A stretch of DNA of 64,000 nucleotides from Owenia fusiformis (taxonomy: Eukaryota; Annelida; Polychaeta; Sabellida; Oweniidae): the NCBI GenBank assembly GCA_903813345.2, contig CAIIXF020000011.1, forward strand, positions 28,824,166-28,888,165. The letters are read 5' to 3'. The notes below the pieces were generated by a model that did no database searches, was not told the origin of the DNA, and worked only from the letters and a program-made list of their open reading frames with translations. Each line of letters starts with the position of its first letter. Position 1 is the first letter of the stretch. Below are positions 1-64,000 of the stretch, piece after piece. Made by a program: the position numbers and the translations under genes.

Positions 1-928
1 ACGCATGACAAGTTCTTGGTAAATCCTGGTTATCGATCCGTACTATTTTGTAACCAAGACGTCTATATTCATCAAATAGAGATGTTTGTCTACTGGAAAA
101 AGAGTTTGTTTTCCCTTTAAGAAATCCCCGAAGAGCATCATTTTCTTTCAAAAACACGGCGTGATGAAGTGGAAAATCTATGACGGCGCATTGATTTTTC
201 ATCAACAACGTCTGAAGTGTTTTTCTAGTTTCTGGGCATTTTCTATAAAATTCCGATCGTGAGAAGTCCTTCAAAAATAATACATTTAAGTTATATCCTT
301 TGTTCACGTGTTTTGACTTAGCTTCGCTGAATATTGATTTCGAGGTCAGGAAAAGGAATTGTCGATAAATTCTCCCTCCCGAGCGTCCCTGGACTATGCT
401 CAATATATCTTTTCCTTTGAGGGAATTCTTTTGAACATCGCCAAGTGTATTGACAAAAGCGTCTAGGTTTGCAATCCCACTGATTTTCCTGTCTATAATT
501 TCGTCGCCGATGATACTAAAGATGTCAAACTCAATGATCTTCATTGATGTGTCATTATCGGTACAGAATATATTCCCTGCCTTATTGTAAGTGCACCACT
601 CCTTATTCAGTACAATCTGGTCGCTGTTTATCAGTTTAGGGTACTCTAATAAGTGATCTATCATCTCCATTCTGTATTTATCCAAATCTAAATCAGTTGG
701 CTGATGGGATTTGCAAACGGGCGAGGATCCAACATTTTGTTTATCATCGTCCATGTTATAATATAACTTAAAAGCATCCTCTATGATTCTATTATGTGTG
801 ATTTTTCTTGCCTCAGACGTGTCAGAAGTGTCATCCGTGAATTTGGAAGTGTTCTCGGATAATGAGTATAGAATGATAGCGATAAATAGACATCCCGTAA
901 ATACCATTAAGCGTGACGACGTCGCCAT
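1..928 (-). CDS. DUF229-like type II membrane protein, 5' part, cut by window edge
   Basis: An uninterrupted reading frame runs from an ATG at 928 to position 1, giving 309 codons with no stop, so the gene continues beyond the window. Residues 8-22 are a single hydrophobic stretch after a short basic N-terminus, which suggests a signal anchor with a luminal or extracellular body. Sequons are present at N26 (NTS) and N125 (NDT). Residues 215-229 (NVLFLKDFSRSEFYR) followed by CPETRKTL resemble the DUF229 signature, in which an NVLxxxxDSxSRxxFxRxxPKT-like block begins the alkaline-phosphatase/sulfatase-like core. Residues 255-272 (HHAVFLKENDALRGFLKG) resemble the next conserved block of that family. 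The canonical DS-SR here reads KDFSR, one residue shorter, so catalytic competence is uncertain. DUF229 proteins have no established reaction. The family call is by motif memory, not a search. The initiator is the first ATG and directly precedes the anchor. Confidence 0.75.
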   Translation of the reverse strand, partial: MATSSRLMVFTGCLFIAIILYSLSENTSKFTDDTSDTSEARKITHNRIIEDAFKLYYNMDDDKQNVGSSPVCKSHQPTDLDLDKYRMEMIDHLLEYPKLINSDQIVLNKEWCTYNKAGNIFCTDNDTSMKIIEFDIFSIIGDEIIDRKISGIANLDAFVNTLGDVQKNSLKGKDILSIVQGRSGGRIYRQFLFLTSKSIFSEAKSKHVNKGYNLNVLFLKDFSRSEFYRKCPETRKTLQTLLMKNQCAVIDFPLHHAVFLKENDALRGFLKGKTNSFSSRQTSLFDEYRRLGYKIVRIDNQDLPRTCHA

Positions 929-1457
929 TTTGTTAGTTATTTAGTTAGTTTGTTATAGTATAAATCAGTACGAAGTCAATATTACCAGATTGTTTCCCAT
1001 TTGTGGAAAAGGCTCGAGCAAGATATGTCATTTGAATTCCCCGACGTTCGATTATCCCAACTCTTCAATAGAAAGTGCCAGCTGTGAATTGTTGATGTGT
1101 CCATGGTAATGATGAGCGAGTGAGAGCGAGATAATTGAGTCACATTCGATCTGCAGAAAGCTGAATGTAACTGTTTTTTAAATCTGATTTTTTCCCTGTC
1201 GTGGAAGAACTATGGCGGTGATTTCCGTGATAGTTGATTCCTCATCTGAAATGAACAAGTATCCTTATCAAATTACATAATTAAAGGTATGTTTGCATCC
1301 ATCATTCAAAGCAATACTATATCTCATTAATAATAGTTGTCAAAGGTCACCCAGCGAGGACAAAAGAACCAAGTCAAACACTTTTGTTCATTATTGCAGA
1401 TGATATAAGCGTCTAACCACTTATTCAATTTAGTCATATATTGTTAAATGACACTTA
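929..1457. other. Upstream flank of the DUF229-like gene, no gene seen
   Basis: This is the 5' side of the minus-strand gene at 1-928, so its promoter should lie here. I see no clear TATA box or coding exon. Confidence 0.4.
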
Positions 1458-1993
1458 AAGGCCCCATGTAAAGTTTAAACCACTTTGGCTAATATTGTAG
1501 TCTTACCCAATGTTATCAAAGTGTGATATGTGAAACTTTTTTTTTAATTTCAAAACGTGGTTTTTGATAGACTTTTTGTTCCAAAATTTGTGAATTTATT
1601 TAAAACCAACTTTTAGAGGTCACTCATATCTTCTAATTAGCCACAATTCATACCAATGCATAGCGTTCATCCTCCCATGTTTTTTGCCGAAAAAATTAAG
1701 AAAATCGGTTGATAAACAAGCGAGAAATGAACTTATCAGTGCATTTCAAAATTTTAGTTCTCATAGAAACCAATGGTACAATGATATCTAAAACATAATT
1801 TATTCAATTTTTTTCAAAAAGTTTTTGTTACCTTAGTGACATCACTAATGTTTCAAGTGAAATGAAATGCTCACAACTTTTTTTTCAAAAATTTTTTTTT
1901 GTTCAAAAATCTCTAAAATCACTTTTTAAGTCCTGACAAATAGTAAATGAATGATAAAAAAATATTTCCAAACTTTAGACGGGGACTTTAAAA
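1457..1993. repeat. MITE-like element with ~22-bp imperfect terminal inverted repeats
   Basis: The left end (TAAAGGCCCCATGTAAAGTT) and the right end (AACTTTAGACGGGGACTTTA) are imperfect reverse complements about 535 bp apart. The interior is A/T-rich with no coding potential. This looks like a short nonautonomous DNA transposon. I could not fix a target-site duplication. Confidence 0.55.
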
Positions 1994-2573
1994 GTTAATA
2001 ATTGTATAAACTCATGAGAACATTGCTGAAAATCAAAGCTGATGTTACAGTCGCAATGACTCTACATATTATACATAAAAACTTTTTGACAATTACGTCA
2101 CTTTTCCCACTCGTTCATTGGAATGTTGATCAAGACCATCACAACCATGATAATTTGACATTACACTATGACACGAGAAGGGATGTTTATAACATCCGAT
2201 GACGAAACAGTAATTAACTACATGTAGACAAAATACTCCTTTAAAATTATATGTTAAACACCTACTTTCATTTGTTTGTGTACGTTATTGACGTTACTCT
2301 CTATCTATTCTGCAACTTACTTTAAAAAAGTTGACAATCATCACATACTCACTCACTCCCTCCACACAAAACTCCAGAAGACATTGAACTAACATGTCTC
2401 GTATCAGGCACCCGGAATTAAATGCACACATTCGAATTTTTCGCGCAACGTTTTACATTACATTTACGGTTGCATGTTAAGGAGTGACGTTGTACTCGTG
2501 GATCTGCTCAGCAAGTTATTGGTTTCAGATACGCTACTTGTCTCTCGAATTCACCACTGATGATAAACTTTAC

Positions 2574-3063
2574 CATTGTTGTTTTATAGAGAACATTTAT
2601 CCTGATGTTAGGTCTATAGTTTGAAACCACAGACTTCCATATCGGTTTTCCTTTTTCGAATCTCCAGTAGACTAGTCTTATCGCTTCAAATCAGAAATAT
2701 ATGAGCCAGGGCACAGGAAAGGGGGTCTTATCACATATTTTTCAATATTTTGATTTTTTGTTTATCTTAAAAAGCACAAAGAGGCCTTTCAAATGAGCCA
2801 TGGCTTATGTCTTAACAATTTTTTCATGCAGATATAGACCAAAAGACGGATTTGAATTTAGCACATTTTCCTCTTAATCTTGAGCACATTTTTGGCTCTG
2901 TAGCACAATTTTAATTTTTGTGATAAGACCGGTTTTCCCATGGCCAGGCTCATATGATGAATGTGTTGGTATTCTCTAGGTTGGTCGTAAAAGGTTGACA
3001 AGATATCTTAACGATATCGACCATTAATAAATCTGATAAATGTTCTCTATAAAACAACAATGA
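2574..3063. repeat. MITE with ~27-bp near-perfect terminal inverted repeats
   Basis: The left terminus at about 2574-2601 reads CATTGTTGTTTTATAGAGAA and onward. Its reverse complement is at about 3036-3063 (TTCTCTATAAAACAACAATG). A related half-end (TCATTGTATAGAGAACAT) recurs near 3555, so the family has other local copies. There is no coding capacity in the ~490-bp body. Confidence 0.7.
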
Positions 3064-3635
3064 TTAAGAGCATTAAAGTAGCTAGCAACCAGGTAATGAT
3101 AAATGTTCAGATTAACGCAGCAATAAGAGTTCTACTTCATCTTGCGCTGAACGATTGTTGTGGACGACAATGAGCATCCTACATTAAGAGATGCAACACC
3201 TATACATGGTGTTCAATAAGTACTATGCTCACATATAGGAATAAATCACATTCTGCCCAATCAGAACACCGTATGGTCATTCTGTATTTTATAGCAGATT
3301 ATGATTAGTCAGTTCATCAATTCACTCTTTTTAATGAAATTGTTCAAAATCTATGTGCTATTTCCCTTTGTAAATTTTATAATGTTTGTCTTTTAGATAA
3401 ATGACTTTCTTTTTCATTGCTGTTCCCAACTGAATGTAACGCTCGTCCTTTTTGATGTTATGGGGATATTTGCGCCAAATACGAGTACTACTCATTGTTT
3501 TCTTGTGGTATTTTGACGTAATAATTTTTTTATAATTGTTCCCAGTTTCGTGCAATCATTGTATAGAGAACATTTTTCAGATTTATTAACAATAATATGT
3601 TGCCCATTCATGAGGGATATTATGGGATTCTCCTA

Positions 3636-4475
3636 CACTTAGTGTACTAAATGTATAATAACATTAAAAAATAAATTTGATATTTATTGGCAAAATGAAT
3701 ATCCGGAGGATATCGTAACGATATACTCCGGGCGGAGGATATTGTGACGATATACTCCGGAAAACCCAATATGCGGAGGATATTGTGACGATATACTCCG
3801 CTTGTTGATTTCCCGCCAAATTGACTCTATTTGGCATGGAATTCATTTTGCAATGATATTATTATACATTTAGTACACTCCTTGTAAGTGTAGGATAATA
3901 AGAACATCCTATGATTTTTTTCAGAATATCATTTTAATCTACTCGGTGATATTGATATATGCACTCGTTCGCTTCGCTCTCTCGTGCAGATATCAATATC
4001 ACCTCGTAGATAAAAATGATATTCCTCAAAATCATAGGATATCCTATAATTATCCTTCACTTAGTGTACTAAATGTATAATAACATTAAAAAATAAATTT
4101 GATATTTATTGGCAAAATGAATATCCGGAGGATATCGTGACGATATACTCCGGGCGGAGGATATCGTGACGATATACTCCGGAAAACCCAATATGCGGAG
4201 GATATTGTGACGATATACTCCGCTTGTTGATTTCCCGCCAAATTGACTCTATTTGGCATGGAATTCATTTTGCAATGATATTATACATTTAGTACACTCC
4301 TTGTAAGTGTAGGATAATAAGAACATCCTATGATTTTTTAGAATATCATTTTAATCTACTCGGTGATATTGATATATACACTCGTTCGCTTCGCTCTCTC
4401 GTGCAGATATCAATATCACCTCGTAGATAAAAATGATATTCCTCAAAATCATAGGATATCCTATAAATATCCTAT
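3636..4475. repeat. Tandem duplication of a 422-bp unit with palindromic arrays
   Basis: Two copies of a ~422-bp unit lie head to tail (about 3636-4057 and 4058-4475) and differ by a few substitutions and small indels. Each copy carries three 27-bp imperfect palindromes of form CGGAGGATAT..GATATACTCCG (3704-3730, 3733-3759, 3774-3800; then 4126-4152, 4155-4181, 4196-4222). Each also has a long hairpin with arms around TATTGATAT..GATATCAATA and a TCGTTCGCTTCGCTC loop. Short open frames across the two copies are translations of repeat, not genes. Confidence 0.85.
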
Positions 4476-4479
4476 GGTT

Positions 4480-4830
4480 TTGAAAAAATATCATTTATAT
4501 CCATGAGTGGATATAAATGATATATTTGAAAAACCATAAGACTGTCCGTTTATAACATGGGAAATCATCATCAGCGAAAAAATATGTTGAACTTTTTTTA
4601 AGTTTTAATTTTTTATAGAAATTAAAAGAAAATGAAAAATAGTTGAAAAAAATTTTGAATTCAATCTTTTGAATTTTATTTTTTTTAGAGAAACTAAGAA
4701 AAAAAATAAAATGAAAAATGAAAAAAATCGAAACCATCGAATATCACTTTTGAAACCATCGAATATCACCTTTTAATGATATTCGATGGTTCCAAAAGTG
4801 ATATTCGATGGTTTGGGGATTTTTTGCTGA
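4480..4830. repeat. Run of short hairpins in A/T-rich DNA
   Basis: Two further inverted repeats follow the tandem unit. One is centred near 4505 (ATATCATTTATATCC with its complement GGATATAAATGATAT). One is centred near 4772, where GAAACCATCGAATATCAC units face GTGATATTCGATGGTTTG. They look like relatives of the foldback DNA to the left. Confidence 0.6.
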
Positions 4831-4931
4831 AAATGATATCTTGATCCACATGTCAAATATATCTTCATGTGATATTCGATCTATATCCCTCTAACCATGG
4901 GATAAGATGGCTTATCATGATGTCGTCAGGC

Positions 4932-5004
4932 GCCCCCTGCGCGCAGAGTCTAGTTAAAGATTACTGAAGACAAAGCTCTCTTTTAAGAAGCGAAGTCGAA
5001 CTAA
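4932..5004 (+). repeat. Dispersed ~65-bp repeat, copy 1
   Basis: The core reads CGCGCAGAGTCTAGTTAAAG, then GAAGACAAAGCTCTCTTTTA, ending AAGTCGAAC. The same block occurs near 31270-31335 (minus), 34378-34450 (plus) and 47420-47485 (minus). Confidence 0.65.
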
Positions 5005-8000
5005 TGCATTTAGAGTATTTCAGCCGAGAATCTAGTCAGAAAGATGAAAAAGCAAAAAGGTTACAGTTTATCAATACTGTTTGAACGCCCTAAGTACATT
5101 TTACCTATTTTCTTAGGAAACTATTAAGTCTGAACATTGAATATTTAAAGCAATATCACAGATGGAATTTCGTGTTAATTACTATTTATAACGATGTAAT
5201 TAAACGTTTCATCGGGTTATAACATCTCATGTAGTATCATATTCTAATCACAGCTTTTCTTCATCATGAACAAATGGTTTAAAAATAACGCTGATCAATT
5301 TTCTTTTGAAAGGAGGATTTTATCTTCATTTCCGATAGACACAAAAAGTTCAGATTGGCTGTACAATTGCAGGTGCTTATTTGAATAAAAAGTGAATTAC
5401 TCCAAAAAGAAACAGAAAGTACAATATTGCGCATTACAGTATCTTTTTATACGATACACGTATCCCGAGCTCAAAGTTAATCCAAAGACTGTCAAATTTC
5501 ACTAACTTGATTGATTGCCTGTCGTCGGAAGATAAATAACCAAAAAATGTTACAGTTATTCGCCATTTTACTAGACGATGAATATGAATATGATATGTTG
5601 TATTGTATCTGCAATAACAACGAAGTCATTTTGTAAAATCGATGGTATCAAAAGGTGTTTAAACATGATTAGAATTCAAGCTCAGATATTAGTCCTACAT
5701 CCGATAAAACATTGTATCCCAGTTGCCATAGAAACAATATAAGAAGTGAAGTCTAATCAAAACATAAGTGACTTTAATACAAGGTGGGCCAAAATCTTCC
5801 ACATTATTCAACTTAAGATTATGCATAAAAATCATCAGAAAACACTATGAGAAACGTATCTCTGTTTGCGTTGCCATAGCAAAAATGTAAGACGTGAATT
5901 TTAATCAAAAGATGTGTGATCAAAAAAACATTCTGGGTAAAAATTCTCCTTATTATTCAACCTTTGCGAGGAATTCAGAAAATGTTTTTAAGATATACAC
6001 GAGTTAATTGTTTACTATTTCCCCAAAATATCATTCAATATATATTTAAACATTATTTAATAAGGGAGTTGCAACATAGCTGAATTAAGCTAAATCAATA
6101 GGTGTCACCACTTATTTGTATTTGGTTGGGCCAGACTGCCATAGGCTTCTTCTCGTTTGTTTGTTGTAGTTTTTACAACAAGCACCAATATCATAGATAA
6201 ATGTAAAGGCTATATTATGGATGAGGAATCTCATTCAGGACTATTTATTCACTAGTAGTATCCTCAATGGATTAAAACGTCATATTTTGCCGATAGATGG
6301 CGTTTTACCCTATTATCGCCCACATCTTTCTATTACTGAACTGTATTCTAATTTGCTTAGCCTGTCATTATAAATCAATTATTTCGGTGCACAACTTCAA
6401 TTGAGACCAATTTTTACAATGGCAATTCCATATCTGCTCCATCAGTGACAACTTCTTTATACTGCAATTCTTAGAAAAAAAATCAATCGAGAATCTCCAT
6501 TGATGATCTTCTATATTGAGCTTATATTAATATAATACTACTCTCCATTGACTTCTGGTAATGGTAAAGGAGGCAACTTTTGCCACCATCTCATTTTCTC
6601 TGCTCCCTTCCTCCCTTTGTATCGTTGATCTGACAAACTGGGTGTATTTATCACAATTACCTTATAGTATAATGATAACTACCCTCCTTCACATACACGA
6701 GTGACATACAGCAACTTTAATTGGACATGTTATCAATACTAAGAATCAGCGTTTGTTTTTATGCCCCTCACTAAACTGATCTCTACCCAATTAATATCAT
6801 ACTTACCACGGCAAATCAATGCGTTCAAGATATCTTCAAATGATACTTGACATTGTAATTCATTTATTACGAGAATGTAGGACTCTATATATTTTATATG
6901 TACGTTTCCAATTTAGTACATGTATCATATTGAAATCTAATTTAATCATGCTAAAGATGTCAAATAAAGATGGCTCTCGAGTCGAGAGGGTAAGGCAAAC
7001 GATGCCCGATTTGGCTCAATTTTTTGTGGGGTCCCATGATGTTTTAGATCTAATATCATAATTCGTGCTTAATTCCTTTGATGCTTACCACTCCTGTATA
7101 AGGTCACGGCGTTTTGTTCGTGAAAACAGTTTCTGAGAAAATGATCATCAATGTATTACTTACCATTAGGCGGAAGCGTTCTCATATATCACTCCATGAT
7201 CTTCTATTATCCAAGTTATATCATACGCATCGTAAAACGATCTTTCAACTCTTTCTCTTTTATTAGATAACGACGCTTCGTGTACCAGTAATAAACCCAA
7301 GCTGCTTCTTTGATTCCTCCGATACTTGATGTATTTTCCAGTTGCTTCTGACGAGTCAAATTGACGCTTGCTTGTAATATCACCATGGGGATTTGAAGGC
7401 AATTGAAGTTACCCGGTAGTGGTACCCATCTTCGCATAAATATCAAGGTGGTGAACAAATTCGTAGCAGCCGATACATGGTGAATCAAGATGTATGTGGT
7501 AATTTGAAAAGGCTATTTAATTCCAAATTTATTATGATGTTTATTAGATGATTAAAACATCAACTCACAGCAATCAATTAATGATGATACCTCATTTGCA
7601 GTGATTTGATAAACAATCGTATGCATTTGATTAATCTTTGAATCCTATACGAGTATGTAGTTTTGTTTTACATCCAATATTATGTTTAATTTAGTATTGT
7701 ACATGTAGTTTATAATCCCCATCATTGATTACCAATATCACAATCGTGGATCAAGATATTATTTGAGGCTATATTTAAACTCATACTGTTTGTTTTATTC
7801 TAGTTCTATTGCTGTCAAAACTGAATAACGACAAAGCTAGGCCTGTATGATTGTAGCATAGTAAGTTGTTTATGACCTGTCTCCCTAATGACGTGCATGT
7901 ATGAAAGATAAATCAACTAACTGTATTGTGTCATTCTCAAGGCAAACGTGCAAAGGAATATGTCATTGAAAAAACATCTTTTTCTTTTTTGTACATGCAT

Positions 8001-8445
8001 CATCCACTTGCTTTTTTCCTTAAATCCCTAATAAGCAACAAACTTCTCATAGCAACTAATCTTTCACCCTGAGATATGACGGGTGAACCAACATGTTTTC
8101 TTTACAAAGATGCTTTAAGGATCCCATAGTTGCCCCAGTAGTCTACAACCTCATTGCCACCACCTCTTAGCTTTTCTTTATGCCTACAAATGTGTTTCCA
8201 AGGATTTGATATGACATTGTGGTCCTTTGATTGCGTATTTCTTAGCCAATATAAGATATAGCTATTAACATTTTAGTATTGTATGTGTAATCATATACTA
8301 GTAATCTACATTTTCTGAAAAAATGAAAGGGATGTGTGAAAAAAATCACAAAATGAGAGCATTTTTATCAGAATATATGGACCACCCCTTGTATCTCTAG
8401 TAATGGTTCAAGTCAGTGAATCGAGTGCAATAGTACATGACAATA
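5005..8445. other. Intergenic stretch without a supportable gene
   Basis: About 3.4 kb of A/T-rich DNA. The longest open frames, near 7166-7488 on the minus strand, overlap in two frames and have no recognisable motif. A GTAAGT follows but is reached only after an in-frame stop. I see no tRNA, no clear tandem array and no exon set. Confidence 0.4.
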
Positions 8446-9299
8446 TCACCCTATGCAGACAGAGCCTGTGGGAAATATTGGGTGCGGAGCAAATGAGCGG
8501 AGGGTGCGGAGCTAACGGTCATTTTTGAATTTAAATTTGGGATATTTCTGAAACTAAGCCGTTTTGGGACTTCAAATATACCAAGATATGTGTATTTGAC
8601 ACCAAATATCAATACAATTGTGAAAATAGTAGCGCAATTCATTCTATAGCGACGCAGTGTGCCTTAAACCTTTCCCAGACCTATATATTTTGAAATTATC
8701 CTTTTAATACTGAGTCCCCAGCATTCATAAAAAAATGGTGTTCAAGGTACACTATCTATACAAATTATTTTTGCATCTTGGAAGCCAGGCAGTATCTGTG
8801 TGATTTTATAAAAATTCGGAAATGTTTTTCAGATGTGAGCCCCCTCTAAATATTGGGTGCGGAGGAGCTCCATAAACATACCTCCGCACCCAATATTTAG
8901 AGGGGGCTCATATCTGAAGAACATTTCCGAATTTTTATAAAATCACACAGATACTGCCTGGCTTCCAAGATGCAAAAATAATTTGCATGGGTAGTGTATC
9001 TTGAACACCATTTTTTATGAATGCTGGGGATGCAGTATTAAAAGGAAAGTCTCAAAATATATAGGTCTGGGAAAGGTTTAAGGCATACTGCGTCGCTATA
9101 AAATGAATTGCACTACTATTTTCACAATTTTATTGATATTTGGTGTCAAATACACATATCTTGGTATATTTGAAGTCCCAAAACGGCTTAGTTTCAGAAA
9201 TATCCCAATTTTAAATTCAAAAATGACCGTTAGCTCCGCACCCTCCGCTCATTTGCGCCGCACCCAATATTTCCCACAGGCTCTGTCTGCATAGGGTGA
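8446..9299. repeat. 854-bp near-perfect palindromic foldback element
   Basis: The two halves are reverse complements over about 420 bp. The ends read TCACCCTATGCAGACAGAGC and GCTCTGTCTGCATAGGGTGA. The centre lies near 8872 between two facing copies of CTCCGCACCCAATATTTAGA. The arms differ at only scattered positions, so the insertion is fairly young or is being homogenised. Open frames in the arms are mirror images of each other and are not genes. Confidence 0.9.
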
Positions 9300-9339
9300 A
9301 TATGCTCACATAGATAATATCAGTTATTTAACATATATA

Positions 9340-9560
9340 TACTACAAATGGGGCTATACTGCCCAGTTTTTATAGTCTCTAGACAAATGTAAGTAGACGA
9401 CATCGTCCCCATGGACATATAATAACTAGAAAAATAAGGATAGGTTGTCTTGGGAACAGAGTCAACCAGAAAATATAGTGTACATGTACATCTAGAAAAT
9501 TAAGAATAAGTTGTCTCAGGGACAAAATTAACTAGAAATTATAGTCTCCTGTACGAGCAT
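9340..9560. repeat. Degenerate ~75-bp tandem repeat
   Basis: About two and a half diverged units share CTAGAAAATTAAGAATAAG, TTGTCTCAGGGACA and AACTAGAAATTATAGTC blocks. Confidence 0.45.
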
Positions 9561-9644
9561 TAATATTAAAAATAATCTAATGAAAACGAGGAATGAATAT
9601 GTCAATGCATTTTAGTTCCATTTCATGCAGAATATGGTAAAGAA

Positions 9645-9735
9645 AAAACAGGATAGAGTGGGAGTCAACCCACACCATAGGCAACAGCCAGAAGACTGTT
9701 CTAACCACTGTACTAACGGTGATTGGATGCAAGCA
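9645..9735 (-). repeat. tRNA-like sequence, possible SINE head or tRNA relic
   Basis: On the minus strand TAGTACAGTGGTTAGAACAG resembles a pol III A box and D arm, and GGTTGACTCCC resembles a degenerate B box. CTTCTGG sits where an anticodon loop would be. Acceptor-stem pairing is not convincing, so a functional tRNA is unlikely. A tRNA-derived SINE fragment is the better reading. Confidence 0.3.
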
Positions 9736-9829
9736 GTGTTTTTTAATTAATTGATAAGATATCAAATAAATATTTATTACAGTACTACTGTACGACATCT
9801 AGACATTTAAAAATAAAGATAACAGATAG

Positions 9830-10230
9830 GGCCAAAATCTACGTATTTATAGTCAACGTATTTATAGTCCGTCAGTTTATATAGTCCTGGGTTGCATTTT
9901 TAACAATACAGAAAATATGGTCCGGTTAAGACCACACACCCTTGGACATCAGGTCCTCCGGACCTAGTATCCTAGGGTGTATGGTCCCCCGGACCATATA
10001 CAGAGTGGGTAAAAAAACGCCACTTATAGGGTAGCGGACCAATTGAACCCCTCTTTTAAATCAAATATAATCCAAGTTGAAGGACTTGTTAAATTATATT
10101 ATTACTAAGAACCCCTGGCACTATATAACTGCAAAATTTGGGGTTTGTAGGTTTGAAAATAAAAAAGTTGTAGTGTCTTGAAAAAAGTGGCGTTTTCTGG
10201 CCCACCCTGTATTCAGGGAGACTATATTTA
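9830..10230. repeat. Short repeats and inverted GGTCC blocks
   Basis: Repeated CGTATTTATAGTC words near 9840-9870 are followed by inverted GGTCCTCCGGACC- and GGTCCCCCGGACC-type sequences at 9940-10000. No gene is seen. Confidence 0.35.
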
Positions 10231-12540
10231 CTCTGACATAGGGGTTTTGATACACTTACATTCCATTGCCTGAATGAAATCGAGATGACAATATCCTAGG
10301 ATCTCTTCCTAGAAATATCGAAAGACTTTTTGAATATATTCTTTGTAACGCGACCTTGTGTTTCACCAATTAGACATTTGGAAACATCTTCAAAATGTAC
10401 ATGTCCTTACAAAATATGACCACTTGATATAAAGACTCGAATATATGTTACATATATTTAAACAATTTGTCTGTTAAAAGATGTCGCTACATATTAACAC
10501 AAAATACCCCAACTTATTAGTATGACATCTTTCTGTTTCACGAGAAACATGTTTGCGGAGACATGAAATGTCATGGTGTATCATGATGCGCTGTTTACAA
10601 GAGTATGTAATTATTAAGTGTTTAGGCACCAAACCTAAAAATTGAAGTAAGACTTCGAAGTGAAAGTTTTGATTATTTGATGCGTTTGTTCATAATTTCA
10701 TATTACATATACACAGGCTTGTATCGAAAAATTTGTCCGCTGTGACGGAGCGTGCTATTTTGCATAGAAACACTAGGAAATCCACACAATTTATTTTTAC
10801 TCTTATGTTTCGCTATATCAAAGAAAATTACCTACTCCATGCAATGGATATATCATTTGCGGGTAACTTAACTTCTGTTTGAAGTCCAACAACGCCAAGA
10901 GTAAATGCTATTGAAAACGGCGCCGGAGTATCATACTCCAAAATGTACCATTTCTTTTATTTCTTTTTAATGGTACAATATAGTGACACGATAATATTTA
11001 CATATGTTTTCAGCATAACTCTGAAGGTATTTACGAGATCTTGATGTATTGGGTATTTTTTAATTTTAATTGTAAAAAATAAGGTTTTAAATTTTTTGTC
11101 CGCTGTGACGGAGCACTTTCTAATCTGAAATACGTTAAGAATTTAAGATTTATAATATATATTTTCCAACTACACTTTAGAGGAGCGAACGTGTCAAATC
11201 TCTTTCGTAAAGTATTCTGGAAAATGAAACGTATATTCTGGCAGAAAGTTCAAAGCTAATCGTTTTCTTCGGATTACAATGTTTTTTTTAACTTTTCAGC
11301 ATTAATATAGGGTTGGGACCTCAAAACGACGGAATGCCGGAGCGGCACCCTTAGGCAACTCTCTACAAACCATTTCTTATACCCCCCTAAATCTACTGGG
11401 GGTACTATAAGACACCTTTATATATCAGACACTAATAAAGATATGGACTTGAAATTTTCAGGAATTAGTTTAAGTATGATGCTTAATCTGTATGGTGAAA
11501 ATCAAGAAAAAATCTTAATCCGTTGCTATAGCAACAGTAATAGATCACTATTAGTTACCTTAGAAATGTATTATTTTGTGGGTTTTCAGCATTTTCTTCA
11601 TATTCTTGATTCTTAAACTATCTGAAGCACATAGCATGATTAGAGGTGAAGATAAAATAATTCATCATATCATTTATGTTATATGTCTAACAATTCAGTT
11701 GCTATGGCAACATCACTTGATAATCAGGTTCTTACATTTCACTTTCTTTAATGAGTATAAAGTGGTCCAAAATAACACTTTTTCTAAAGGTATGTTCTCT
11801 AGGTAAAGAAGCTCTTAATAGTAAATAGTCACTTGAATTTGTTAAAAAATGTATATCTTTGAGTTGTAGAACCCCTCCCCACAGCCCCAAAATTGTGATG
11901 ATTGGTGAAAACTGGCAAAAAAACTTCATTTTCTAGGTTCAAATTAAAAATGCATTGGGATGCAACACTTATTAGTATTCAAGGAACATCTACTGACTTT
12001 GTCTGATATAACAATATGAAGATTTTAATTATTAGATGATGGGCAGTATTTTATTTGAAACATTTTAAAATCCTATCCCATAAAAATGTTGAAAAGAGGG
12101 TGTGGTCAATTTTACCATTTCGCAGCATTTAAAGTTAGAAATATATACAAACCAAGGCATTAAAACATCTTCAAATGTTAAGTATATAGGACACTATATT
12201 TTATATGTTAATCTTGTATTTAGTACAAGTCTGAAATCCAATGCAATCATACAGTGGAGACTAGCAAGGTTTGCATACAATCCAGACATTGGAATCCTTT
12301 ACAACCCATTCAGCAGAATCATTTACAATTTAGAGCCAGGGTTTTGAAAACTAGCTAAAATGTTTATTATTGAAAACAACTAAAGATGGCTTTCCATTGG
12401 TCAACCAAGCAGCAATATGCATTAAGTCTGACCAGGTTTGCCATTGCTCACAGCTGCAAGTGTGAAGTGTGAACAGTTGCCGCCAACATTTGGTTCTCAA
12501 CATTCTTGGTTAGATCGTCAAATTGCCACTAACTCTTTAT

Positions 12541-12990
12541 ACCAATGTCCAGATTAAGCCAACCTCTCTATTAGTATGGTTACACTTCATTAGATGTCAT
12601 TATGATGCATGTACTAAATATTAAACTTACATGTAGAATTGTACTTGTGCAAGATAACAACCATAGTCTGATTGTTCGGATGAGGAAAATTAATGCTTAT
12701 AATATTTATACATTATGCCAATGTCTAGACTATGCCAACCTCTATTGTAAGATTACATTAGATTTCATTATGATACATGTACTATATCTATATAAAATAT
12801 ACATACAGAATTGTACTCATTCATGATAACCATCAAAGTCTGATTGCTCAGATGAGAAAAACCAAAGGTTGCAATAATTAGGCATTATGTCAATCACTAA
12901 ACTATGCCAACCTCTCTACTGTATGATAACATTAGACTTCATTATGATACATGTACTAGATATAAAACTTAAATATAAAAAAGTGCAGTC
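12541..12990. repeat. ~175-bp tandem repeat, about 2.7 copies, in transposon centre
   Basis: Three diverged units begin near 12541, 12717 and 12893. They share TATGCCAACCTCT, ATTATGATACATGTACTA and AGTCTGATTG blocks. The array occupies the loop between the foldback arms. Confidence 0.7.
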
Positions 12991-13980
12991 TCCTATATAC
13001 GAGATTATGGTAATGAATGAATTACAATGAATATGTTTTAAATGCATTGATCTTTTGTCTAATGAATGCTGCTAAATGATAAAATTGACCACAACCATAT
13101 TTTAACATTTTGTGGGCTAGTGTTCGAAATTATAAATATTTTCGAGTGTCAAATAATTAAAATCTTCATATTGTAATATCAAGCAAAGTCAGTAGATGTT
13201 TTTGGATACTAATTGATGTTGAATCCCAATGCATTACTAATTTGAACCTAGGAATTGAATGTTTTTTGCCTGTTTTCCCCAAATTATCAAACTTTGGGGG
13301 CTTTGGTAAGGGAGTAAGATAAAGTTGTAGAATTTTATTTGACTATTTACTTCAGAAGAAACATGGTTTCATCTTTAACGTACATAATGTTCCAAAAGTG
13401 TTATTTTGGACCACCTTTATACTCATTAAAGAAAGTTAAATGTAAGGACCTGATTATCAAGTGATGTTGCCATAGCAACTGAAATGTTAGACATATTACA
13501 CAAATGATATGATGAATTATTTTATCTTCACTTTTAATCATATTATGTACTTCAGATAGTTTAAGAATCAAGAATATGAAGACAATTATGAAACCACACA
13601 GAATAATGCATTTTTAAGGTAAGAAATAATGTTCTATTACTGTTGCTATAGCAACGGATATATATTGTTTCTTAATATTTGTCATACAGATCAAACATTA
13701 TACCAAGAATACTTCCTGAAAATATCAAGTCAATATCATTATTAGTGTCTGAGATATAAAGGCGTCTTACAGTACCCCCTGTAGATTTTATTAGGGGGTA
13801 TGAGAAATGCTCTGTAGAGAGTTGCCCAAGGGTGCCGCTCCGGCATTCGGTGGTTTTGAGGTCCCAACCCTATATTCATGCTGAAAAGTTTAAAAAACAT
13901 TGTAATCCGAAGAAAACGCTTGATCCTCAAAATACCCCACATTTCTTCCGGACTAGTAATAAAAGTACACAATTCAAATT

Positions 13981-14801
13981 CTGAGATGTATATACGACCA
14001 CTCTTTAAGCTTTTTTCTCAGTTTGTACTGCAATATCCAACTTATGCATGGTAACTCATTAAGATGATAGTCAACTTCATTTCAGTATAGGGTATTTGCC
14101 TTTCGTAATGCCTACTGTGGATCCAAGTGTAAAAGTAACATTATTTGATGAAGATGAAGCTAAATACATATAATGGTATGAACTGTGGATTGTTCTACCC
14201 TCTATAGTCGTTCCAAAAGGTAAGTGGAGTATATCTTGAAATGTGAAGATGCAAAATTAGACTTTAAGATGGTTCTTTACTAGATTAGTATTTGAATAAC
14301 AGTATAACATGTGTACGGTGAACACATATGGAGCCCCAAAAATGTGTTCCCTGTTGGTAGATGTTCACTCCATATAAAGGAAATTTCATACAGAAGTAAG
14401 AGGAATATTTGATAAGAAGAGGTGTTTACTAGAGAAATATGTTCATTGATACAGGTTTTACCGTGCAGCACGTTTACCAAGACTTTTTTGTATTTTTAGA
14501 CTAAGCAAAACGATGAGGCATGAATTTCAAATAATTACAAATTAAATCTGTATTGGGATCATCTTAAATACAGAAATATAATGTGGTAAAGGTTATACAT
14601 CTGTCGGAATGCAGCATGTCTGCTATTTCGAAAAATTTCATATTAGCCCTATTTACACTACACGTGACATTCCAAGGCGTCTTGGCGAAAACGTATTAGA
14701 AATATTATGTTGACTTTACACCATGTTGATTAAATGATTAATGTTGATTTCAGTACAAATCTCCGAAAAATGCTAAAAGAGTGGTCGTTTTTATATCTCA
14801 G
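13981..14801. mobile_element. Nested MITE inside the right arm of the foldback element
   Basis: The ends CTGAGATGTATATACGACCA and AGTGGTCGTTTTTATATCTCAG are inverted repeats 821 bp apart. The left arm of the host element has no counterpart to this block, so it inserted after the foldback formed. No open frame is convincing. Confidence 0.65.
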
Positions 14802-15337
14802 ATTTACATTACCCCAGATCTCCCAGACTACTTGTCATAATTTAGGAAAGTGATCTGAGACGTTCTCTCCTCTAAGAGTACTTTTAAAAGATATAATTCG
14901 AATCTTAAATTCTTAACATAGTTCAGTTAAAACTGCTCCGTCACAGCGGACAATAAATTTAACATTTTTTTGTAAAAAGTGTTAAAAATACCCAATACAT
15001 CAAAATCTCATTAATACCTTCAGAGTTATGCTGAATCATGTAAATATTATCGTGTCATTATATTGTACCATTAAAAAGAAATGGTACATTTTGGAGTTTG
15101 ATACTCTGGTGCCGTTTTCAATAGCTTTTACTCTTAGCGTTGTTGGACTTCAAACATAAGTTAAAGTTACCCGCAAATGATATATCTATTGCATGGAGTA
15201 AGTAATTTTCTTTGGGATAGCGAAACATATGATTAAAAAATGATTAAATAGATGTGAACTTTTATGATTAAGGTATATATAATCTAGCGTTCTGTTACGT
15301 CATAAACGACTTATATTAGCTCCGTCACCGGCCTGTG

Positions 15338-17460
15338 ATAAAACAAAATGCTAATACACGTACTGTGATATAACTTATCTGCAATAAACTGACACAGAAT
15401 GTATTGAATCTCACATTAACAAATTCATTATTTCCTCAGTTGTTCAATGATGAAGTCAATGTTAAAGAGGCTTATTCCATTTATCGGCAACTTACTTTAT
15501 AACATAATGGATGATCAATTGATCAAATGGCAGATCAATACTGATCTGTTACATAATTCCTATTCAAATATTCAATGTTGCATTTTACTTCAATCCATTG
15601 TGTTATTTTATTGTATTAGTCCCTGGGAGGTATATAAAAGCACTCTAAACTAGAAAGATAAAAAATTCTAAATAGCCCATTCATCATTTATTTGGAACAT
15701 GGGGAGATATATTCGAAATATGTTGTAAAACCATTGTATGGATTTTGAAGATTTAAAGTTGGTTTGTATGGGGAAACAATGTGAGAAATATGAAATTCAA
15801 AGAACCACGTGCGGTATGACAACGTGATTTCAGACTGTCGATCCTATCTTTGACCATGAGTAGATTTCGACCAAAATTACAGCATTTTTCCGTTCACACG
15901 ATATGTTTCTCTTCAAGATAAACTCCTCTAGACAAGGCATTATATGACAGAATGCGACTACCTTGTAAGTTAAATGCAAATTGTTACAGACACCGAACGC
16001 AAATCGAATGTTAAAGACGCCGACCTCTGAACGCCAAAACCTCCGTGGATTTTGATTTCTGAGGCATTGTCACCTTCTCCTGGAGAATACAATCATGTGT
16101 TATACCATACGTGGTTCTTTGTAATTATCATCAATCATATATTTTGTTATGCATCAGTACATCTTTCACCTAGTTTTTTTCAAGAAAATCTGTGTTGGAG
16201 AAATAAAGTGATACAGAACTTGTGATAACATTCTTTGTAATGCCTTAGTTCTTAAAGTACAAAATAGTTTCAAGCAAATCCATAGACCCAATATTTCTGG
16301 TAAACATTGAGCTACTATACTATATAACATCGCGTTCAAAGATCAACACCTACGAGAATTGGTTTCTAATATCATGTGTTTACATCGCATTTACATTGGT
16401 AGGGCTTAAACCTATGTCGTTTAAATATAAAAAGCGAAGCTATTGTTGCCAGCTTTAAAGCCAATAGAAAATTTATTGGTTTTGTTGAAGTTTGATTCAT
16501 ATCAATATTGTGACTAGGTCTAAAATTTAGGAGTTAATACTCACACACAGTAAATGAACTGTAGAGTTGGAAATGGACTAAATTCGATAAATATTGTACA
16601 CTACAAACTTGGAACTCATTATATCTCAGACTGACATCGATTAGGACTTTATATAATCTCTCTAATTGTAAGCTATTACACAATTTAGACGAGGTGGGTG
16701 ATTTGGACAACCCCACACGAACATTTTATATATGCGATTTATTATCTACAATTATTGATGTTATCATATAAGAACAATGAGTTATGATCATGGACAATAC
16801 AACACAGAAGAGTAAACATATTAAATCACAGGTAAGGATCTATTTGTTTTTGTATTGATTAGCGACGCGTCGATATTTCAACATTAAGTTCCTTTTGATT
16901 GTAGTTGGGTAACGTTAACGTAGCTCGTTAGTACATATTTATAAATACGTTTTCAAGTACATTTTCAAATAGCACCTTTTTAAGTTACATGTATACAATC
17001 GCATTGAATTATGAAAATGCTGAATGATTAATCGTTTCCATACTACCATTTGACGTTATACTTTCGTTTTTCATGATACTATTTGTTATAGATTATCAGA
17101 TTTTACCTTTGCCTTTAAAACAAATATGTCACTAAATCAATTGTGAATATGTCAATTTTCCCTTTTTATTACACCGCAATTGAAATTGTATATGAGTCCA
17201 TATTCACAAACTGAGTGCATAACATTTAAAATAGTAATGGTTACCATAGTGATTTTTAAAAAGAAGAATAAAAATGACATGAATTCATGTTATCGTCAGG
17301 GAGAACGTCTAATGGTAATTCTATCTTCATCCTTAGCGTCTATGTACCTGATCGAGGCGAGAAGCCAGTATGCCAAGCTCTGTTATTAATCGACTAACTC
17401 AAGTAGAAGGAACAGTTTATTAAATAACACATCAATTCACACCAAGACTGTCTAGTCTAT
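15338..17460. other. Intergenic stretch, nothing recognised
   Basis: About 2.1 kb of A/T-rich DNA between the foldback element and the promoter-side repeat of the next gene. No exon set, RNA gene or clear repeat was seen. Confidence 0.4.
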
Positions 17461-17690
17461 GCACTCATGTCAAACCTTTGAATTCCATTATTAACAAATC
17501 AAACCCTCACTGCCTATGCACTCATGCCAACTTTTTGGTTTACATTATTATATCAACTCAAACTATGACTGTCTGTGCACTCTTGCCAACTTTTAGAATT
17601 CCATTATTAACAAATCAAACCCTCACTGCCTACGCACTTATGCCAACTTTTTGGTTTCCATTATTATATCAACTCAAACCATGACTTTAT
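17461..17690. repeat. ~58-bp minisatellite with 116-bp higher-order unit
   Basis: Four units alternate between two variants. One contains GAATTCCATTATTAACAAAT and the other CCAACTTTTTGGTTTCCATT, so the array repeats every 116 bp (17480 and 17596). It ends about 55 bp before a splice acceptor and 125 bp before the start codon of the next gene. Confidence 0.85.
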
Positions 17691-17814
17691 GTACGCAAGC
17701 ATTCTGAACCACTCGAAATAAAAAAACATTATTCTTATTTTTCAGATTAGCTAAAAAAGACTACGCATAGAATCGGGTCGAACGTTGGATCACATCCGGA
17801 TTTACTTGAACACA

Positions 17815-20376
17815 ATGGCAAACGAACAGAAGACTCAATTAGTCCTAACACCCAGGGATATGTTCTCAAATAACACTCACCTGGGATTATTGAACAAAGG
17901 GGTAGATTATACCAACCCCAGAGAGTGGTATGATACAAAACGGAAGGCGTCGTTTATTGATGAGTTTGTCCACGAGTACAACCGATCAGTTACGGATTTT
18001 TCAGCAACAGCAAAAAATGGCAACTTGGCTGTTTATTTTGCCCTACCTCCTATACAGAAGAGCATGCATGTTCAAGGACGTATAAATAACACTTCAAAGC
18101 AACAGTTATCTAATAAACAACAAAAGGATTTATTTCCAAAGGTGTCTAGCCTTGACCCTAAACAATTGATTAATGGTAAATTTGGCGATAAGAACAGAGG
18201 AAACCAATGTCTTGCCAATAAAGAATCCGAAGTGGCTGTTGACGTCAAACATGAATCAATGGTAGATAAAGTGCTTCAGGAATCGACTTACACGGAAACC
18301 TTTATTACAACATTACCTCGAATAAATGAGGTTGACAATAGCGAGACTGATAATATTCCCATTGTTAGCAGAATCGAGTTACCACAGATAAGCCTCGCTG
18401 AAAGAAATAGGCAAATAAAGATATTGAACCATGGCAATGAACAGAACTCTGTTATTTCAGTCAATACAGACAACAGGACAGGCAATCACAGTTTAGATAA
18501 TTTGGAAAATTCCCTCGATAACATTCCCGAAGAGACACAAACTAAATCGAGGAAGCATGTTATCATTGGAGAAGTACAAGAGAATCTCAATCAAACACAA
18601 TACGATGAGTCAGCATTGAAAATGGAGTCACTGAAAATATTAAAGTATAGGGACTCTAGCACGCTTCCGCATGCGAAAGCCCAGACTAAAATCCCTCTGG
18701 ACAGATACATGATATTGCGAGAAGACTCAAACGTCAGTGGACCTATCGATAGATCACAGTATAGACTTAAACAAAAGTCCATGCTCAAAGTAAAATTAGA
18801 TCATAAAAAGTTGGATAAACAGAGATCAAAGAGTACGGGTGACCTACATAAAGCACCTGAGAGATTAAATCTAACAAACATTAAATCAAAAATCGGACAT
18901 TTGTATAACTCTTATACAAGTTTATTTCGACATGCCACTCCTGGAGATCCTGCTTTAAGGAAGTATAAATCAGACATGTTGCCTGCCATAGAGGGTAATC
19001 TATTGGCCGTTGATACCGTCCCCTGCGTACCCATGTTCCGTTTAGATCACGCCCCTGATAGCAGAGAAGGAGAAGAAATCAGCGGAGTTGGGGCAGTTGC
19101 TTTAGCAAATACTACCAACGAACAAACAAAACATGAACCCGTACAACGTTACAACACAAGGCAGGGTCCAGTGACGTATAAACCAAAGGAAAGTCCTAAA
19201 GCGTCTGTTGTCAATATAACCATAGGAGCAAGGCCTAGCGGAACGCCTTTAAGAAACATGTCTCGACTTGCTGGATGGTCTCCCAGAAATGAGCCTATAA
19301 ACGAGGAGGTTGAGGGGTCAGAAACAGTGAAACCCCCACACATTAATATTGACGATGTCTCAGCTTCAAAAGAAGCCAGTGAACCCGTAGAGACAAACAC
19401 GAGCAGATCAAGTTCGAGAGCATCTACGAACAGTAAAGGTAGCACAAAGTCGAATGATGACAGGAGTGAGAAAATGTCCCCTAGACTTGATTCTCCAACT
19501 AAAAAATCAGTCCATTTTTATGACAACGATGATGAAACCAAATCATACGCTGGAACCATCAGTACAATGAGTCCTACTGGGAGGAAATCCCAGCAGAAGC
19601 CAAAATTGGTCCTAAAGAAATTCAATAAACTTGAGGTGTTTGGTGAACACACTAATCCCAAGACAATCCATTACAGATATAAAAGTGCATCAACTATCGG
19701 GCCTGCTGAGGAGCCTATAGAATATCTTCCCAAATTGAGACCCCCTCAATATAAACTGGATTTGAAGGACTATCCACCAACAAAGCCTCGGAGGGAAATG
19801 AGTGCTAATTCAGATTACACCTATACCACCGATGACTCATGTGATAAGACTACTGTCGATGCTGAAAGTTATCTAGATAGCCATAGCCAGAGAGGTGAGA
19901 TTGACAGTCGATCCCCAACAAGGAAATTTAGTCCACAGAAGCCCAAATCGGGTTTAAGTAGCTATAAAGGTCCGGATCCTTCCATGGCAACATACAGAGA
20001 CACAACAGTGAATGTGCCACAAAGTGTCAAAAGTGGTCTTACTTCTGGTGTAACAAGCACCACGGTTGACGTCACAGAGTCGACATTTGAACTTTCGACA
20101 TCGGAGAGTAGTTCTGATAAAATATCATCAATTGATAAGACAGGTGAATTGAGTAGCATAACCAAAGATACTAATGCAACTGACAGCCCGCGTGAACTTA
20201 ACGAAAATAAGGAAAGTGAAGTGGCCAAAATCAGCTCGGTAAATAATGATAATACAAAAAAATTGACATTAGCAAACGCAACAATATCGAATTCTGATTT
20301 GAAGCCTGCAGTATCAACATCAGATATATCAAGCTTTACACTTTCCGATACAACAGTTACATCGACTTCAGACTAG
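17815..20376 (+). CDS. 853-aa low-complexity, probably disordered protein; family unknown
   Basis: One open coding exon. I place the start at the ATG at 17815 (MANEQKTQ), with A at -3 and G at +4; the open frame upstream has no earlier ATG. A good acceptor (TTATTCTTATTTTTCAG) ends at 17745, so a non-coding 5' exon probably lies upstream. The N-terminal ~75 residues (LVLTPRDMF, NPREWYDTKRKASFIDEF, LAVYFALPPI) look the most ordered. The rest is rich in Ser, Thr, Lys, Asp and Asn with many SP/TP sites, and the last ~130 residues are almost all Ser/Thr/Asp/Lys. There is no signal peptide, membrane span or catalytic motif. I do not recognise the family. A cytoskeletal or scaffold role would fit the composition, but this is speculation. 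Confidence 0.85.
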   Translation: MANEQKTQLVLTPRDMFSNNTHLGLLNKGVDYTNPREWYDTKRKASFIDEFVHEYNRSVTDFSATAKNGNLAVYFALPPIQKSMHVQGRINNTSKQQLSNKQQKDLFPKVSSLDPKQLINGKFGDKNRGNQCLANKESEVAVDVKHESMVDKVLQESTYTETFITTLPRINEVDNSETDNIPIVSRIELPQISLAERNRQIKILNHGNEQNSVISVNTDNRTGNHSLDNLENSLDNIPEETQTKSRKHVIIGEVQENLNQTQYDESALKMESLKILKYRDSSTLPHAKAQTKIPLDRYMILREDSNVSGPIDRSQYRLKQKSMLKVKLDHKKLDKQRSKSTGDLHKAPERLNLTNIKSKIGHLYNSYTSLFRHATPGDPALRKYKSDMLPAIEGNLLAVDTVPCVPMFRLDHAPDSREGEEISGVGAVALANTTNEQTKHEPVQRYNTRQGPVTYKPKESPKASVVNITIGARPSGTPLRNMSRLAGWSPRNEPINEEVEGSETVKPPHINIDDVSASKEASEPVETNTSRSSSRASTNSKGSTKSNDDRSEKMSPRLDSPTKKSVHFYDNDDETKSYAGTISTMSPTGRKSQQKPKLVLKKFNKLEVFGEHTNPKTIHYRYKSASTIGPAEEPIEYLPKLRPPQYKLDLKDYPPTKPRREMSANSDYTYTTDDSCDKTTVDAESYLDSHSQRGEIDSRSPTRKFSPQKPKSGLSSYKGPDPSMATYRDTTVNVPQSVKSGLTSGVTSTTVDVTESTFELSTSESSSDKISSIDKTGELSSITKDTNATDSPRELNENKESEVAKISSVNNDNTKKLTLANATISNSDLKPAVSTSDISSFTLSDTTVTSTSD

Positions 20377-20460
20377 GATATCACAATTTATATCGACATA
20401 TAGCCTAGCTCAATGGTAATTTCTTTTGTTCAGTAAGCTGATTTTAACAATATATAAAGG

Positions 20461-20466
20461 AATAAA
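20461..20466 (+). terminator. Candidate poly(A) signal AATAAA
   Basis: It lies 85 nt downstream of the stop codon of the 853-aa protein gene. Further AATAAA words follow near 20657. Confidence 0.5.
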
Positions 20467-23400
20467 AAACGAGCCGAAGGCCGGCCTTGAAGTGTTAATA
20501 ACGGATATTTATATGCATTCATTTTTTCTTTGATATATGTATCTTTATTGTTATATTGCGATTCAGCTGAATCCAGGTTTTATTTTACATCACACAATAC
20601 AGTATTATTCTCAATGTTGGATTTCAGAATGGAATATCAATGACTGTTAATAGTTGCCAAAATAAATAAAATATGAAGCAATTTGATGAAAAGCTCTTAT
20701 TCAAGTGAATTTGCAAAAAATTATATTGTCACTTCAAATTTAAGTCAACAAAGTGAACGATAGGTTTTCGTAATTACTTGTTTTTTAGCCTTGCTTCAAG
20801 ACTGTGTTATACCGGTACTTCACCTCCACCTTGTGTTGGGAAGTTGTGAAGTATACAGGGAGGCAAGACTAAACAGGTCCGTAGCCAGGTGGGGTTCGAT
20901 GGGTTTGAGGGACCCCCCCCCCTTGCCAAAACTTCATTCAAAATCATGCAGTTTTTCACCATTTTGAGCACTTTTAAGTGATGTGATTTTGGCCATTTCT
21001 GAACTAAAATGTGACCATTTGACCCTCCCCCTGTCCATTAGTGTTATGAAAAATACATTGTACACATAAGGGTTAACCAGCGGTCAATAGTATACAAATT
21101 TAGTGATTGCTATTGAGGGAAATATTTTTTTCACTAACATATCAGTGGACAGGATATTCCCGAAGGAAACATTTTTTCACTATTTCCCGAAAATATGGCT
21201 GTCACTATTTGTTTTATTATATACCCCATGTGTACTTTGTAAACAAAAACAAAATAAATAGTATTTTAATTTCAACTTCTAATGCTTATAATTACAGGTT
21301 CTTAATGGCATTTAAAGGCATTAAGCCATCCATATCCCAGGTAGCAGGGAAGATAAAATGTACTATCGACTGATCGCATGACCTTACCGGTGATTAGTAC
21401 ATTTCATCTTAGGGATTTAGGATTTTTCAGGGAATTAGTTCATCTATTTCACATCATGTTACCATGAATAAGCCAATGAGCATCTAGCTAGAATACATAT
21501 GAGGTATATAATAATGCAATATAGCGGTCACTGAATATATTGTTTTTTGACAGGTCAATTAAATTTAAGTATTGACAGCGAGTTACTTACAAATAAACAG
21601 TGTTCATAATATTTTAGTTACCTTATCATGAAGTTGTTTTGCATCAAATCCCTGGCTCCATCTCCCTATCAAGTGCACGAATAATTCTGAACCTTAAACA
21701 TGAACTCAATCTATTGTCACCATGGGCTTTCAACTAGAAACTAATTCAACTAATTGATTGAAAGCCCATGATTGTTACATATGGAGATGTGCAGGAAACC
21801 TTAACATTTTGGTCAACTGCCTTTGTATTGGAGAAATTCAAAAATATTATGCTTCTTTTACTATTGCAAAAGTTGTTCAAATAAATGATGGACATGGATC
21901 TTTATTGCATTTACTTTTTGTCATACTGCCATCTTTATTTCTGCAAGAAAACTACGTAATGTTATCTTAAAATTTAAATGTGCGAATATTACATTTCGCC
22001 TTTTAAAGGTGGTAGCACAAATGCATATTGTTAATTTCAATTTCGAAGGGGTTGATGTAAACGGCCAGAATTTAGACATATTACTCCTCCGCGCTAGTTT
22101 TAAAGATAAGTCTATAGATTTGAAGACAGCTTAAATTTGACTATATTTGATGGGCAAGCTGTTCGATTCTGAGATACCAATGCATTTTAATAAAATGTGT
22201 GAGCTTGAACTAATTTGTTTATTTACACTTATTTAAACAGAGTGGTTTTACAAACATTAACATTTATATCACACAGTTAAATGAATGAATATGCAGTTTC
22301 TGTTAAAGGAAAGGGAGACAAACCCGTGGCGTCAGAAATGCCTTCAGGTCCAACGTCATTGACAAATGCTTCTATCTTTACAAATACTTGAGAAGAATCA
22401 AGTCCATTCTTAAACCATTTCCAAGTTCAGTGATACAAATCAGTTGAATAACTACATTTTTCAAATTTTGATTCAAAATTACCAGCTATAGTTTGAGGTT
22501 GTTTTCCTAATTTTTTAAAATCTGACTCTTCTACAATATGAACTGTTTCTTAATACGATATGGAGTGAAATGTCACGTTTGACTGTAGCTTCCACACAGA
22601 GTATATAATATAGAATTTGATAAAGACTAGTGTTATGCCGGAAACGTATTTTGATGAATTGTTATCTTACACACCCACCCACCCCCAAGATCTAATCGTC
22701 CGACTTTAACTATATGTGTGGTGTATTTAAAGATTTGGGGAATGGAATGCCAATCTTTTCTTTGTTAATGAATGGCGTAAGGTTCATGTAAACAATCGCA
22801 ATCTAAAAGTACACGCCGTTCTTTATTTTACCGCTTGTACACAAACAAATTATAATTAAATGTGTATACTTTAACACAAATTCGGAAATTAACAGCGGCA
22901 TGATAGAGAAGAAAGTGAAAATCAAAAACCTACAAATCCGGAAGTCTACATAAGAGTGCGCTGAGGTCAACATTTTATCACTTCAATTCTATTTGTTGAG
23001 TATACACTAATTCCAAAATATCAAACATTGCGGCACACTTAGCACGAAAATGAAAATACCGACATTGGTCATAGAAAATATTGTACTATTCCACTATCAC
23101 GTAGACAGCTACTGAGACATTTGATTTAGCGGTGCCAACTGTGCCTGAAAATAGTCCAAACACGTTTCGGATTCATTGTAACCAGTACGAATTTCGTTCT
23201 TAACGTTTATACATCAAATTGATGCATTTTTAAAGGCACCGAATCGTATATAGTCAATATAAAAAAGAACGCAAATGTAAATGTGTTTTTTTAGAAAATA
23301 TTAATGAAAATGAAAAACGATTTAGAAACATTTTGAGCCATCTTTTCTCTATCTCTCCCCGAATAACAGTTACTGTTTATTTATATTTATTTATATTATT

Positions 23401-24642
23401 ATTTAATGAATTGTAACATATAGATGTACGTCTAATTTACCAAGTAAAAATTCATGAAAAAATCATGAAGTTGAAACATAAACTGCACGCATTCAGAAAT
23501 GCAATGTAAATGTAATGAAAAAAAATCCGAGCATCTGTGGACTTTTTGTTATTTTTTCTGATGAATTAGTCTGAATACATTTCCAAAATTCAAATGACGA
23601 GATGTCTGTGTTTCTATTTTCCCACACTCTTTAAGTGTATTTAGAAGATTTCCATTTTCTCATCCCAGTTAATCCATTAATCCGAAGCAAACCCGTTGAC
23701 AATGTAGGGAGAAACATAAGTCAAGACGTATACATGTAGGGATAACATTCAAAGGCTTTGATGTCACCTATATGTTAATTTGGTCACGAAACTTTCCTAC
23801 CATTCATTAAGACTTGGATATAGAACTTAACTATGCTGTGCTCAGGTGTGCATTATAGCCAAATTTACTCGAGTTTACTTATGGCATTTGAAGAAATTAG
23901 CGGAGTTTGAGTTTACACGGCTAGTTTTGTGAATTAGTAAACAGACGGGCGTGCAGACCTGCAATGGTTTCTGACTTCGTATTAAGTCATTCATTAAAGT
24001 GTAAATAGATAAAAATTAAAATCAAATCTGTACTTTAAACTTCAAAGTGAAGTACATAAATCGGAATCCAAACCGCTTGAATTAAATGATGCGGTCTCTT
24101 TAAGAATAACAGCCATATTATAAAACAGACCATTTTACTTTCTTTATCAATTTTGGCGTTTAAATCACTACCGGCTTATACGATTAACTTTTGCACAACG
24201 CTACATCCACTTTAAATCATATAATCATATAACCTGTTAATTAATAGGAAAGAAATAGTTCTGTTACCATCATATACCAAAGCTATGTTCTACTATATTT
24301 AAAGAGGCGGTTCATTAAATGAAACAAACAAGTCAACAAATAATAAAACTTCAAAGGAAAAAGTCTTTGAACTGTTCCGCCAAAAGCAGTTCCAAACGGA
24401 ATATTTCTAATACATAATACAATGGTACCTCATATTTCTAAAACAAAAACGGTACGATGAAACAAAATCTCTCTCCCAACCAAGTAAAATGATGATATTC
24501 TTCTGCATGATAACTTAGGTTTGACCCTAGAATATCTACACCAGAACACATTGCACTAAAGAGCACTTTTTATCATATGGAAACTAAAGCACCTAAACAT
24601 TATCTAAGATAAAAAATTGGAATTCAAAACAGTATAAAATAT
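20467..24642. other. Intergenic region between two convergent genes
   Basis: About 4.2 kb with no coding exons I can support. It holds a truncated GTAGCCAGG-type repeat at about 20878-21020. It also holds two short hairpins, at 21350-21410 (AAGATAAAATGTACTA facing TAGTACATTTCATCTT) and 21721-21770 (CATGGGCTTTCAA facing TTGAAAGCCCATG). Confidence 0.45.
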
Positions 24643-24648
24643 TTTATT
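24643..24648 (-). terminator. Candidate poly(A) signal of the Brachyury-like gene
   Basis: TTTATT on the plus strand reads AATAAA on the minus strand, about 260 nt beyond the stop codon. Confidence 0.45.
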
Positions 24649-24909
24649 ATAACTTAAAAAGACATTGTAGAAATGTCGAAGCTATGTTGACTAAGTTGGC
24701 TAAAAGCAGAAACAGCCGACGGATTCTATGACGGACTCAAATTTACTTATCTCTGCCTTCCTTAATATAGAAATATACAGCTAGCTACTTTTAGTTCGAT
24801 TGTCATCTAGACTAGAATGATATGGATATAGTCCGATTGTCAAACTTGCATTTTGGCAAACTCAATGGTGAAGTGTCAAAATTCACTCAGCCTGTCTTTA
24901 CAATTTTTC

Positions 24910-27900
24910 TCAAATTTGTGATGAAGTAGATGTCCATGAGATACTACGGTTGTGGTCACGTGGTGGTGGAGTGGAAAACCCACTTGTTGAGGTCACGTCA
25001 ACAGGAAGTTGAACATTGATGTGTCCCAAATCACTCAGTTTAAATTCATGCGCATGTATGGATGCAATGTCACCATGAGATTGCGCTTTAATTGTGTCGC
25101 TATCCAGTTTTCCTAACTCCCCCAAACGCAATGTTTCATTTTGAAATCTCCAGTTATCTGAAAGTCCTGTTCGTCCAGGTATGTCCGACCCAGTCAAGCC
25201 CATTTCACCATGTCCCTGATTTTGTACGGAGGAAATATGTGGCGGAGTGAACGGACCGCGGAAGTATGGCGGCATAGTACATGTTGATGCGAGCGATGAC
25301 CATATTGGGTAGGGTTGTGCGACCGTCAGTTGGCCTGGGAGGCTAGTCGTGTGCGTGTGTGAAGACTGGGGGTTCGGTGACAAATTATTCACCGCGTGTG
25401 GACTATGTGTCCAATTATCCGGGTAACTCATCATTGATAGTCCAGATGACAGGTCACGTGGTGGGTGGCCTCCTGAAACAATAAATACATTTTCTAAAAA
25501 TGTGCATTAAAGGGTGACGCATATCGTTTAGCAAATCGAACGCTCGTTTCTGGTGTTGCTCACCGTTTAGTATAAAAGGCTCGATCCCGGAATAATACTC
25601 AAGGGTTCACAGGTTCGAGGTCGTTGTGTCAACACCTCTAACTGTTATATAGCATAAGTATATTATAGATCGTCACACATTTATAAAAGGGTGATTTTTA
25701 TTTTGACAAATCAATTCCACATTTATGGGTGAAGTTTCAGGATCTTCTATTTGTGTATAATAAGGAAAAATTGGCATCTTAATTTCCCCATAACGTAATA
25801 GCACACAGCTTGGCATATGAAATATCCTACAAATGAAACAAAGCAAGACAAACCGGTTTCTAATACAAGGATTTATATTGGTTGTTGTACATGTATTCTT
25901 TGAACGCAAGATCACTCTTTGGATAACGTTTTCAAAATCATTATAAACGGATTTCTTTATCTCAAAGACAATTTCAATAAACTGGATTTTACAGAACTCC
26001 CCTTATTTCTTAAAAATGGACTGATCCAGTTGATTCGCCTGGAGCCGCCATATTGTTTTTATACGGGATGCTAATCCAAGGAGGATTGGCTCCCAGAGTG
26101 CACCACCGATATTCTGTCCCATATATGGGTATGTCGTAATACAAAATTCGAATTCAAACAGCCGCCATTTTGTTCACTTCAACATTTAAATCGTGAATTT
26201 TGGTCTTATTTCCAAACGAAAAATTCCAAAACTCACAAGAAACGATAGAGATATTGTTTCGAATCTTTTGAACTGTTTATTTTGAATTTATAGTCAGTTT
26301 TAATTTCAGAAAATAACGACATTTCGACGTTTTCATTGTTGGAAAATATCGAGTTTCGATCCTGGGAGCCAATCCTCCTTGATGCTAATCGGAACCCTTT
26401 AAATATTGTTGTTTTACTTTTTTATATTCGGACTGTATGTGATTTTGCTATGTTGCCATTTGTGTGTTCTGATACTGCAATGACGTACAATAGTATCACA
26501 ATAACACAGACAAATATCCTAAACCATGAATCTCTGAGTGTAATAACTATTGTGATTCACTCCTAGTAACAAATGAATGACAAATTGTAATGTTCCATTT
26601 TATTACTCAAGTAGCCATTGTCGGTAATAAAACATTTCTATGTTCGACCATAAGATATCAATAAACCTTTTTGGTTTCTTCGGATTATTTATTTACTAAA
26701 TCGCTAGAAAATAATCCCGTGGGATTAGAAAAGAAAATACTCTAATAAAATTGTAATAAAGCTTGCAACGGTGTTAAACTAAAAAGCCACGAGGAAGTGT
26801 TCCTTGTGACCCATGCTTTAGATGTTGTACAGAGAGCAAATTTAAATACGAAAAGGCAGAGAAAGATTGGAAATTCCCACGACATTTGATCTCTGAGATG
26901 GCCGCGTGAACCAAAATGATGTCAATGAGATTTATTGTACGTTTTTGGCCATGGACCATTTATATTTTTCTGAAGACTATTGCCAAGAAGCGACCCAAAA
27001 AGTGCAGTGTGCGGATCGGGTCCATCAAACATCTTAAGATAAATCTCTGAGTCTGTGGTTTTATAAATTCTGATACTCATCTTTTACATATCTCTGTTTT
27101 TTTTTCGACCTAACGGTGCACCAATATTATAAGAGATTTGATAGAAGGCTCTCACAAACGTTTAGTATGATCCATTCTATGTATTTTGACATTGTACTTT
27201 GCTTGGTGACTCTTCAATTTTCATGGGTGTACAAGCCATGCTCTGACATTATCCTGAAAAGAACTTACCATTTGTTGGTGACCCTCTTGCCACGTGGTGT
27301 TGATAGGGTGTCGCTCTGTGGTTTCTTAGAGCCAGTCTGTCATACGATGACTGACCCCCTATGGTCAGGGGGTTGGAGTATTGGTGTGCAGGGGGTGGGG
27401 TAGGCATATAGGTTGGAGCGTTAGGAAGATACCAGTTTGTCACTACATATAGAAAAATCATAAATCATGAGTAAGTAAATAAATCCATAATAAGCAACAT
27501 ATGTAAAAGCAAAATAAAAATAACATAAGAAGATATCAAACGCCCTATGCCCAATCATCTTCACTTTGCGTAGAGAAGAGATGACGTATATGTTTGGGGT
27601 ACAAGGGTTTGAAACAAAACTAGGATACGTAACAATAACGACATTAAACAACATCAATTACAACATAATAAAAAAGATAGCAAAATTTAACACCGTAAAG
27701 AACTTTGACCCACGGGTGTACATATTACATCCATGTATATCAGTATATGGGGTATAAAATGAAGATTCTGGACGCTCTTTAATTTTACATACATATATGG
27801 ATGGAGTATGAAATAAAGATTTTATGCTCTTTTTTCTTGTTGGAATAATAACATCAATGTACTTCATGTTTTGATTTGCAGGTGAGCAGACTCGAATATA

Positions 27901-30900
27901 TCAGTGATCCTGTCAAACGGGAGAGAAGGAACAACCTCCTCTAATCTCCAAACATCATTCTACAGCGTCATTTGGTGATAACTTACATTGTGACAATCGT
28001 TTAGTAGCGCCATCTACCTCATCAGATGCATTTCCGGTGAGATAGTCCCGGATGAAGGCGGCCCTCTCGTCCTGTTCCCTGTAGTCTTTGGTGTCTTGGA
28101 AAGCCTTGGCAAATGGATTGTATTTGATCTTGAGAGACGTCACCTACAAGCGAAGATGTTTAGTGGATTTTTAAGGCCAGATACTGTGTAAGAATCGTTT
28201 AAAACACAATGTTGTATTCTTATAATATTTTTTGGTGGGGCCTCCATATATTGCGTGACAAGGTTTTGCTTACTCACGTCGAGAGCTACCATGTTAGATT
28301 TTGAAAGTATAGCTCTCCATCGTGAGGATCTCCCAGCTGAAGAATGTGACATCTAAATTTGATCAGCGCCAGTCAGTGGCTTGCTGTTTGTCTCAAACTG
28401 TAGCCTACATATGGGCTCATATGTGTCTACTTTCCCCGTGCATGTAGGATCGCGGATGTGCTTCTATGGCGATCAGGAGTTCTAATCGTTTTTTGTTCGA
28501 TACCCATTTCCAATATGGCGGTTAAACGGAAATACTATCGACGCATGCGCAACTTGGGAAACGTCAAGCCGCCATATTGAATATACCTGGCCAAAACTTT
28601 TGACACGACCAATAAAATGAAGTCCTGATCGATACATAGGGCAGTGAGACGTTCTATAGTTGAGCTGAATGAAAGATGGCGATGTAGGATACATTTTCAG
28701 GTATATAATGTGCAACATGAGTCAGCTGAATTCCCTGAAATTTTCTTTGAAGTCAGGATTCTTAAGCTGTTGATTCTAGCGATAGAGAGCTATACTTTCA
28801 AAATCTAAGTAGCTCTCGACGGGAGTAAGGTTTTGCCATTTACTTGACATTAATAGTTTATTGGGTACTAGTATAGTGATGAATATTTTCACGAGACAGC
28901 TACATGTAGGTGTAAGTGTGGAAAAATATGTATTCACGCTAGTCTTGCTAAAAGTCCTTGTTAGCCCCCCCCCCCCCCCCAACTACAAATATTGTGTTGA
29001 TGAAGTGAGGGGGTCCACAGTCTTGAAGCAAGACTATATCCACACACAAGCTGATGCAACGATAATGCCACGAAAATATCACGGTATGTGCGTTCTTTTT
29101 ATATTAATGATAGTAATGATAAAATTGGGAAAAAGTGGCAAAATATTTTTGACTTAAATATTTTCATATAAATATAAAGTTTTAGATGCACATTTTAATA
29201 TTATATTGATATAAATTAATTAATTGGAATACACTCCTACATTGGTGTAGATATATCATTTGTAAAAAGTCAAATTGATAAAACATCAATGGCTCGGCTG
29301 TCATTCGTACCCTTGAAAGATCTAGATATATATTATTCTATCTCAAAGCATACCCTCGATCATATCTCATAATGTGGGCCACACAAGAATTCCAAGGGTA
29401 ACAAACGTGTTATGATGTGTTTATGACATGACAACACAACTTCCAACAAAGAAAAACAATAGTTAGATTTTTATCAAAAAGAGTCATGAAATTAGAGACA
29501 CTTCATATAAAAGTCTCGCTAAGTTCTGAAGTGGGAGCGACGAGGTCTTTATTACTGGTATATAATGCGTGCCAATCTGAGTCCCTTTCTCCTTTGTACT
29601 TTTGTTGTTAATGGGACTGAGAAGGTGCATTTTAATTGATAGTTAGGGTCCACTGGATAATAGAGGGAATTAGGATAATGTGACTTTTGGGTGGTGGGGA
29701 ATAATAAAAGTGAATCATCGTGGTCAACTGAAGTGGGCAGATAATATTAAGGAATCTGAGTAGTTTGAACATATACGAGTTATGTATCGTGAAAATATAT
29801 TTTTGCCCCTTTCCGTTATTGAGTTCATCATTCAAGATCGGGCTTCAATGCTGTAGCAGCTATGGAAAGAATTGAAGTATCTTGAGACCAAGGATGCGTT
29901 ACGTTGACAACCTCCATTTTCGATTTGTAACTTACTTTGAAAATAAATCTTCAAAATTTATTCATTTAACTTGACAACATTTACATGAATATTACAACCA
30001 TCATTGCTTTGACGTTACATGTGTCACATTAATTTGACTTTGCAAAGTCAATTAATGGACGCCTTCATATTTTCAAATGTGATATCGCTCTATCTATCAT
30101 TTTTAATATAAGTAAAAACCTCAGAACAAAATGTTGATTTTTTTTAATTTAGTAAGAGTTTGATAAAGAATGATACGGATAAATAAATACGAATTAAGAC
30201 ATGTTTATGCGCATCTCAAACCATCTAGATTTTAGATATAGATTTTCTTGAAATTCCAACCAAAATATATGGAAAGTATATACCTCTTATGGACGAGTTT
30301 TTGATATTAAATTATTGATGTTATAACAAAGAATTATATGAAATATTGATATTTTTGTATAATTAAAGTTACTCTTGATCTCTACAGCTGGGGAAGATTT
30401 GATAAAGGACATTCTCTTCTGCACTGAGTATATACCCCTACCCTGGGAGTAGATTAAGTCTAGCTACAAACTGACGAAGCTCTCTTTTAATAAACAAAAG
30501 TGTACTCACCTCCTCATTTTGGTAGGCTGTTACAGCTATAAACTCAGTCTCGGGGAATGTATATGAAAATATCGTCCTCTTCTGGTTCTTTTGCCCTATC
30601 CTGACTATGTGGATCCTAGGCTCGTACTTGTGTAGAGAGTGCAGCATGATCTGTAAGAGAAATGCATTTTTAGTAAGGCTGGTTACATGTTGTTATAGTC
30701 ACCTGTTTAGTGACCCGCAGTGTAACATATGTTACACGTAACCGGATGATCATACTTTATCATGTTATGATTCCGTTTGTTTTACTTGTTTGATCGTTTG
30801 GAAAATACACATTAATTTTTTTTTATTTACTTATTCATTTATGTGTTTATTTCCTTATTCAATAAAAAGGTTAAATTAGTTGTTATCATCACAAGTAGCT

Positions 30901-32750
30901 TGCTACCCTGTGGCCAAGAGACTATAACAATTTAACACAATGATGCTAATATAACATATGCTTTAACATAAGAATATAATAACAAGATAATGCAGCTCTC
31001 TGAAGAAACAAAATTATTGAAAAGGATTGTTACTGACATGTCCTCCGCCATTCAATTTGTTGGTGAGTTTGATCTTGCTGAAAGATACAGGCTGCTTCAT
31101 CCAATGACTTCCGAAGTTGGGCGAATCGGGGTGGATATATACCAAATTGGGGGTAGCCACCTCTGCCTTACCCCCGGGCACCCAATCTCCGTTAACGTAT
31201 TTCCACCTGCAAAATTCAATTGAAAGATTTATTGTATTTTAATGATTTGTGCATTGTATCCTTTGCATCCGTTTGACTTCACTTTTTAAAAGAGAGCTTC
31301 GTCTTCTGTAGTTTAACTAGACTCTGCGCGCAGGATAGTATTTTGTAAATATTTTGTATGGTTTTCAGTTTTCGTTCATAACGCACTGTATTATTTTTTT
31401 GTATTTGATAGATAAAAACAACTGAAATAAAGGAGATAGCACTGATAAAATCATTCAATTTGTATCTATTCAATAAGAAATCAAATAAAAGATTATAAAT
31501 ATATAAAATTCTGTTAAAAAGTTGCATCTCAACGATTTCTGTGGGACTCATCAATATTCCTTCCTATTAAAACTAGTACTGAAAATGTGAAATATATTTT
31601 AAACTTTTCCAATAATATCAAATGTCACATATACCCTGAGAATCAAAGATTATAATGAAGCAAATCCTGGTTCTAAAATTAGACACTTCTTTGCGTAACA
31701 CGATTGCTTCGAGGATGTTGCCATAAATGAAGGACATAATTTACGTACCTGTTAGGTGTAACTTGTGTGAAGTCCACCAGGAAAGTATACATTGAGTTGG
31801 GATCTAGACCGCTCACGGAGATCTTCAACACGGGGAACATTCGCCTGGAGAAGGATGAATTCAGCTTGTAATTACGTTTCTTTTCTGATGTATGATATGC
31901 TTTTTAGTTTCTGTTGTATATAATTGCTTGCTCTGACATTTATGTCACCGTTTTTGTGTCACTATTGAGCTTGAAAACTATATTCTTAATAAGATGATTT
32001 TAATTTCAATTGATTGAAGTCTAGCTGATGATTATTTGTAATATTATACACAAAAGATTGGTTTCGTAAATTAAATAAAAAATCAAGAAACCACAGACCA
32101 AATCTTATGTTCTAGTATTCGGGGTATTGCACGATTAAGAAAACCACGATGGATAGGTTAATGTGCAACATATACATTCAATACCCTATTTTTGTCCAAT
32201 GTAATAATGCACCTCCGATCCTCCCCAAATATATGTCAAGACTTGGAGTCATCATAATACTAAACTCTAAGTCTAAGTTGCAACTAACCCACGCCACACG
32301 GATTGTAAGTCGCTGACCCTCTCCTTTTCATCCTTGGTCCAAGGGTATTTCACTTCTTTCCATAATTTTCAAGAATATAGGAATAAATGAAGTCCTTTGA
32401 ATGGTGGATGCTCCTTCTTATATATTTGAAAATGAGAGGGTGGGCGATGGCTCTCTCCCTGACGTAACAACTCGAAACGAGGAAATGGCATCGGCCAAGT
32501 TTACATGGACAGTGACTAGGGAAATATATTTTGATCGTATTTATTAAAAAGAACTGATATTTGAACTATACCTTCCCGTTTTGGTGACAATCATTTCATT
32601 GGTGAATTCTTTAAACTTTCCCCATAACGCTCTCTCCTCAAGTACAACTTTCAAGTTCTGTTCTGTCGGGTCTCCCTTCTCGGAACCAATCGCCATCTCG
32701 TTGTCAACGTGATGCAGCAAGTCTGTCATATCCACGGACGTTGACTTCAT
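24910..32750 (-). CDS. T (Brachyury): Brachyury-like T-box transcription factor, 7 coding exons, 492 aa
   Basis: Coding exons in transcript order are 32750-32572, 31844-31749, 31206-31038, 30650-30510, 28143-27987, 27442-27269 and 25472-24910. All introns are GT-AG and all joins keep frame (1479 nt, 492 codons plus stop). The T-box DNA-binding domain spans about residues 37-215. It begins with the Brachyury hallmark GSEKGDPTE and [20 protein letters not shown], then [45 protein letters not shown] and [12 protein letters not shown]. The C-terminal ~270 residues are rich in Pro/Ser/His and end [10 protein letters not shown], a region expected to carry activation function. Brachyury proteins are nuclear and control mesoderm, notochord or blastopore programmes. 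Several normally invariant T-box segments are unusual here ([24 protein letters not shown]). This may be a divergent paralogue rather than the canonical orthologue. Confidence 0.96.
25473..27268 (-). repeat. Intron 6 of the Brachyury-like gene with a foldback pair
   Basis: CAAGGAGGATTGGCTCCCAG at 26077-26096 faces its exact complement at 26362-26381. GCCGCCATATTG/GCCGCCATTTTG words lie nearby. The remainder shows no exon. Confidence 0.6.
28144..30509 (-). repeat. Intron 4 of the Brachyury-like gene with inverted repeats
   Basis: A ~45-bp block at 28273-28318 (GTCGAGAGCTAC, TTAGATTTTGAAAGTATAGC) has its complement at 28785-28825. Inside this pair, CCAATATGGCGG at 28510 faces CCGCCATATTG at 28569. 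Together they look like one ~570-bp foldback element. A run of about 16 C lies at 28966. No alternative exon is evident. Confidence 0.55.
31270..31335 (-). repeat. Dispersed ~65-bp repeat, copy 2, in Brachyury intron 2
   Basis: Minus-strand copy of the block at 4932. On the plus strand it reads GTTTGACTTCAC, AAAGAGAGCTTCGTCTTC and ACTAGACTCTGCGCGCAG. Confidence 0.65.
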
Positions 32751-34377
32751 TGTAACGTTCTTTGATTCGGAATTCGTTTTCGGCTTTACTCGTTCCTTAC
32801 TTGTGGTATAATTTCCAAATACTTTTACGAGTTCATTATTTTGCTTACGATTTTCTTCTGATCAGGTTTTTACTTTGATTTTAATTTGAAGGTTAATTGT
32901 TGAAGATGTAATCCTATTAGAATTAATATTATCCTTTTATACCTTAATATTATTTAATTTACTCCATTTGTTTCCACTTGCTCATCTTTTTGTTCAGTGT
33001 CAGCCCTTAACCTGTTGTGGTAACGTTATGCCCGATCTAATGACTGTAGTATGATAAACATCTTGTTAAAGGTAACCAATTTGCATAAATCAGTAAGTGA
33101 AACATATTCCCCAAATCCTCCAATCCAAAGAGGGCAGTTCTCAAACATGTGGACATGCATACAAATAAGGAAATGTGACAAATACATGTACATGGAGTAT
33201 GACTATTTGAACGGGGAACAAAGCTAACACAGAGGGACTACTTGTCAACACACACGTGACCCTTTGATGTTTTATCTTTACCCGCATCTTAGGACGCTCA
33301 CTGTGGCTTTAAATTGAATTGTTCATTAATGTATTTGTTTAAGAATTCTTGAATATATCTGGAAAGATTAATTGCTATAGATAATTGTTCATCTTAGAGT
33401 AATACCATAATCCGCCTGTACACGTTATCTTTTGAGGAACAATTGACACGGAGTTGCAAAATATTTATTTTCATCAATCAACCGATGCTTAACTACTTTT
33501 ACGATGATCTATATGTTTCAACGTGGCTACTACATTTTTCAATCGTTGGACCTTCGCCCCCTCCCCTCTGCGCACCACTGGGGTTTGTTCCCGACCCTTG
33601 GACCAAGGATGCCCTTTTACACCCTTGACTCAATTTGGATTTCCAAGGTATGGCCAACTCCTGGAATAGAGCCCTGACAAGCTTGAGATAAAGAGAGACT
33701 AACGACTTGGTTTGTAGTCCCCTCCCCCTCCCCCTACCCCATCCTCAATCATAGTTCAAATCCACACGATGGGGACTTTTTGGGGGAGGAGATCCAGTGA
33801 CTTGATAAGGGACAACAAGGCCTGTAGAGAGAAAATTCGAAATTTTTTACTTTTTCTGACTTGAGACCATCATAAAAAGTTTATGTTAGTCTCAGTTCTG
33901 ACCTACCAGGTCAACATTTGGCTTTGATATAAACCTATTTTCTTATAAATGTATGGATAAACTATCAATTTCAACATTAGGAAGTGTTAAATCAATTCGA
34001 AGCTTCTATAAAGGGAGTCCCATTTATAGATTTTTAAGATCCATGACATCTCATTTCTTTTTCTTAACCCTTAAACGATTATGCAATTACACCAACGGTT
34101 CCCCCCCCCTCTATGATCTCGGAAATGAACAATCACAGGAGGGTGTAATAGGTATTATTGGAAAAGTTATTCAAGTTTCAGTATTTTGAACAAAGAAAAT
34201 AGCTATCAAAATACCTTAGGGGGTGGGGGACGGAGTTAATGTTTTTAGTGAAACAGAAAGATGTTATAAATGTCCATCTTGATTCACAATGTTTCACTTG
34301 CTCCAACTTCAGTATGTTGTACACCTTGGAAGTCGAAGATGACGAGTATCATAATGGTTATGAATGCATCCTGAACT

Positions 34378-34450
34378 ACCCTGCGTGCATATTCTAGTTA
34401 AACTACAGAAACTGAAGACGAAGCTCTCTTATAAGAAGTGTAGTCAAACG
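34378..34450 (+). repeat. Dispersed ~65-bp repeat, copy 3
   Basis: Reads TATTCTAGTTAAACTAC, GAAGACGAAGCTCTCTTATA, AGTCAAACGAATGC. Its outer end mirrors that of copy 2 (GCATCCGTTTGACT), so the two copies face each other across about 3.2 kb. Confidence 0.65.
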
Positions 34451-34623
34451 AATGCAAAGGGTAATCCTGAACTAAAAGGGCGGTATATTTAGCTGACCAC
34501 TACCGCCATCTTTCTGTCGACCTTAGTGCCTAGTATTGTGTCCCAACAATCTTTGAATTTCCAAGATATAAACTACTGTCATTGTGAGAGATGGCACACG
34601 TCTATCATATATCCTTTATTTAA

Positions 34624-34862
34624 CGCCTCGGTCACATATGCTCTACGGCGACCGAACGGTGGTCGTAGCTTCAAAAATTCTATATAGAAATTCTACAACG
34701 TACCAGAGACCCGGGACCAGAGACATATAAAAACATATGTTTTATATGTCTCTGATCGTACTTACTCATCGTGCCTATCCCTACATTTTATGCTGCATAT
34801 TTCTTTCGATTTTAGGTACCTATGGCCGCCGTTCGGTTGCTATCAAATGTGACCGAGGTAAT
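34624..34862. repeat. MITE with CCTCGGTCACATATG-type inverted ends, copy 1
   Basis: Left end CGCCTCGGTCACATATGCTC and right end ATCAAATGTGACCGAGG are inverted repeats. The interior contains CGACCGAACGG facing CCGTTCGGTTG. A second copy lies at 54609-54770. Confidence 0.75.
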
Positions 34863-35225
34863 TTTTCTTCATCCTAAGATAGTTTAAAAACAAATCTTTA
34901 ATTAGTTAGAAGAATGAAATGACATTAATATGAATTATCAGGAAGTACATGTGTGAATGTTAATATAGATGCACATTCTAATATATACTAGTAGTAATCT
35001 TATTGACTCTTTAATGCCATTACAATGACATACAGAAATACTTTAATACCCCATATAACAAAACACATGATGCCATCTATAAATAGGCAAAATGATTTTA
35101 TGTGTAAAATTCCTATCTCTTCGCGATGATGCAAACCCGGGGATAGATCATCTGGGTGCCATGAGTTTAGTTCTTCAATAAGACAAAGTTACCTTTTAAG
35201 TAGCTAAGTAAGTTGGATAAAGAGC

Positions 35226-35437
35226 AGGCCCGTAGCCAGGGAGGGGTTCGATGGGTTCGAGCGAACCCCACCTGGCCAAAAAATCTTTCATAATCATTTC
35301 ACCATTCTGAGCACGTTTTAAGTGATTTTGGCCATTTTTGGACCAAGATTGTCAAAAGTGAACCCCCCCTGGAAATTTTCAAAAAGTGACCCCCCCCCCC
35401 TATCCCCCTTGGCAAATCCAGGCTACGGACCTGCCGA
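35226..35437. repeat. GTAGCCAGG-type short inverted-repeat element
   Basis: Begins GGCCCGTAGCCAGG and ends GGCTACGGACC, with G-rich and C-rich subterminal runs and TTTTGGCCATTTT inside. Related sequences are at 20878 (truncated) and 50083-50352. Confidence 0.7.
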
Positions 35438-36151
35438 GTGTAATTAACCGGTTGCCAAGTTGCAATATTTAAAGATCCTACAGGGCCTTATTTCAAGCCC
35501 TGCTAGGGGGAGGGGGATTACAAGTGACGGGATGGACTATCTGAAAACTCGAGTGTGCACGTGTGACTAAGTGATACCACGTACATACATAAATAAATAA
35601 ATAAATAAATATTATGCATGCATTACCTGATATATACATGTGTACATTGGGTAGTACATGTACAAGTGAAGATTATGTCTATAGATCTGACCTGTCTCTA
35701 ACTCTGAAAATCAAAGAATGAAGTCATCCTCTTAAGTCAAAGTAACAATGTTAAATATACGTCTTTATCTTAAAATATCATAACTGCAAGGTCAGTGTGG
35801 TACAAGTGGCCGCACAGTGGTCCTCCACGACGAACTTACAGATAAACAAGTCATGTGTCAAAATATCAATGAGAAAATTTAATATTCAATTGTCTTAGAA
35901 AAGGTCACGTGGTGTTATTTCGACCAAACATAATTCTAGCATCAGAATGTGTTTTGTACAATCATGGGTATTGTGATCTGTTCGTGTCTTAGTGATAATT
36001 TTTACTTACATTCTGTCGTATATATAGAAATTATGGCCATAGTATCATGGAACTTTATTTTTTCTAATTAACTTATGTACATATTCATATCTAGCGCCTT
36101 ACTATATAACTAGTTGCTAGATCTGGGAACAAAAAAACAAGGAATATCAAG

Positions 36152-39100
36152 ATGATACCATCGGGTCAAAAATTCTTGAATGTGGACATTTCACTATTTC
36201 GAGCGAACTACGCTGCTTTATTTATTACGCTTTTCTCATCAATGCAATGCTGCTTAGGGGCGGACCCGCAACAAATTCAATGCACACTCATTGACTCGTG
36301 TTCCTGTCAAAGTGACCAGGGCAAAATAGATCTGTCACCCTTAGATACCAAGGATGCGAGCAATCCAGCGTGAGTAGTAGACAACAGGATCTACTAGCCA
36401 ATATTGGGAGAATTGAATATCTGTAGTAACACATCCTCCGAACGCAGGGCTCCAGGACTCGCACCTCATTATTGGAAGAAGGAAGGAATGTAGAGGATGA
36501 TGTGTAGAGCCCTGCGTTCAGAGGATGGTAGAAACATAACTTAGTTTTAGTTTTGCACAAAATGGCACTTCTTGTACCATCATTTTGTATAGTAGAACTT
36601 TTTTGATAGTGACTAATTGATATCAAAATACGATAGAGAATTTTTAAAACGATTTGATAACGAACATTTTATAGTAATTGACCTTCCCTTTCTGAAAATA
36701 ATTCAAACAATTGCGTTCATATATAATGACGTTGTATTTTAGGTTCTTCAATCAATACGACGAAGCCTATGTGGACCAATATTCATTCAATCCATGTTCC
36801 AAATTTACATTAGATGCATCTTGTACAGATGTAGCCGTGAGTAGCGTTTCGTTTGTAATCACTTGTCAATAATAGCATGTGCAAAATGAAATCATTTGTG
36901 GCAACATTTCTTTTAGATAATTCTCTATGAAGGGACAAGAACCTCGACAATGATATGAAATTCAAGTTTAATATAAGTTTAATTCAAGTTTCATGCAGTA
37001 CATACTATAGTATTATTCATCTTCTTCATTTCATTAACTACTATGTAGTATTATAATAGTACTAACAATAGTACTATATCTAGTAATAACAAAGTACTAA
37101 CACAATTACCACTTCTCAATGGTTTCAGAATAAAGAAATTAAAAAATATTGTTTATGAAAGGTATGTCAGTCACAGCAAGGTGGGGCGTTCTACCCACTG
37201 GGGACTCAGGATTCTGCCCAGTTTATCACCGACCCAACCAAGGGATTGGAAATCCAATACTCACAAGACTGGCTTTCAGTAACAAGGTATCTGATAATAT
37301 TACTCGAAATTATTGATTGCAGACATTTTTAGTTGAAAACTTGAAACCCCATCGCACCCACCCCTTTGAGTACTCTTGATGAATTATCATTGACATAAAC
37401 AAAATTATTGACTGTGTTTATGTTTGTGTTAAAGGACAAGCCACGTCCAACTGCTCTGTGATGAGGCAGCGGATACACCTATTCTCGATGTCTCAGGGGA
37501 AGATTCGCCTGGATCTGCAAACTACGTGAGTGCAATAAACAATGATGAAAATGCTGTTTTATGTCAACACCATAATTGGTGACATATTGTTATTGTCTCC
37601 AACTTCTTAAAGGACGGTGTTCGGCGGCCGGCGTTTGGCGTCTGTAACAAATGGCAGTTAGTGACATTCTGCATGTTAATGGCTTGTTTTTATAAATTTT
37701 CCGAAATGCAAGAGCATTGGCTCAAAATAGATCCATAGGGAACACAACCTCGTATTATTTTCATAGCCGAGTATACTTAATTGAAAGTAGTTTGTTTCTT
37801 AGTTACCGAAATAACTTTCTCTTGAAACCATAAAAATTCAGTTTAGTAAGGAGTAAAGCATTGTCAACAATATCAAATGCTTTGCTTAAATCCAGAAAAA
37901 TTCTTAAACCAAAATTTTTTTCTCCACTACTTTCTTTAACTTTTCTAGAGAAGTCAAAATAGTATAACAACAAGTGGATGATTGCCTTTCATTTCAAATT
38001 GATTAATACAAATCATTTTTTGATATTTCAATGAACTCAGGTTAGCTCTGTGTGAATTCCATATATATATCTCCACGAGAAAATTCATGAACATATCACG
38101 ATTGCGAATCGAAAAGTATTCCAAAATAAGAGTGTTTTTTTGTTTCAGTATATGAGCCTTACTAGTAAATATTGCTGCCCACAAGGATCAGCGCCACCTG
38201 CCAGCTCTACTCATAACCCAGATGACCCCAGTGTCACGGTGGCTGTCTCTATTAGCGTCGGCACGATATTATGCATAATGTAAGTAAATTGATATTTCTC
38301 ATTCACGTTCCATATTTATTTAATATCGAATGACTCCTTCAATATACTAAATTGTATTTATCTGTTTCTAAAAATAAAACTTTTTGAAACTAATTGTGAA
38401 TGATTTCGTATAAAGTATGTGGTCCTATTCAGAAAACGACTGAACCTATTTGAACAAGTAAGTAATAAAAGAAGACAGGTTTTGTATACCATACTATATA
38501 TTTAGTTTACTTCGTTTTGAATCACAAAAAGTATTGAACCAGTCTGTGAATAAACATTTTCTTTGGTTTTAAACTGTAACACCATCAATCTATTCATTCC
38601 AATAGTTTAATTTTGCTTCTTTGTAAACGACAGTTTCATCTACATATACACTCTGCCCTTAAGGTACCATACTAGAATCTTAGTTTCATTTTGCATCTTT
38701 TATCAGAGTCTCAAGTCTTGTATACTTAATGAATACCTAATGCTATATGCAAAGTTGAGAGTCTATGACATCACTTCCTGTGTGAAATTTTAAAAGATGG
38801 CAGCTTACTGGAATTGAGCATCACATTTCTAACTGATCAAATTTGACCATATCAAAACATTTTTGCGTGTTTTGCTAAACATGGCAAGCATATATGGTTA
38901 TAGCTACCATATGAGGAGAGAGATGGTTTGGCAAGGAATATTCCTTTAAACCAATCAAATAATATACCAATTCTAGCCATAAGACCGATTAATAGAGAGC
39001 TTTCGATATAAGTTTTCTGCAACTTTAACTTTTAAATGACGTTAACACCACTGGGGGGGTCAAAGAAACCAGGAAAGTACATTTCATAAGAAAAATTATC

Positions 39101-42100
39101 CTCGTTTCCTATAAATCGAGGAAATTGATTTGTAAATATCCCAGCAATGGCAGAATTCATTTAAGTTGAGTTGTAATCATATTTTGAAACCGGAACTCAC
39201 GAACTACATACTTGCCGAATATTTTGTTGTGATTTGAAGAATGAACGCACCCTATCTTCGTTTCAAGAGTTCCTCCAGAGAGCTAGACCTGACTTGTACA
39301 AGTACAGGTCTGCGTACGTATTCCATATCGAAACTCCCAAATGAAATTTCCGAGTTAGGATACTAATTTAAGATTTTTGTAATTCAAAAGTTGTTGAATG
39401 TCAACTCAGTAGTTCCAAATAAGTTTCATTGTTGTTTTAATATGTCTTAATATATGTATGTTTTTCATGAATTAAAATGCTAATAAAGCATGTAGTCAAG
39501 AAACCTTCATAAAATATATGAAGGCAAGTGGGTTTTTCAGTTTAGAAAGTCTATTCTCTGAATGTCTTGTTCTGCTTCAACAATATTACGAATTACTGTT
39601 GTATTTCAACGGATTGTGTATATTCTTTATAGAACATATAAATACATTCTGTTTTTAATATTTATATATCCCAGCTGTAAGGTATGATAGTTTGGTTGAT
39701 TAGTTCACTTCTCGAGGAGTCAACAGTATAAACGCATCAGCACTTTAGTGTGGTTTGCCAGAAAACCACATATTTCTATACATTTGCATCGTCGGTGATC
39801 TCAACACTTTCCTGTTTTGCTTTGTCAACTTCATCTTCAATTTTCTCTGAACGGGCATCTGATAAAACATCGACGTCCTCTGTGTGCTCAAGCGTGTATT
39901 TCTTGCCTCTCCAGCCCATGTTAATCAACACATGTTTGTTGCTACGTATACCTGACTTTGGAAGCTGAATGAAGAGATCAACCTTCTCACATGATTCAAC
40001 TCCACTTTGGTCTTCATCCACTTCAAACGGTAAATCAGCTATCGGCCAATCTTCTTTGAAATTTTCAATCACCTCATCGACTTTGCACTTAAATGTACAA
40101 GAGTTTAATTCAATAGGGTCGGCCTTTGAGGACATGAAGTTGCGAAGCATGAACGGGAAGATACCACCAGCCAGCGTGGCGAGCATTTGACTCGTAGAGC
40201 TGACCTTGTAGATGTCACCAAATATACTAACTGTCATCACAAGGAAACCAAGGAAGATAATGATTTGGCCAAAACGTCTCCAAGCATGCAAGAGACTCTT
40301 ATACACAGGACCTGGAGCTCCCGCAACTTGAATTAACGTGATCGCGTAGAACAATTTCACGGGCAGGAAATGCAAATCAAATTTATTTACAAAAAGGACC
40401 AAATCATTGACATTCCAATGCATTGGACGTCTTCTGGCTAATCTGTCGGGCCTCTCGTGCTTTTCCTGTTCAGTTAAGGCCTCTGACTTGAAACCACGAT
40501 TTTCCTGCAAATGGCTTGGACGCTGAGTCAGTTCTGTAACATCATCTTTGACTCGTCCAAATACATCCTTGAAGATTGCCTTGTTAAGGGACAGGTATTT
40601 GAGATAGACGTTATTAAAACAGTCGTATGAATATATGACCAGGAGAAACAGAATTGAAAGATATTTCAGAACAGAGCCAGCGTTAACAATAAGGCCAATG
40701 AGTGTGAAAATAAGCACCTCTAGCCCGAAACCAAGACATTCCGATACCAGGAACACTGTGCACCAAATCCCAAACAGGTACATGATTGGTAGGATAATAC
40801 AGAGAGCTTTATCCATGCAGCCCATAGTTTTAGTGGACGGTTCCGTATCAGAAAGCATGTCCGTCTCTGTTGTGTCTGAATAAACTGAGGTGTTCTTGGG
40901 AAGCTTAGAATAGGAACTAGATACACTTCTATAGATGTGTACAAAGAACCTATATGTTAGATACAAAAGTGGGGCACAGCTTAAGGTGAACAGCACTAAA
41001 CATATAGGAACAGCAATTGGCCAGAATATAAAACTAAAGATGAACCCCAAACAACCCAGAAACCTACACGGCAACAAGAGAAACTCTATCATTTTTCCAA
41101 TTATGGTCATAATGGGAACGTCATGCATATCCACAAAAGAACTTTTTACAATATGTCTATATCTTCCACTTGGCTCAATCTTGAAGAAAAGTTGCAATAG
41201 GATAAGAACTGCATACATTACGTAACAGACTATAAATATTGCATTCTCTGGAAAGAAATACTGTACAAGATGAAGCTCATAGGCTTTGTTAAACCCAAAC
41301 CTATTAGCGAATTCTGACCTACTTGACAATTCCTCTCTTTCAAACACATTGAAGAAAACCAACCTTAGCCAATACGGAAACGGAAATACTAACGTCACGA
41401 GAATCAAACCTGATGATGCGTACCCAATGTGTTTCCATTTGATAGGAAATGTTTCGTTCAGTACTCCACATATGCTAGCGTTGCAACATTTAACACACGC
41501 CCAAAATTTCCTCATCCCACAACGAAAAACTCTATATTTGAGACAAGCAAATAAACCAACGGGGATATGATTTTCTGTGACAACACGGTCCGTTTCTACG
41601 GATAAGATATACTCACTAAATTTAACCTTAACTGGTCTTCCTTTAGGAAAAATTTTAACCGCTTCCTGGAATTTATCAAAATTGTCCAAAGCTTGCGCTG
41701 GCCAATGATGATCAAACTTTACATTTCCGGGGTCTGATGCTACAAGCAATGTCTTCTGGAGTGAGCTTTTGAGGATGACCCTAAATGTATCGGCGCCTCG
41801 TGAAAACATGTACACGGCGCAAGGAATGAGATACGGGACAATAAGAAAAACGGCAATCTTGAGGAATAGTACAAAGTACAGCAGAACGTCGAGAGTAATA
41901 CTCTTAAATTCAACAGCACAAGCCATGTTTTTATCAATATCCACACTGCAGCATTTGTCAACGAATCTGGATGTTGTGGCACTTGTATGAAAGACCTGGT
42001 GACAAATATAGTCATCGTCAGCTATAGTTGGCAAGGGGCTCTCGGAGTTAAAATCTCGACTCAGAAGCCATAGCACATTATCCATTCTGTCCATTTCTGA

Positions 42101-45100
42101 TAACTCTCCAAAACAACCAACTGGCTCATCCTTTAGCACTACCGTATGTTTCTCCACGCCCAATGAGAGCACGGATAAGGACAGGACGTCGTAATTGAAA
42201 TTCATTGTGACCAGAGTTCGTCCGTGTTTAGTAGCCGCCTTTTGCCAAATATTGGCTTTGTAGTTCTCTCTAATAGATTGCTCCAAAAGTGGATTAACAG
42301 TATAGTTCTCAAATTCTAATTCATACTCAATCAGTTTCGCTGATTCAGCATCTGCAAGTGCGTTTCGAATATCATCACTGGTTGGAATCAGTTTGCACTT
42401 CAGCATATCCTGAACGCTGGTCGTGATAGAGTCATTTGCTGTCGCAATCGCATAGGGTGCCTCTGTTGTGTTGCTCACTGGTTTGGTTGAAGTAGCTTGG
42501 GCCTCTCCACCGTGAAGTTGCCAAAAGACACTGACGACTAAAACCGCCCAATGTATCACCGACATTATAAACGAAGGGATGTTGCACGTTTATGATATCT
42601 GGAAAGTATAATTATAAAATGTATCGATCTATTTTCTGTCTGAGGATCAACAGCGTCTATTTTAAAGAAAAGAATGTATGTTCTAGATATGGCAGAATAA
42701 AATACAAAGTATGTGCCTCTGTATACTCGAGTTGTGAATAAAACTTTGCTGCAAAATATAAGTGAATACCGATACCTTCAATCTAATTTGATTGTGATTC
42801 AGCATTTTATTATTAAAGTCTAGACCTAGCTATATTTCTCATTATTCAATTAATAGTTGATGATGGTATATACCTAGTACATGAAATAACCCAGATAGAC
42901 CTTATTTCCTTATTTCAGACTCTTTGCTAAATATAAGTGAACCTCGTACCATTTTCTTAATAACCAATGTTTCATACAATCATGGATTTCCGTCAAAACA
43001 AGGGTTCAATATTCAGTTAGCTTGTATTTAATACTGAAACGTGTATATACAATGTTGAGCCTTTGGAACATGTAACTGCACCGACAATGACAGATCTAGA
43101 TTTTCTTGTAAAAGAAACTCCTACACATCGTTTTTGACAATACTTGAATTTTAGATCAAATATTCACTCCTTTAGTGTAGAAATATTTAAAATGTTCTTT
43201 GTTGATATAAGAGCACGATGTATTTTCGGGTTACTTACAGTGAGTCTATTTGCATGCGTGGAACCTCTGATAAACAATTTCAAACAAGAAGGGTAGACTG
43301 TACTTACCCCTCTGGACGACATTCGTATGTTGGCCAACCTGTTAACCTTCTTCCCTCCCCCTAGTTTAGGATTAACCCACCATTTGATAAATCATATTTC
43401 AAGTGACAAGTTTTAGTGCTATTTATATGTATAATATCTTACCTAGTATTATGCTTCTAAAAGTAAAGTCTTAACCCTTTCTCTCAAGATGCAGACCGTG
43501 TCCTAATTATCCTAAAAATAACTTATCCCTTCAAAGTTTGTAAACATCAGGTATTATAATTATGTTCGACATGCATAGTTCTGTATGCATTTGGCCTTTC
43601 TGAGCATGTGGACGTTTAGATTCTTTCAGTCATATAGAAATACTTGTTATCCGCCCGCGTTCTTTACTTTGAGCCGTTCGTTTATCCTATTATAAATGTA
43701 ATCCAAAATGAAATTCATTATATAAAGTTACTCCGATCTGATGAAAGTTATTTATTTGACATTTGACAATGTTTTCTTTTGTACTCCTGGCGCAATATGA
43801 GGTCCGCGCGGTTGAGTGACAAAAGGCCTTATCGTATTAAAATAATCTCTCGGGTTGATTGGCTTCTATGCACACGATAAACCTTACCCCCCTACCACAC
43901 CAAACTAGTTACCCGTTCTAGCCAGTCCTACGAAAATGTCGTAAAACGGGCTCAGTCTGGCTGCGGTCGGGATATATGTCTAAAATAATTAGCTACTTCG
44001 TTCATAAACAGTCTTCAATACGTCCATCTCATTCGCAGTTCGTTCAGGTCGCACTACGTCGGTGTGCAACGTAGAATGAACCGTCCCTTAGTCTAGAAGG
44101 TCATCATGACCTGATTACAGAACGGTATGGTCGCCATCGAATTTTGAATCGATTCAAAATTCTAAATCACATACCCCGTCCGGGAAAGTCCATGAATTTA
44201 GTAAACAGACCGTAGAACGTTGTAGCTACGTTCATTCAGTTCGCACACAGTTTAAAACCGAATCGGCAACGTTTTGACGATCACCAGAACCATTTTGAGC
44301 ATGCTCTAAGTGCTGGAGGACCTACTCGTTCTAGTAGTTTCATGAAGTTTGTAAACAGATCCCAAACGGTTCTTATTGGGTTCTTAGTACGTCAAATCCG
44401 TTCGTGCACAGTTTAAGCCCGTTTTCGAGAACGTAGTGAGAACTAGTTTGGTGTGATAGTACTTTTAAAATAGCTTGCATTTAGAGATTAGAATGATTTC
44501 ACATATTTTTTAACGGCTGAAATTAAACCTGTTATACATATGCCTTGTTCCGGACCTTAGAATGAGTGCGGTAGCACGAATGTAAAGTCTAGGAAACATA
44601 ACTTTAGTAGATAAAAATCATCCACAATTCATTCACTCGGAGCCATGTGCTAAATTGTTTTCACATATTGCAAAAGATTGTGTTCAGTATCACTTAATTA
44701 AAAGAATGAATTAATATAGCTGCAGTTTACGAGAATGTATTATTTACTTTACAATAGAGTTGCATATACACGTAATGCCACTGGAAAATGAGTCCCTCTT
44801 GTACATTAGAGGGTGTATGTGTCACAGAGGTTAGACAACCAATATCTCTTCTATCAGTCGAATATATTACATCTTTCTATGAAAAATGTGATTATGATAA
44901 ATGAATTTAAATATGCAGTATTGCATTGATGGTGACGAAGAGAAACACTGGGCAAACCACGTACACATAAAATGATGAACTAATTCTGATAATTTTAACG
45001 ACATCTGTTCAGCATTGTAGAGTGTATCTACACAAAAATGTCAAATAACATTAACAAGCTAAATTATTTATATATTTAACAATAACATTATCCTCACTAA

Positions 45101-47189
45101 GTTTAGCAACCTGGGGTTTTCATTCGATAGTATGTAAGCCTGTCAATGGCTTTGACTTAATTTTCCCCTAATTACACAAGTTTGAAAATTTAGAACTTAT
45201 TTATTTTTGAATCATAAAACAGGCGTTGAGTGATAAGCGACCCGTAAGCACAGGCTGGTATCGAAAGATTTGTCCGCTGTGACGGAGCATGCTATTTTTC
45301 ATGAAAATACTAAGAATGCTTCACGATTTATCTCTAATTCATATGTTTCGTTATATCATAGATAATTACTTACTCCATGCAATGGATATATCATTTGCCT
45401 GTAACCTTCACCTCTGATTGAAGTCCAATAACGCTAGGAGTAAAATCTATTGAAAACGGCGCCAGAGTATCAAACTCTAAAATGTACCATTTCTTTTTAA
45501 ACTTTTTAATGGCATGATATAGTGACACGATAATATTAACATATGTTTACAGCATAACTCTGAATGTATTAATGATATATTGATGCATTGGGTCTTTTTA
45601 ATTTTTTATAAAAAATAATATTAATATTTTTTGTCCGCTGTGACGGAGCATTTTCACAGTTCACATTTACAACTGCTCCGTCACAGCGGACAAAAAAATT
45701 AAACATTATTTTTTATAAAAGAATTAAAAAGACCAAATACATCAACATCTCATTTATACCTTCATAGTTATGCTGAAACCATGTGTAAATATTATCGTGT
45801 CACTATATCGTGCCATTAGAAAGTTAAACAAGAAATTGTACATTTTGAAGTATGATACTCCAGCGCCATTTTCAATAGCTTTTCTTCCCAGCGTAATTGG
45901 ACTTCAAACAAAAGTGAAAGTTACCCGCAAATGATATATCCATTGCATGAAGTAATTTTGTATGGTATAACGAAAGATATGAGTTAAAAAATAAATCGTG
46001 AAGTATTCTTAGTGTTTTTATGAAAAATAGCATGCTCCGTCACAGCGGACAAATATTTCGATACCAGCCTGTGCCAGTTGCCAAACTTATGGAGGGGAAT
46101 GTATAATATTATCATAATATATGATAAAATACAGTTACATACTAAATCATTTAAAAAGTTATATTCATTTGTTTTGTTGCAATGTTGTACATAAGTTGTT
46201 ACCAAGTTGTGTACCAGGTTATAGTCAGAATCAGAATATCGTAGCCATCGTTTACATAAACGTTATACATTGACTTAAACATTAATATACGTAACCAGAC
46301 ATCTAAGCTTGAATTCGCGAATGCAACTTTCGGCTGTCGGCTATCGGATTAACCTTCTATTTTAGGACCAACTCATTTAAATATGAATGGAATAGTAGCA
46401 GGTACCATAATATTTAAATAAGTTGCCCATAAAATAGTAGGTCAATCCGAGCCGATAGCCGAAAGTTGCATCCGCGAATACAAGCTTAGGTAATTCCATG
46501 AATTTACAAAAATGTTTTTCGATGTTAATTGTAATTTTAAAAATCGCACTCTACAGTTAATAGCAGTATTTTCCATTTTAAGGCCACTTTAAAAATTGAT
46601 TTGATAAGATTTTACATGATCGTAGTATCTGCTCAAGTGTCAGAACCTGGTACATTAGAAAGATGAGAGTCTCATTTTCACTCTTTTAATTAAAGAAGCA
46701 AACTCAAAGTATTGGAAAGAGTTCATAAGTCCCATCCATTTCTTTCTGAAACACAGATCAGATATGAGAAATATAGAATAGATATATAGTTGGGGGAATA
46801 ACCTAGTACAAGGTGGACTGAAATTAAACATTGTTGCATGACTACATGATTGCTCTCTATGTAGATTGATAGTGCTGCTGCCTCTTTATGTAATTGGTGG
46901 AATGGCTATAAAACGGCAACGCCAGGGAGCTAGAGGTGTCGAGATGGTCCCCAACATTGAGTTCTGGAAAAGTGTCCCTGGCTTAGTGAAGGTAAAACGC
47001 ATTTTCAGATTTTCGATAGTAATTCATCAAATCAAATTTGAAATTTAAATTGCATAACTATACGTCATTTCAGAAGTTGACTTTATATCAGTCGAAGCTA
47101 AATTAGACTATGGTTGTTTTGTTTGGTAGGATGGCACGATGTTCGTCGTGGGGAAAGTGACAAGAAAGGGAGAATATCAACGCATGTAA
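36152..47189 (+). CDS. M6PR/ATG27-like single-pass receptor with MRH domain, 7 exons, 281 aa
   Basis: Exons 36152-36369, 36743-36836, 37162-37286, 37435-37525, 38149-38279, 46865-46991 and 47130-47189 join in frame at GT-AG sites. The ATG at 36152 has A at -3. Residues ~14-36 form a signal peptide (ALFITLFSSMQCCLGA). The ectodomain has the cysteine spacing of mannose-6-phosphate-receptor-homology or ATG27-like domains: YSFNPCSKF, CTDVAVCQ, YPLGTQ, RTSHVQLLCDE and KYCCP. A glutamine after the VC, an arginine before the LLC strand, a glutamate and a tyrosine are placed roughly like the sugar-binding Q/R/E/Y set. One membrane span follows (~205-234). The tail contains PNIEFWKSVPGLVKDGTMFV, which matches the FWxxLxxLVxDG pattern of cation-dependent M6PR. 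The likely role is trafficking between Golgi and endosomes or autophagy compartments. Intron 5 is 8.6 kb and hosts another gene. Confidence 0.85.
36433..36527. repeat. Hairpin in intron 1 of the MRH gene
   Basis: ATCCTCCGAACGCAGGGCTC is followed about 55 bp later by its near complement GAGCCCTGCGTTCAGAGGAT. Confidence 0.6.
38280..39775 (+). other. First part of MRH-gene intron 5, nothing recognised
   Basis: About 1.5 kb of A/T-rich intron. TTTAAT at 39654-39659 reads ATTAAA on the minus strand and could be the poly(A) signal of the nested gene, 117 nt past its stop. Confidence 0.4.
39776..42565 (-). CDS. 929-aa multipass membrane protein, single exon, nested in an intron
   Basis: A single open frame starts at the ATG at 42565. 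Residues 1-22 form a signal peptide. An ectodomain of about 200 residues follows, with sequons (NTT, NDS, NYT) and cysteines, including a CC pair at 205-206. Hydrophobic segments lie near 225-254, 381-407, 441-463, 498-545 (two spans), 585-608, 609-650 (two spans), 767-785 and 793-809, giving about nine spans. Loops at 255-375 and 546-580 are hydrophilic, the second Ser/Thr-rich. The last ~120 residues are acidic and probably cytoplasmic. I know of no catalytic, pore or transporter signature in it. It resembles the large orphan multipass proteins expanded in invertebrate genomes, but that is an impression, not a match. The lack of introns and the antisense position inside an intron suggest origin by retroposition. 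Confidence 0.9.
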   Translation of the reverse strand: MSVIHWAVLVVSVFWQLHGGEAQATSTKPVSNTTEAPYAIATANDSITTSVQDMLKCKLIPTSDDIRNALADAESAKLIEYELEFENYTVNPLLEQSIRENYKANIWQKAATKHGRTLVTMNFNYDVLSLSVLSLGVEKHTVVLKDEPVGCFGELSEMDRMDNVLWLLSRDFNSESPLPTIADDDYICHQVFHTSATTSRFVDKCCSVDIDKNMACAVEFKSITLDVLLYFVLFLKIAVFLIVPYLIPCAVYMFSRGADTFRVILKSSLQKTLLVASDPGNVKFDHHWPAQALDNFDKFQEAVKIFPKGRPVKVKFSEYILSVETDRVVTENHIPVGLFACLKYRVFRCGMRKFWACVKCCNASICGVLNETFPIKWKHIGYASSGLILVTLVFPFPYWLRLVFFNVFEREELSSRSEFANRFGFNKAYELHLVQYFFPENAIFIVCYVMYAVLILLQLFFKIEPSGRYRHIVKSSFVDMHDVPIMTIIGKMIEFLLLPCRFLGCLGFIFSFIFWPIAVPICLVLFTLSCAPLLYLTYRFFVHIYRSVSSSYSKLPKNTSVYSDTTETDMLSDTEPSTKTMGCMDKALCIILPIMYLFGIWCTVFLVSECLGFGLEVLIFTLIGLIVNAGSVLKYLSILFLLVIYSYDCFNNVYLKYLSLNKAIFKDVFGRVKDDVTELTQRPSHLQENRGFKSEALTEQEKHERPDRLARRRPMHWNVNDLVLFVNKFDLHFLPVKLFYAITLIQVAGAPGPVYKSLLHAWRRFGQIIIFLGFLVMTVSIFGDIYKVSSTSQMLATLAGGIFPFMLRNFMSSKADPIELNSCTFKCKVDEVIENFKEDWPIADLPFEVDEDQSGVESCEKVDLFIQLPKSGIRSNKHVLINMGWRGKKYTLEHTEDVDVLSDARSEKIEDEVDKAKQESVEITDDANV
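42566..43893. other. Upstream flank of the nested gene, within MRH intron 5
   Basis: This side should carry the promoter of the 929-aa protein gene. No exon, RNA gene or clear repeat was seen. Confidence 0.4.
43894..44457. repeat. 564-bp inverted-repeat element with internal degenerate repeats
   Basis: Ends ACCACACCAAACTAGTT and AACTAGTTTGGTGTGAT are near-perfect inverted repeats. The interior repeats diverged words such as TTCGTGCACAGTTTAA, TTCGCACACAGTTTAA and TTTGTAAACAGA at roughly 60-110 bp spacing. Confidence 0.75.
45249..46073. mobile_element. 825-bp palindromic relative of the 4.6-kb foldback transposon
   Basis: Ends CACAGGCTGGTATCGAAA and TTTCGATACCAGCCTGTG are perfect inverted repeats, and the element is almost fully palindromic around 45655. 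It has four copies of GTCCGCTGTGACGGAGC (two outer, two inner, facing). It shares CCATGCAATGGATATATC, GTGACACGATAATATT and AAATGTACCATTTCTTT with the arms of the 10712-15337 element, so it is a compact member of the same family. Flanking bases (AAG and CCA) do not form an obvious duplication. Confidence 0.9.
46304..46488. repeat. ~185-bp hairpin MITE in MRH intron 5
   Basis: TAAGCTTGAATTCGCGAATG and TCGGCTATCGGATT face CAATCCGAGCCGATAGCC and CGCGAATACAAGCTTA. The central ~100 bp is unpaired and A/T-rich. Confidence 0.8.
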
Positions 47190-47286
47190 AGATGGTGTTG
47201 TGGTTCTCGTCAGCCAGGTTAACATCCGGGACCTATGCATATCTGCTTCGCCAAATATTAAAGACTCAAAAAGTAGAAATTGAGCA

Positions 47287-47292
47287 AATAAA
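47287..47292 (+). terminator. Candidate poly(A) signal of the MRH gene
   Basis: AATAAA, 98 nt beyond the TAA stop of the last exon. Confidence 0.55.
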
Positions 47293-47419
47293 CTTTTCAG
47301 TTTTAATTTTTAAGTAGCATAGTCTTGTCGTCTGATGGTCTAATTAAACATACATTTCTCCTAAATGTCTCACAGTATTTGTGAAACAGTACTACGCTGA
47401 GATTCTGAGTGGAAAACGT

Positions 47420-47485
47420 TCGACTTCACTTCTTAAAAGAGAGCTTCGTCTTCAGTAGTTTATTACTAGACTCTGAGGGCAGAGT
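47420..47485 (-). repeat. Dispersed ~65-bp repeat, copy 4
   Basis: Plus strand reads GTTCGACTTCACTTCTTAAA, AGAGAGCTTCGTCTTCAGTA and ACTAGACTCTGAGGGCAGAG. Same orientation as copy 2. Confidence 0.65.
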
Positions 47486-48044
47486 AAGGACAGTAAAAAG
47501 CATTGCTAGTGAAAACAATATAGAAATTAACGATTTGTAAGTTATAAATATGATATATTGTTTTTGTAATGTTATTTCTCAACGGTGTCATGTAAAATTA
47601 CACTATGAAGTAGGTAATTGTAAAGTTGAAATTACCCAATTTAAACAGTAGAAGGTATACCGTGGAAAACCACACGGTCTTAGAGAGATTTCGCAACTCA
47701 CTTATTATAGCATGTTTATTATTCCCGTATAACGTACTGATGCTGTCCCCAGCTCCGATTTCGGTGATCGGCTAGTAAAAATGGTTTGAGGGTATCATTT
47801 TGTTCCAGACACTCTCTAGAGTAAATTATCCTAACTTGAGTAAAAATGTGTGGTAAGTAAATTCGCTATAGGCAGTTAAAGAGGCGCCATCTATTCATTT
47901 TCAAACAGGGGGTAGGGGTATAAAATAATTTTTATTTGTACCTAATGTATATGATTGTACAGGAGTCTATAGTCTACTAGGTGACATTAAAATATTTCAG
48001 ATAAAGTTGTCACAATTTTACAAAATTTGTTGTCCATCATACCA

Positions 48045-48365
48045 TGTTCCACCAGAGCCTACCATGAAACTTGGCATTCAGGAACAACTGGGTTCTAATA
48101 AGGAACCACTAGGGGCTGCTTGTGTGTGAAACCCAAGGGATAACTAGTGAACCATTAGTCCTGGGGGAATTGCTAGGATCTACCAGGGAACCACTAACGG
48201 CTACTATGGAACCATGAAGGACACTAGTGAACTATAGCCCACAACTGCCTACAGAATCATTGAAGTCTACATGGGGAACTCTATGACCTACTGGTAAAAC
48301 CATTACGGCGCTCTAAGGCACCACTAAAGCCTACTAGTGAACCATAATGGCAATTATAAAGGAAT
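48045..48365. repeat. Degenerate ~28-bp tandem repeat
   Basis: Recurrent variants of CTACTAGTGAACCATTA, such as GGAACCACTAGGGGCT, GGAACCACTAACGGCTACTA and CTACTAGTGAACCATAATGG. About ten heavily diverged units. Confidence 0.55.
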
Positions 48366-48411
48366 ATTGTCGGGATAGTCACATTACAAAAACCTAAATC
48401 TGTAAACCCAG

Positions 48412-48660
48412 GGGCGGATCTGGGAACCAACAAGGGGGGGGCAAATATCAGGTCAGACACAACAACCTTTTTTCAAAAATTTTGGGCAAAAAAGTGTGCC
48501 CAAATTTTGAAAATTTGGGGCCCATTTTCTTCACAATTTAAAAAAAATAAGGCCTTAGAAGGCCCAGTTATGACCAAAGAGGCCCACTTTTTGGGGGCCT
48601 TTTTGGGCCCAATTCTTTTCGAGGCCCACCCAAGGGAGGGGGGGGCGTCACGATGCTGAG
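48412..48660. repeat. G-rich repeat related to other GGGGCGGATCTGG elements
   Basis: Begins AGGGGCGGATCTGGGAACC and has an internal run of TTTTGGGGGCC/GGCCCA words, ending near a G-run at 48637. It looks like a degraded repeat. No coding signal. Confidence 0.35.
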
Positions 48661-49014
48661 CATCGAGTGTTAATTTTAGGAAACAACGCCTGAAAGGAAT
48701 GGTCATTACAAAATTCATTGAGCCATGGGCTTAAATTCTTTTCACACATCTACAAAATTATCTAACAGATACGAAATCACTAAAAGAATATTTTCAATGA
48801 AACTTTTATCAAGGGTCAAGCTGGCAAGTATCACCATGACAACCGTTTAACTAGCTAGTGACCTTGAGTTCGTTATTGGTTATAAAACGGAATGCAGTTA
48901 CGTGAAATAGCGTGTTCTAATTGGCTATATTTGGACACAACCTGCCTTTACTAAACTATGTGTGAATTTACAATTTATATTCATAATTGATAACTGTGTG
49001 TTACCAGGAATACA

Positions 49015-49020
49015 TTTAAT
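49015..49020 (-). terminator. Candidate variant poly(A) signal of the PBZ-GIMAP gene
   Basis: TTTAAT on the plus strand reads ATTAAA on the minus strand, about 160 nt beyond the stop. Confidence 0.3.
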
Positions 49021-49179
49021 TGAAGTCAATCTCCAAGGCCCTAACAGTTCGCAAAAAACATTTTATAAGGAAGATACTTTGCCTTCCTAATAAGGTGTTG
49101 AAGTTTGTTCACAAGTCAATGTGTTCATGTTCCATTCAGCTATTCTACTGTAAACAACTCTCGGGGTTATAGCATCTAT

Positions 49180-51646
49180 CTAACCAAGAACATACGTGTC
49201 CAGAAGGTCACTAAGGCTGCCGACGATTGCGGCGAACTTAGGATGCCCCGCAACGGTAAGTACTTGACCAACAATGGGAACGAGTACCCGCAGCATCGGT
49301 TTGGCATTCTCCCATGCACCCACTAATGTGGAACGGATGTCCCCGATACTTGATCCGGGCGTCTCGTCTATTTTATCCAAGAAAGCCCTGGCACTGGCCT
49401 TCATCATTCCATGCGGGTCGGTGTAGTATTCATTTCCGAATCCCCACGATACTAAGGCATGCAAAAGCCTATCTCCCTCTTCTTTGCGGTCGGCAGCTTT
49501 ATTATTTATAACGAACACCCGATCATCACAATCATGGCGCAGATTTTTGAGACATTCAGGTGCAGTTTCGAACAAACGATCAATTGAAAGACCACTATCT
49601 TCCAAACCATCCCCGTGTGTGCATAACATAATCGAATAGCGCATCATTCCATCACCGAACAGCTTCTTCATAAATTCAATAACTTTGTTATCTTCCTCGG
49701 TGAAGCGATTAATTTGAATGACAATACAGAAAACATGGGGGCCTGGAACAGCAAGACCAACGCATTTTATAATTTCGGCAAACAGTTGCCTTTCGTCGAA
49801 ACGATTGTCCATAAATCCAGGAGTATCTACGACGATCAATTCCTTATCCTCCATTTTCTTCTTACCAAAGTCGCAAACACTTGTTAGGGAGGCAAAACTG
49901 GGCAAACTCTGGAAAGTATTCTCGCCGAGGATTGTATTGGCGGTACAGCTCTTTCCTGCACCAGTCTTTCCCACGAGTATAAGCCTGAATTCATCCTTTC
50001 CTAGATCTGCCTTTAGATCGTCACCATGGGCTCCAGTATCTGAAAGATATGAGAACATCACTGGTGAGATTACAACGTACAGGGGCGTAGCCAGCTTTCA
50101 GTCAGGAGGGGTGCGATCGCCAAAAAAGGTTTTCAGTCAGGGGTGCGATTGTGGCATAAACAAGCCAAAAATTAAGATTTACCTTGAATTTTACAAAAAT
50201 TGATGCAACTTCCTTCAATTTAAAATTTAGCTAGAAGCTTCAAATAAAATGCATTTTAAAGCTCTTTTCTTATTCTATCTCAATGTTATATTCTTATTGG
50301 TTATTGGGGTGGGGCCACCCATCGCACCCCCCCCCCCCTGGCTACGCCTATGATGTATATAAAAAACAGGGATAACAGCCCAGTACACAAGACCCTCCTA
50401 ATAATCAGGAAAAGTGGATGAACTGAGACTGTCACAACTCGAGCATGTTCCACCTTCCCCTGTGAAGTAATCAAATAGTAAATAATATTTATATAATGAT
50501 ATATAATAAAAACAAACATTTCACATTTCGTCTACCTACAATCATGACAATGCTACGTCCCGTGCGTCTGGCCAACGTTTGATGGCATCCTGATTTACAT
50601 CGTTTTCTCTATTTCATATCCTCGGCTCTTCGACTTACTTTCCGATGAAGACAGGCCCCATTCAGATCAGGAACATGTTTATAAACAGAAATGACCCCAG
50701 GATGTCCTTATAAATTCTGGGCTGTCGGTGTTGTGAACCGGGGCTGTGAAATTTTTTTTTACTCAACAATAAAGCCGATTGAGAAAGAAATGAAAGCACT
50801 AGAAAGAAATAGAACTAGTGGAATAAAAGAGAGACGAGAAAATGAAGAGACAATCTTAAGAGAAACAAAAGGAACTGGAGAAGAAAAGAAGATGAAAAGA
50901 ATAAAAAGCTGGGAAGAGACCCAAACAGAAAAAATAAAACAAGTTAGTACGAAAGGAGGAAGTAAAATTAACTAGAACAACTTGAATCTAATCACAATTA
51001 TTTTTACATTTGGTCGACCTACAATTAAAGATCATTCTGAACTGATTGATTATCAAAACAAAATTATGTTTTGAAATTTGAACTGTGGTCTGAACAGAGA
51101 TCTACGTGGTGGCACAGAAACCAACAGGTGCCAGTACAATAGCTTTTTATATATTTGATGAAAATCATTATGGTTGACAAAATCCATGTGACCCTCCTGC
51201 ATACAGACACTGACGCCCGTCAGTGCAAGACACCCCCGAGAAGACACCTTTTCAAAGTGCGTTAAAATTTGCGTTCCATTCCAATTGTAAAAAGTATGCC
51301 TTGGTAACCAAAGTATATTCAGGTATAATCAATAATGCAACTGGCTTACTGTAGTATTTCGTTGCGATGTTGTTGTTTGTTCAATATAACCTTGCTTTAT
51401 ACAACTCACTATTTTACCAAATTACAAATTTACCTATTTACAAATTACCATTTTACTGATGTACATGTACTTACCATGTTCTGATGTGATCACTGGTTGA
51501 GCAGAAGCACTAGATGTTTCTGCATTATCCGTGAAATTCTCTGGATGCAAGAATCTTTGTCTGTGTTCGGAGTCCTTTTTAAAACAGCTGTCCCAGTATC
51601 TGCACAACTCCTTGTCAGTCGCTCCTGTCTCAACCCAATCAGACAT
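49180..51646 (-). CDS. AIG1/GIMAP-type GTPase with N-terminal PBZ zinc finger, 2 exons, 343 aa
   Basis: Exon 1 (51646-51475) ends at a GTAAGT donor and exon 2 (50039-49180) starts after CTTTCAG. Both are phase 1 and the join keeps frame. The ATG at 51646 has A at -3. Exon 1 encodes C15-x5-C21-x6-H28-x5-H34-P35 with K12 before the first Cys, Tyr17, aromatic-basic F22-K23 and F32. This is the PBZ finger pattern known from APLF and CHFR, which binds poly(ADP-ribose). The usual Gly after the Tyr is Trp here. Exon 2 is a complete AIG1 G domain: P-loop GKTGAGKS (81-88), DTPG (129-132) and THGDGL (198-203) in the G4 position. A moderately hydrophobic C-terminus follows (~306-340), possibly a membrane contact. 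GIMAPs are septin-like GTPases linked to immune cell survival and defence. PAR recognition is inferred. Confidence 0.88.
50083..50352. repeat. GTAGCCAG-type inverted-repeat element in the PBZ-GIMAP intron
   Basis: Begins CAGGGGCGTAGCCAGC and ends CTGGCTACGCCTATG, with GGGGTGCGATCGC facing ATCGCACCCC next to a C-run. It lies within 50 bp of the exon 2 acceptor. Confidence 0.75.
50353..51474 (-). other. Remainder of the PBZ-GIMAP intron
   Basis: Holds a purine-rich tract at about 50780-50970 that is open in one frame but has coding-unlike composition. No additional exon is evident. Confidence 0.4.
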
Positions 51647-52546
51647 GGTTTATTCGCCAAGATCTCCCCAGAGAGACATAAATGTTATAAAGCTCGATCT
51701 GTTCGTTGACGTTGTTATGAACCTGATACAATAGATGGCAGTTTGTATGACCTGGGAATTCAAGAATGAATCACAGCCTTCGACAATAACTAGACGCTGT
51801 CAAAACAGTAGTGTTAATCTTTGCATTCAACGTTTTGCAATCTGCATTAATCAATAACTCTTCGTAGACACTATTTTTATTATAGTATGACAGGTATCTA
51901 TTAAGTCACCGTGATCGTGTTGGTATAACAAAAAAGATTCGAATGATATTTACCCACACTTTCCTCCAAAATACGCCAATTGTACTTTGTTTTTTATGTT
52001 ATCCACATTTTTAATGCGTTACATTTTTTGTATCAAATTATAAAAAGAGAAAAAAGACAGTACAAAACAGAATGGAATTTAGGTGAGTCCAGGGTCTGGT
52101 CTATTTATATACATTTTATGAATATATACAGATCATGAATTCATTGCACTGCTATGAATTAAATAATCCAAAACCTCCCAGTACATAACCCTTATATATC
52201 TCATAAGGTTCTCACATGCATTGATTATGCGTAATTGCAGCTACCCTTTTAAAGATGCTTGAAAATGGTAGGGGTAAGGATAGAAGTTGCCACAAGGGAA
52301 TTAGTTTATTGGCTTATCAATAATATTAAGTTTACAATATCTTTTCTCATATTACAGGTAATAAAAAAGTTGCCCTCGACAGTATCTCTGAGACTACCGT
52401 TGCACAGCGAAATAGAGAAGTAAGGTCGATTTGACAACCCCAGTACCTTTCAATTGTGTACTACCAAAACCAAAAATACGAAAAAAATAAGAATCGGTGT
52501 CTTCTTTATCATATTAATACTTTATTCGTCTAAGGAACCAATAGTA
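51647..52546. other. Upstream flank of the PBZ-GIMAP gene
   Basis: About 0.9 kb with no exon or clear repeat. The promoter of the minus-strand gene should be here. Confidence 0.4.
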
Positions 52547-53942
52547 AAGCTATGTTCACACCAACGGCGAATGCCACGCTTTAAATCGGCGAGCAAAGCG
52601 CCGTCATTTTTGTCATTTTTGTTCATACCAACGGCGCTTTGATGGCGCTTTAAAGCGGCGTGTAAAGCGGCACCAAAGCGTAACAAAGCTTGATTAAAGC
52701 GTCGGGGTCGCAATAGGTCGTAGAAAAGCTCGGAGTAAAGCGGGATATTCGGCAAGAGCGCCAAAAAATTTTAAACTGTTTAAAAATTTTGGGCGCTCTG
52801 TTACGAATTGATTAAAGCGCCGAGAGCGTATCAAAGCTTAACAAACCGTAACAAAGCTCAGAAAAGCTTGATCCAAAGCGTAGGAAAGCTTAACATAGCT
52901 CTGATAGGTTCCTCACGCTTTGATCCCGCTTTGACCAGGCTTTGTTACGCTTGAAATCACGCTTTGATAAGGTTTGATAAGCATTATTACGCTTTGATTC
53001 GATAATGACGCTTTAAATCAGGCTCTGATACGATTGCCAAGCTCTGTTGTGCATTGTTACGCTCTGTTAAGCTCTGTCATGCATCGGAAAATGTCGAGAT
53101 CGCCGATTTCATGCCGCTTTTGATCCAATAACTAATTATATAAAGATGCAGTAGATCCATAAAACCATTGCATCTTTGACTCGAGAACACGATGGCAGAA
53201 AAACAAGATCCAGAAATTCCAGATGGACCAGAGCATGACCTATCTGAAGAAGACATGATGTTTGTCGCACCGCGTGATATAGCGTATGGAAACTTGTCAA
53301 GCGTAACAAAGCCTAGCAAAGCGTTTCAATCCTTGATTAAAGCGTCTCAATTCGTTGGAAAGCTTGAGAGTCCTTCATGAAAGTGTAGCAAACAGTGTCA
53401 GATATTGATGAAAGCGTCTGACCTCGTGTCAGATCTTCATGCCAGATCGTAGCAAATCTTGAGACATCTTAACGAAGCGTATCAAGTGGTAACAGACAGT
53501 GAAGAGACTGGGGTCCCCGCTTTGCATGAACCAAGCTCTGTAAAGCTTTCCTACGCTTTGGGTCAAGCTTTGCTGAGCTTTGTTACGGTTTATTAAGCCT
53601 TGATACGCTCTCGGCGCTTAAAATTATCAATTCGTAACCGATTATCCCACTTTACTCCGAGCTTTTCTACTACCTATTACGACCCCGACGCTTTAATCAA
53701 GCTTTGTTACGCTTTGGTGCCGCTTTACAAGCCGCTTTAAAGCGCCATCAAAGCGCCGTTGGTGCGAACGTAGCTTAAACAGTTTTAATTTTTTGCGCTC
53801 TTGCCGAATATCCCGCTTTACTCCGAGCTTTTCTACTACCTATTACGACCCCGACGCTTAAATCAAGCTTTGTTACGCTTTGGTGCCGCTTTACAAGCCG
53901 CTTTAAAGCGCCATCAAAGCGCCATAGGTGTGAACGTAGCTT
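52547..53942. mobile_element. 1.4-kb foldback element composed of AAAGCG/CGCTTT words
   Basis: The ends read AAGCTATGTTCACACCAACG and TAGGTGTGAACGTAGCTT. The left ~230 bp is the reverse complement of the right ~130 bp. The right end is present twice in tandem (about 53646-53778 and 53812-53942). Nearly all of the interior consists of diverged 10-12-bp words such as ACGCTTTGTT, AAGCTTTG and AAAGCGTA, changing orientation near the middle. A short open frame (53192-53380) begins at an ATG with a different, gene-like composition. No transposase is visible. Confidence 0.8.
53192..53380 (+). other. Short open frame inside the foldback element, possible captured exon
   Basis: 62 codons from an ATG with a fair context (ACGATGG). 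The first ~30 residues are acidic and gene-like (MAEKQDPEIPDGPEHDLSEE), after which the frame runs back into AAAGCG words. It may be a captured fragment of a host gene. I see no domain, and expression is unknown. Confidence 0.3.
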
Positions 53943-56012
53943 AAGCAATATTAATAGAACTTTTAGTCGCGTCTAGTGCGTGACATATTTTAGATAATTT
54001 ATCAACGGAAGAATATTTGTAGAAGAATATTATAAGCACTTTAGAGATGTTATAAAACAATGGCAGCCAGAATCTCTAATTAGCTTGTACTTGGCATAAG
54101 AACAGCTATTCTGTTATAACTATAACACTGTACACTGGTGATTTCCCCACATAAACTTCTGGAGGTATTGGTTTTTCACTATCGTCAAGAGTGGCCTCCA
54201 TACAGTAAGGCATCAATAGAATCTAAATCGAATAAAACGGTTTTATAACATCTTTAAAGCTACTTAAATGCAAATCCAATTCCATTCATATACAAGAAAG
54301 TGTAAAACAAGTTTATGCTGTTTCACGTGGCTCTATATCGAAAGTTTGTATTACTATATTAATAAAGTCATTTCAAGTTCTTCGACGTAAATAACCAAGG
54401 TCAGTTCAGTAAAATATTGGCAAAGTACTTGAACGAAATAAATCATTGATGCTAACTAAGAGATACCAAGGTAAATATCCTTTGTGCTCGAAGTACTTTT
54501 AATGTAGGTGACGAATTCGATCTTATCAGTACAAGCAAAGATGGACTTATTCAATTGTAGATTGCCAAAACTTGAAAGATTTGGTCTGAGGTAACTTTCC
54601 TAAGTATAACTAAGCCTCATAGTCACATATGCTCCACGGCGGGCGTAGCTTCTGATCGATATACAAAATCTACATCATACGGCCTATCCCTATATTTTAT
54701 GCTGCAATCGATTTTGGGATCAGCTACGGCCGCCGTATGGCTGCCGTAGATCAAATGTGTCTGAGGAATTAGAAGGCTCGGTTGCTCAATTTCCAGTTTA
54801 TTTGTTTTAATTTTTCACTTTTACACCCTCTGTTCTTTGTTACCACTTCAATATTTATTTATCATATTTTCAGATACAAGTTTACAATATGAACAGGTTA
54901 TTACAAAAATTCCAACAGAGTCGTAACATTTATTGGACAATTTGTTGATAACTCTTGACAATACAAGTGCTTGAAAGAGGCAATAAAAGCTGATCCAAAG
55001 GGTACTACGTATGGTATAGCTTACATTGAGATCATCAAACGGCATCACATTGCACTCAATTACTAAGATGACAGTGCACGTACAAGGTGACCCAGAAATG
55101 CAGCTCACCTTTTGAATAACTTCGTTAGTTTTGTTGGAATCTTTGCTTCTTGCGTAAAACCTAGAGTGCAAAACACGTAAAATAATAACTGATCTTGCAC
55201 CAACGACTTTGAGGTTTGGAAAAACCATTCGTTCCGTACTCGCATCACAGGTTTACGATTTGAACCTATTCAAGGAAATGCGTCATTACATAGAGAGTTA
55301 TTTCAAATTTAGCTAAATTCTCTTGGGGTCACCCTGTAAATACAAACAATGCGTGTGTGATTGCCTATCCTATCTCAAACAATGTGGGGCGTGTGGTTTA
55401 TGCTTCCGCTACACATTAGCTAGGATTTTAAAATGCAAAGTTAATTATGCCAATTTACGGTAGACTGTGTATTTTATTTATTTATTTATTTATTTATTTA
55501 CAGTGTCACCCGTAATTATACGGCCAGCCTCCAAAGGCTTATGAGACACAATTACAATTATATTATAAGGAGATAAGTTAGAATTAACACTTAAGATATT
55601 ATATGACGACATACATGTCCGCAAGTAATAACAAAAGTCATCCCTCTGAGCACACCTTTCAATAGACATTACTGCAAGCTGAATATATGAGGATATCTTA
55701 CAGGTGAAGTGCAGTGAAAACAAGTTAAAAACAAACAAGCAGACAAATAAAACTATGCCTTAACACCTTCTACTTAAATTGAACAAACAAGAGCTACGTA
55801 CGATAAGAAGAGTTTGCAACGAAATAGAAAAATTACTCGATAAGGGAGTTGATGTACTAGATATAGTCGGCGGTATACAATATCATCCCATTGTAGAATC
55901 TGATAAGAAGTCTCAAATTCTATGAATCCTGAGGATGTACTTCACCACAGAATTAATATCTTTATTTTGGAATGCGAATTGGAGTATCTGAACAACATCT
56001 AAGAAGGTCATC
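53943..56012. other. Intergenic region upstream of the GPCR gene
   Basis: Apart from the MITE at 54609-54770 and a (TTTA)n microsatellite at 55471-55500, I see no exon or RNA gene. The GPCR promoter should lie in the right part. Confidence 0.45.
54609..54770. repeat. CCTCGGTCACATATG-type MITE, copy 2
   Basis: AGCCTCATAGTCACATATGC at the left faces GATCAAATGTGTCTGAGG at the right. It shares the CTATATTTTATGCTGCA block with the copy at 34624-34862. Confidence 0.7.
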
Positions 56013-57143
56013 ATGGATAATTTAACAACTATGGGTATGTTCATTTCAGATTCGATGGATAAAGCTACAGCTGAAACAATGAAACTTGCCAATGATTGCA
56101 TCGCTGTGCCATACCATCAAAGGATCAACTATGTAGATTGTGGTGTAGACGCTGACGATATTACGTTCTGTGCAATTTTAGATACGTTCGAGCTGGTGAA
56201 ATCAGCATTGCTGACTTTGTTATGTGTTATAGCTATTATTGCGAATGTCACTACTCTAATTGCAACGTTTCATGTTAAACCACCACGCAAGGCACACCAC
56301 TATCTGTTCAGAAACCTGTTCATCGTCGACATCCTAGCGTCCGTAGCGCAGTTGGTGAACGCTTCGAGGAGCCTTGTCGGATCCCTGGAATTTGAAATCC
56401 TTCCAGTGCAAAACACGAAACTAAACTACACCGTGACGTACGCCCCGTTATGTGCTGCATTCTCATGTTCAGTGTTTGCGCTCCTTGGTTTGGCCATACA
56501 GCGATACATCGCCGTTTGTTACCCGTTACATCATAGCTCCATCTGTACGAAACGCAATGCATCAATTTATATCACGTGTAGTTGGATGGTGGCGATAATT
56601 CTGGGAGTTCTAGTCCTCATGTGGTCTGCCTGTGTTCTGCCAGTGAAAGACTTTTTGCTACCCATAATTCCTGCTATTGGACTTTTCCTGATTCTCATCA
56701 TCATCGGCATGTGCTTCTGGGTTTACGCCAAGACACGGCAAGCCATGGCAAACTTCAGGCTACTACAAGAAAAAGCCAGCAAAAATCGTCGTAAAAGCAT
56801 CAAAGATAGCCACAATGCTATCATAACAACGCTACTCCTGACGCTGACGTTGATCATCTCTATCATACCGTTCCTCGTCACTAGTGTTTTTATACTGAGC
56901 AAATTCAACGTTCCGCGCTGGTTGAACGCACTGACAGACGGTCTACTGTTTTTGAACTACATCTCCGATCCAATTATATATCCCCTCAGAACAAGGGACA
57001 TGCAGGAAGCATATAAAAGAATGTGGAGACGATGTGGGTGTACGTGTTGTAGTAAACAGAGTGAAAACACGTCAAAATATTCAACTCCGAAGATTAGAAC
57101 TGTTTCTATGACAACAACAACATCAGAAATATCAACATTGTAA
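56013..57143 (+). CDS. Class A (rhodopsin-type) GPCR, intronless, 376 aa
   Basis: The ATG at 56013 has A at -3 and G at +4. The extracellular N-terminus (~60 aa) has a sequon at N3. Seven spans lie near 62-86, 98-120, 144-170, 184-207, 214-240, 268-296 and 305-326. Class A landmarks are N78 in TM1, D106 in TM2 (NLFIVDILAS), R164 at the base of TM3 and W191 in TM4. Key motifs deviate: QRY (163-165) replaces E/DRY, SIIPF stands where CWxP is expected in TM6, and DPIIY (319-323) replaces NPxxY. A Cys cluster CGCTCC (341-346) is a likely palmitoylation site. The short second extracellular loop and overall layout recall the MECO cluster (melanocortin, EDG, cannabinoid, adenosine), but the ligand cannot be read from sequence. 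Confidence 0.93.
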   Translation: MDNLTTMGMFISDSMDKATAETMKLANDCIAVPYHQRINYVDCGVDADDITFCAILDTFELVKSALLTLLCVIAIIANVTTLIATFHVKPPRKAHHYLFRNLFIVDILASVAQLVNASRSLVGSLEFEILPVQNTKLNYTVTYAPLCAAFSCSVFALLGLAIQRYIAVCYPLHHSSICTKRNASIYITCSWMVAIILGVLVLMWSACVLPVKDFLLPIIPAIGLFLILIIIGMCFWVYAKTRQAMANFRLLQEKASKNRRKSIKDSHNAIITTLLLTLTLIISIIPFLVTSVFILSKFNVPRWLNALTDGLLFLNYISDPIIYPLRTRDMQEAYKRMWRRCGCTCCSKQSENTSKYSTPKIRTVSMTTTTSEISTL

Positions 57144-57529
57144 GACATGCATGGATCCGAGGTTGTGGTTAATGACCAGCTGCAGTTTATAGGGCTCATG
57201 AATTTAAAAAAAAACATGAATATTTGGTTGTATCTATGATGAAGAATCCACGTGAATCGTGATCATTATCTGAACCAATTGTTCCACTGAAGAACTGCAC
57301 CACTTAATATTGTACCACTAGAGAACTACACCTCTCGGATTCTTTGACAATAGACAACTGCACAACTAGGGGACTAATTAAGATCCAAATTATGTATAAA
57401 TGAAACGATTTCATCACCCCTAGTAATTGATGTGGGGAGCAAGCAACATTAGCACCCGTACACATAATGCACAAGGGCGGAGTCCTTGTACATTATCATG
57501 ATGGGCGAGTATATGCATGAATGCTTTTA

Positions 57530-57535
57530 AATAAA
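57530..57535 (+). terminator. Candidate poly(A) signal of the GPCR gene
   Basis: AATAAA about 390 nt beyond the stop codon. Confidence 0.45.
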
Positions 57536-59788
57536 GAAGTCCAGTTCCCAGGTCCAGCTCTTTGTGAAACCATAATGCACTGTGACATAATAAATAACGC
57601 ATTGTAGAATAATGTTACTGCTCAATTGACCATATAACTTGAATTATGGACTAAAATATACTCTGATTGACTGAGACACATTTGACTTATTTAATTTTTC
57701 ATAGTTACTTTAGACACATAGGCAGATAGATACGTGGAGATGAAAAATATAGTCGAAACTCCCTAATATAAAATGCTTCTGAAAAATAACTTTCTTGCAT
57801 CACTTTGCTACTATTCGCAGCCTATGTACAAAAAATAGAACTTTTAACAAAATTAATAATAATTTATTAAAATTACACGTTTCAAATATTACATTTAACT
57901 TGTTCAAGAGTATATCAATGGTTATCATAATAACTATGGTTAAGCTGGTAATATATGAGCTGATGAGTTGGGAGCCCAATAATAACAATGTCCAGCTGTA
58001 ATTTAATTTGATAAAAATTTTGTTATTCCTCGAATACATCATGCACTTGATTAATCAAAATATTTATCTCCACATAAAAGTGTGAAAAATACTCTAGATA
58101 TTTCATTAATTATTGATCAATTCTAGAATGGGATGCTAGTAACTCTACTAAAAATACTTCATTTTTAATGATAGCTTCTAGTAAGGGGTCAGATCAATAT
58201 ATCATTAAGATTGAAGGCTTAAATAAATATAAAGTATATGCAAAGAAATGTCTCAAAAATTGAGTACAGTAATTAATTTTGTTTTTGAGGGTAGACCATT
58301 TTTTATGCCATCAACTTTTGCTAAATAAAAGTAGTGAAGAGAGTGAAGATCAATGTTTTAACAAAGTTATAAGAACATTATTTGACACCATTAATATGTT
58401 GACCTGACCCATAAGTTACTCTTAAACATGTATTTATTTATAAAGCTATAATAAATATCTTACATTCATATTTTACACTTTATATACAAAATGAAATTGA
58501 ACAAATTTCATTGTTCAATAGAAAGACATTTCTTGAAGTTACCTCGAGTTAATAGTACTTTGTATTTGTATGAAAAAAAATGACATAACATTTGATAACA
58601 GTTGCAGAATGAAGGCATACACAGCCAATCTCTAACAGTTACCATACAGTGCTGTTTTGGCTAGGGTACTGTTCTGTACGGTAAACTATGGTACTGTACA
58701 GTACGGTATCATAGACTCAAACAGTACTGTACAGTATCATACTCTTAATGTACCATATGGTACAGTGATTTCAGAATGTGCATTAAGGTAGGACTGTCTT
58801 AGAAAATGCTGAATTCTTTGCACTAATATAATTCCACCTGATGTCAATTTAATTGCACTTGTACATTAAGGTAGCCAGAGTAGGATGCATGTTTGAAATT
58901 AATAAACATGGAATCCTGTAAGGCCCTTATAGCTAAGAGTACATATCAGAACATTATTAGCTACAAAATGTTATAAATCCACATTGTAACCATGGATATT
59001 GTAACATCATAATATCGTTGCAGATAATAGGCCTAGAAATTCTTAATTTTACAAAATCTTGTTATGTACCCTGGTTTACTCAGTCTACTTTGCCTACCTT
59101 AATCTGTAAATATCATGTGTATTTAGAACATCATGGATGCATACTTTCTGAAGAAGGAACATAGAGACTGGGTCCCATAATGACATATAGTGTAGTATAT
59201 TAGGTTACAGTTGTACATCTATATATGGGTCCTAATATTGTATGTCCATATAAGAGCCCTTTCCAATATATGTCCATATTTGGTTCCTTTTGAGTTGTAT
59301 GTCCATATTGTGGCTCTATTTTGTTGTATCCTCAACGTGTACAGGCAGGGCTCAAAAGTCCTTATGGGTTACACTCTGTGGATATATATTAGATCTGATG
59401 GTTATTACAAATTACTGCACAAAACGTTGTGATGCTACATGGCACAGCTTTATCCAAATATCATAATATTGTACACAGTTTCGACTGAAAAACAAAAGAT
59501 ACCATATATAAGGTATATTGTGCATGTATTGTCATTGTAGAGAAACATCAAATATTGAATCAAATGACAATCTTTAATGTTATTGATTATTAATTACCTA
59601 ATTGCAAAAATGACTGCACCTAAAGCACCTTGAATGGCAGGAAGATTATTCACCAAGTTTCATTGCTATTTCATCTTTTAAATGCAGATATATGAACATT
59701 AAAAATAGATTAAAAATACCACTGACTCTGTTATGTTAATTCGCATATAGCCATATGAGAAATACTACAAATTGAAATAAAAACTGAC
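57536..59788. other. Region between the GPCR and the charged-protein gene
   Basis: About 2.2 kb of A/T-rich DNA. It contains a cluster of GTACTGTACAGTAC-like palindromes at about 58650-58770. The 3' exons of the minus-strand charged-protein gene may lie here, but I found none I trust. Confidence 0.4.
58650..58770. repeat. Cluster of TACTGTACAGTA palindromes
   Basis: Five or six overlapping variants of GGTACTGTACAGTACGG occur within about 120 bp, ending with ACCATATGGTACAGTG. Confidence 0.6.
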
Positions 59789-62700
59789 CTTTTTAGGGGC
59801 ATCCTCTTTTTCATCCTTTTTATCTTTTTCACCTTTTTTCTTCTTGTCCTAAAACAAAATGTCAATTATAATATTTTACTTTAAGTAAAGGAAGCAGAGC
59901 TCTTGCCTCATTTAAATCCTTAATGGTTACTTATGAAATTTCCTAAAATCTCATAAAAACAAGATTTCACTGTTAGTGCAAGTTTAAGATCCAGACTCTG
60001 ATATTTGTTCATATGATAGTGCATGCGCTCTATAATCAAAAGGAGAAATTGTCTTACTTTTTCTTTATTTGCTTTTTCCTCTTCATCTTCTTCATCATCT
60101 TCATCGTCCTCATCTTCTTCATCATCTTTTCCCTTCTTCTTTTTATTGTCTTTGTTATCCTTTTTCTTGTCATCTTTTTTCTTTTTGGAGTCTGATAGTA
60201 AAACACAAATTGTAAGCATAAATGACATTTAAATAATGGTTTGGGAAAACTGCAGGAAGAGTTCATAGTATTTCAAATTGTTGGATTTTAATTTCAAAAA
60301 GGTTTAATATAAGGACGAAATCTGTCATTTTTAACATATTGAGGAAAACATTACAAAATATAACAAGGCATTAACATGCAAAATGTCACTATCTGCCATT
60401 TGTCAAACACCGAATGCCTATTGCTGAACACTAACCACCGAACACCATCCACAAAAAGTTGGAAACTATAACAATATATCACCACTTGTGGATATGGAAA
60501 ACTGTAAATGAGTCCATAGTATTTCAAATTGATTGCTTCACCATGGGAGGTAGCCCATGGTTTCACCTTGCATATGTCAACATTTCATATCATTATTTTT
60601 CATAGTTCTTACCTTTTTTATCTTTTTCCTCCTCTTCCTCATCATCATCATCCTCATCCTCTTCTGATTCCTCAGCTTTCTTTTTACCAAATAAACTAAA
60701 TCCTCCTTTTTTCTTTTTAGTGTCCTTTTTAGTGTCTTTCTTAGTTTCCTTTTTCTTATTGTCTTTTTTATTTTTTATATTTTCCTTTTCAGTCTCTTCA
60801 TCTTCTGATTCCTCCTCTTCTTCCTCTTCTGATTCCTCTGAGTCTTCGATTTTCTTGCCCTTCTGAAAAATTCATATTAAAATACAGCAAGATTTTAATA
60901 TATTTCCCAACATTTTGTGTATCTTTATGCAAAATTATGTTGATCTGTTCATTACAAATCACAAAAAAAGCAATGTTTTTTTACTCTGGTAGCTATGGAT
61001 TCAAAATTTAGCACTGTCTTCAAGGTACTTTGATTTTTAAAAGCTATACTTTTGAGAAAGCTTCATCCTTTTGTGTGTGTGTGTGTATAGATGAAAACGA
61101 TTTCCTCTTTCAAAAGGTTGGGACCACTGCAGCAACCAATCCAGGGCTCAGTAAAACAAACACGTAATCCATAATCAAAGTTCAAACTGAAAATGTCAAC
61201 CCTCATTTTTTATAAAAAATCATCCACGTCTAAGATGGAGATAAAGATAAATGAGAACTTACTTTATTTTTAAGAATTCCTTTTTTCTTATCTTTATCTT
61301 TGTTATTTTTAGATTTCTTGGTATCTTTTTCCTCTTCACTATCTTCTTCACTTTCAAATGTGGTTTTCTTTCCTTTCTTTTTGGCAATTTCTTTCTGTTT
61401 TGACTGAAATAGAAAACATTCATCTTCAAGATAAAGTCTAAATGATCTAAACGGGACAAGGAGATTTAAAATACTGCTTCGCTAAATAAACAAGTTCAAA
61501 AGTGCTTGGATTCTTGCCTGAAAGAACCTTAAAAAAGTACAATGTACACGACTACGTGTGTATGCATATTGAGACTTAACACAAATAATCTTAAACCAAG
61601 TGTCTAAACCACCTGACTATACTCTCTACATCATGCACACTGTGTTTATTGGGAGATCAATATGTTTTTAATAGAATAAACAGACACTCCTGACCTTTTG
61701 TTTGATGATTCCTTGACCTTACCTTTTTCTTAATATTCATAATATTATGCTTTATCATGTAAGGGTATTGGCATAACCATCAGAAATGATGTCATCTGTT
61801 ATCCCTACTATATGTACTTTATATAATTACATGTATGTTATTAAGAAATAAAATGAATTGAATTGACAAATCATTTATTTCCTTATGAGTGCCTACCTTA
61901 AACTTTGACTCTAAATCATCCTCTTCTTCACTGTCTTCTTCTTCCGATTCTTCTTCTTCCTTCTTATCATTCATGGAAGTCTGTAAACACAGAGAATCAT
62001 CCCAGCTCAGTTTGGAGATTCAGTATTTTAAGGGAAATCAACATGCAGAACTGCTTCATTTTCGCAATAACATTTTAGAGGTCTACCATATAATTCAATG
62101 ATTATAAAATCAAAGAACATGTTTACTAAAATTAGCATATCATATAGAGATTATGTGTTTTATTTGATTATTTTATTCTTCATATTTATCTCTCAAGCCA
62201 TACATCTAGTAAAACAAATCGTTACACAACAATACTAATAATAGTACAAACATGTAAATATGGAAAGGCGGTGACGCTGCTTGGTAATCAATCAAAATTA
62301 ACATTAACATCACAAATGTACCCGAAAGACTAAACTCAACAAGATTTTGTCCTGCCAATCTGTCCGGCAAACTGATATAGCACCTGAGTGTGCAATAAAA
62401 TTCAAAAGTAAATATAGTATGAGCAACGACTTTCATAATAGTACATAAACTCAAAGTTTGTTGAGCAAGTTACATACCGAGTTAAGTTTTTTATTGAGCT
62501 TTCTGATTTCATGATCATCTGGAGAAAATGTGCGGGTATGGTTAGGTCCCTTGGCTAGTATGTGTCGCTATAAATACAAAAATAAATAAATAAAAGAACA
62601 TAGTACAAATTACGACAAAAGTTCACTGTGCACAGACTCTTATCTGTTATCCCATATGTTGTGTTACTAGTAACTAGCCTATATATTACAAGTACATTTT

Positions 62701-63718
62701 GAAAATGCAAGATTTTCATTTTTATCCATTAGCAATAATGCATTGATCAATATTTTGACATAATTTTGTATCATTTTGAATTTCTTGTCATTCATGCATT
62801 TTACAGCATGAAAGAGAACATCTAGTAAAATAGAGATATGAACTCTTGGAATAAAAAACAAAACAATCAGACAACGATATTACACTTCTACACATTTACA
62901 ATCTATAAAGTATCTATTAAATAAATCTACCATTTGTCTCTTATGAGCACACAGTTCCAATGAGTGCACATGCAACTTATGTTGAATATGTTCTCAAGAA
63001 AACACAAAGTATAATGCATTAGTTAGGGAATACAGAAAATTTTATTCTGTTCATTGTTAAAAGAATGAAATCGTATAGCGATTGATGTCTTTGGCAATGG
63101 CCAGAATAAAATCTTTCTAAATCTTTCGTATATGTGCTAATTAAAATCTCTCTAACCCTTTTAAATTTCAACTTGGAAACCACTGTGTGCTCATTAGGAG
63201 AATATGGTATTACAAATTTTAAACATTGGGGGTTCTGTTCTTAAAACAAAGGCTTTCAGTGCTACATATAATATATGAGTCAAGGTAGTGGGGAAGGAAG
63301 TTATGATAGTCTTTAACAAATGATAGTACATACGTGTATTGTAATGGAAAGGAAGTGGGGGTCATTATCTATATTTGAGACAGATTAACTAAAGAAGAAA
63401 AGATATAAGAATAAAACAGAATCATAATCGATAGGATCATATACAGTCTACAGAAGGAGGGCTGGTCTATGTTATTGAATTTTGGCCACCATCTTGAATG
63501 ATACTAACTGCAGTTAGACTCATCCAGCTGTGGAAGTTGGAACAGTGAGTTATGAGTAGGAATAAAACAGAATCATAATCAATAGGATCATATACAGTCT
63601 ACAGAAGGAGGGCTGGTCTATGTTATGGACTTACTCCCTCCACACCAGGTTTTGGTTTTGTTTTGTCTTGCTTAGTTTTTGCAGCTATATTAGATTTTCC
63701 ACCAGCCTTATCCTTGGT
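59789..63718 (-). CDS. Lys/Glu/Asp-rich charged protein, seven internal exons, both ends unseen
   Basis: In transcript order the exons are 63718-63635, 62567-62478, 61980-61897, 61403-61263, 60862-60613, 60191-60058 and 59848-59789. Each is flanked by AG and GT with good donors (GTAAGT, GTATGT, GTAGGC, GTAAGA, GTCAGT), and all joins keep frame (281 codons in sum). All junctions are phase 0 except the one between exons five and six (phase 1). The first exon is Lys-rich. The second holds the only ordinary-looking segment, RHILAKGPNHTRTFSPDDHE followed by IRKLNKKLN. The others alternate poly-acidic (EEEESEEED) and Lys-rich blocks, with GGFSLFGKKK in exon five. The protein is expected to be disordered and may be a nuclear, linker or tail segment of a larger protein. 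I do not recognise the family. No start or stop codon is assigned. Confidence 0.75.
63409..63626. repeat. 67-bp direct repeat, two copies 151 bp apart
   Basis: 63409-63475 and 63560-63626 are identical except at one position. The shared block includes AATAAAACAGAATCATAATC and AGAAGGAGGGCTGGTCTATG. The second copy ends 8 bp before an exon boundary (63635). Confidence 0.85.
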
Positions 63719-64000
63719 CTATAAGCATGCATTAAACCAATCATAAATTTTGAACTGAGAAACGGATTTGTTTAGAAATTAACATATAAGAATAACAATT
63801 ATAATACTGCAAGATGGATCAGGGGCCTAATCTTTTCATAAATAATATGTTTGGCTTTGATAAAACTAGATAACAAATCTATCAGGAGTTCTTACATTCT
63901 GAAATATGTGAGGATCCTGACCTCAATTTAAAACAAAACAAAACAAGCATATCACCTCTGACTGTGTTATTATAAAAACCTAGCTATGCGGTAATTAACA
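63719..64000. other. Right edge, intron of the charged-protein gene
   Basis: No exon is recognised in the last ~280 bp. Upstream exons of the gene are probably outside the window. Confidence 0.35.

What the first reader, a model, noticed from the sequence alone, without database searches (positions are those of the whole stretch)
49180..51646. PBZ zinc finger fused to an AIG1/GIMAP GTPase
Seen: an 57-codon first exon with C-x5-C-x6-H-x5-H-P, a Lys three residues before the first Cys, and aromatic/basic residues at the expected places, splicing in phase to a complete GIMAP G domain. Known: PBZ fingers in APLF and CHFR bind poly(ADP-ribose), and GIMAPs are immunity-related septin-like GTPases. 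Inference: a GTPase recruited to or regulated by PAR chains, perhaps in infection or DNA-damage signalling. I know of no described PBZ-GIMAP protein.
Basis: partly seen in the sequence, partly recalled or inferred. Interest (0 to 1): 0.85.

Follow-up and report, generated by a model that had tools for sequence, protein, structure and literature searches.

The report
PAR-binding finger fused to GIMAP GTPase
This animal gene joins a small zinc finger of the kind that reads poly(ADP-ribose), a cell-stress signal, to an immunity-type GTPase, and sister genes in the same genome suggest that the pairing is a real, repeated design and not a chance alignment.

Summary
Exon 1 (51646-51475, minus) scores above Pfam's cut-off for PBZ; exon 2 (50039-49180) is a full AIG1/GIMAP GTPase; GT-AG, phase 1, 343 aa. 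No transcript evidence was available, but the genome gives an independent test. Of 11 PBZ matches over the cut-off in 498 Mb, 5 lie under 5 kb upstream, same strand, of an AIG1 exon, and these are the five top-scoring AIG1 exons; I found no finger before the other 19 strong ones. Three sisters carry a diverged PBZ-like finger (below Pfam's threshold) plus a PBZ finger, behind a myristoylation-like start. Between them the finger and AIG1 exons stay alignable while introns do not. The same two-finger leader sits in phase before a cGAS-like (Mab-21) exon on C10; the second finger of these four genes shows dN/dS 0.03-0.09. So PBZ, reported mainly in DNA-damage proteins, may serve here as an input module of immune-type effectors. 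PAR binding is inferred: the window finger keeps zinc ligands and the key Tyr, but has W for the consensus G, and F and K at two contact positions. I found no printed PBZ-GIMAP in the open-licence library.

The parts
51475..51646 (-). Exon 1: start codon, PBZ finger and Ser/acidic tail (57 codons + 1 nt, phase 1 donor)
   Evidence: PF10283 29.1 bits
51539..51613 (-). PBZ zinc-finger core (genome place C11:28875704-28875778)
   Evidence: 29.5 bits, cut-off 22.7; gap-free alignment to APLF PBZ fingers
50040..51474 (-). Intron (GT-AG, phase 1)
   Evidence: the six modelled PBZ-effector genes all have a phase-1 GT-AG intron here, acceptors chosen by eye
49180..50039 (-). Exon 2: AIG1/GIMAP G domain plus C-terminal tail, stop codon included
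49471..49986 (-). AIG1 domain match (P-loop [20 protein letters not shown] motifs)
   Evidence: 164 bits, E 6.8e-46; alignments to GIMAP4 and GIMAP5

Best explanation
The window gene encodes a GIMAP-type GTPase with an N-terminal PAR-reading zinc finger, one of five PBZ-GIMAP genes in this genome. Most likely the finger binds poly(ADP-ribose) made on proteins during infection or stress and so places the GTPase where a PARP is active. Because one PBZ binds PAR less tightly than a tandem, GTP-driven assembly of the G domain would multiply the fingers and make binding avid, so that the protein gathers only where PAR and the GTP state coincide. Shown: the two open exons with splice signals in phase, the repeated architecture, purifying selection on the second finger of the two-finger sisters. 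Inferred: splicing of this copy, PAR binding, avidity, immune role.
For: Exon 1 passes the PBZ cut-off and aligns to APLF PBZ fingers without gaps. 5 of 11 PBZ hits precede AIG1 exons, the five top-scoring of 35; chance 1.2e-17. 6 of 6 final introns are GT-AG, phase 1. Between the C1:13.8M and C3:27.4M sisters BLASTN finds the first-finger exon (76%), the second-finger exon (76%) and the AIG1 exon (78%), plus one 76-bp partial copy of the AIG1 start, and nothing in the introns; C3:8.0M against each gives the three exons only. dN/dS of the second finger 0.03-0.09 in 6 of 6 pairs of four genes. The C3:27.4M AIG1 frame has no Met between its preceding stop and the P-loop, so it needs an upstream exon. 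APLF contacts Y381/Y386/R387 (legend in PMC6264785) read Y/F/K in the window and Y/Y/R in C4. Tandem PBZ binds over 1000-fold better than one (passage in PMC4030884).
Against: No RNA evidence. Four of the five AIG1 frames, the window's included (28 residues before the P-loop), have an in-frame Met upstream of the P-loop, so a separate start cannot be excluded for this copy alone. The window and C4 genes align at DNA level only in 73 bp of AIG1, and the window not at all with two two-finger sisters tried, so the exon-only conservation is shown for the sisters, not for the window exon. The finger nearest to the window's is that of two non-GIMAP genes (58% over the core). The consensus Gly is Trp and Arg387 is Lys. 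The AIG1 tree does not join the five (3 changes; 1% of bootstrap trees), though one origin is not rejected (p-AU 0.234). Single-sequence fold models were too poor to use.
Confidence: 0.6

Rival explanations
1. The fusion is real but the finger no longer reads PAR: it is a zinc-stabilised leader for protein contact, RNA binding or oligomerisation.
For: The first finger of the four two-finger genes has lost the Tyr/Tyr/Arg contacts yet keeps four zinc ligands, shares a motif of its own ([QK]F-x-DC ... IHSxDIP) and does not match Pfam's PBZ model (two of them scanned); the consensus Gly is Trp or Phe in all ten fingers compared; PBZ structures resemble ssRNA-binding C3H1 tandem fingers (passage in PMC4030884).
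Against: The second fingers and the C4 finger keep Tyr and Arg, three of them (C4, C3:27.4M, C10) the full Y/Y/R; the window has Y/F/K.
Confidence: 0.27
2. Gene-model artefact: exon 1 belongs to another gene or is a relic, and the GIMAP starts at an in-frame Met in the presumed intron.
For: In-frame Met 28 residues upstream of the P-loop in the window, and such a Met in 4 of 5 genes; no transcript evidence; the finger exon of this copy is not alignable at DNA level to the sisters tried.
Against: Same order, strand and phase in four sisters; exon-only conservation between the two-finger sisters; one sister has no Met available.
Confidence: 0.07
3. The PBZ-GIMAP acts in DNA-damage signalling, not immunity: PAR at breaks recruits a GTPase, as it recruits APLF.
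For: PBZ is described as found primarily in DNA-damage proteins (passage in PMC4245714); the nearest finger is that of two genes at C1:51.7M and 52.8M, one beside an F-box frame and one beside a BRCT frame; another PBZ here lies beside a DNA-ligase-3 BRCT frame.
Against: Three sisters have myristoylation-like starts and the C4 protein ends in CaaX-like CNIM, both pointing to membranes (motifs recalled; the window protein has neither); GIMAPs and the cGAS-like partner are immune-type families.
Confidence: 0.06

Closest known systems
APLF (tandem PBZ fingers, human; PDB 2kqb, 2kuo)
   Same: Zinc ligands and spacing, Lys/Arg before first Cys, Tyr after it, [F/Y]xHP ending; gap-free alignment
   Different: W for G; F and K for Y386 and R387; one finger; fused to a GTPase (APLF's own other parts are named from PMC6264785 passages and recall)
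Vertebrate GIMAP4/5/7/2
   Same: Whole AIG1 domain with GKTG-GKS, DTP, TxxD/E-like and NN motifs
   Different: No vertebrate GIMAP with a zinc finger is known to me (recall, not searched); here an extra N-terminal exon adds one
Biomphalaria glabrata AIG family with N-terminal death domain, kinase or ARM fold (PMC7053062, passages)
   Same: Invertebrate AIG1 GTPases that recruit different N-terminal domains
   Different: 'zinc finger' occurs 0 times in its main text; the figure with all 19 architectures was not seen
cGAS-like receptors / Mab-21 proteins (PDB 8gjy, MID51)
   Same: The frame at C10:22.055M has both Mab-21 domains
   Different: Preceded by the same two-finger leader as the GIMAPs; no held paper has both 'cGAS-like receptor' and 'PBZ'

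Membership tests
PBZ (PF10283) | Score over Pfam's curated cut-off (22.7 bits) | tested here: met
   29.1 bits exon 1; 24.7 joined protein. Second fingers and the C4 finger also pass; first fingers of the two-finger genes do not match
PBZ (PF10283) | Four zinc ligands, C-x5-C-x6-H-x5-H as in APLF | tested here: met
   sister second fingers have x7, one x9; the consensus printed in PMC4030884 has seven residues here
PBZ (PF10283) | [K/R] three before first Cys, [F/Y] two after it, two basic residues after second Cys, [F/Y]xH end (consensus as printed in PMC4030884) | tested here: met
   K, Y, KK, FLH
PBZ (PF10283) | Gly after the [F/Y] of the printed consensus | tested here: not met
   W in the window; W or F in the ten effector-gene fingers compared; G in APLF
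PBZ (PF10283) | Adenine/phosphate contacts Y381, Y386, R387 of APLF | tested here: inconclusive
   Y, F, K in the window; Y, Y, R in C4
PBZ (PF10283) | Binds poly(ADP-ribose) | not testable with these tools
   needs a binding assay
AIG1/GIMAP GTPase | AIG1 domain over cut-off | tested here: met
   162.6 bits, cut-off 27
AIG1/GIMAP GTPase | GTP-binding motifs ([19 protein letters not shown]) | tested here: met
   alignment to GIMAP4 and GIMAP5
AIG1/GIMAP GTPase | Membrane anchor at the C-terminus | tested here: inconclusive
   best 19-residue Kyte-Doolittle mean in the C-terminal part of the window frame 1.38, four sisters 1.46-1.56
AIG1/GIMAP GTPase | Coiled coil after the G domain | not tested
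   no coiled-coil program was run; the low-confidence model shows C-terminal helices
AIG1/GIMAP GTPase | GTP binding, hydrolysis, oligomerisation | not testable with these tools
   needs protein
cGAS-like receptor (C10 partner gene) | Mab-21 nucleotidyltransferase and C-terminal domains | tested here: met
   55.3 and 50.7 bits, cut-offs 24.1; best PDB match cGAS-like receptor 1, E 6.4e-23, next MID51 5e-19
cGAS-like receptor (C10 partner gene) | Makes a cyclic dinucleotide on ligand binding | not testable with these tools
   GS and DEFD-type motifs seen by eye in the frame; activity unknown, and MID51-type proteins are not synthases (recall)

The most novel reading that the evidence does not exclude
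In this animal lineage the PBZ finger has left DNA repair and become a mobile PAR-sensing input module for innate immunity: a two-finger leader was put in front of both GIMAP GTPases and a cGAS-like receptor, with part of its upstream DNA, so that PARP activity gates two different immune outputs through one reader.
Probability: 0.4. Interest if true: 0.85.

Novelty: new variant of a known kind. Interest (0 to 1): 0.66.

Why it matters
What GIMAPs sense in invertebrates is open (as far as I know; the snail paper calls their role uncertain). A built-in PAR reader names a candidate signal and makes the question testable with a simple binding assay. A shared reader on GIMAPs and a cGAS-like protein would link ADP-ribosylation to two arms of innate immunity, and it would take PBZ outside the DNA-damage setting in which it was primarily found (PMC4245714 passage).

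Tried and rejected
Single-sequence AlphaFold of exon 2 (pLDDT 40) and exon 1 (pLDDT 62, mostly one helix) gave no usable model; no fold search was made on them. An 11.4-bit half-finger match upstream of the C3:7.05M GIMAP pair was set aside because it lies outside the stretches shared by the two inverted copies. The five PBZ-GIMAPs as one clade: not recovered, not rejected. The effector after the three fingers at C10:3.89M: none seen by eye among the open frames of about 18 kb downstream, and none listed there. The TTCTCAGAA upstream motif seemed over-frequent in the fetched loci (24 in 240 kb, overlapping loci counted twice), but 15 of the 24 sit in one tandem array in L022. The organism: contigs C1 to C12 carry hits, nine of them seen at 32-62 Mb and hits beyond 31 Mb on C9 and C12 (C5 length not seen), and the genome has 498 Mb; this fits Owenia fusiformis (505.8 Mb, 12 chromosome-scale scaffolds, passage in PMC9977687) but was not tested. 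No animal genome other than G000 could be searched, so conservation in other species is open, and InterPro architecture lists could not be consulted. 'Not described' rests on 0 papers. Looser searches were seen as listings only: GIMAP with ADP-ribose, 46 papers, 12 listed, none opened; 19 papers, 10 listed; 19 papers, 8 listed; of these only PMC4245714 was opened, passages; 195 papers, 8 listed, none opened; nothing here rests on it.

Full report
The gene. On the minus strand, ATG 51646 opens a 57-codon exon that ends in a GT donor at 51474; an AG acceptor at 50041-50040 opens a second exon that runs to a stop at 49180. The joined protein has 343 residues. Exon 1 alone matches the PBZ model at 29.1 bits (cut-off 22.7); in the joined protein PBZ scores 24.7 and AIG1 162.6 bits (cut-off 27). 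The PDB chains nearest to exon 1 are the APLF PBZ domains, and those nearest to exon 2 are human GIMAP4, 5, 7 and 2.

A test by paralogues. Without RNA, the best test is whether the same genome repeats the pairing. G000 (498 Mb) holds 22 PBZ matches at E up to 10, of which 11 pass the cut-off. It lists 35 AIG1 matches at E up to 0.001; I counted the 24 with E below 1e-27 as GIMAPs and left out 11 weaker ones, none within 400 kb of a PBZ hit over the cut-off by the listed places. Both lists are lower bounds by the tool's own note. Five of the 11 PBZ hits lie 0.5-4.4 kb upstream, same strand, of one of the 24: the window, C4:24.96M, C3:8.02M, C1:13.84M and C3:27.42M. They are the five highest-scoring of the 35. 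Random placement would give five or more within 5 kb with a probability of 1.2e-17.

GIMAPs without a finger. For the other 19 GIMAPs I fetched roughly 3-9 kb upstream and scanned all six frames with a model made from nine fingers of this genome and two of APLF. The eight fingers found scored 26.6-57.7 bits; six of these were in the model, so their scores are partly by construction. The next best match in the scanned loci had 11.4 bits and is not shared by the inverted sister copy. One real first finger, that of C3:27.4M, scored only 14.5 bits, so a strongly decayed finger could have been missed.

Two-finger sisters. C3:8.02M, C1:13.84M and C3:27.42M each have a first, PBZ-like exon (a) and a second, PBZ exon (b) before the AIG1 exon. 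The a fingers do not reach Pfam's PBZ model; I call them PBZ-like from their ligands and position. The a|b intron is phase 2 and the last finger|effector intron phase 1, all GT-AG (acceptors were chosen by eye, so phase alone is weak evidence). BLASTN between the C1 and C3:27.4M genes finds four blocks: exon a (76% over 106), exon b (76% over 117), the AIG1 exon (78% over 881) and a partial second copy of the AIG1 start (74% over 76). C3:8.0M against each of the two shows the three exon blocks and nothing else. dN/dS for exon b is 0.03-0.09 in 6 of 6 pairs of four genes (three GIMAPs and C10), over 29 codons, with dS above 1 and so near saturation, one two-codon insertion left out; for exon a it is 0.11-0.45 in the 7 of 10 pairs of five loci that could be computed, three being saturated. 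The AIG1 frame of C3:27.4M has no Met between the preceding stop and the P-loop, so it must be spliced to an upstream exon; the other four frames have one. The three proteins start MGNSSSK, MGQKPSK and MGGAQSR, a myristoylation-like signature (recalled); the C4 protein ends CNIM, CaaX-like (recalled). The window protein has neither.

A cGAS-like partner. The a+b pair also stands at C10:22.06M, where the next recognisable coding exon is a Mab-21/cGAS-like frame: 55.3 and 50.7 bits for its two domains, best PDB match 'cGAS-like receptor 1' E 6.4e-23, MID51 next, joined in phase 1 by GT-AG. Fingers a and b of C10 match those of the GIMAPs at 68-82% DNA identity, and dN/dS of its b finger against the three GIMAPs is 0.04-0.09. 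A further block of 49-66 bp at 78-81% identity lies 160-356 bp upstream of the ATG in C10, C1 and C3:27.4M; it contains TTCTCAGAA in these three, which fits the STAT site TTCN3GAA (recalled). C3:8.0M, C4 and the window have no TTCN3GAA in the 658-1000 bp scanned. A genome search with the C10 block found only itself; as it missed the two known copies at about 80%, it shows only that the block is not a close-copy repeat. By the listed places, 1 of 35 Mab-21 matches lies within 5 kb downstream of a PBZ hit. The C10 splice rests on phase, strand, proximity (2.3 kb) and shared leader, and its Mab-21 frame has in-frame Mets of its own. I put this fusion at about 0.75.

What the fingers can do. APLF uses Y381, Y386 and R387 for adenine and phosphate (legend in PMC6264785). 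At these places the window has Y, F, K; C4 has Y, Y, R; the b fingers of C3:8.0M, C1, C3:27.4M and C10 have Y throughout, then H, K, Y, Y, then R throughout; the a fingers have Q, Q, K, Q, then V, E, G, E, then N, N, D, D. So the window finger and the b fingers could bind PAR, the a fingers probably not in the APLF way. The consensus Gly is Trp (window, C4, b) or Phe (a). Tandem PBZ domains can bind PAR independently, but two together bind over 1000-fold better (PMC4030884 passage). My model is that a GIMAP which assembles with GTP presents several fingers at once, so that one finger suffices. That is inference.

Origins. The window finger is nearest to the finger shared by two genes at C1:51.7M and C1:52.8M (53% over 31 residues; 58% over the core), one lying near an F-box frame and the other near a BRCT frame; their gene models were not built. 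The AIG1 tree places the three two-finger sisters together (100/99) but not all five (3 changes). One or several captures are both possible. The remaining PBZ hits over the cut-off are beside a DNA-ligase-3 BRCT frame (C1:54.8M), at C2:29.6M and at C8:21.4M.

Comparison with print. Searches of the open-licence library for PBZ with GIMAP, zf-CCHH with AIG1, and PBZ with cGAS-like receptor gave 0 papers each; wider searches were seen as listings. A survey of PAR systems states that PBZ was primarily found in DNA-damage proteins, and its main text holds neither 'GTPase' nor 'AIG1' (find passages of PMC4245714). Snail AIG proteins are known to carry N-terminal death domains, kinases or ARM folds (passages of PMC7053062). 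So the architecture is a new variant within a known habit of invertebrate AIG1 proteins.

Verdict. Architecture about 0.93 likely to be real; PAR-reading GTPase about 0.6; a shared immune PAR module about 0.4.

Noticed in passing
L037 (G000:C10:22049500-22059400, minus strand): Same two-finger leader in phase before a Mab-21/cGAS-like exon; a candidate PBZ-cGAS-like receptor.
   Followed up: yes
L041 1254-2004 (G000:C10:3.8899-3.8906M): One a-type and two b-type fingers (the two b fingers in one open frame) with no AIG1 or Mab-21 frame seen in about 18 kb downstream.
   Followed up: partly
upstream of ATG in L037/L038, L039, L040: A conserved 49-66 bp block holding TTCTCAGAA (STAT-like, recalled) shared by two PBZ-GIMAPs and the PBZ-cGAS-like gene.
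   Followed up: partly
L016, L039, L040 first exons; L017 C-terminus: Myristoylation-like starts MGxxxS[K/R] in the three two-finger GIMAPs and a CaaX-like end CNIM in the C4 gene.
   Followed up: no
L022 2396-4556 (G000:C4:31.671-31.674M): A tandem array, 15 copies of TTCTCAGAA spaced 124-296 bp, between GIMAP genes of the C4 cluster.
   Followed up: no
G000:C4:22.3-24.92M: 11 of the 35 Mab-21 matches lie in this stretch, on the contig that also holds six GIMAPs at 31.66-31.69M.
   Followed up: no
L019, just upstream of the AIG1 exon: A partial second copy of the AIG1 exon start (76 bp, 74%) beside the intact one.
   Followed up: no
window 17755-20373 (+), 39779-42589 (-), 55992-57140 (+): Other long open frames in the window: an 873-aa frame, a 937-aa membrane-protein-like frame, a 383-aa GPCR-like frame (kinds judged by eye, not searched).
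   Followed up: no
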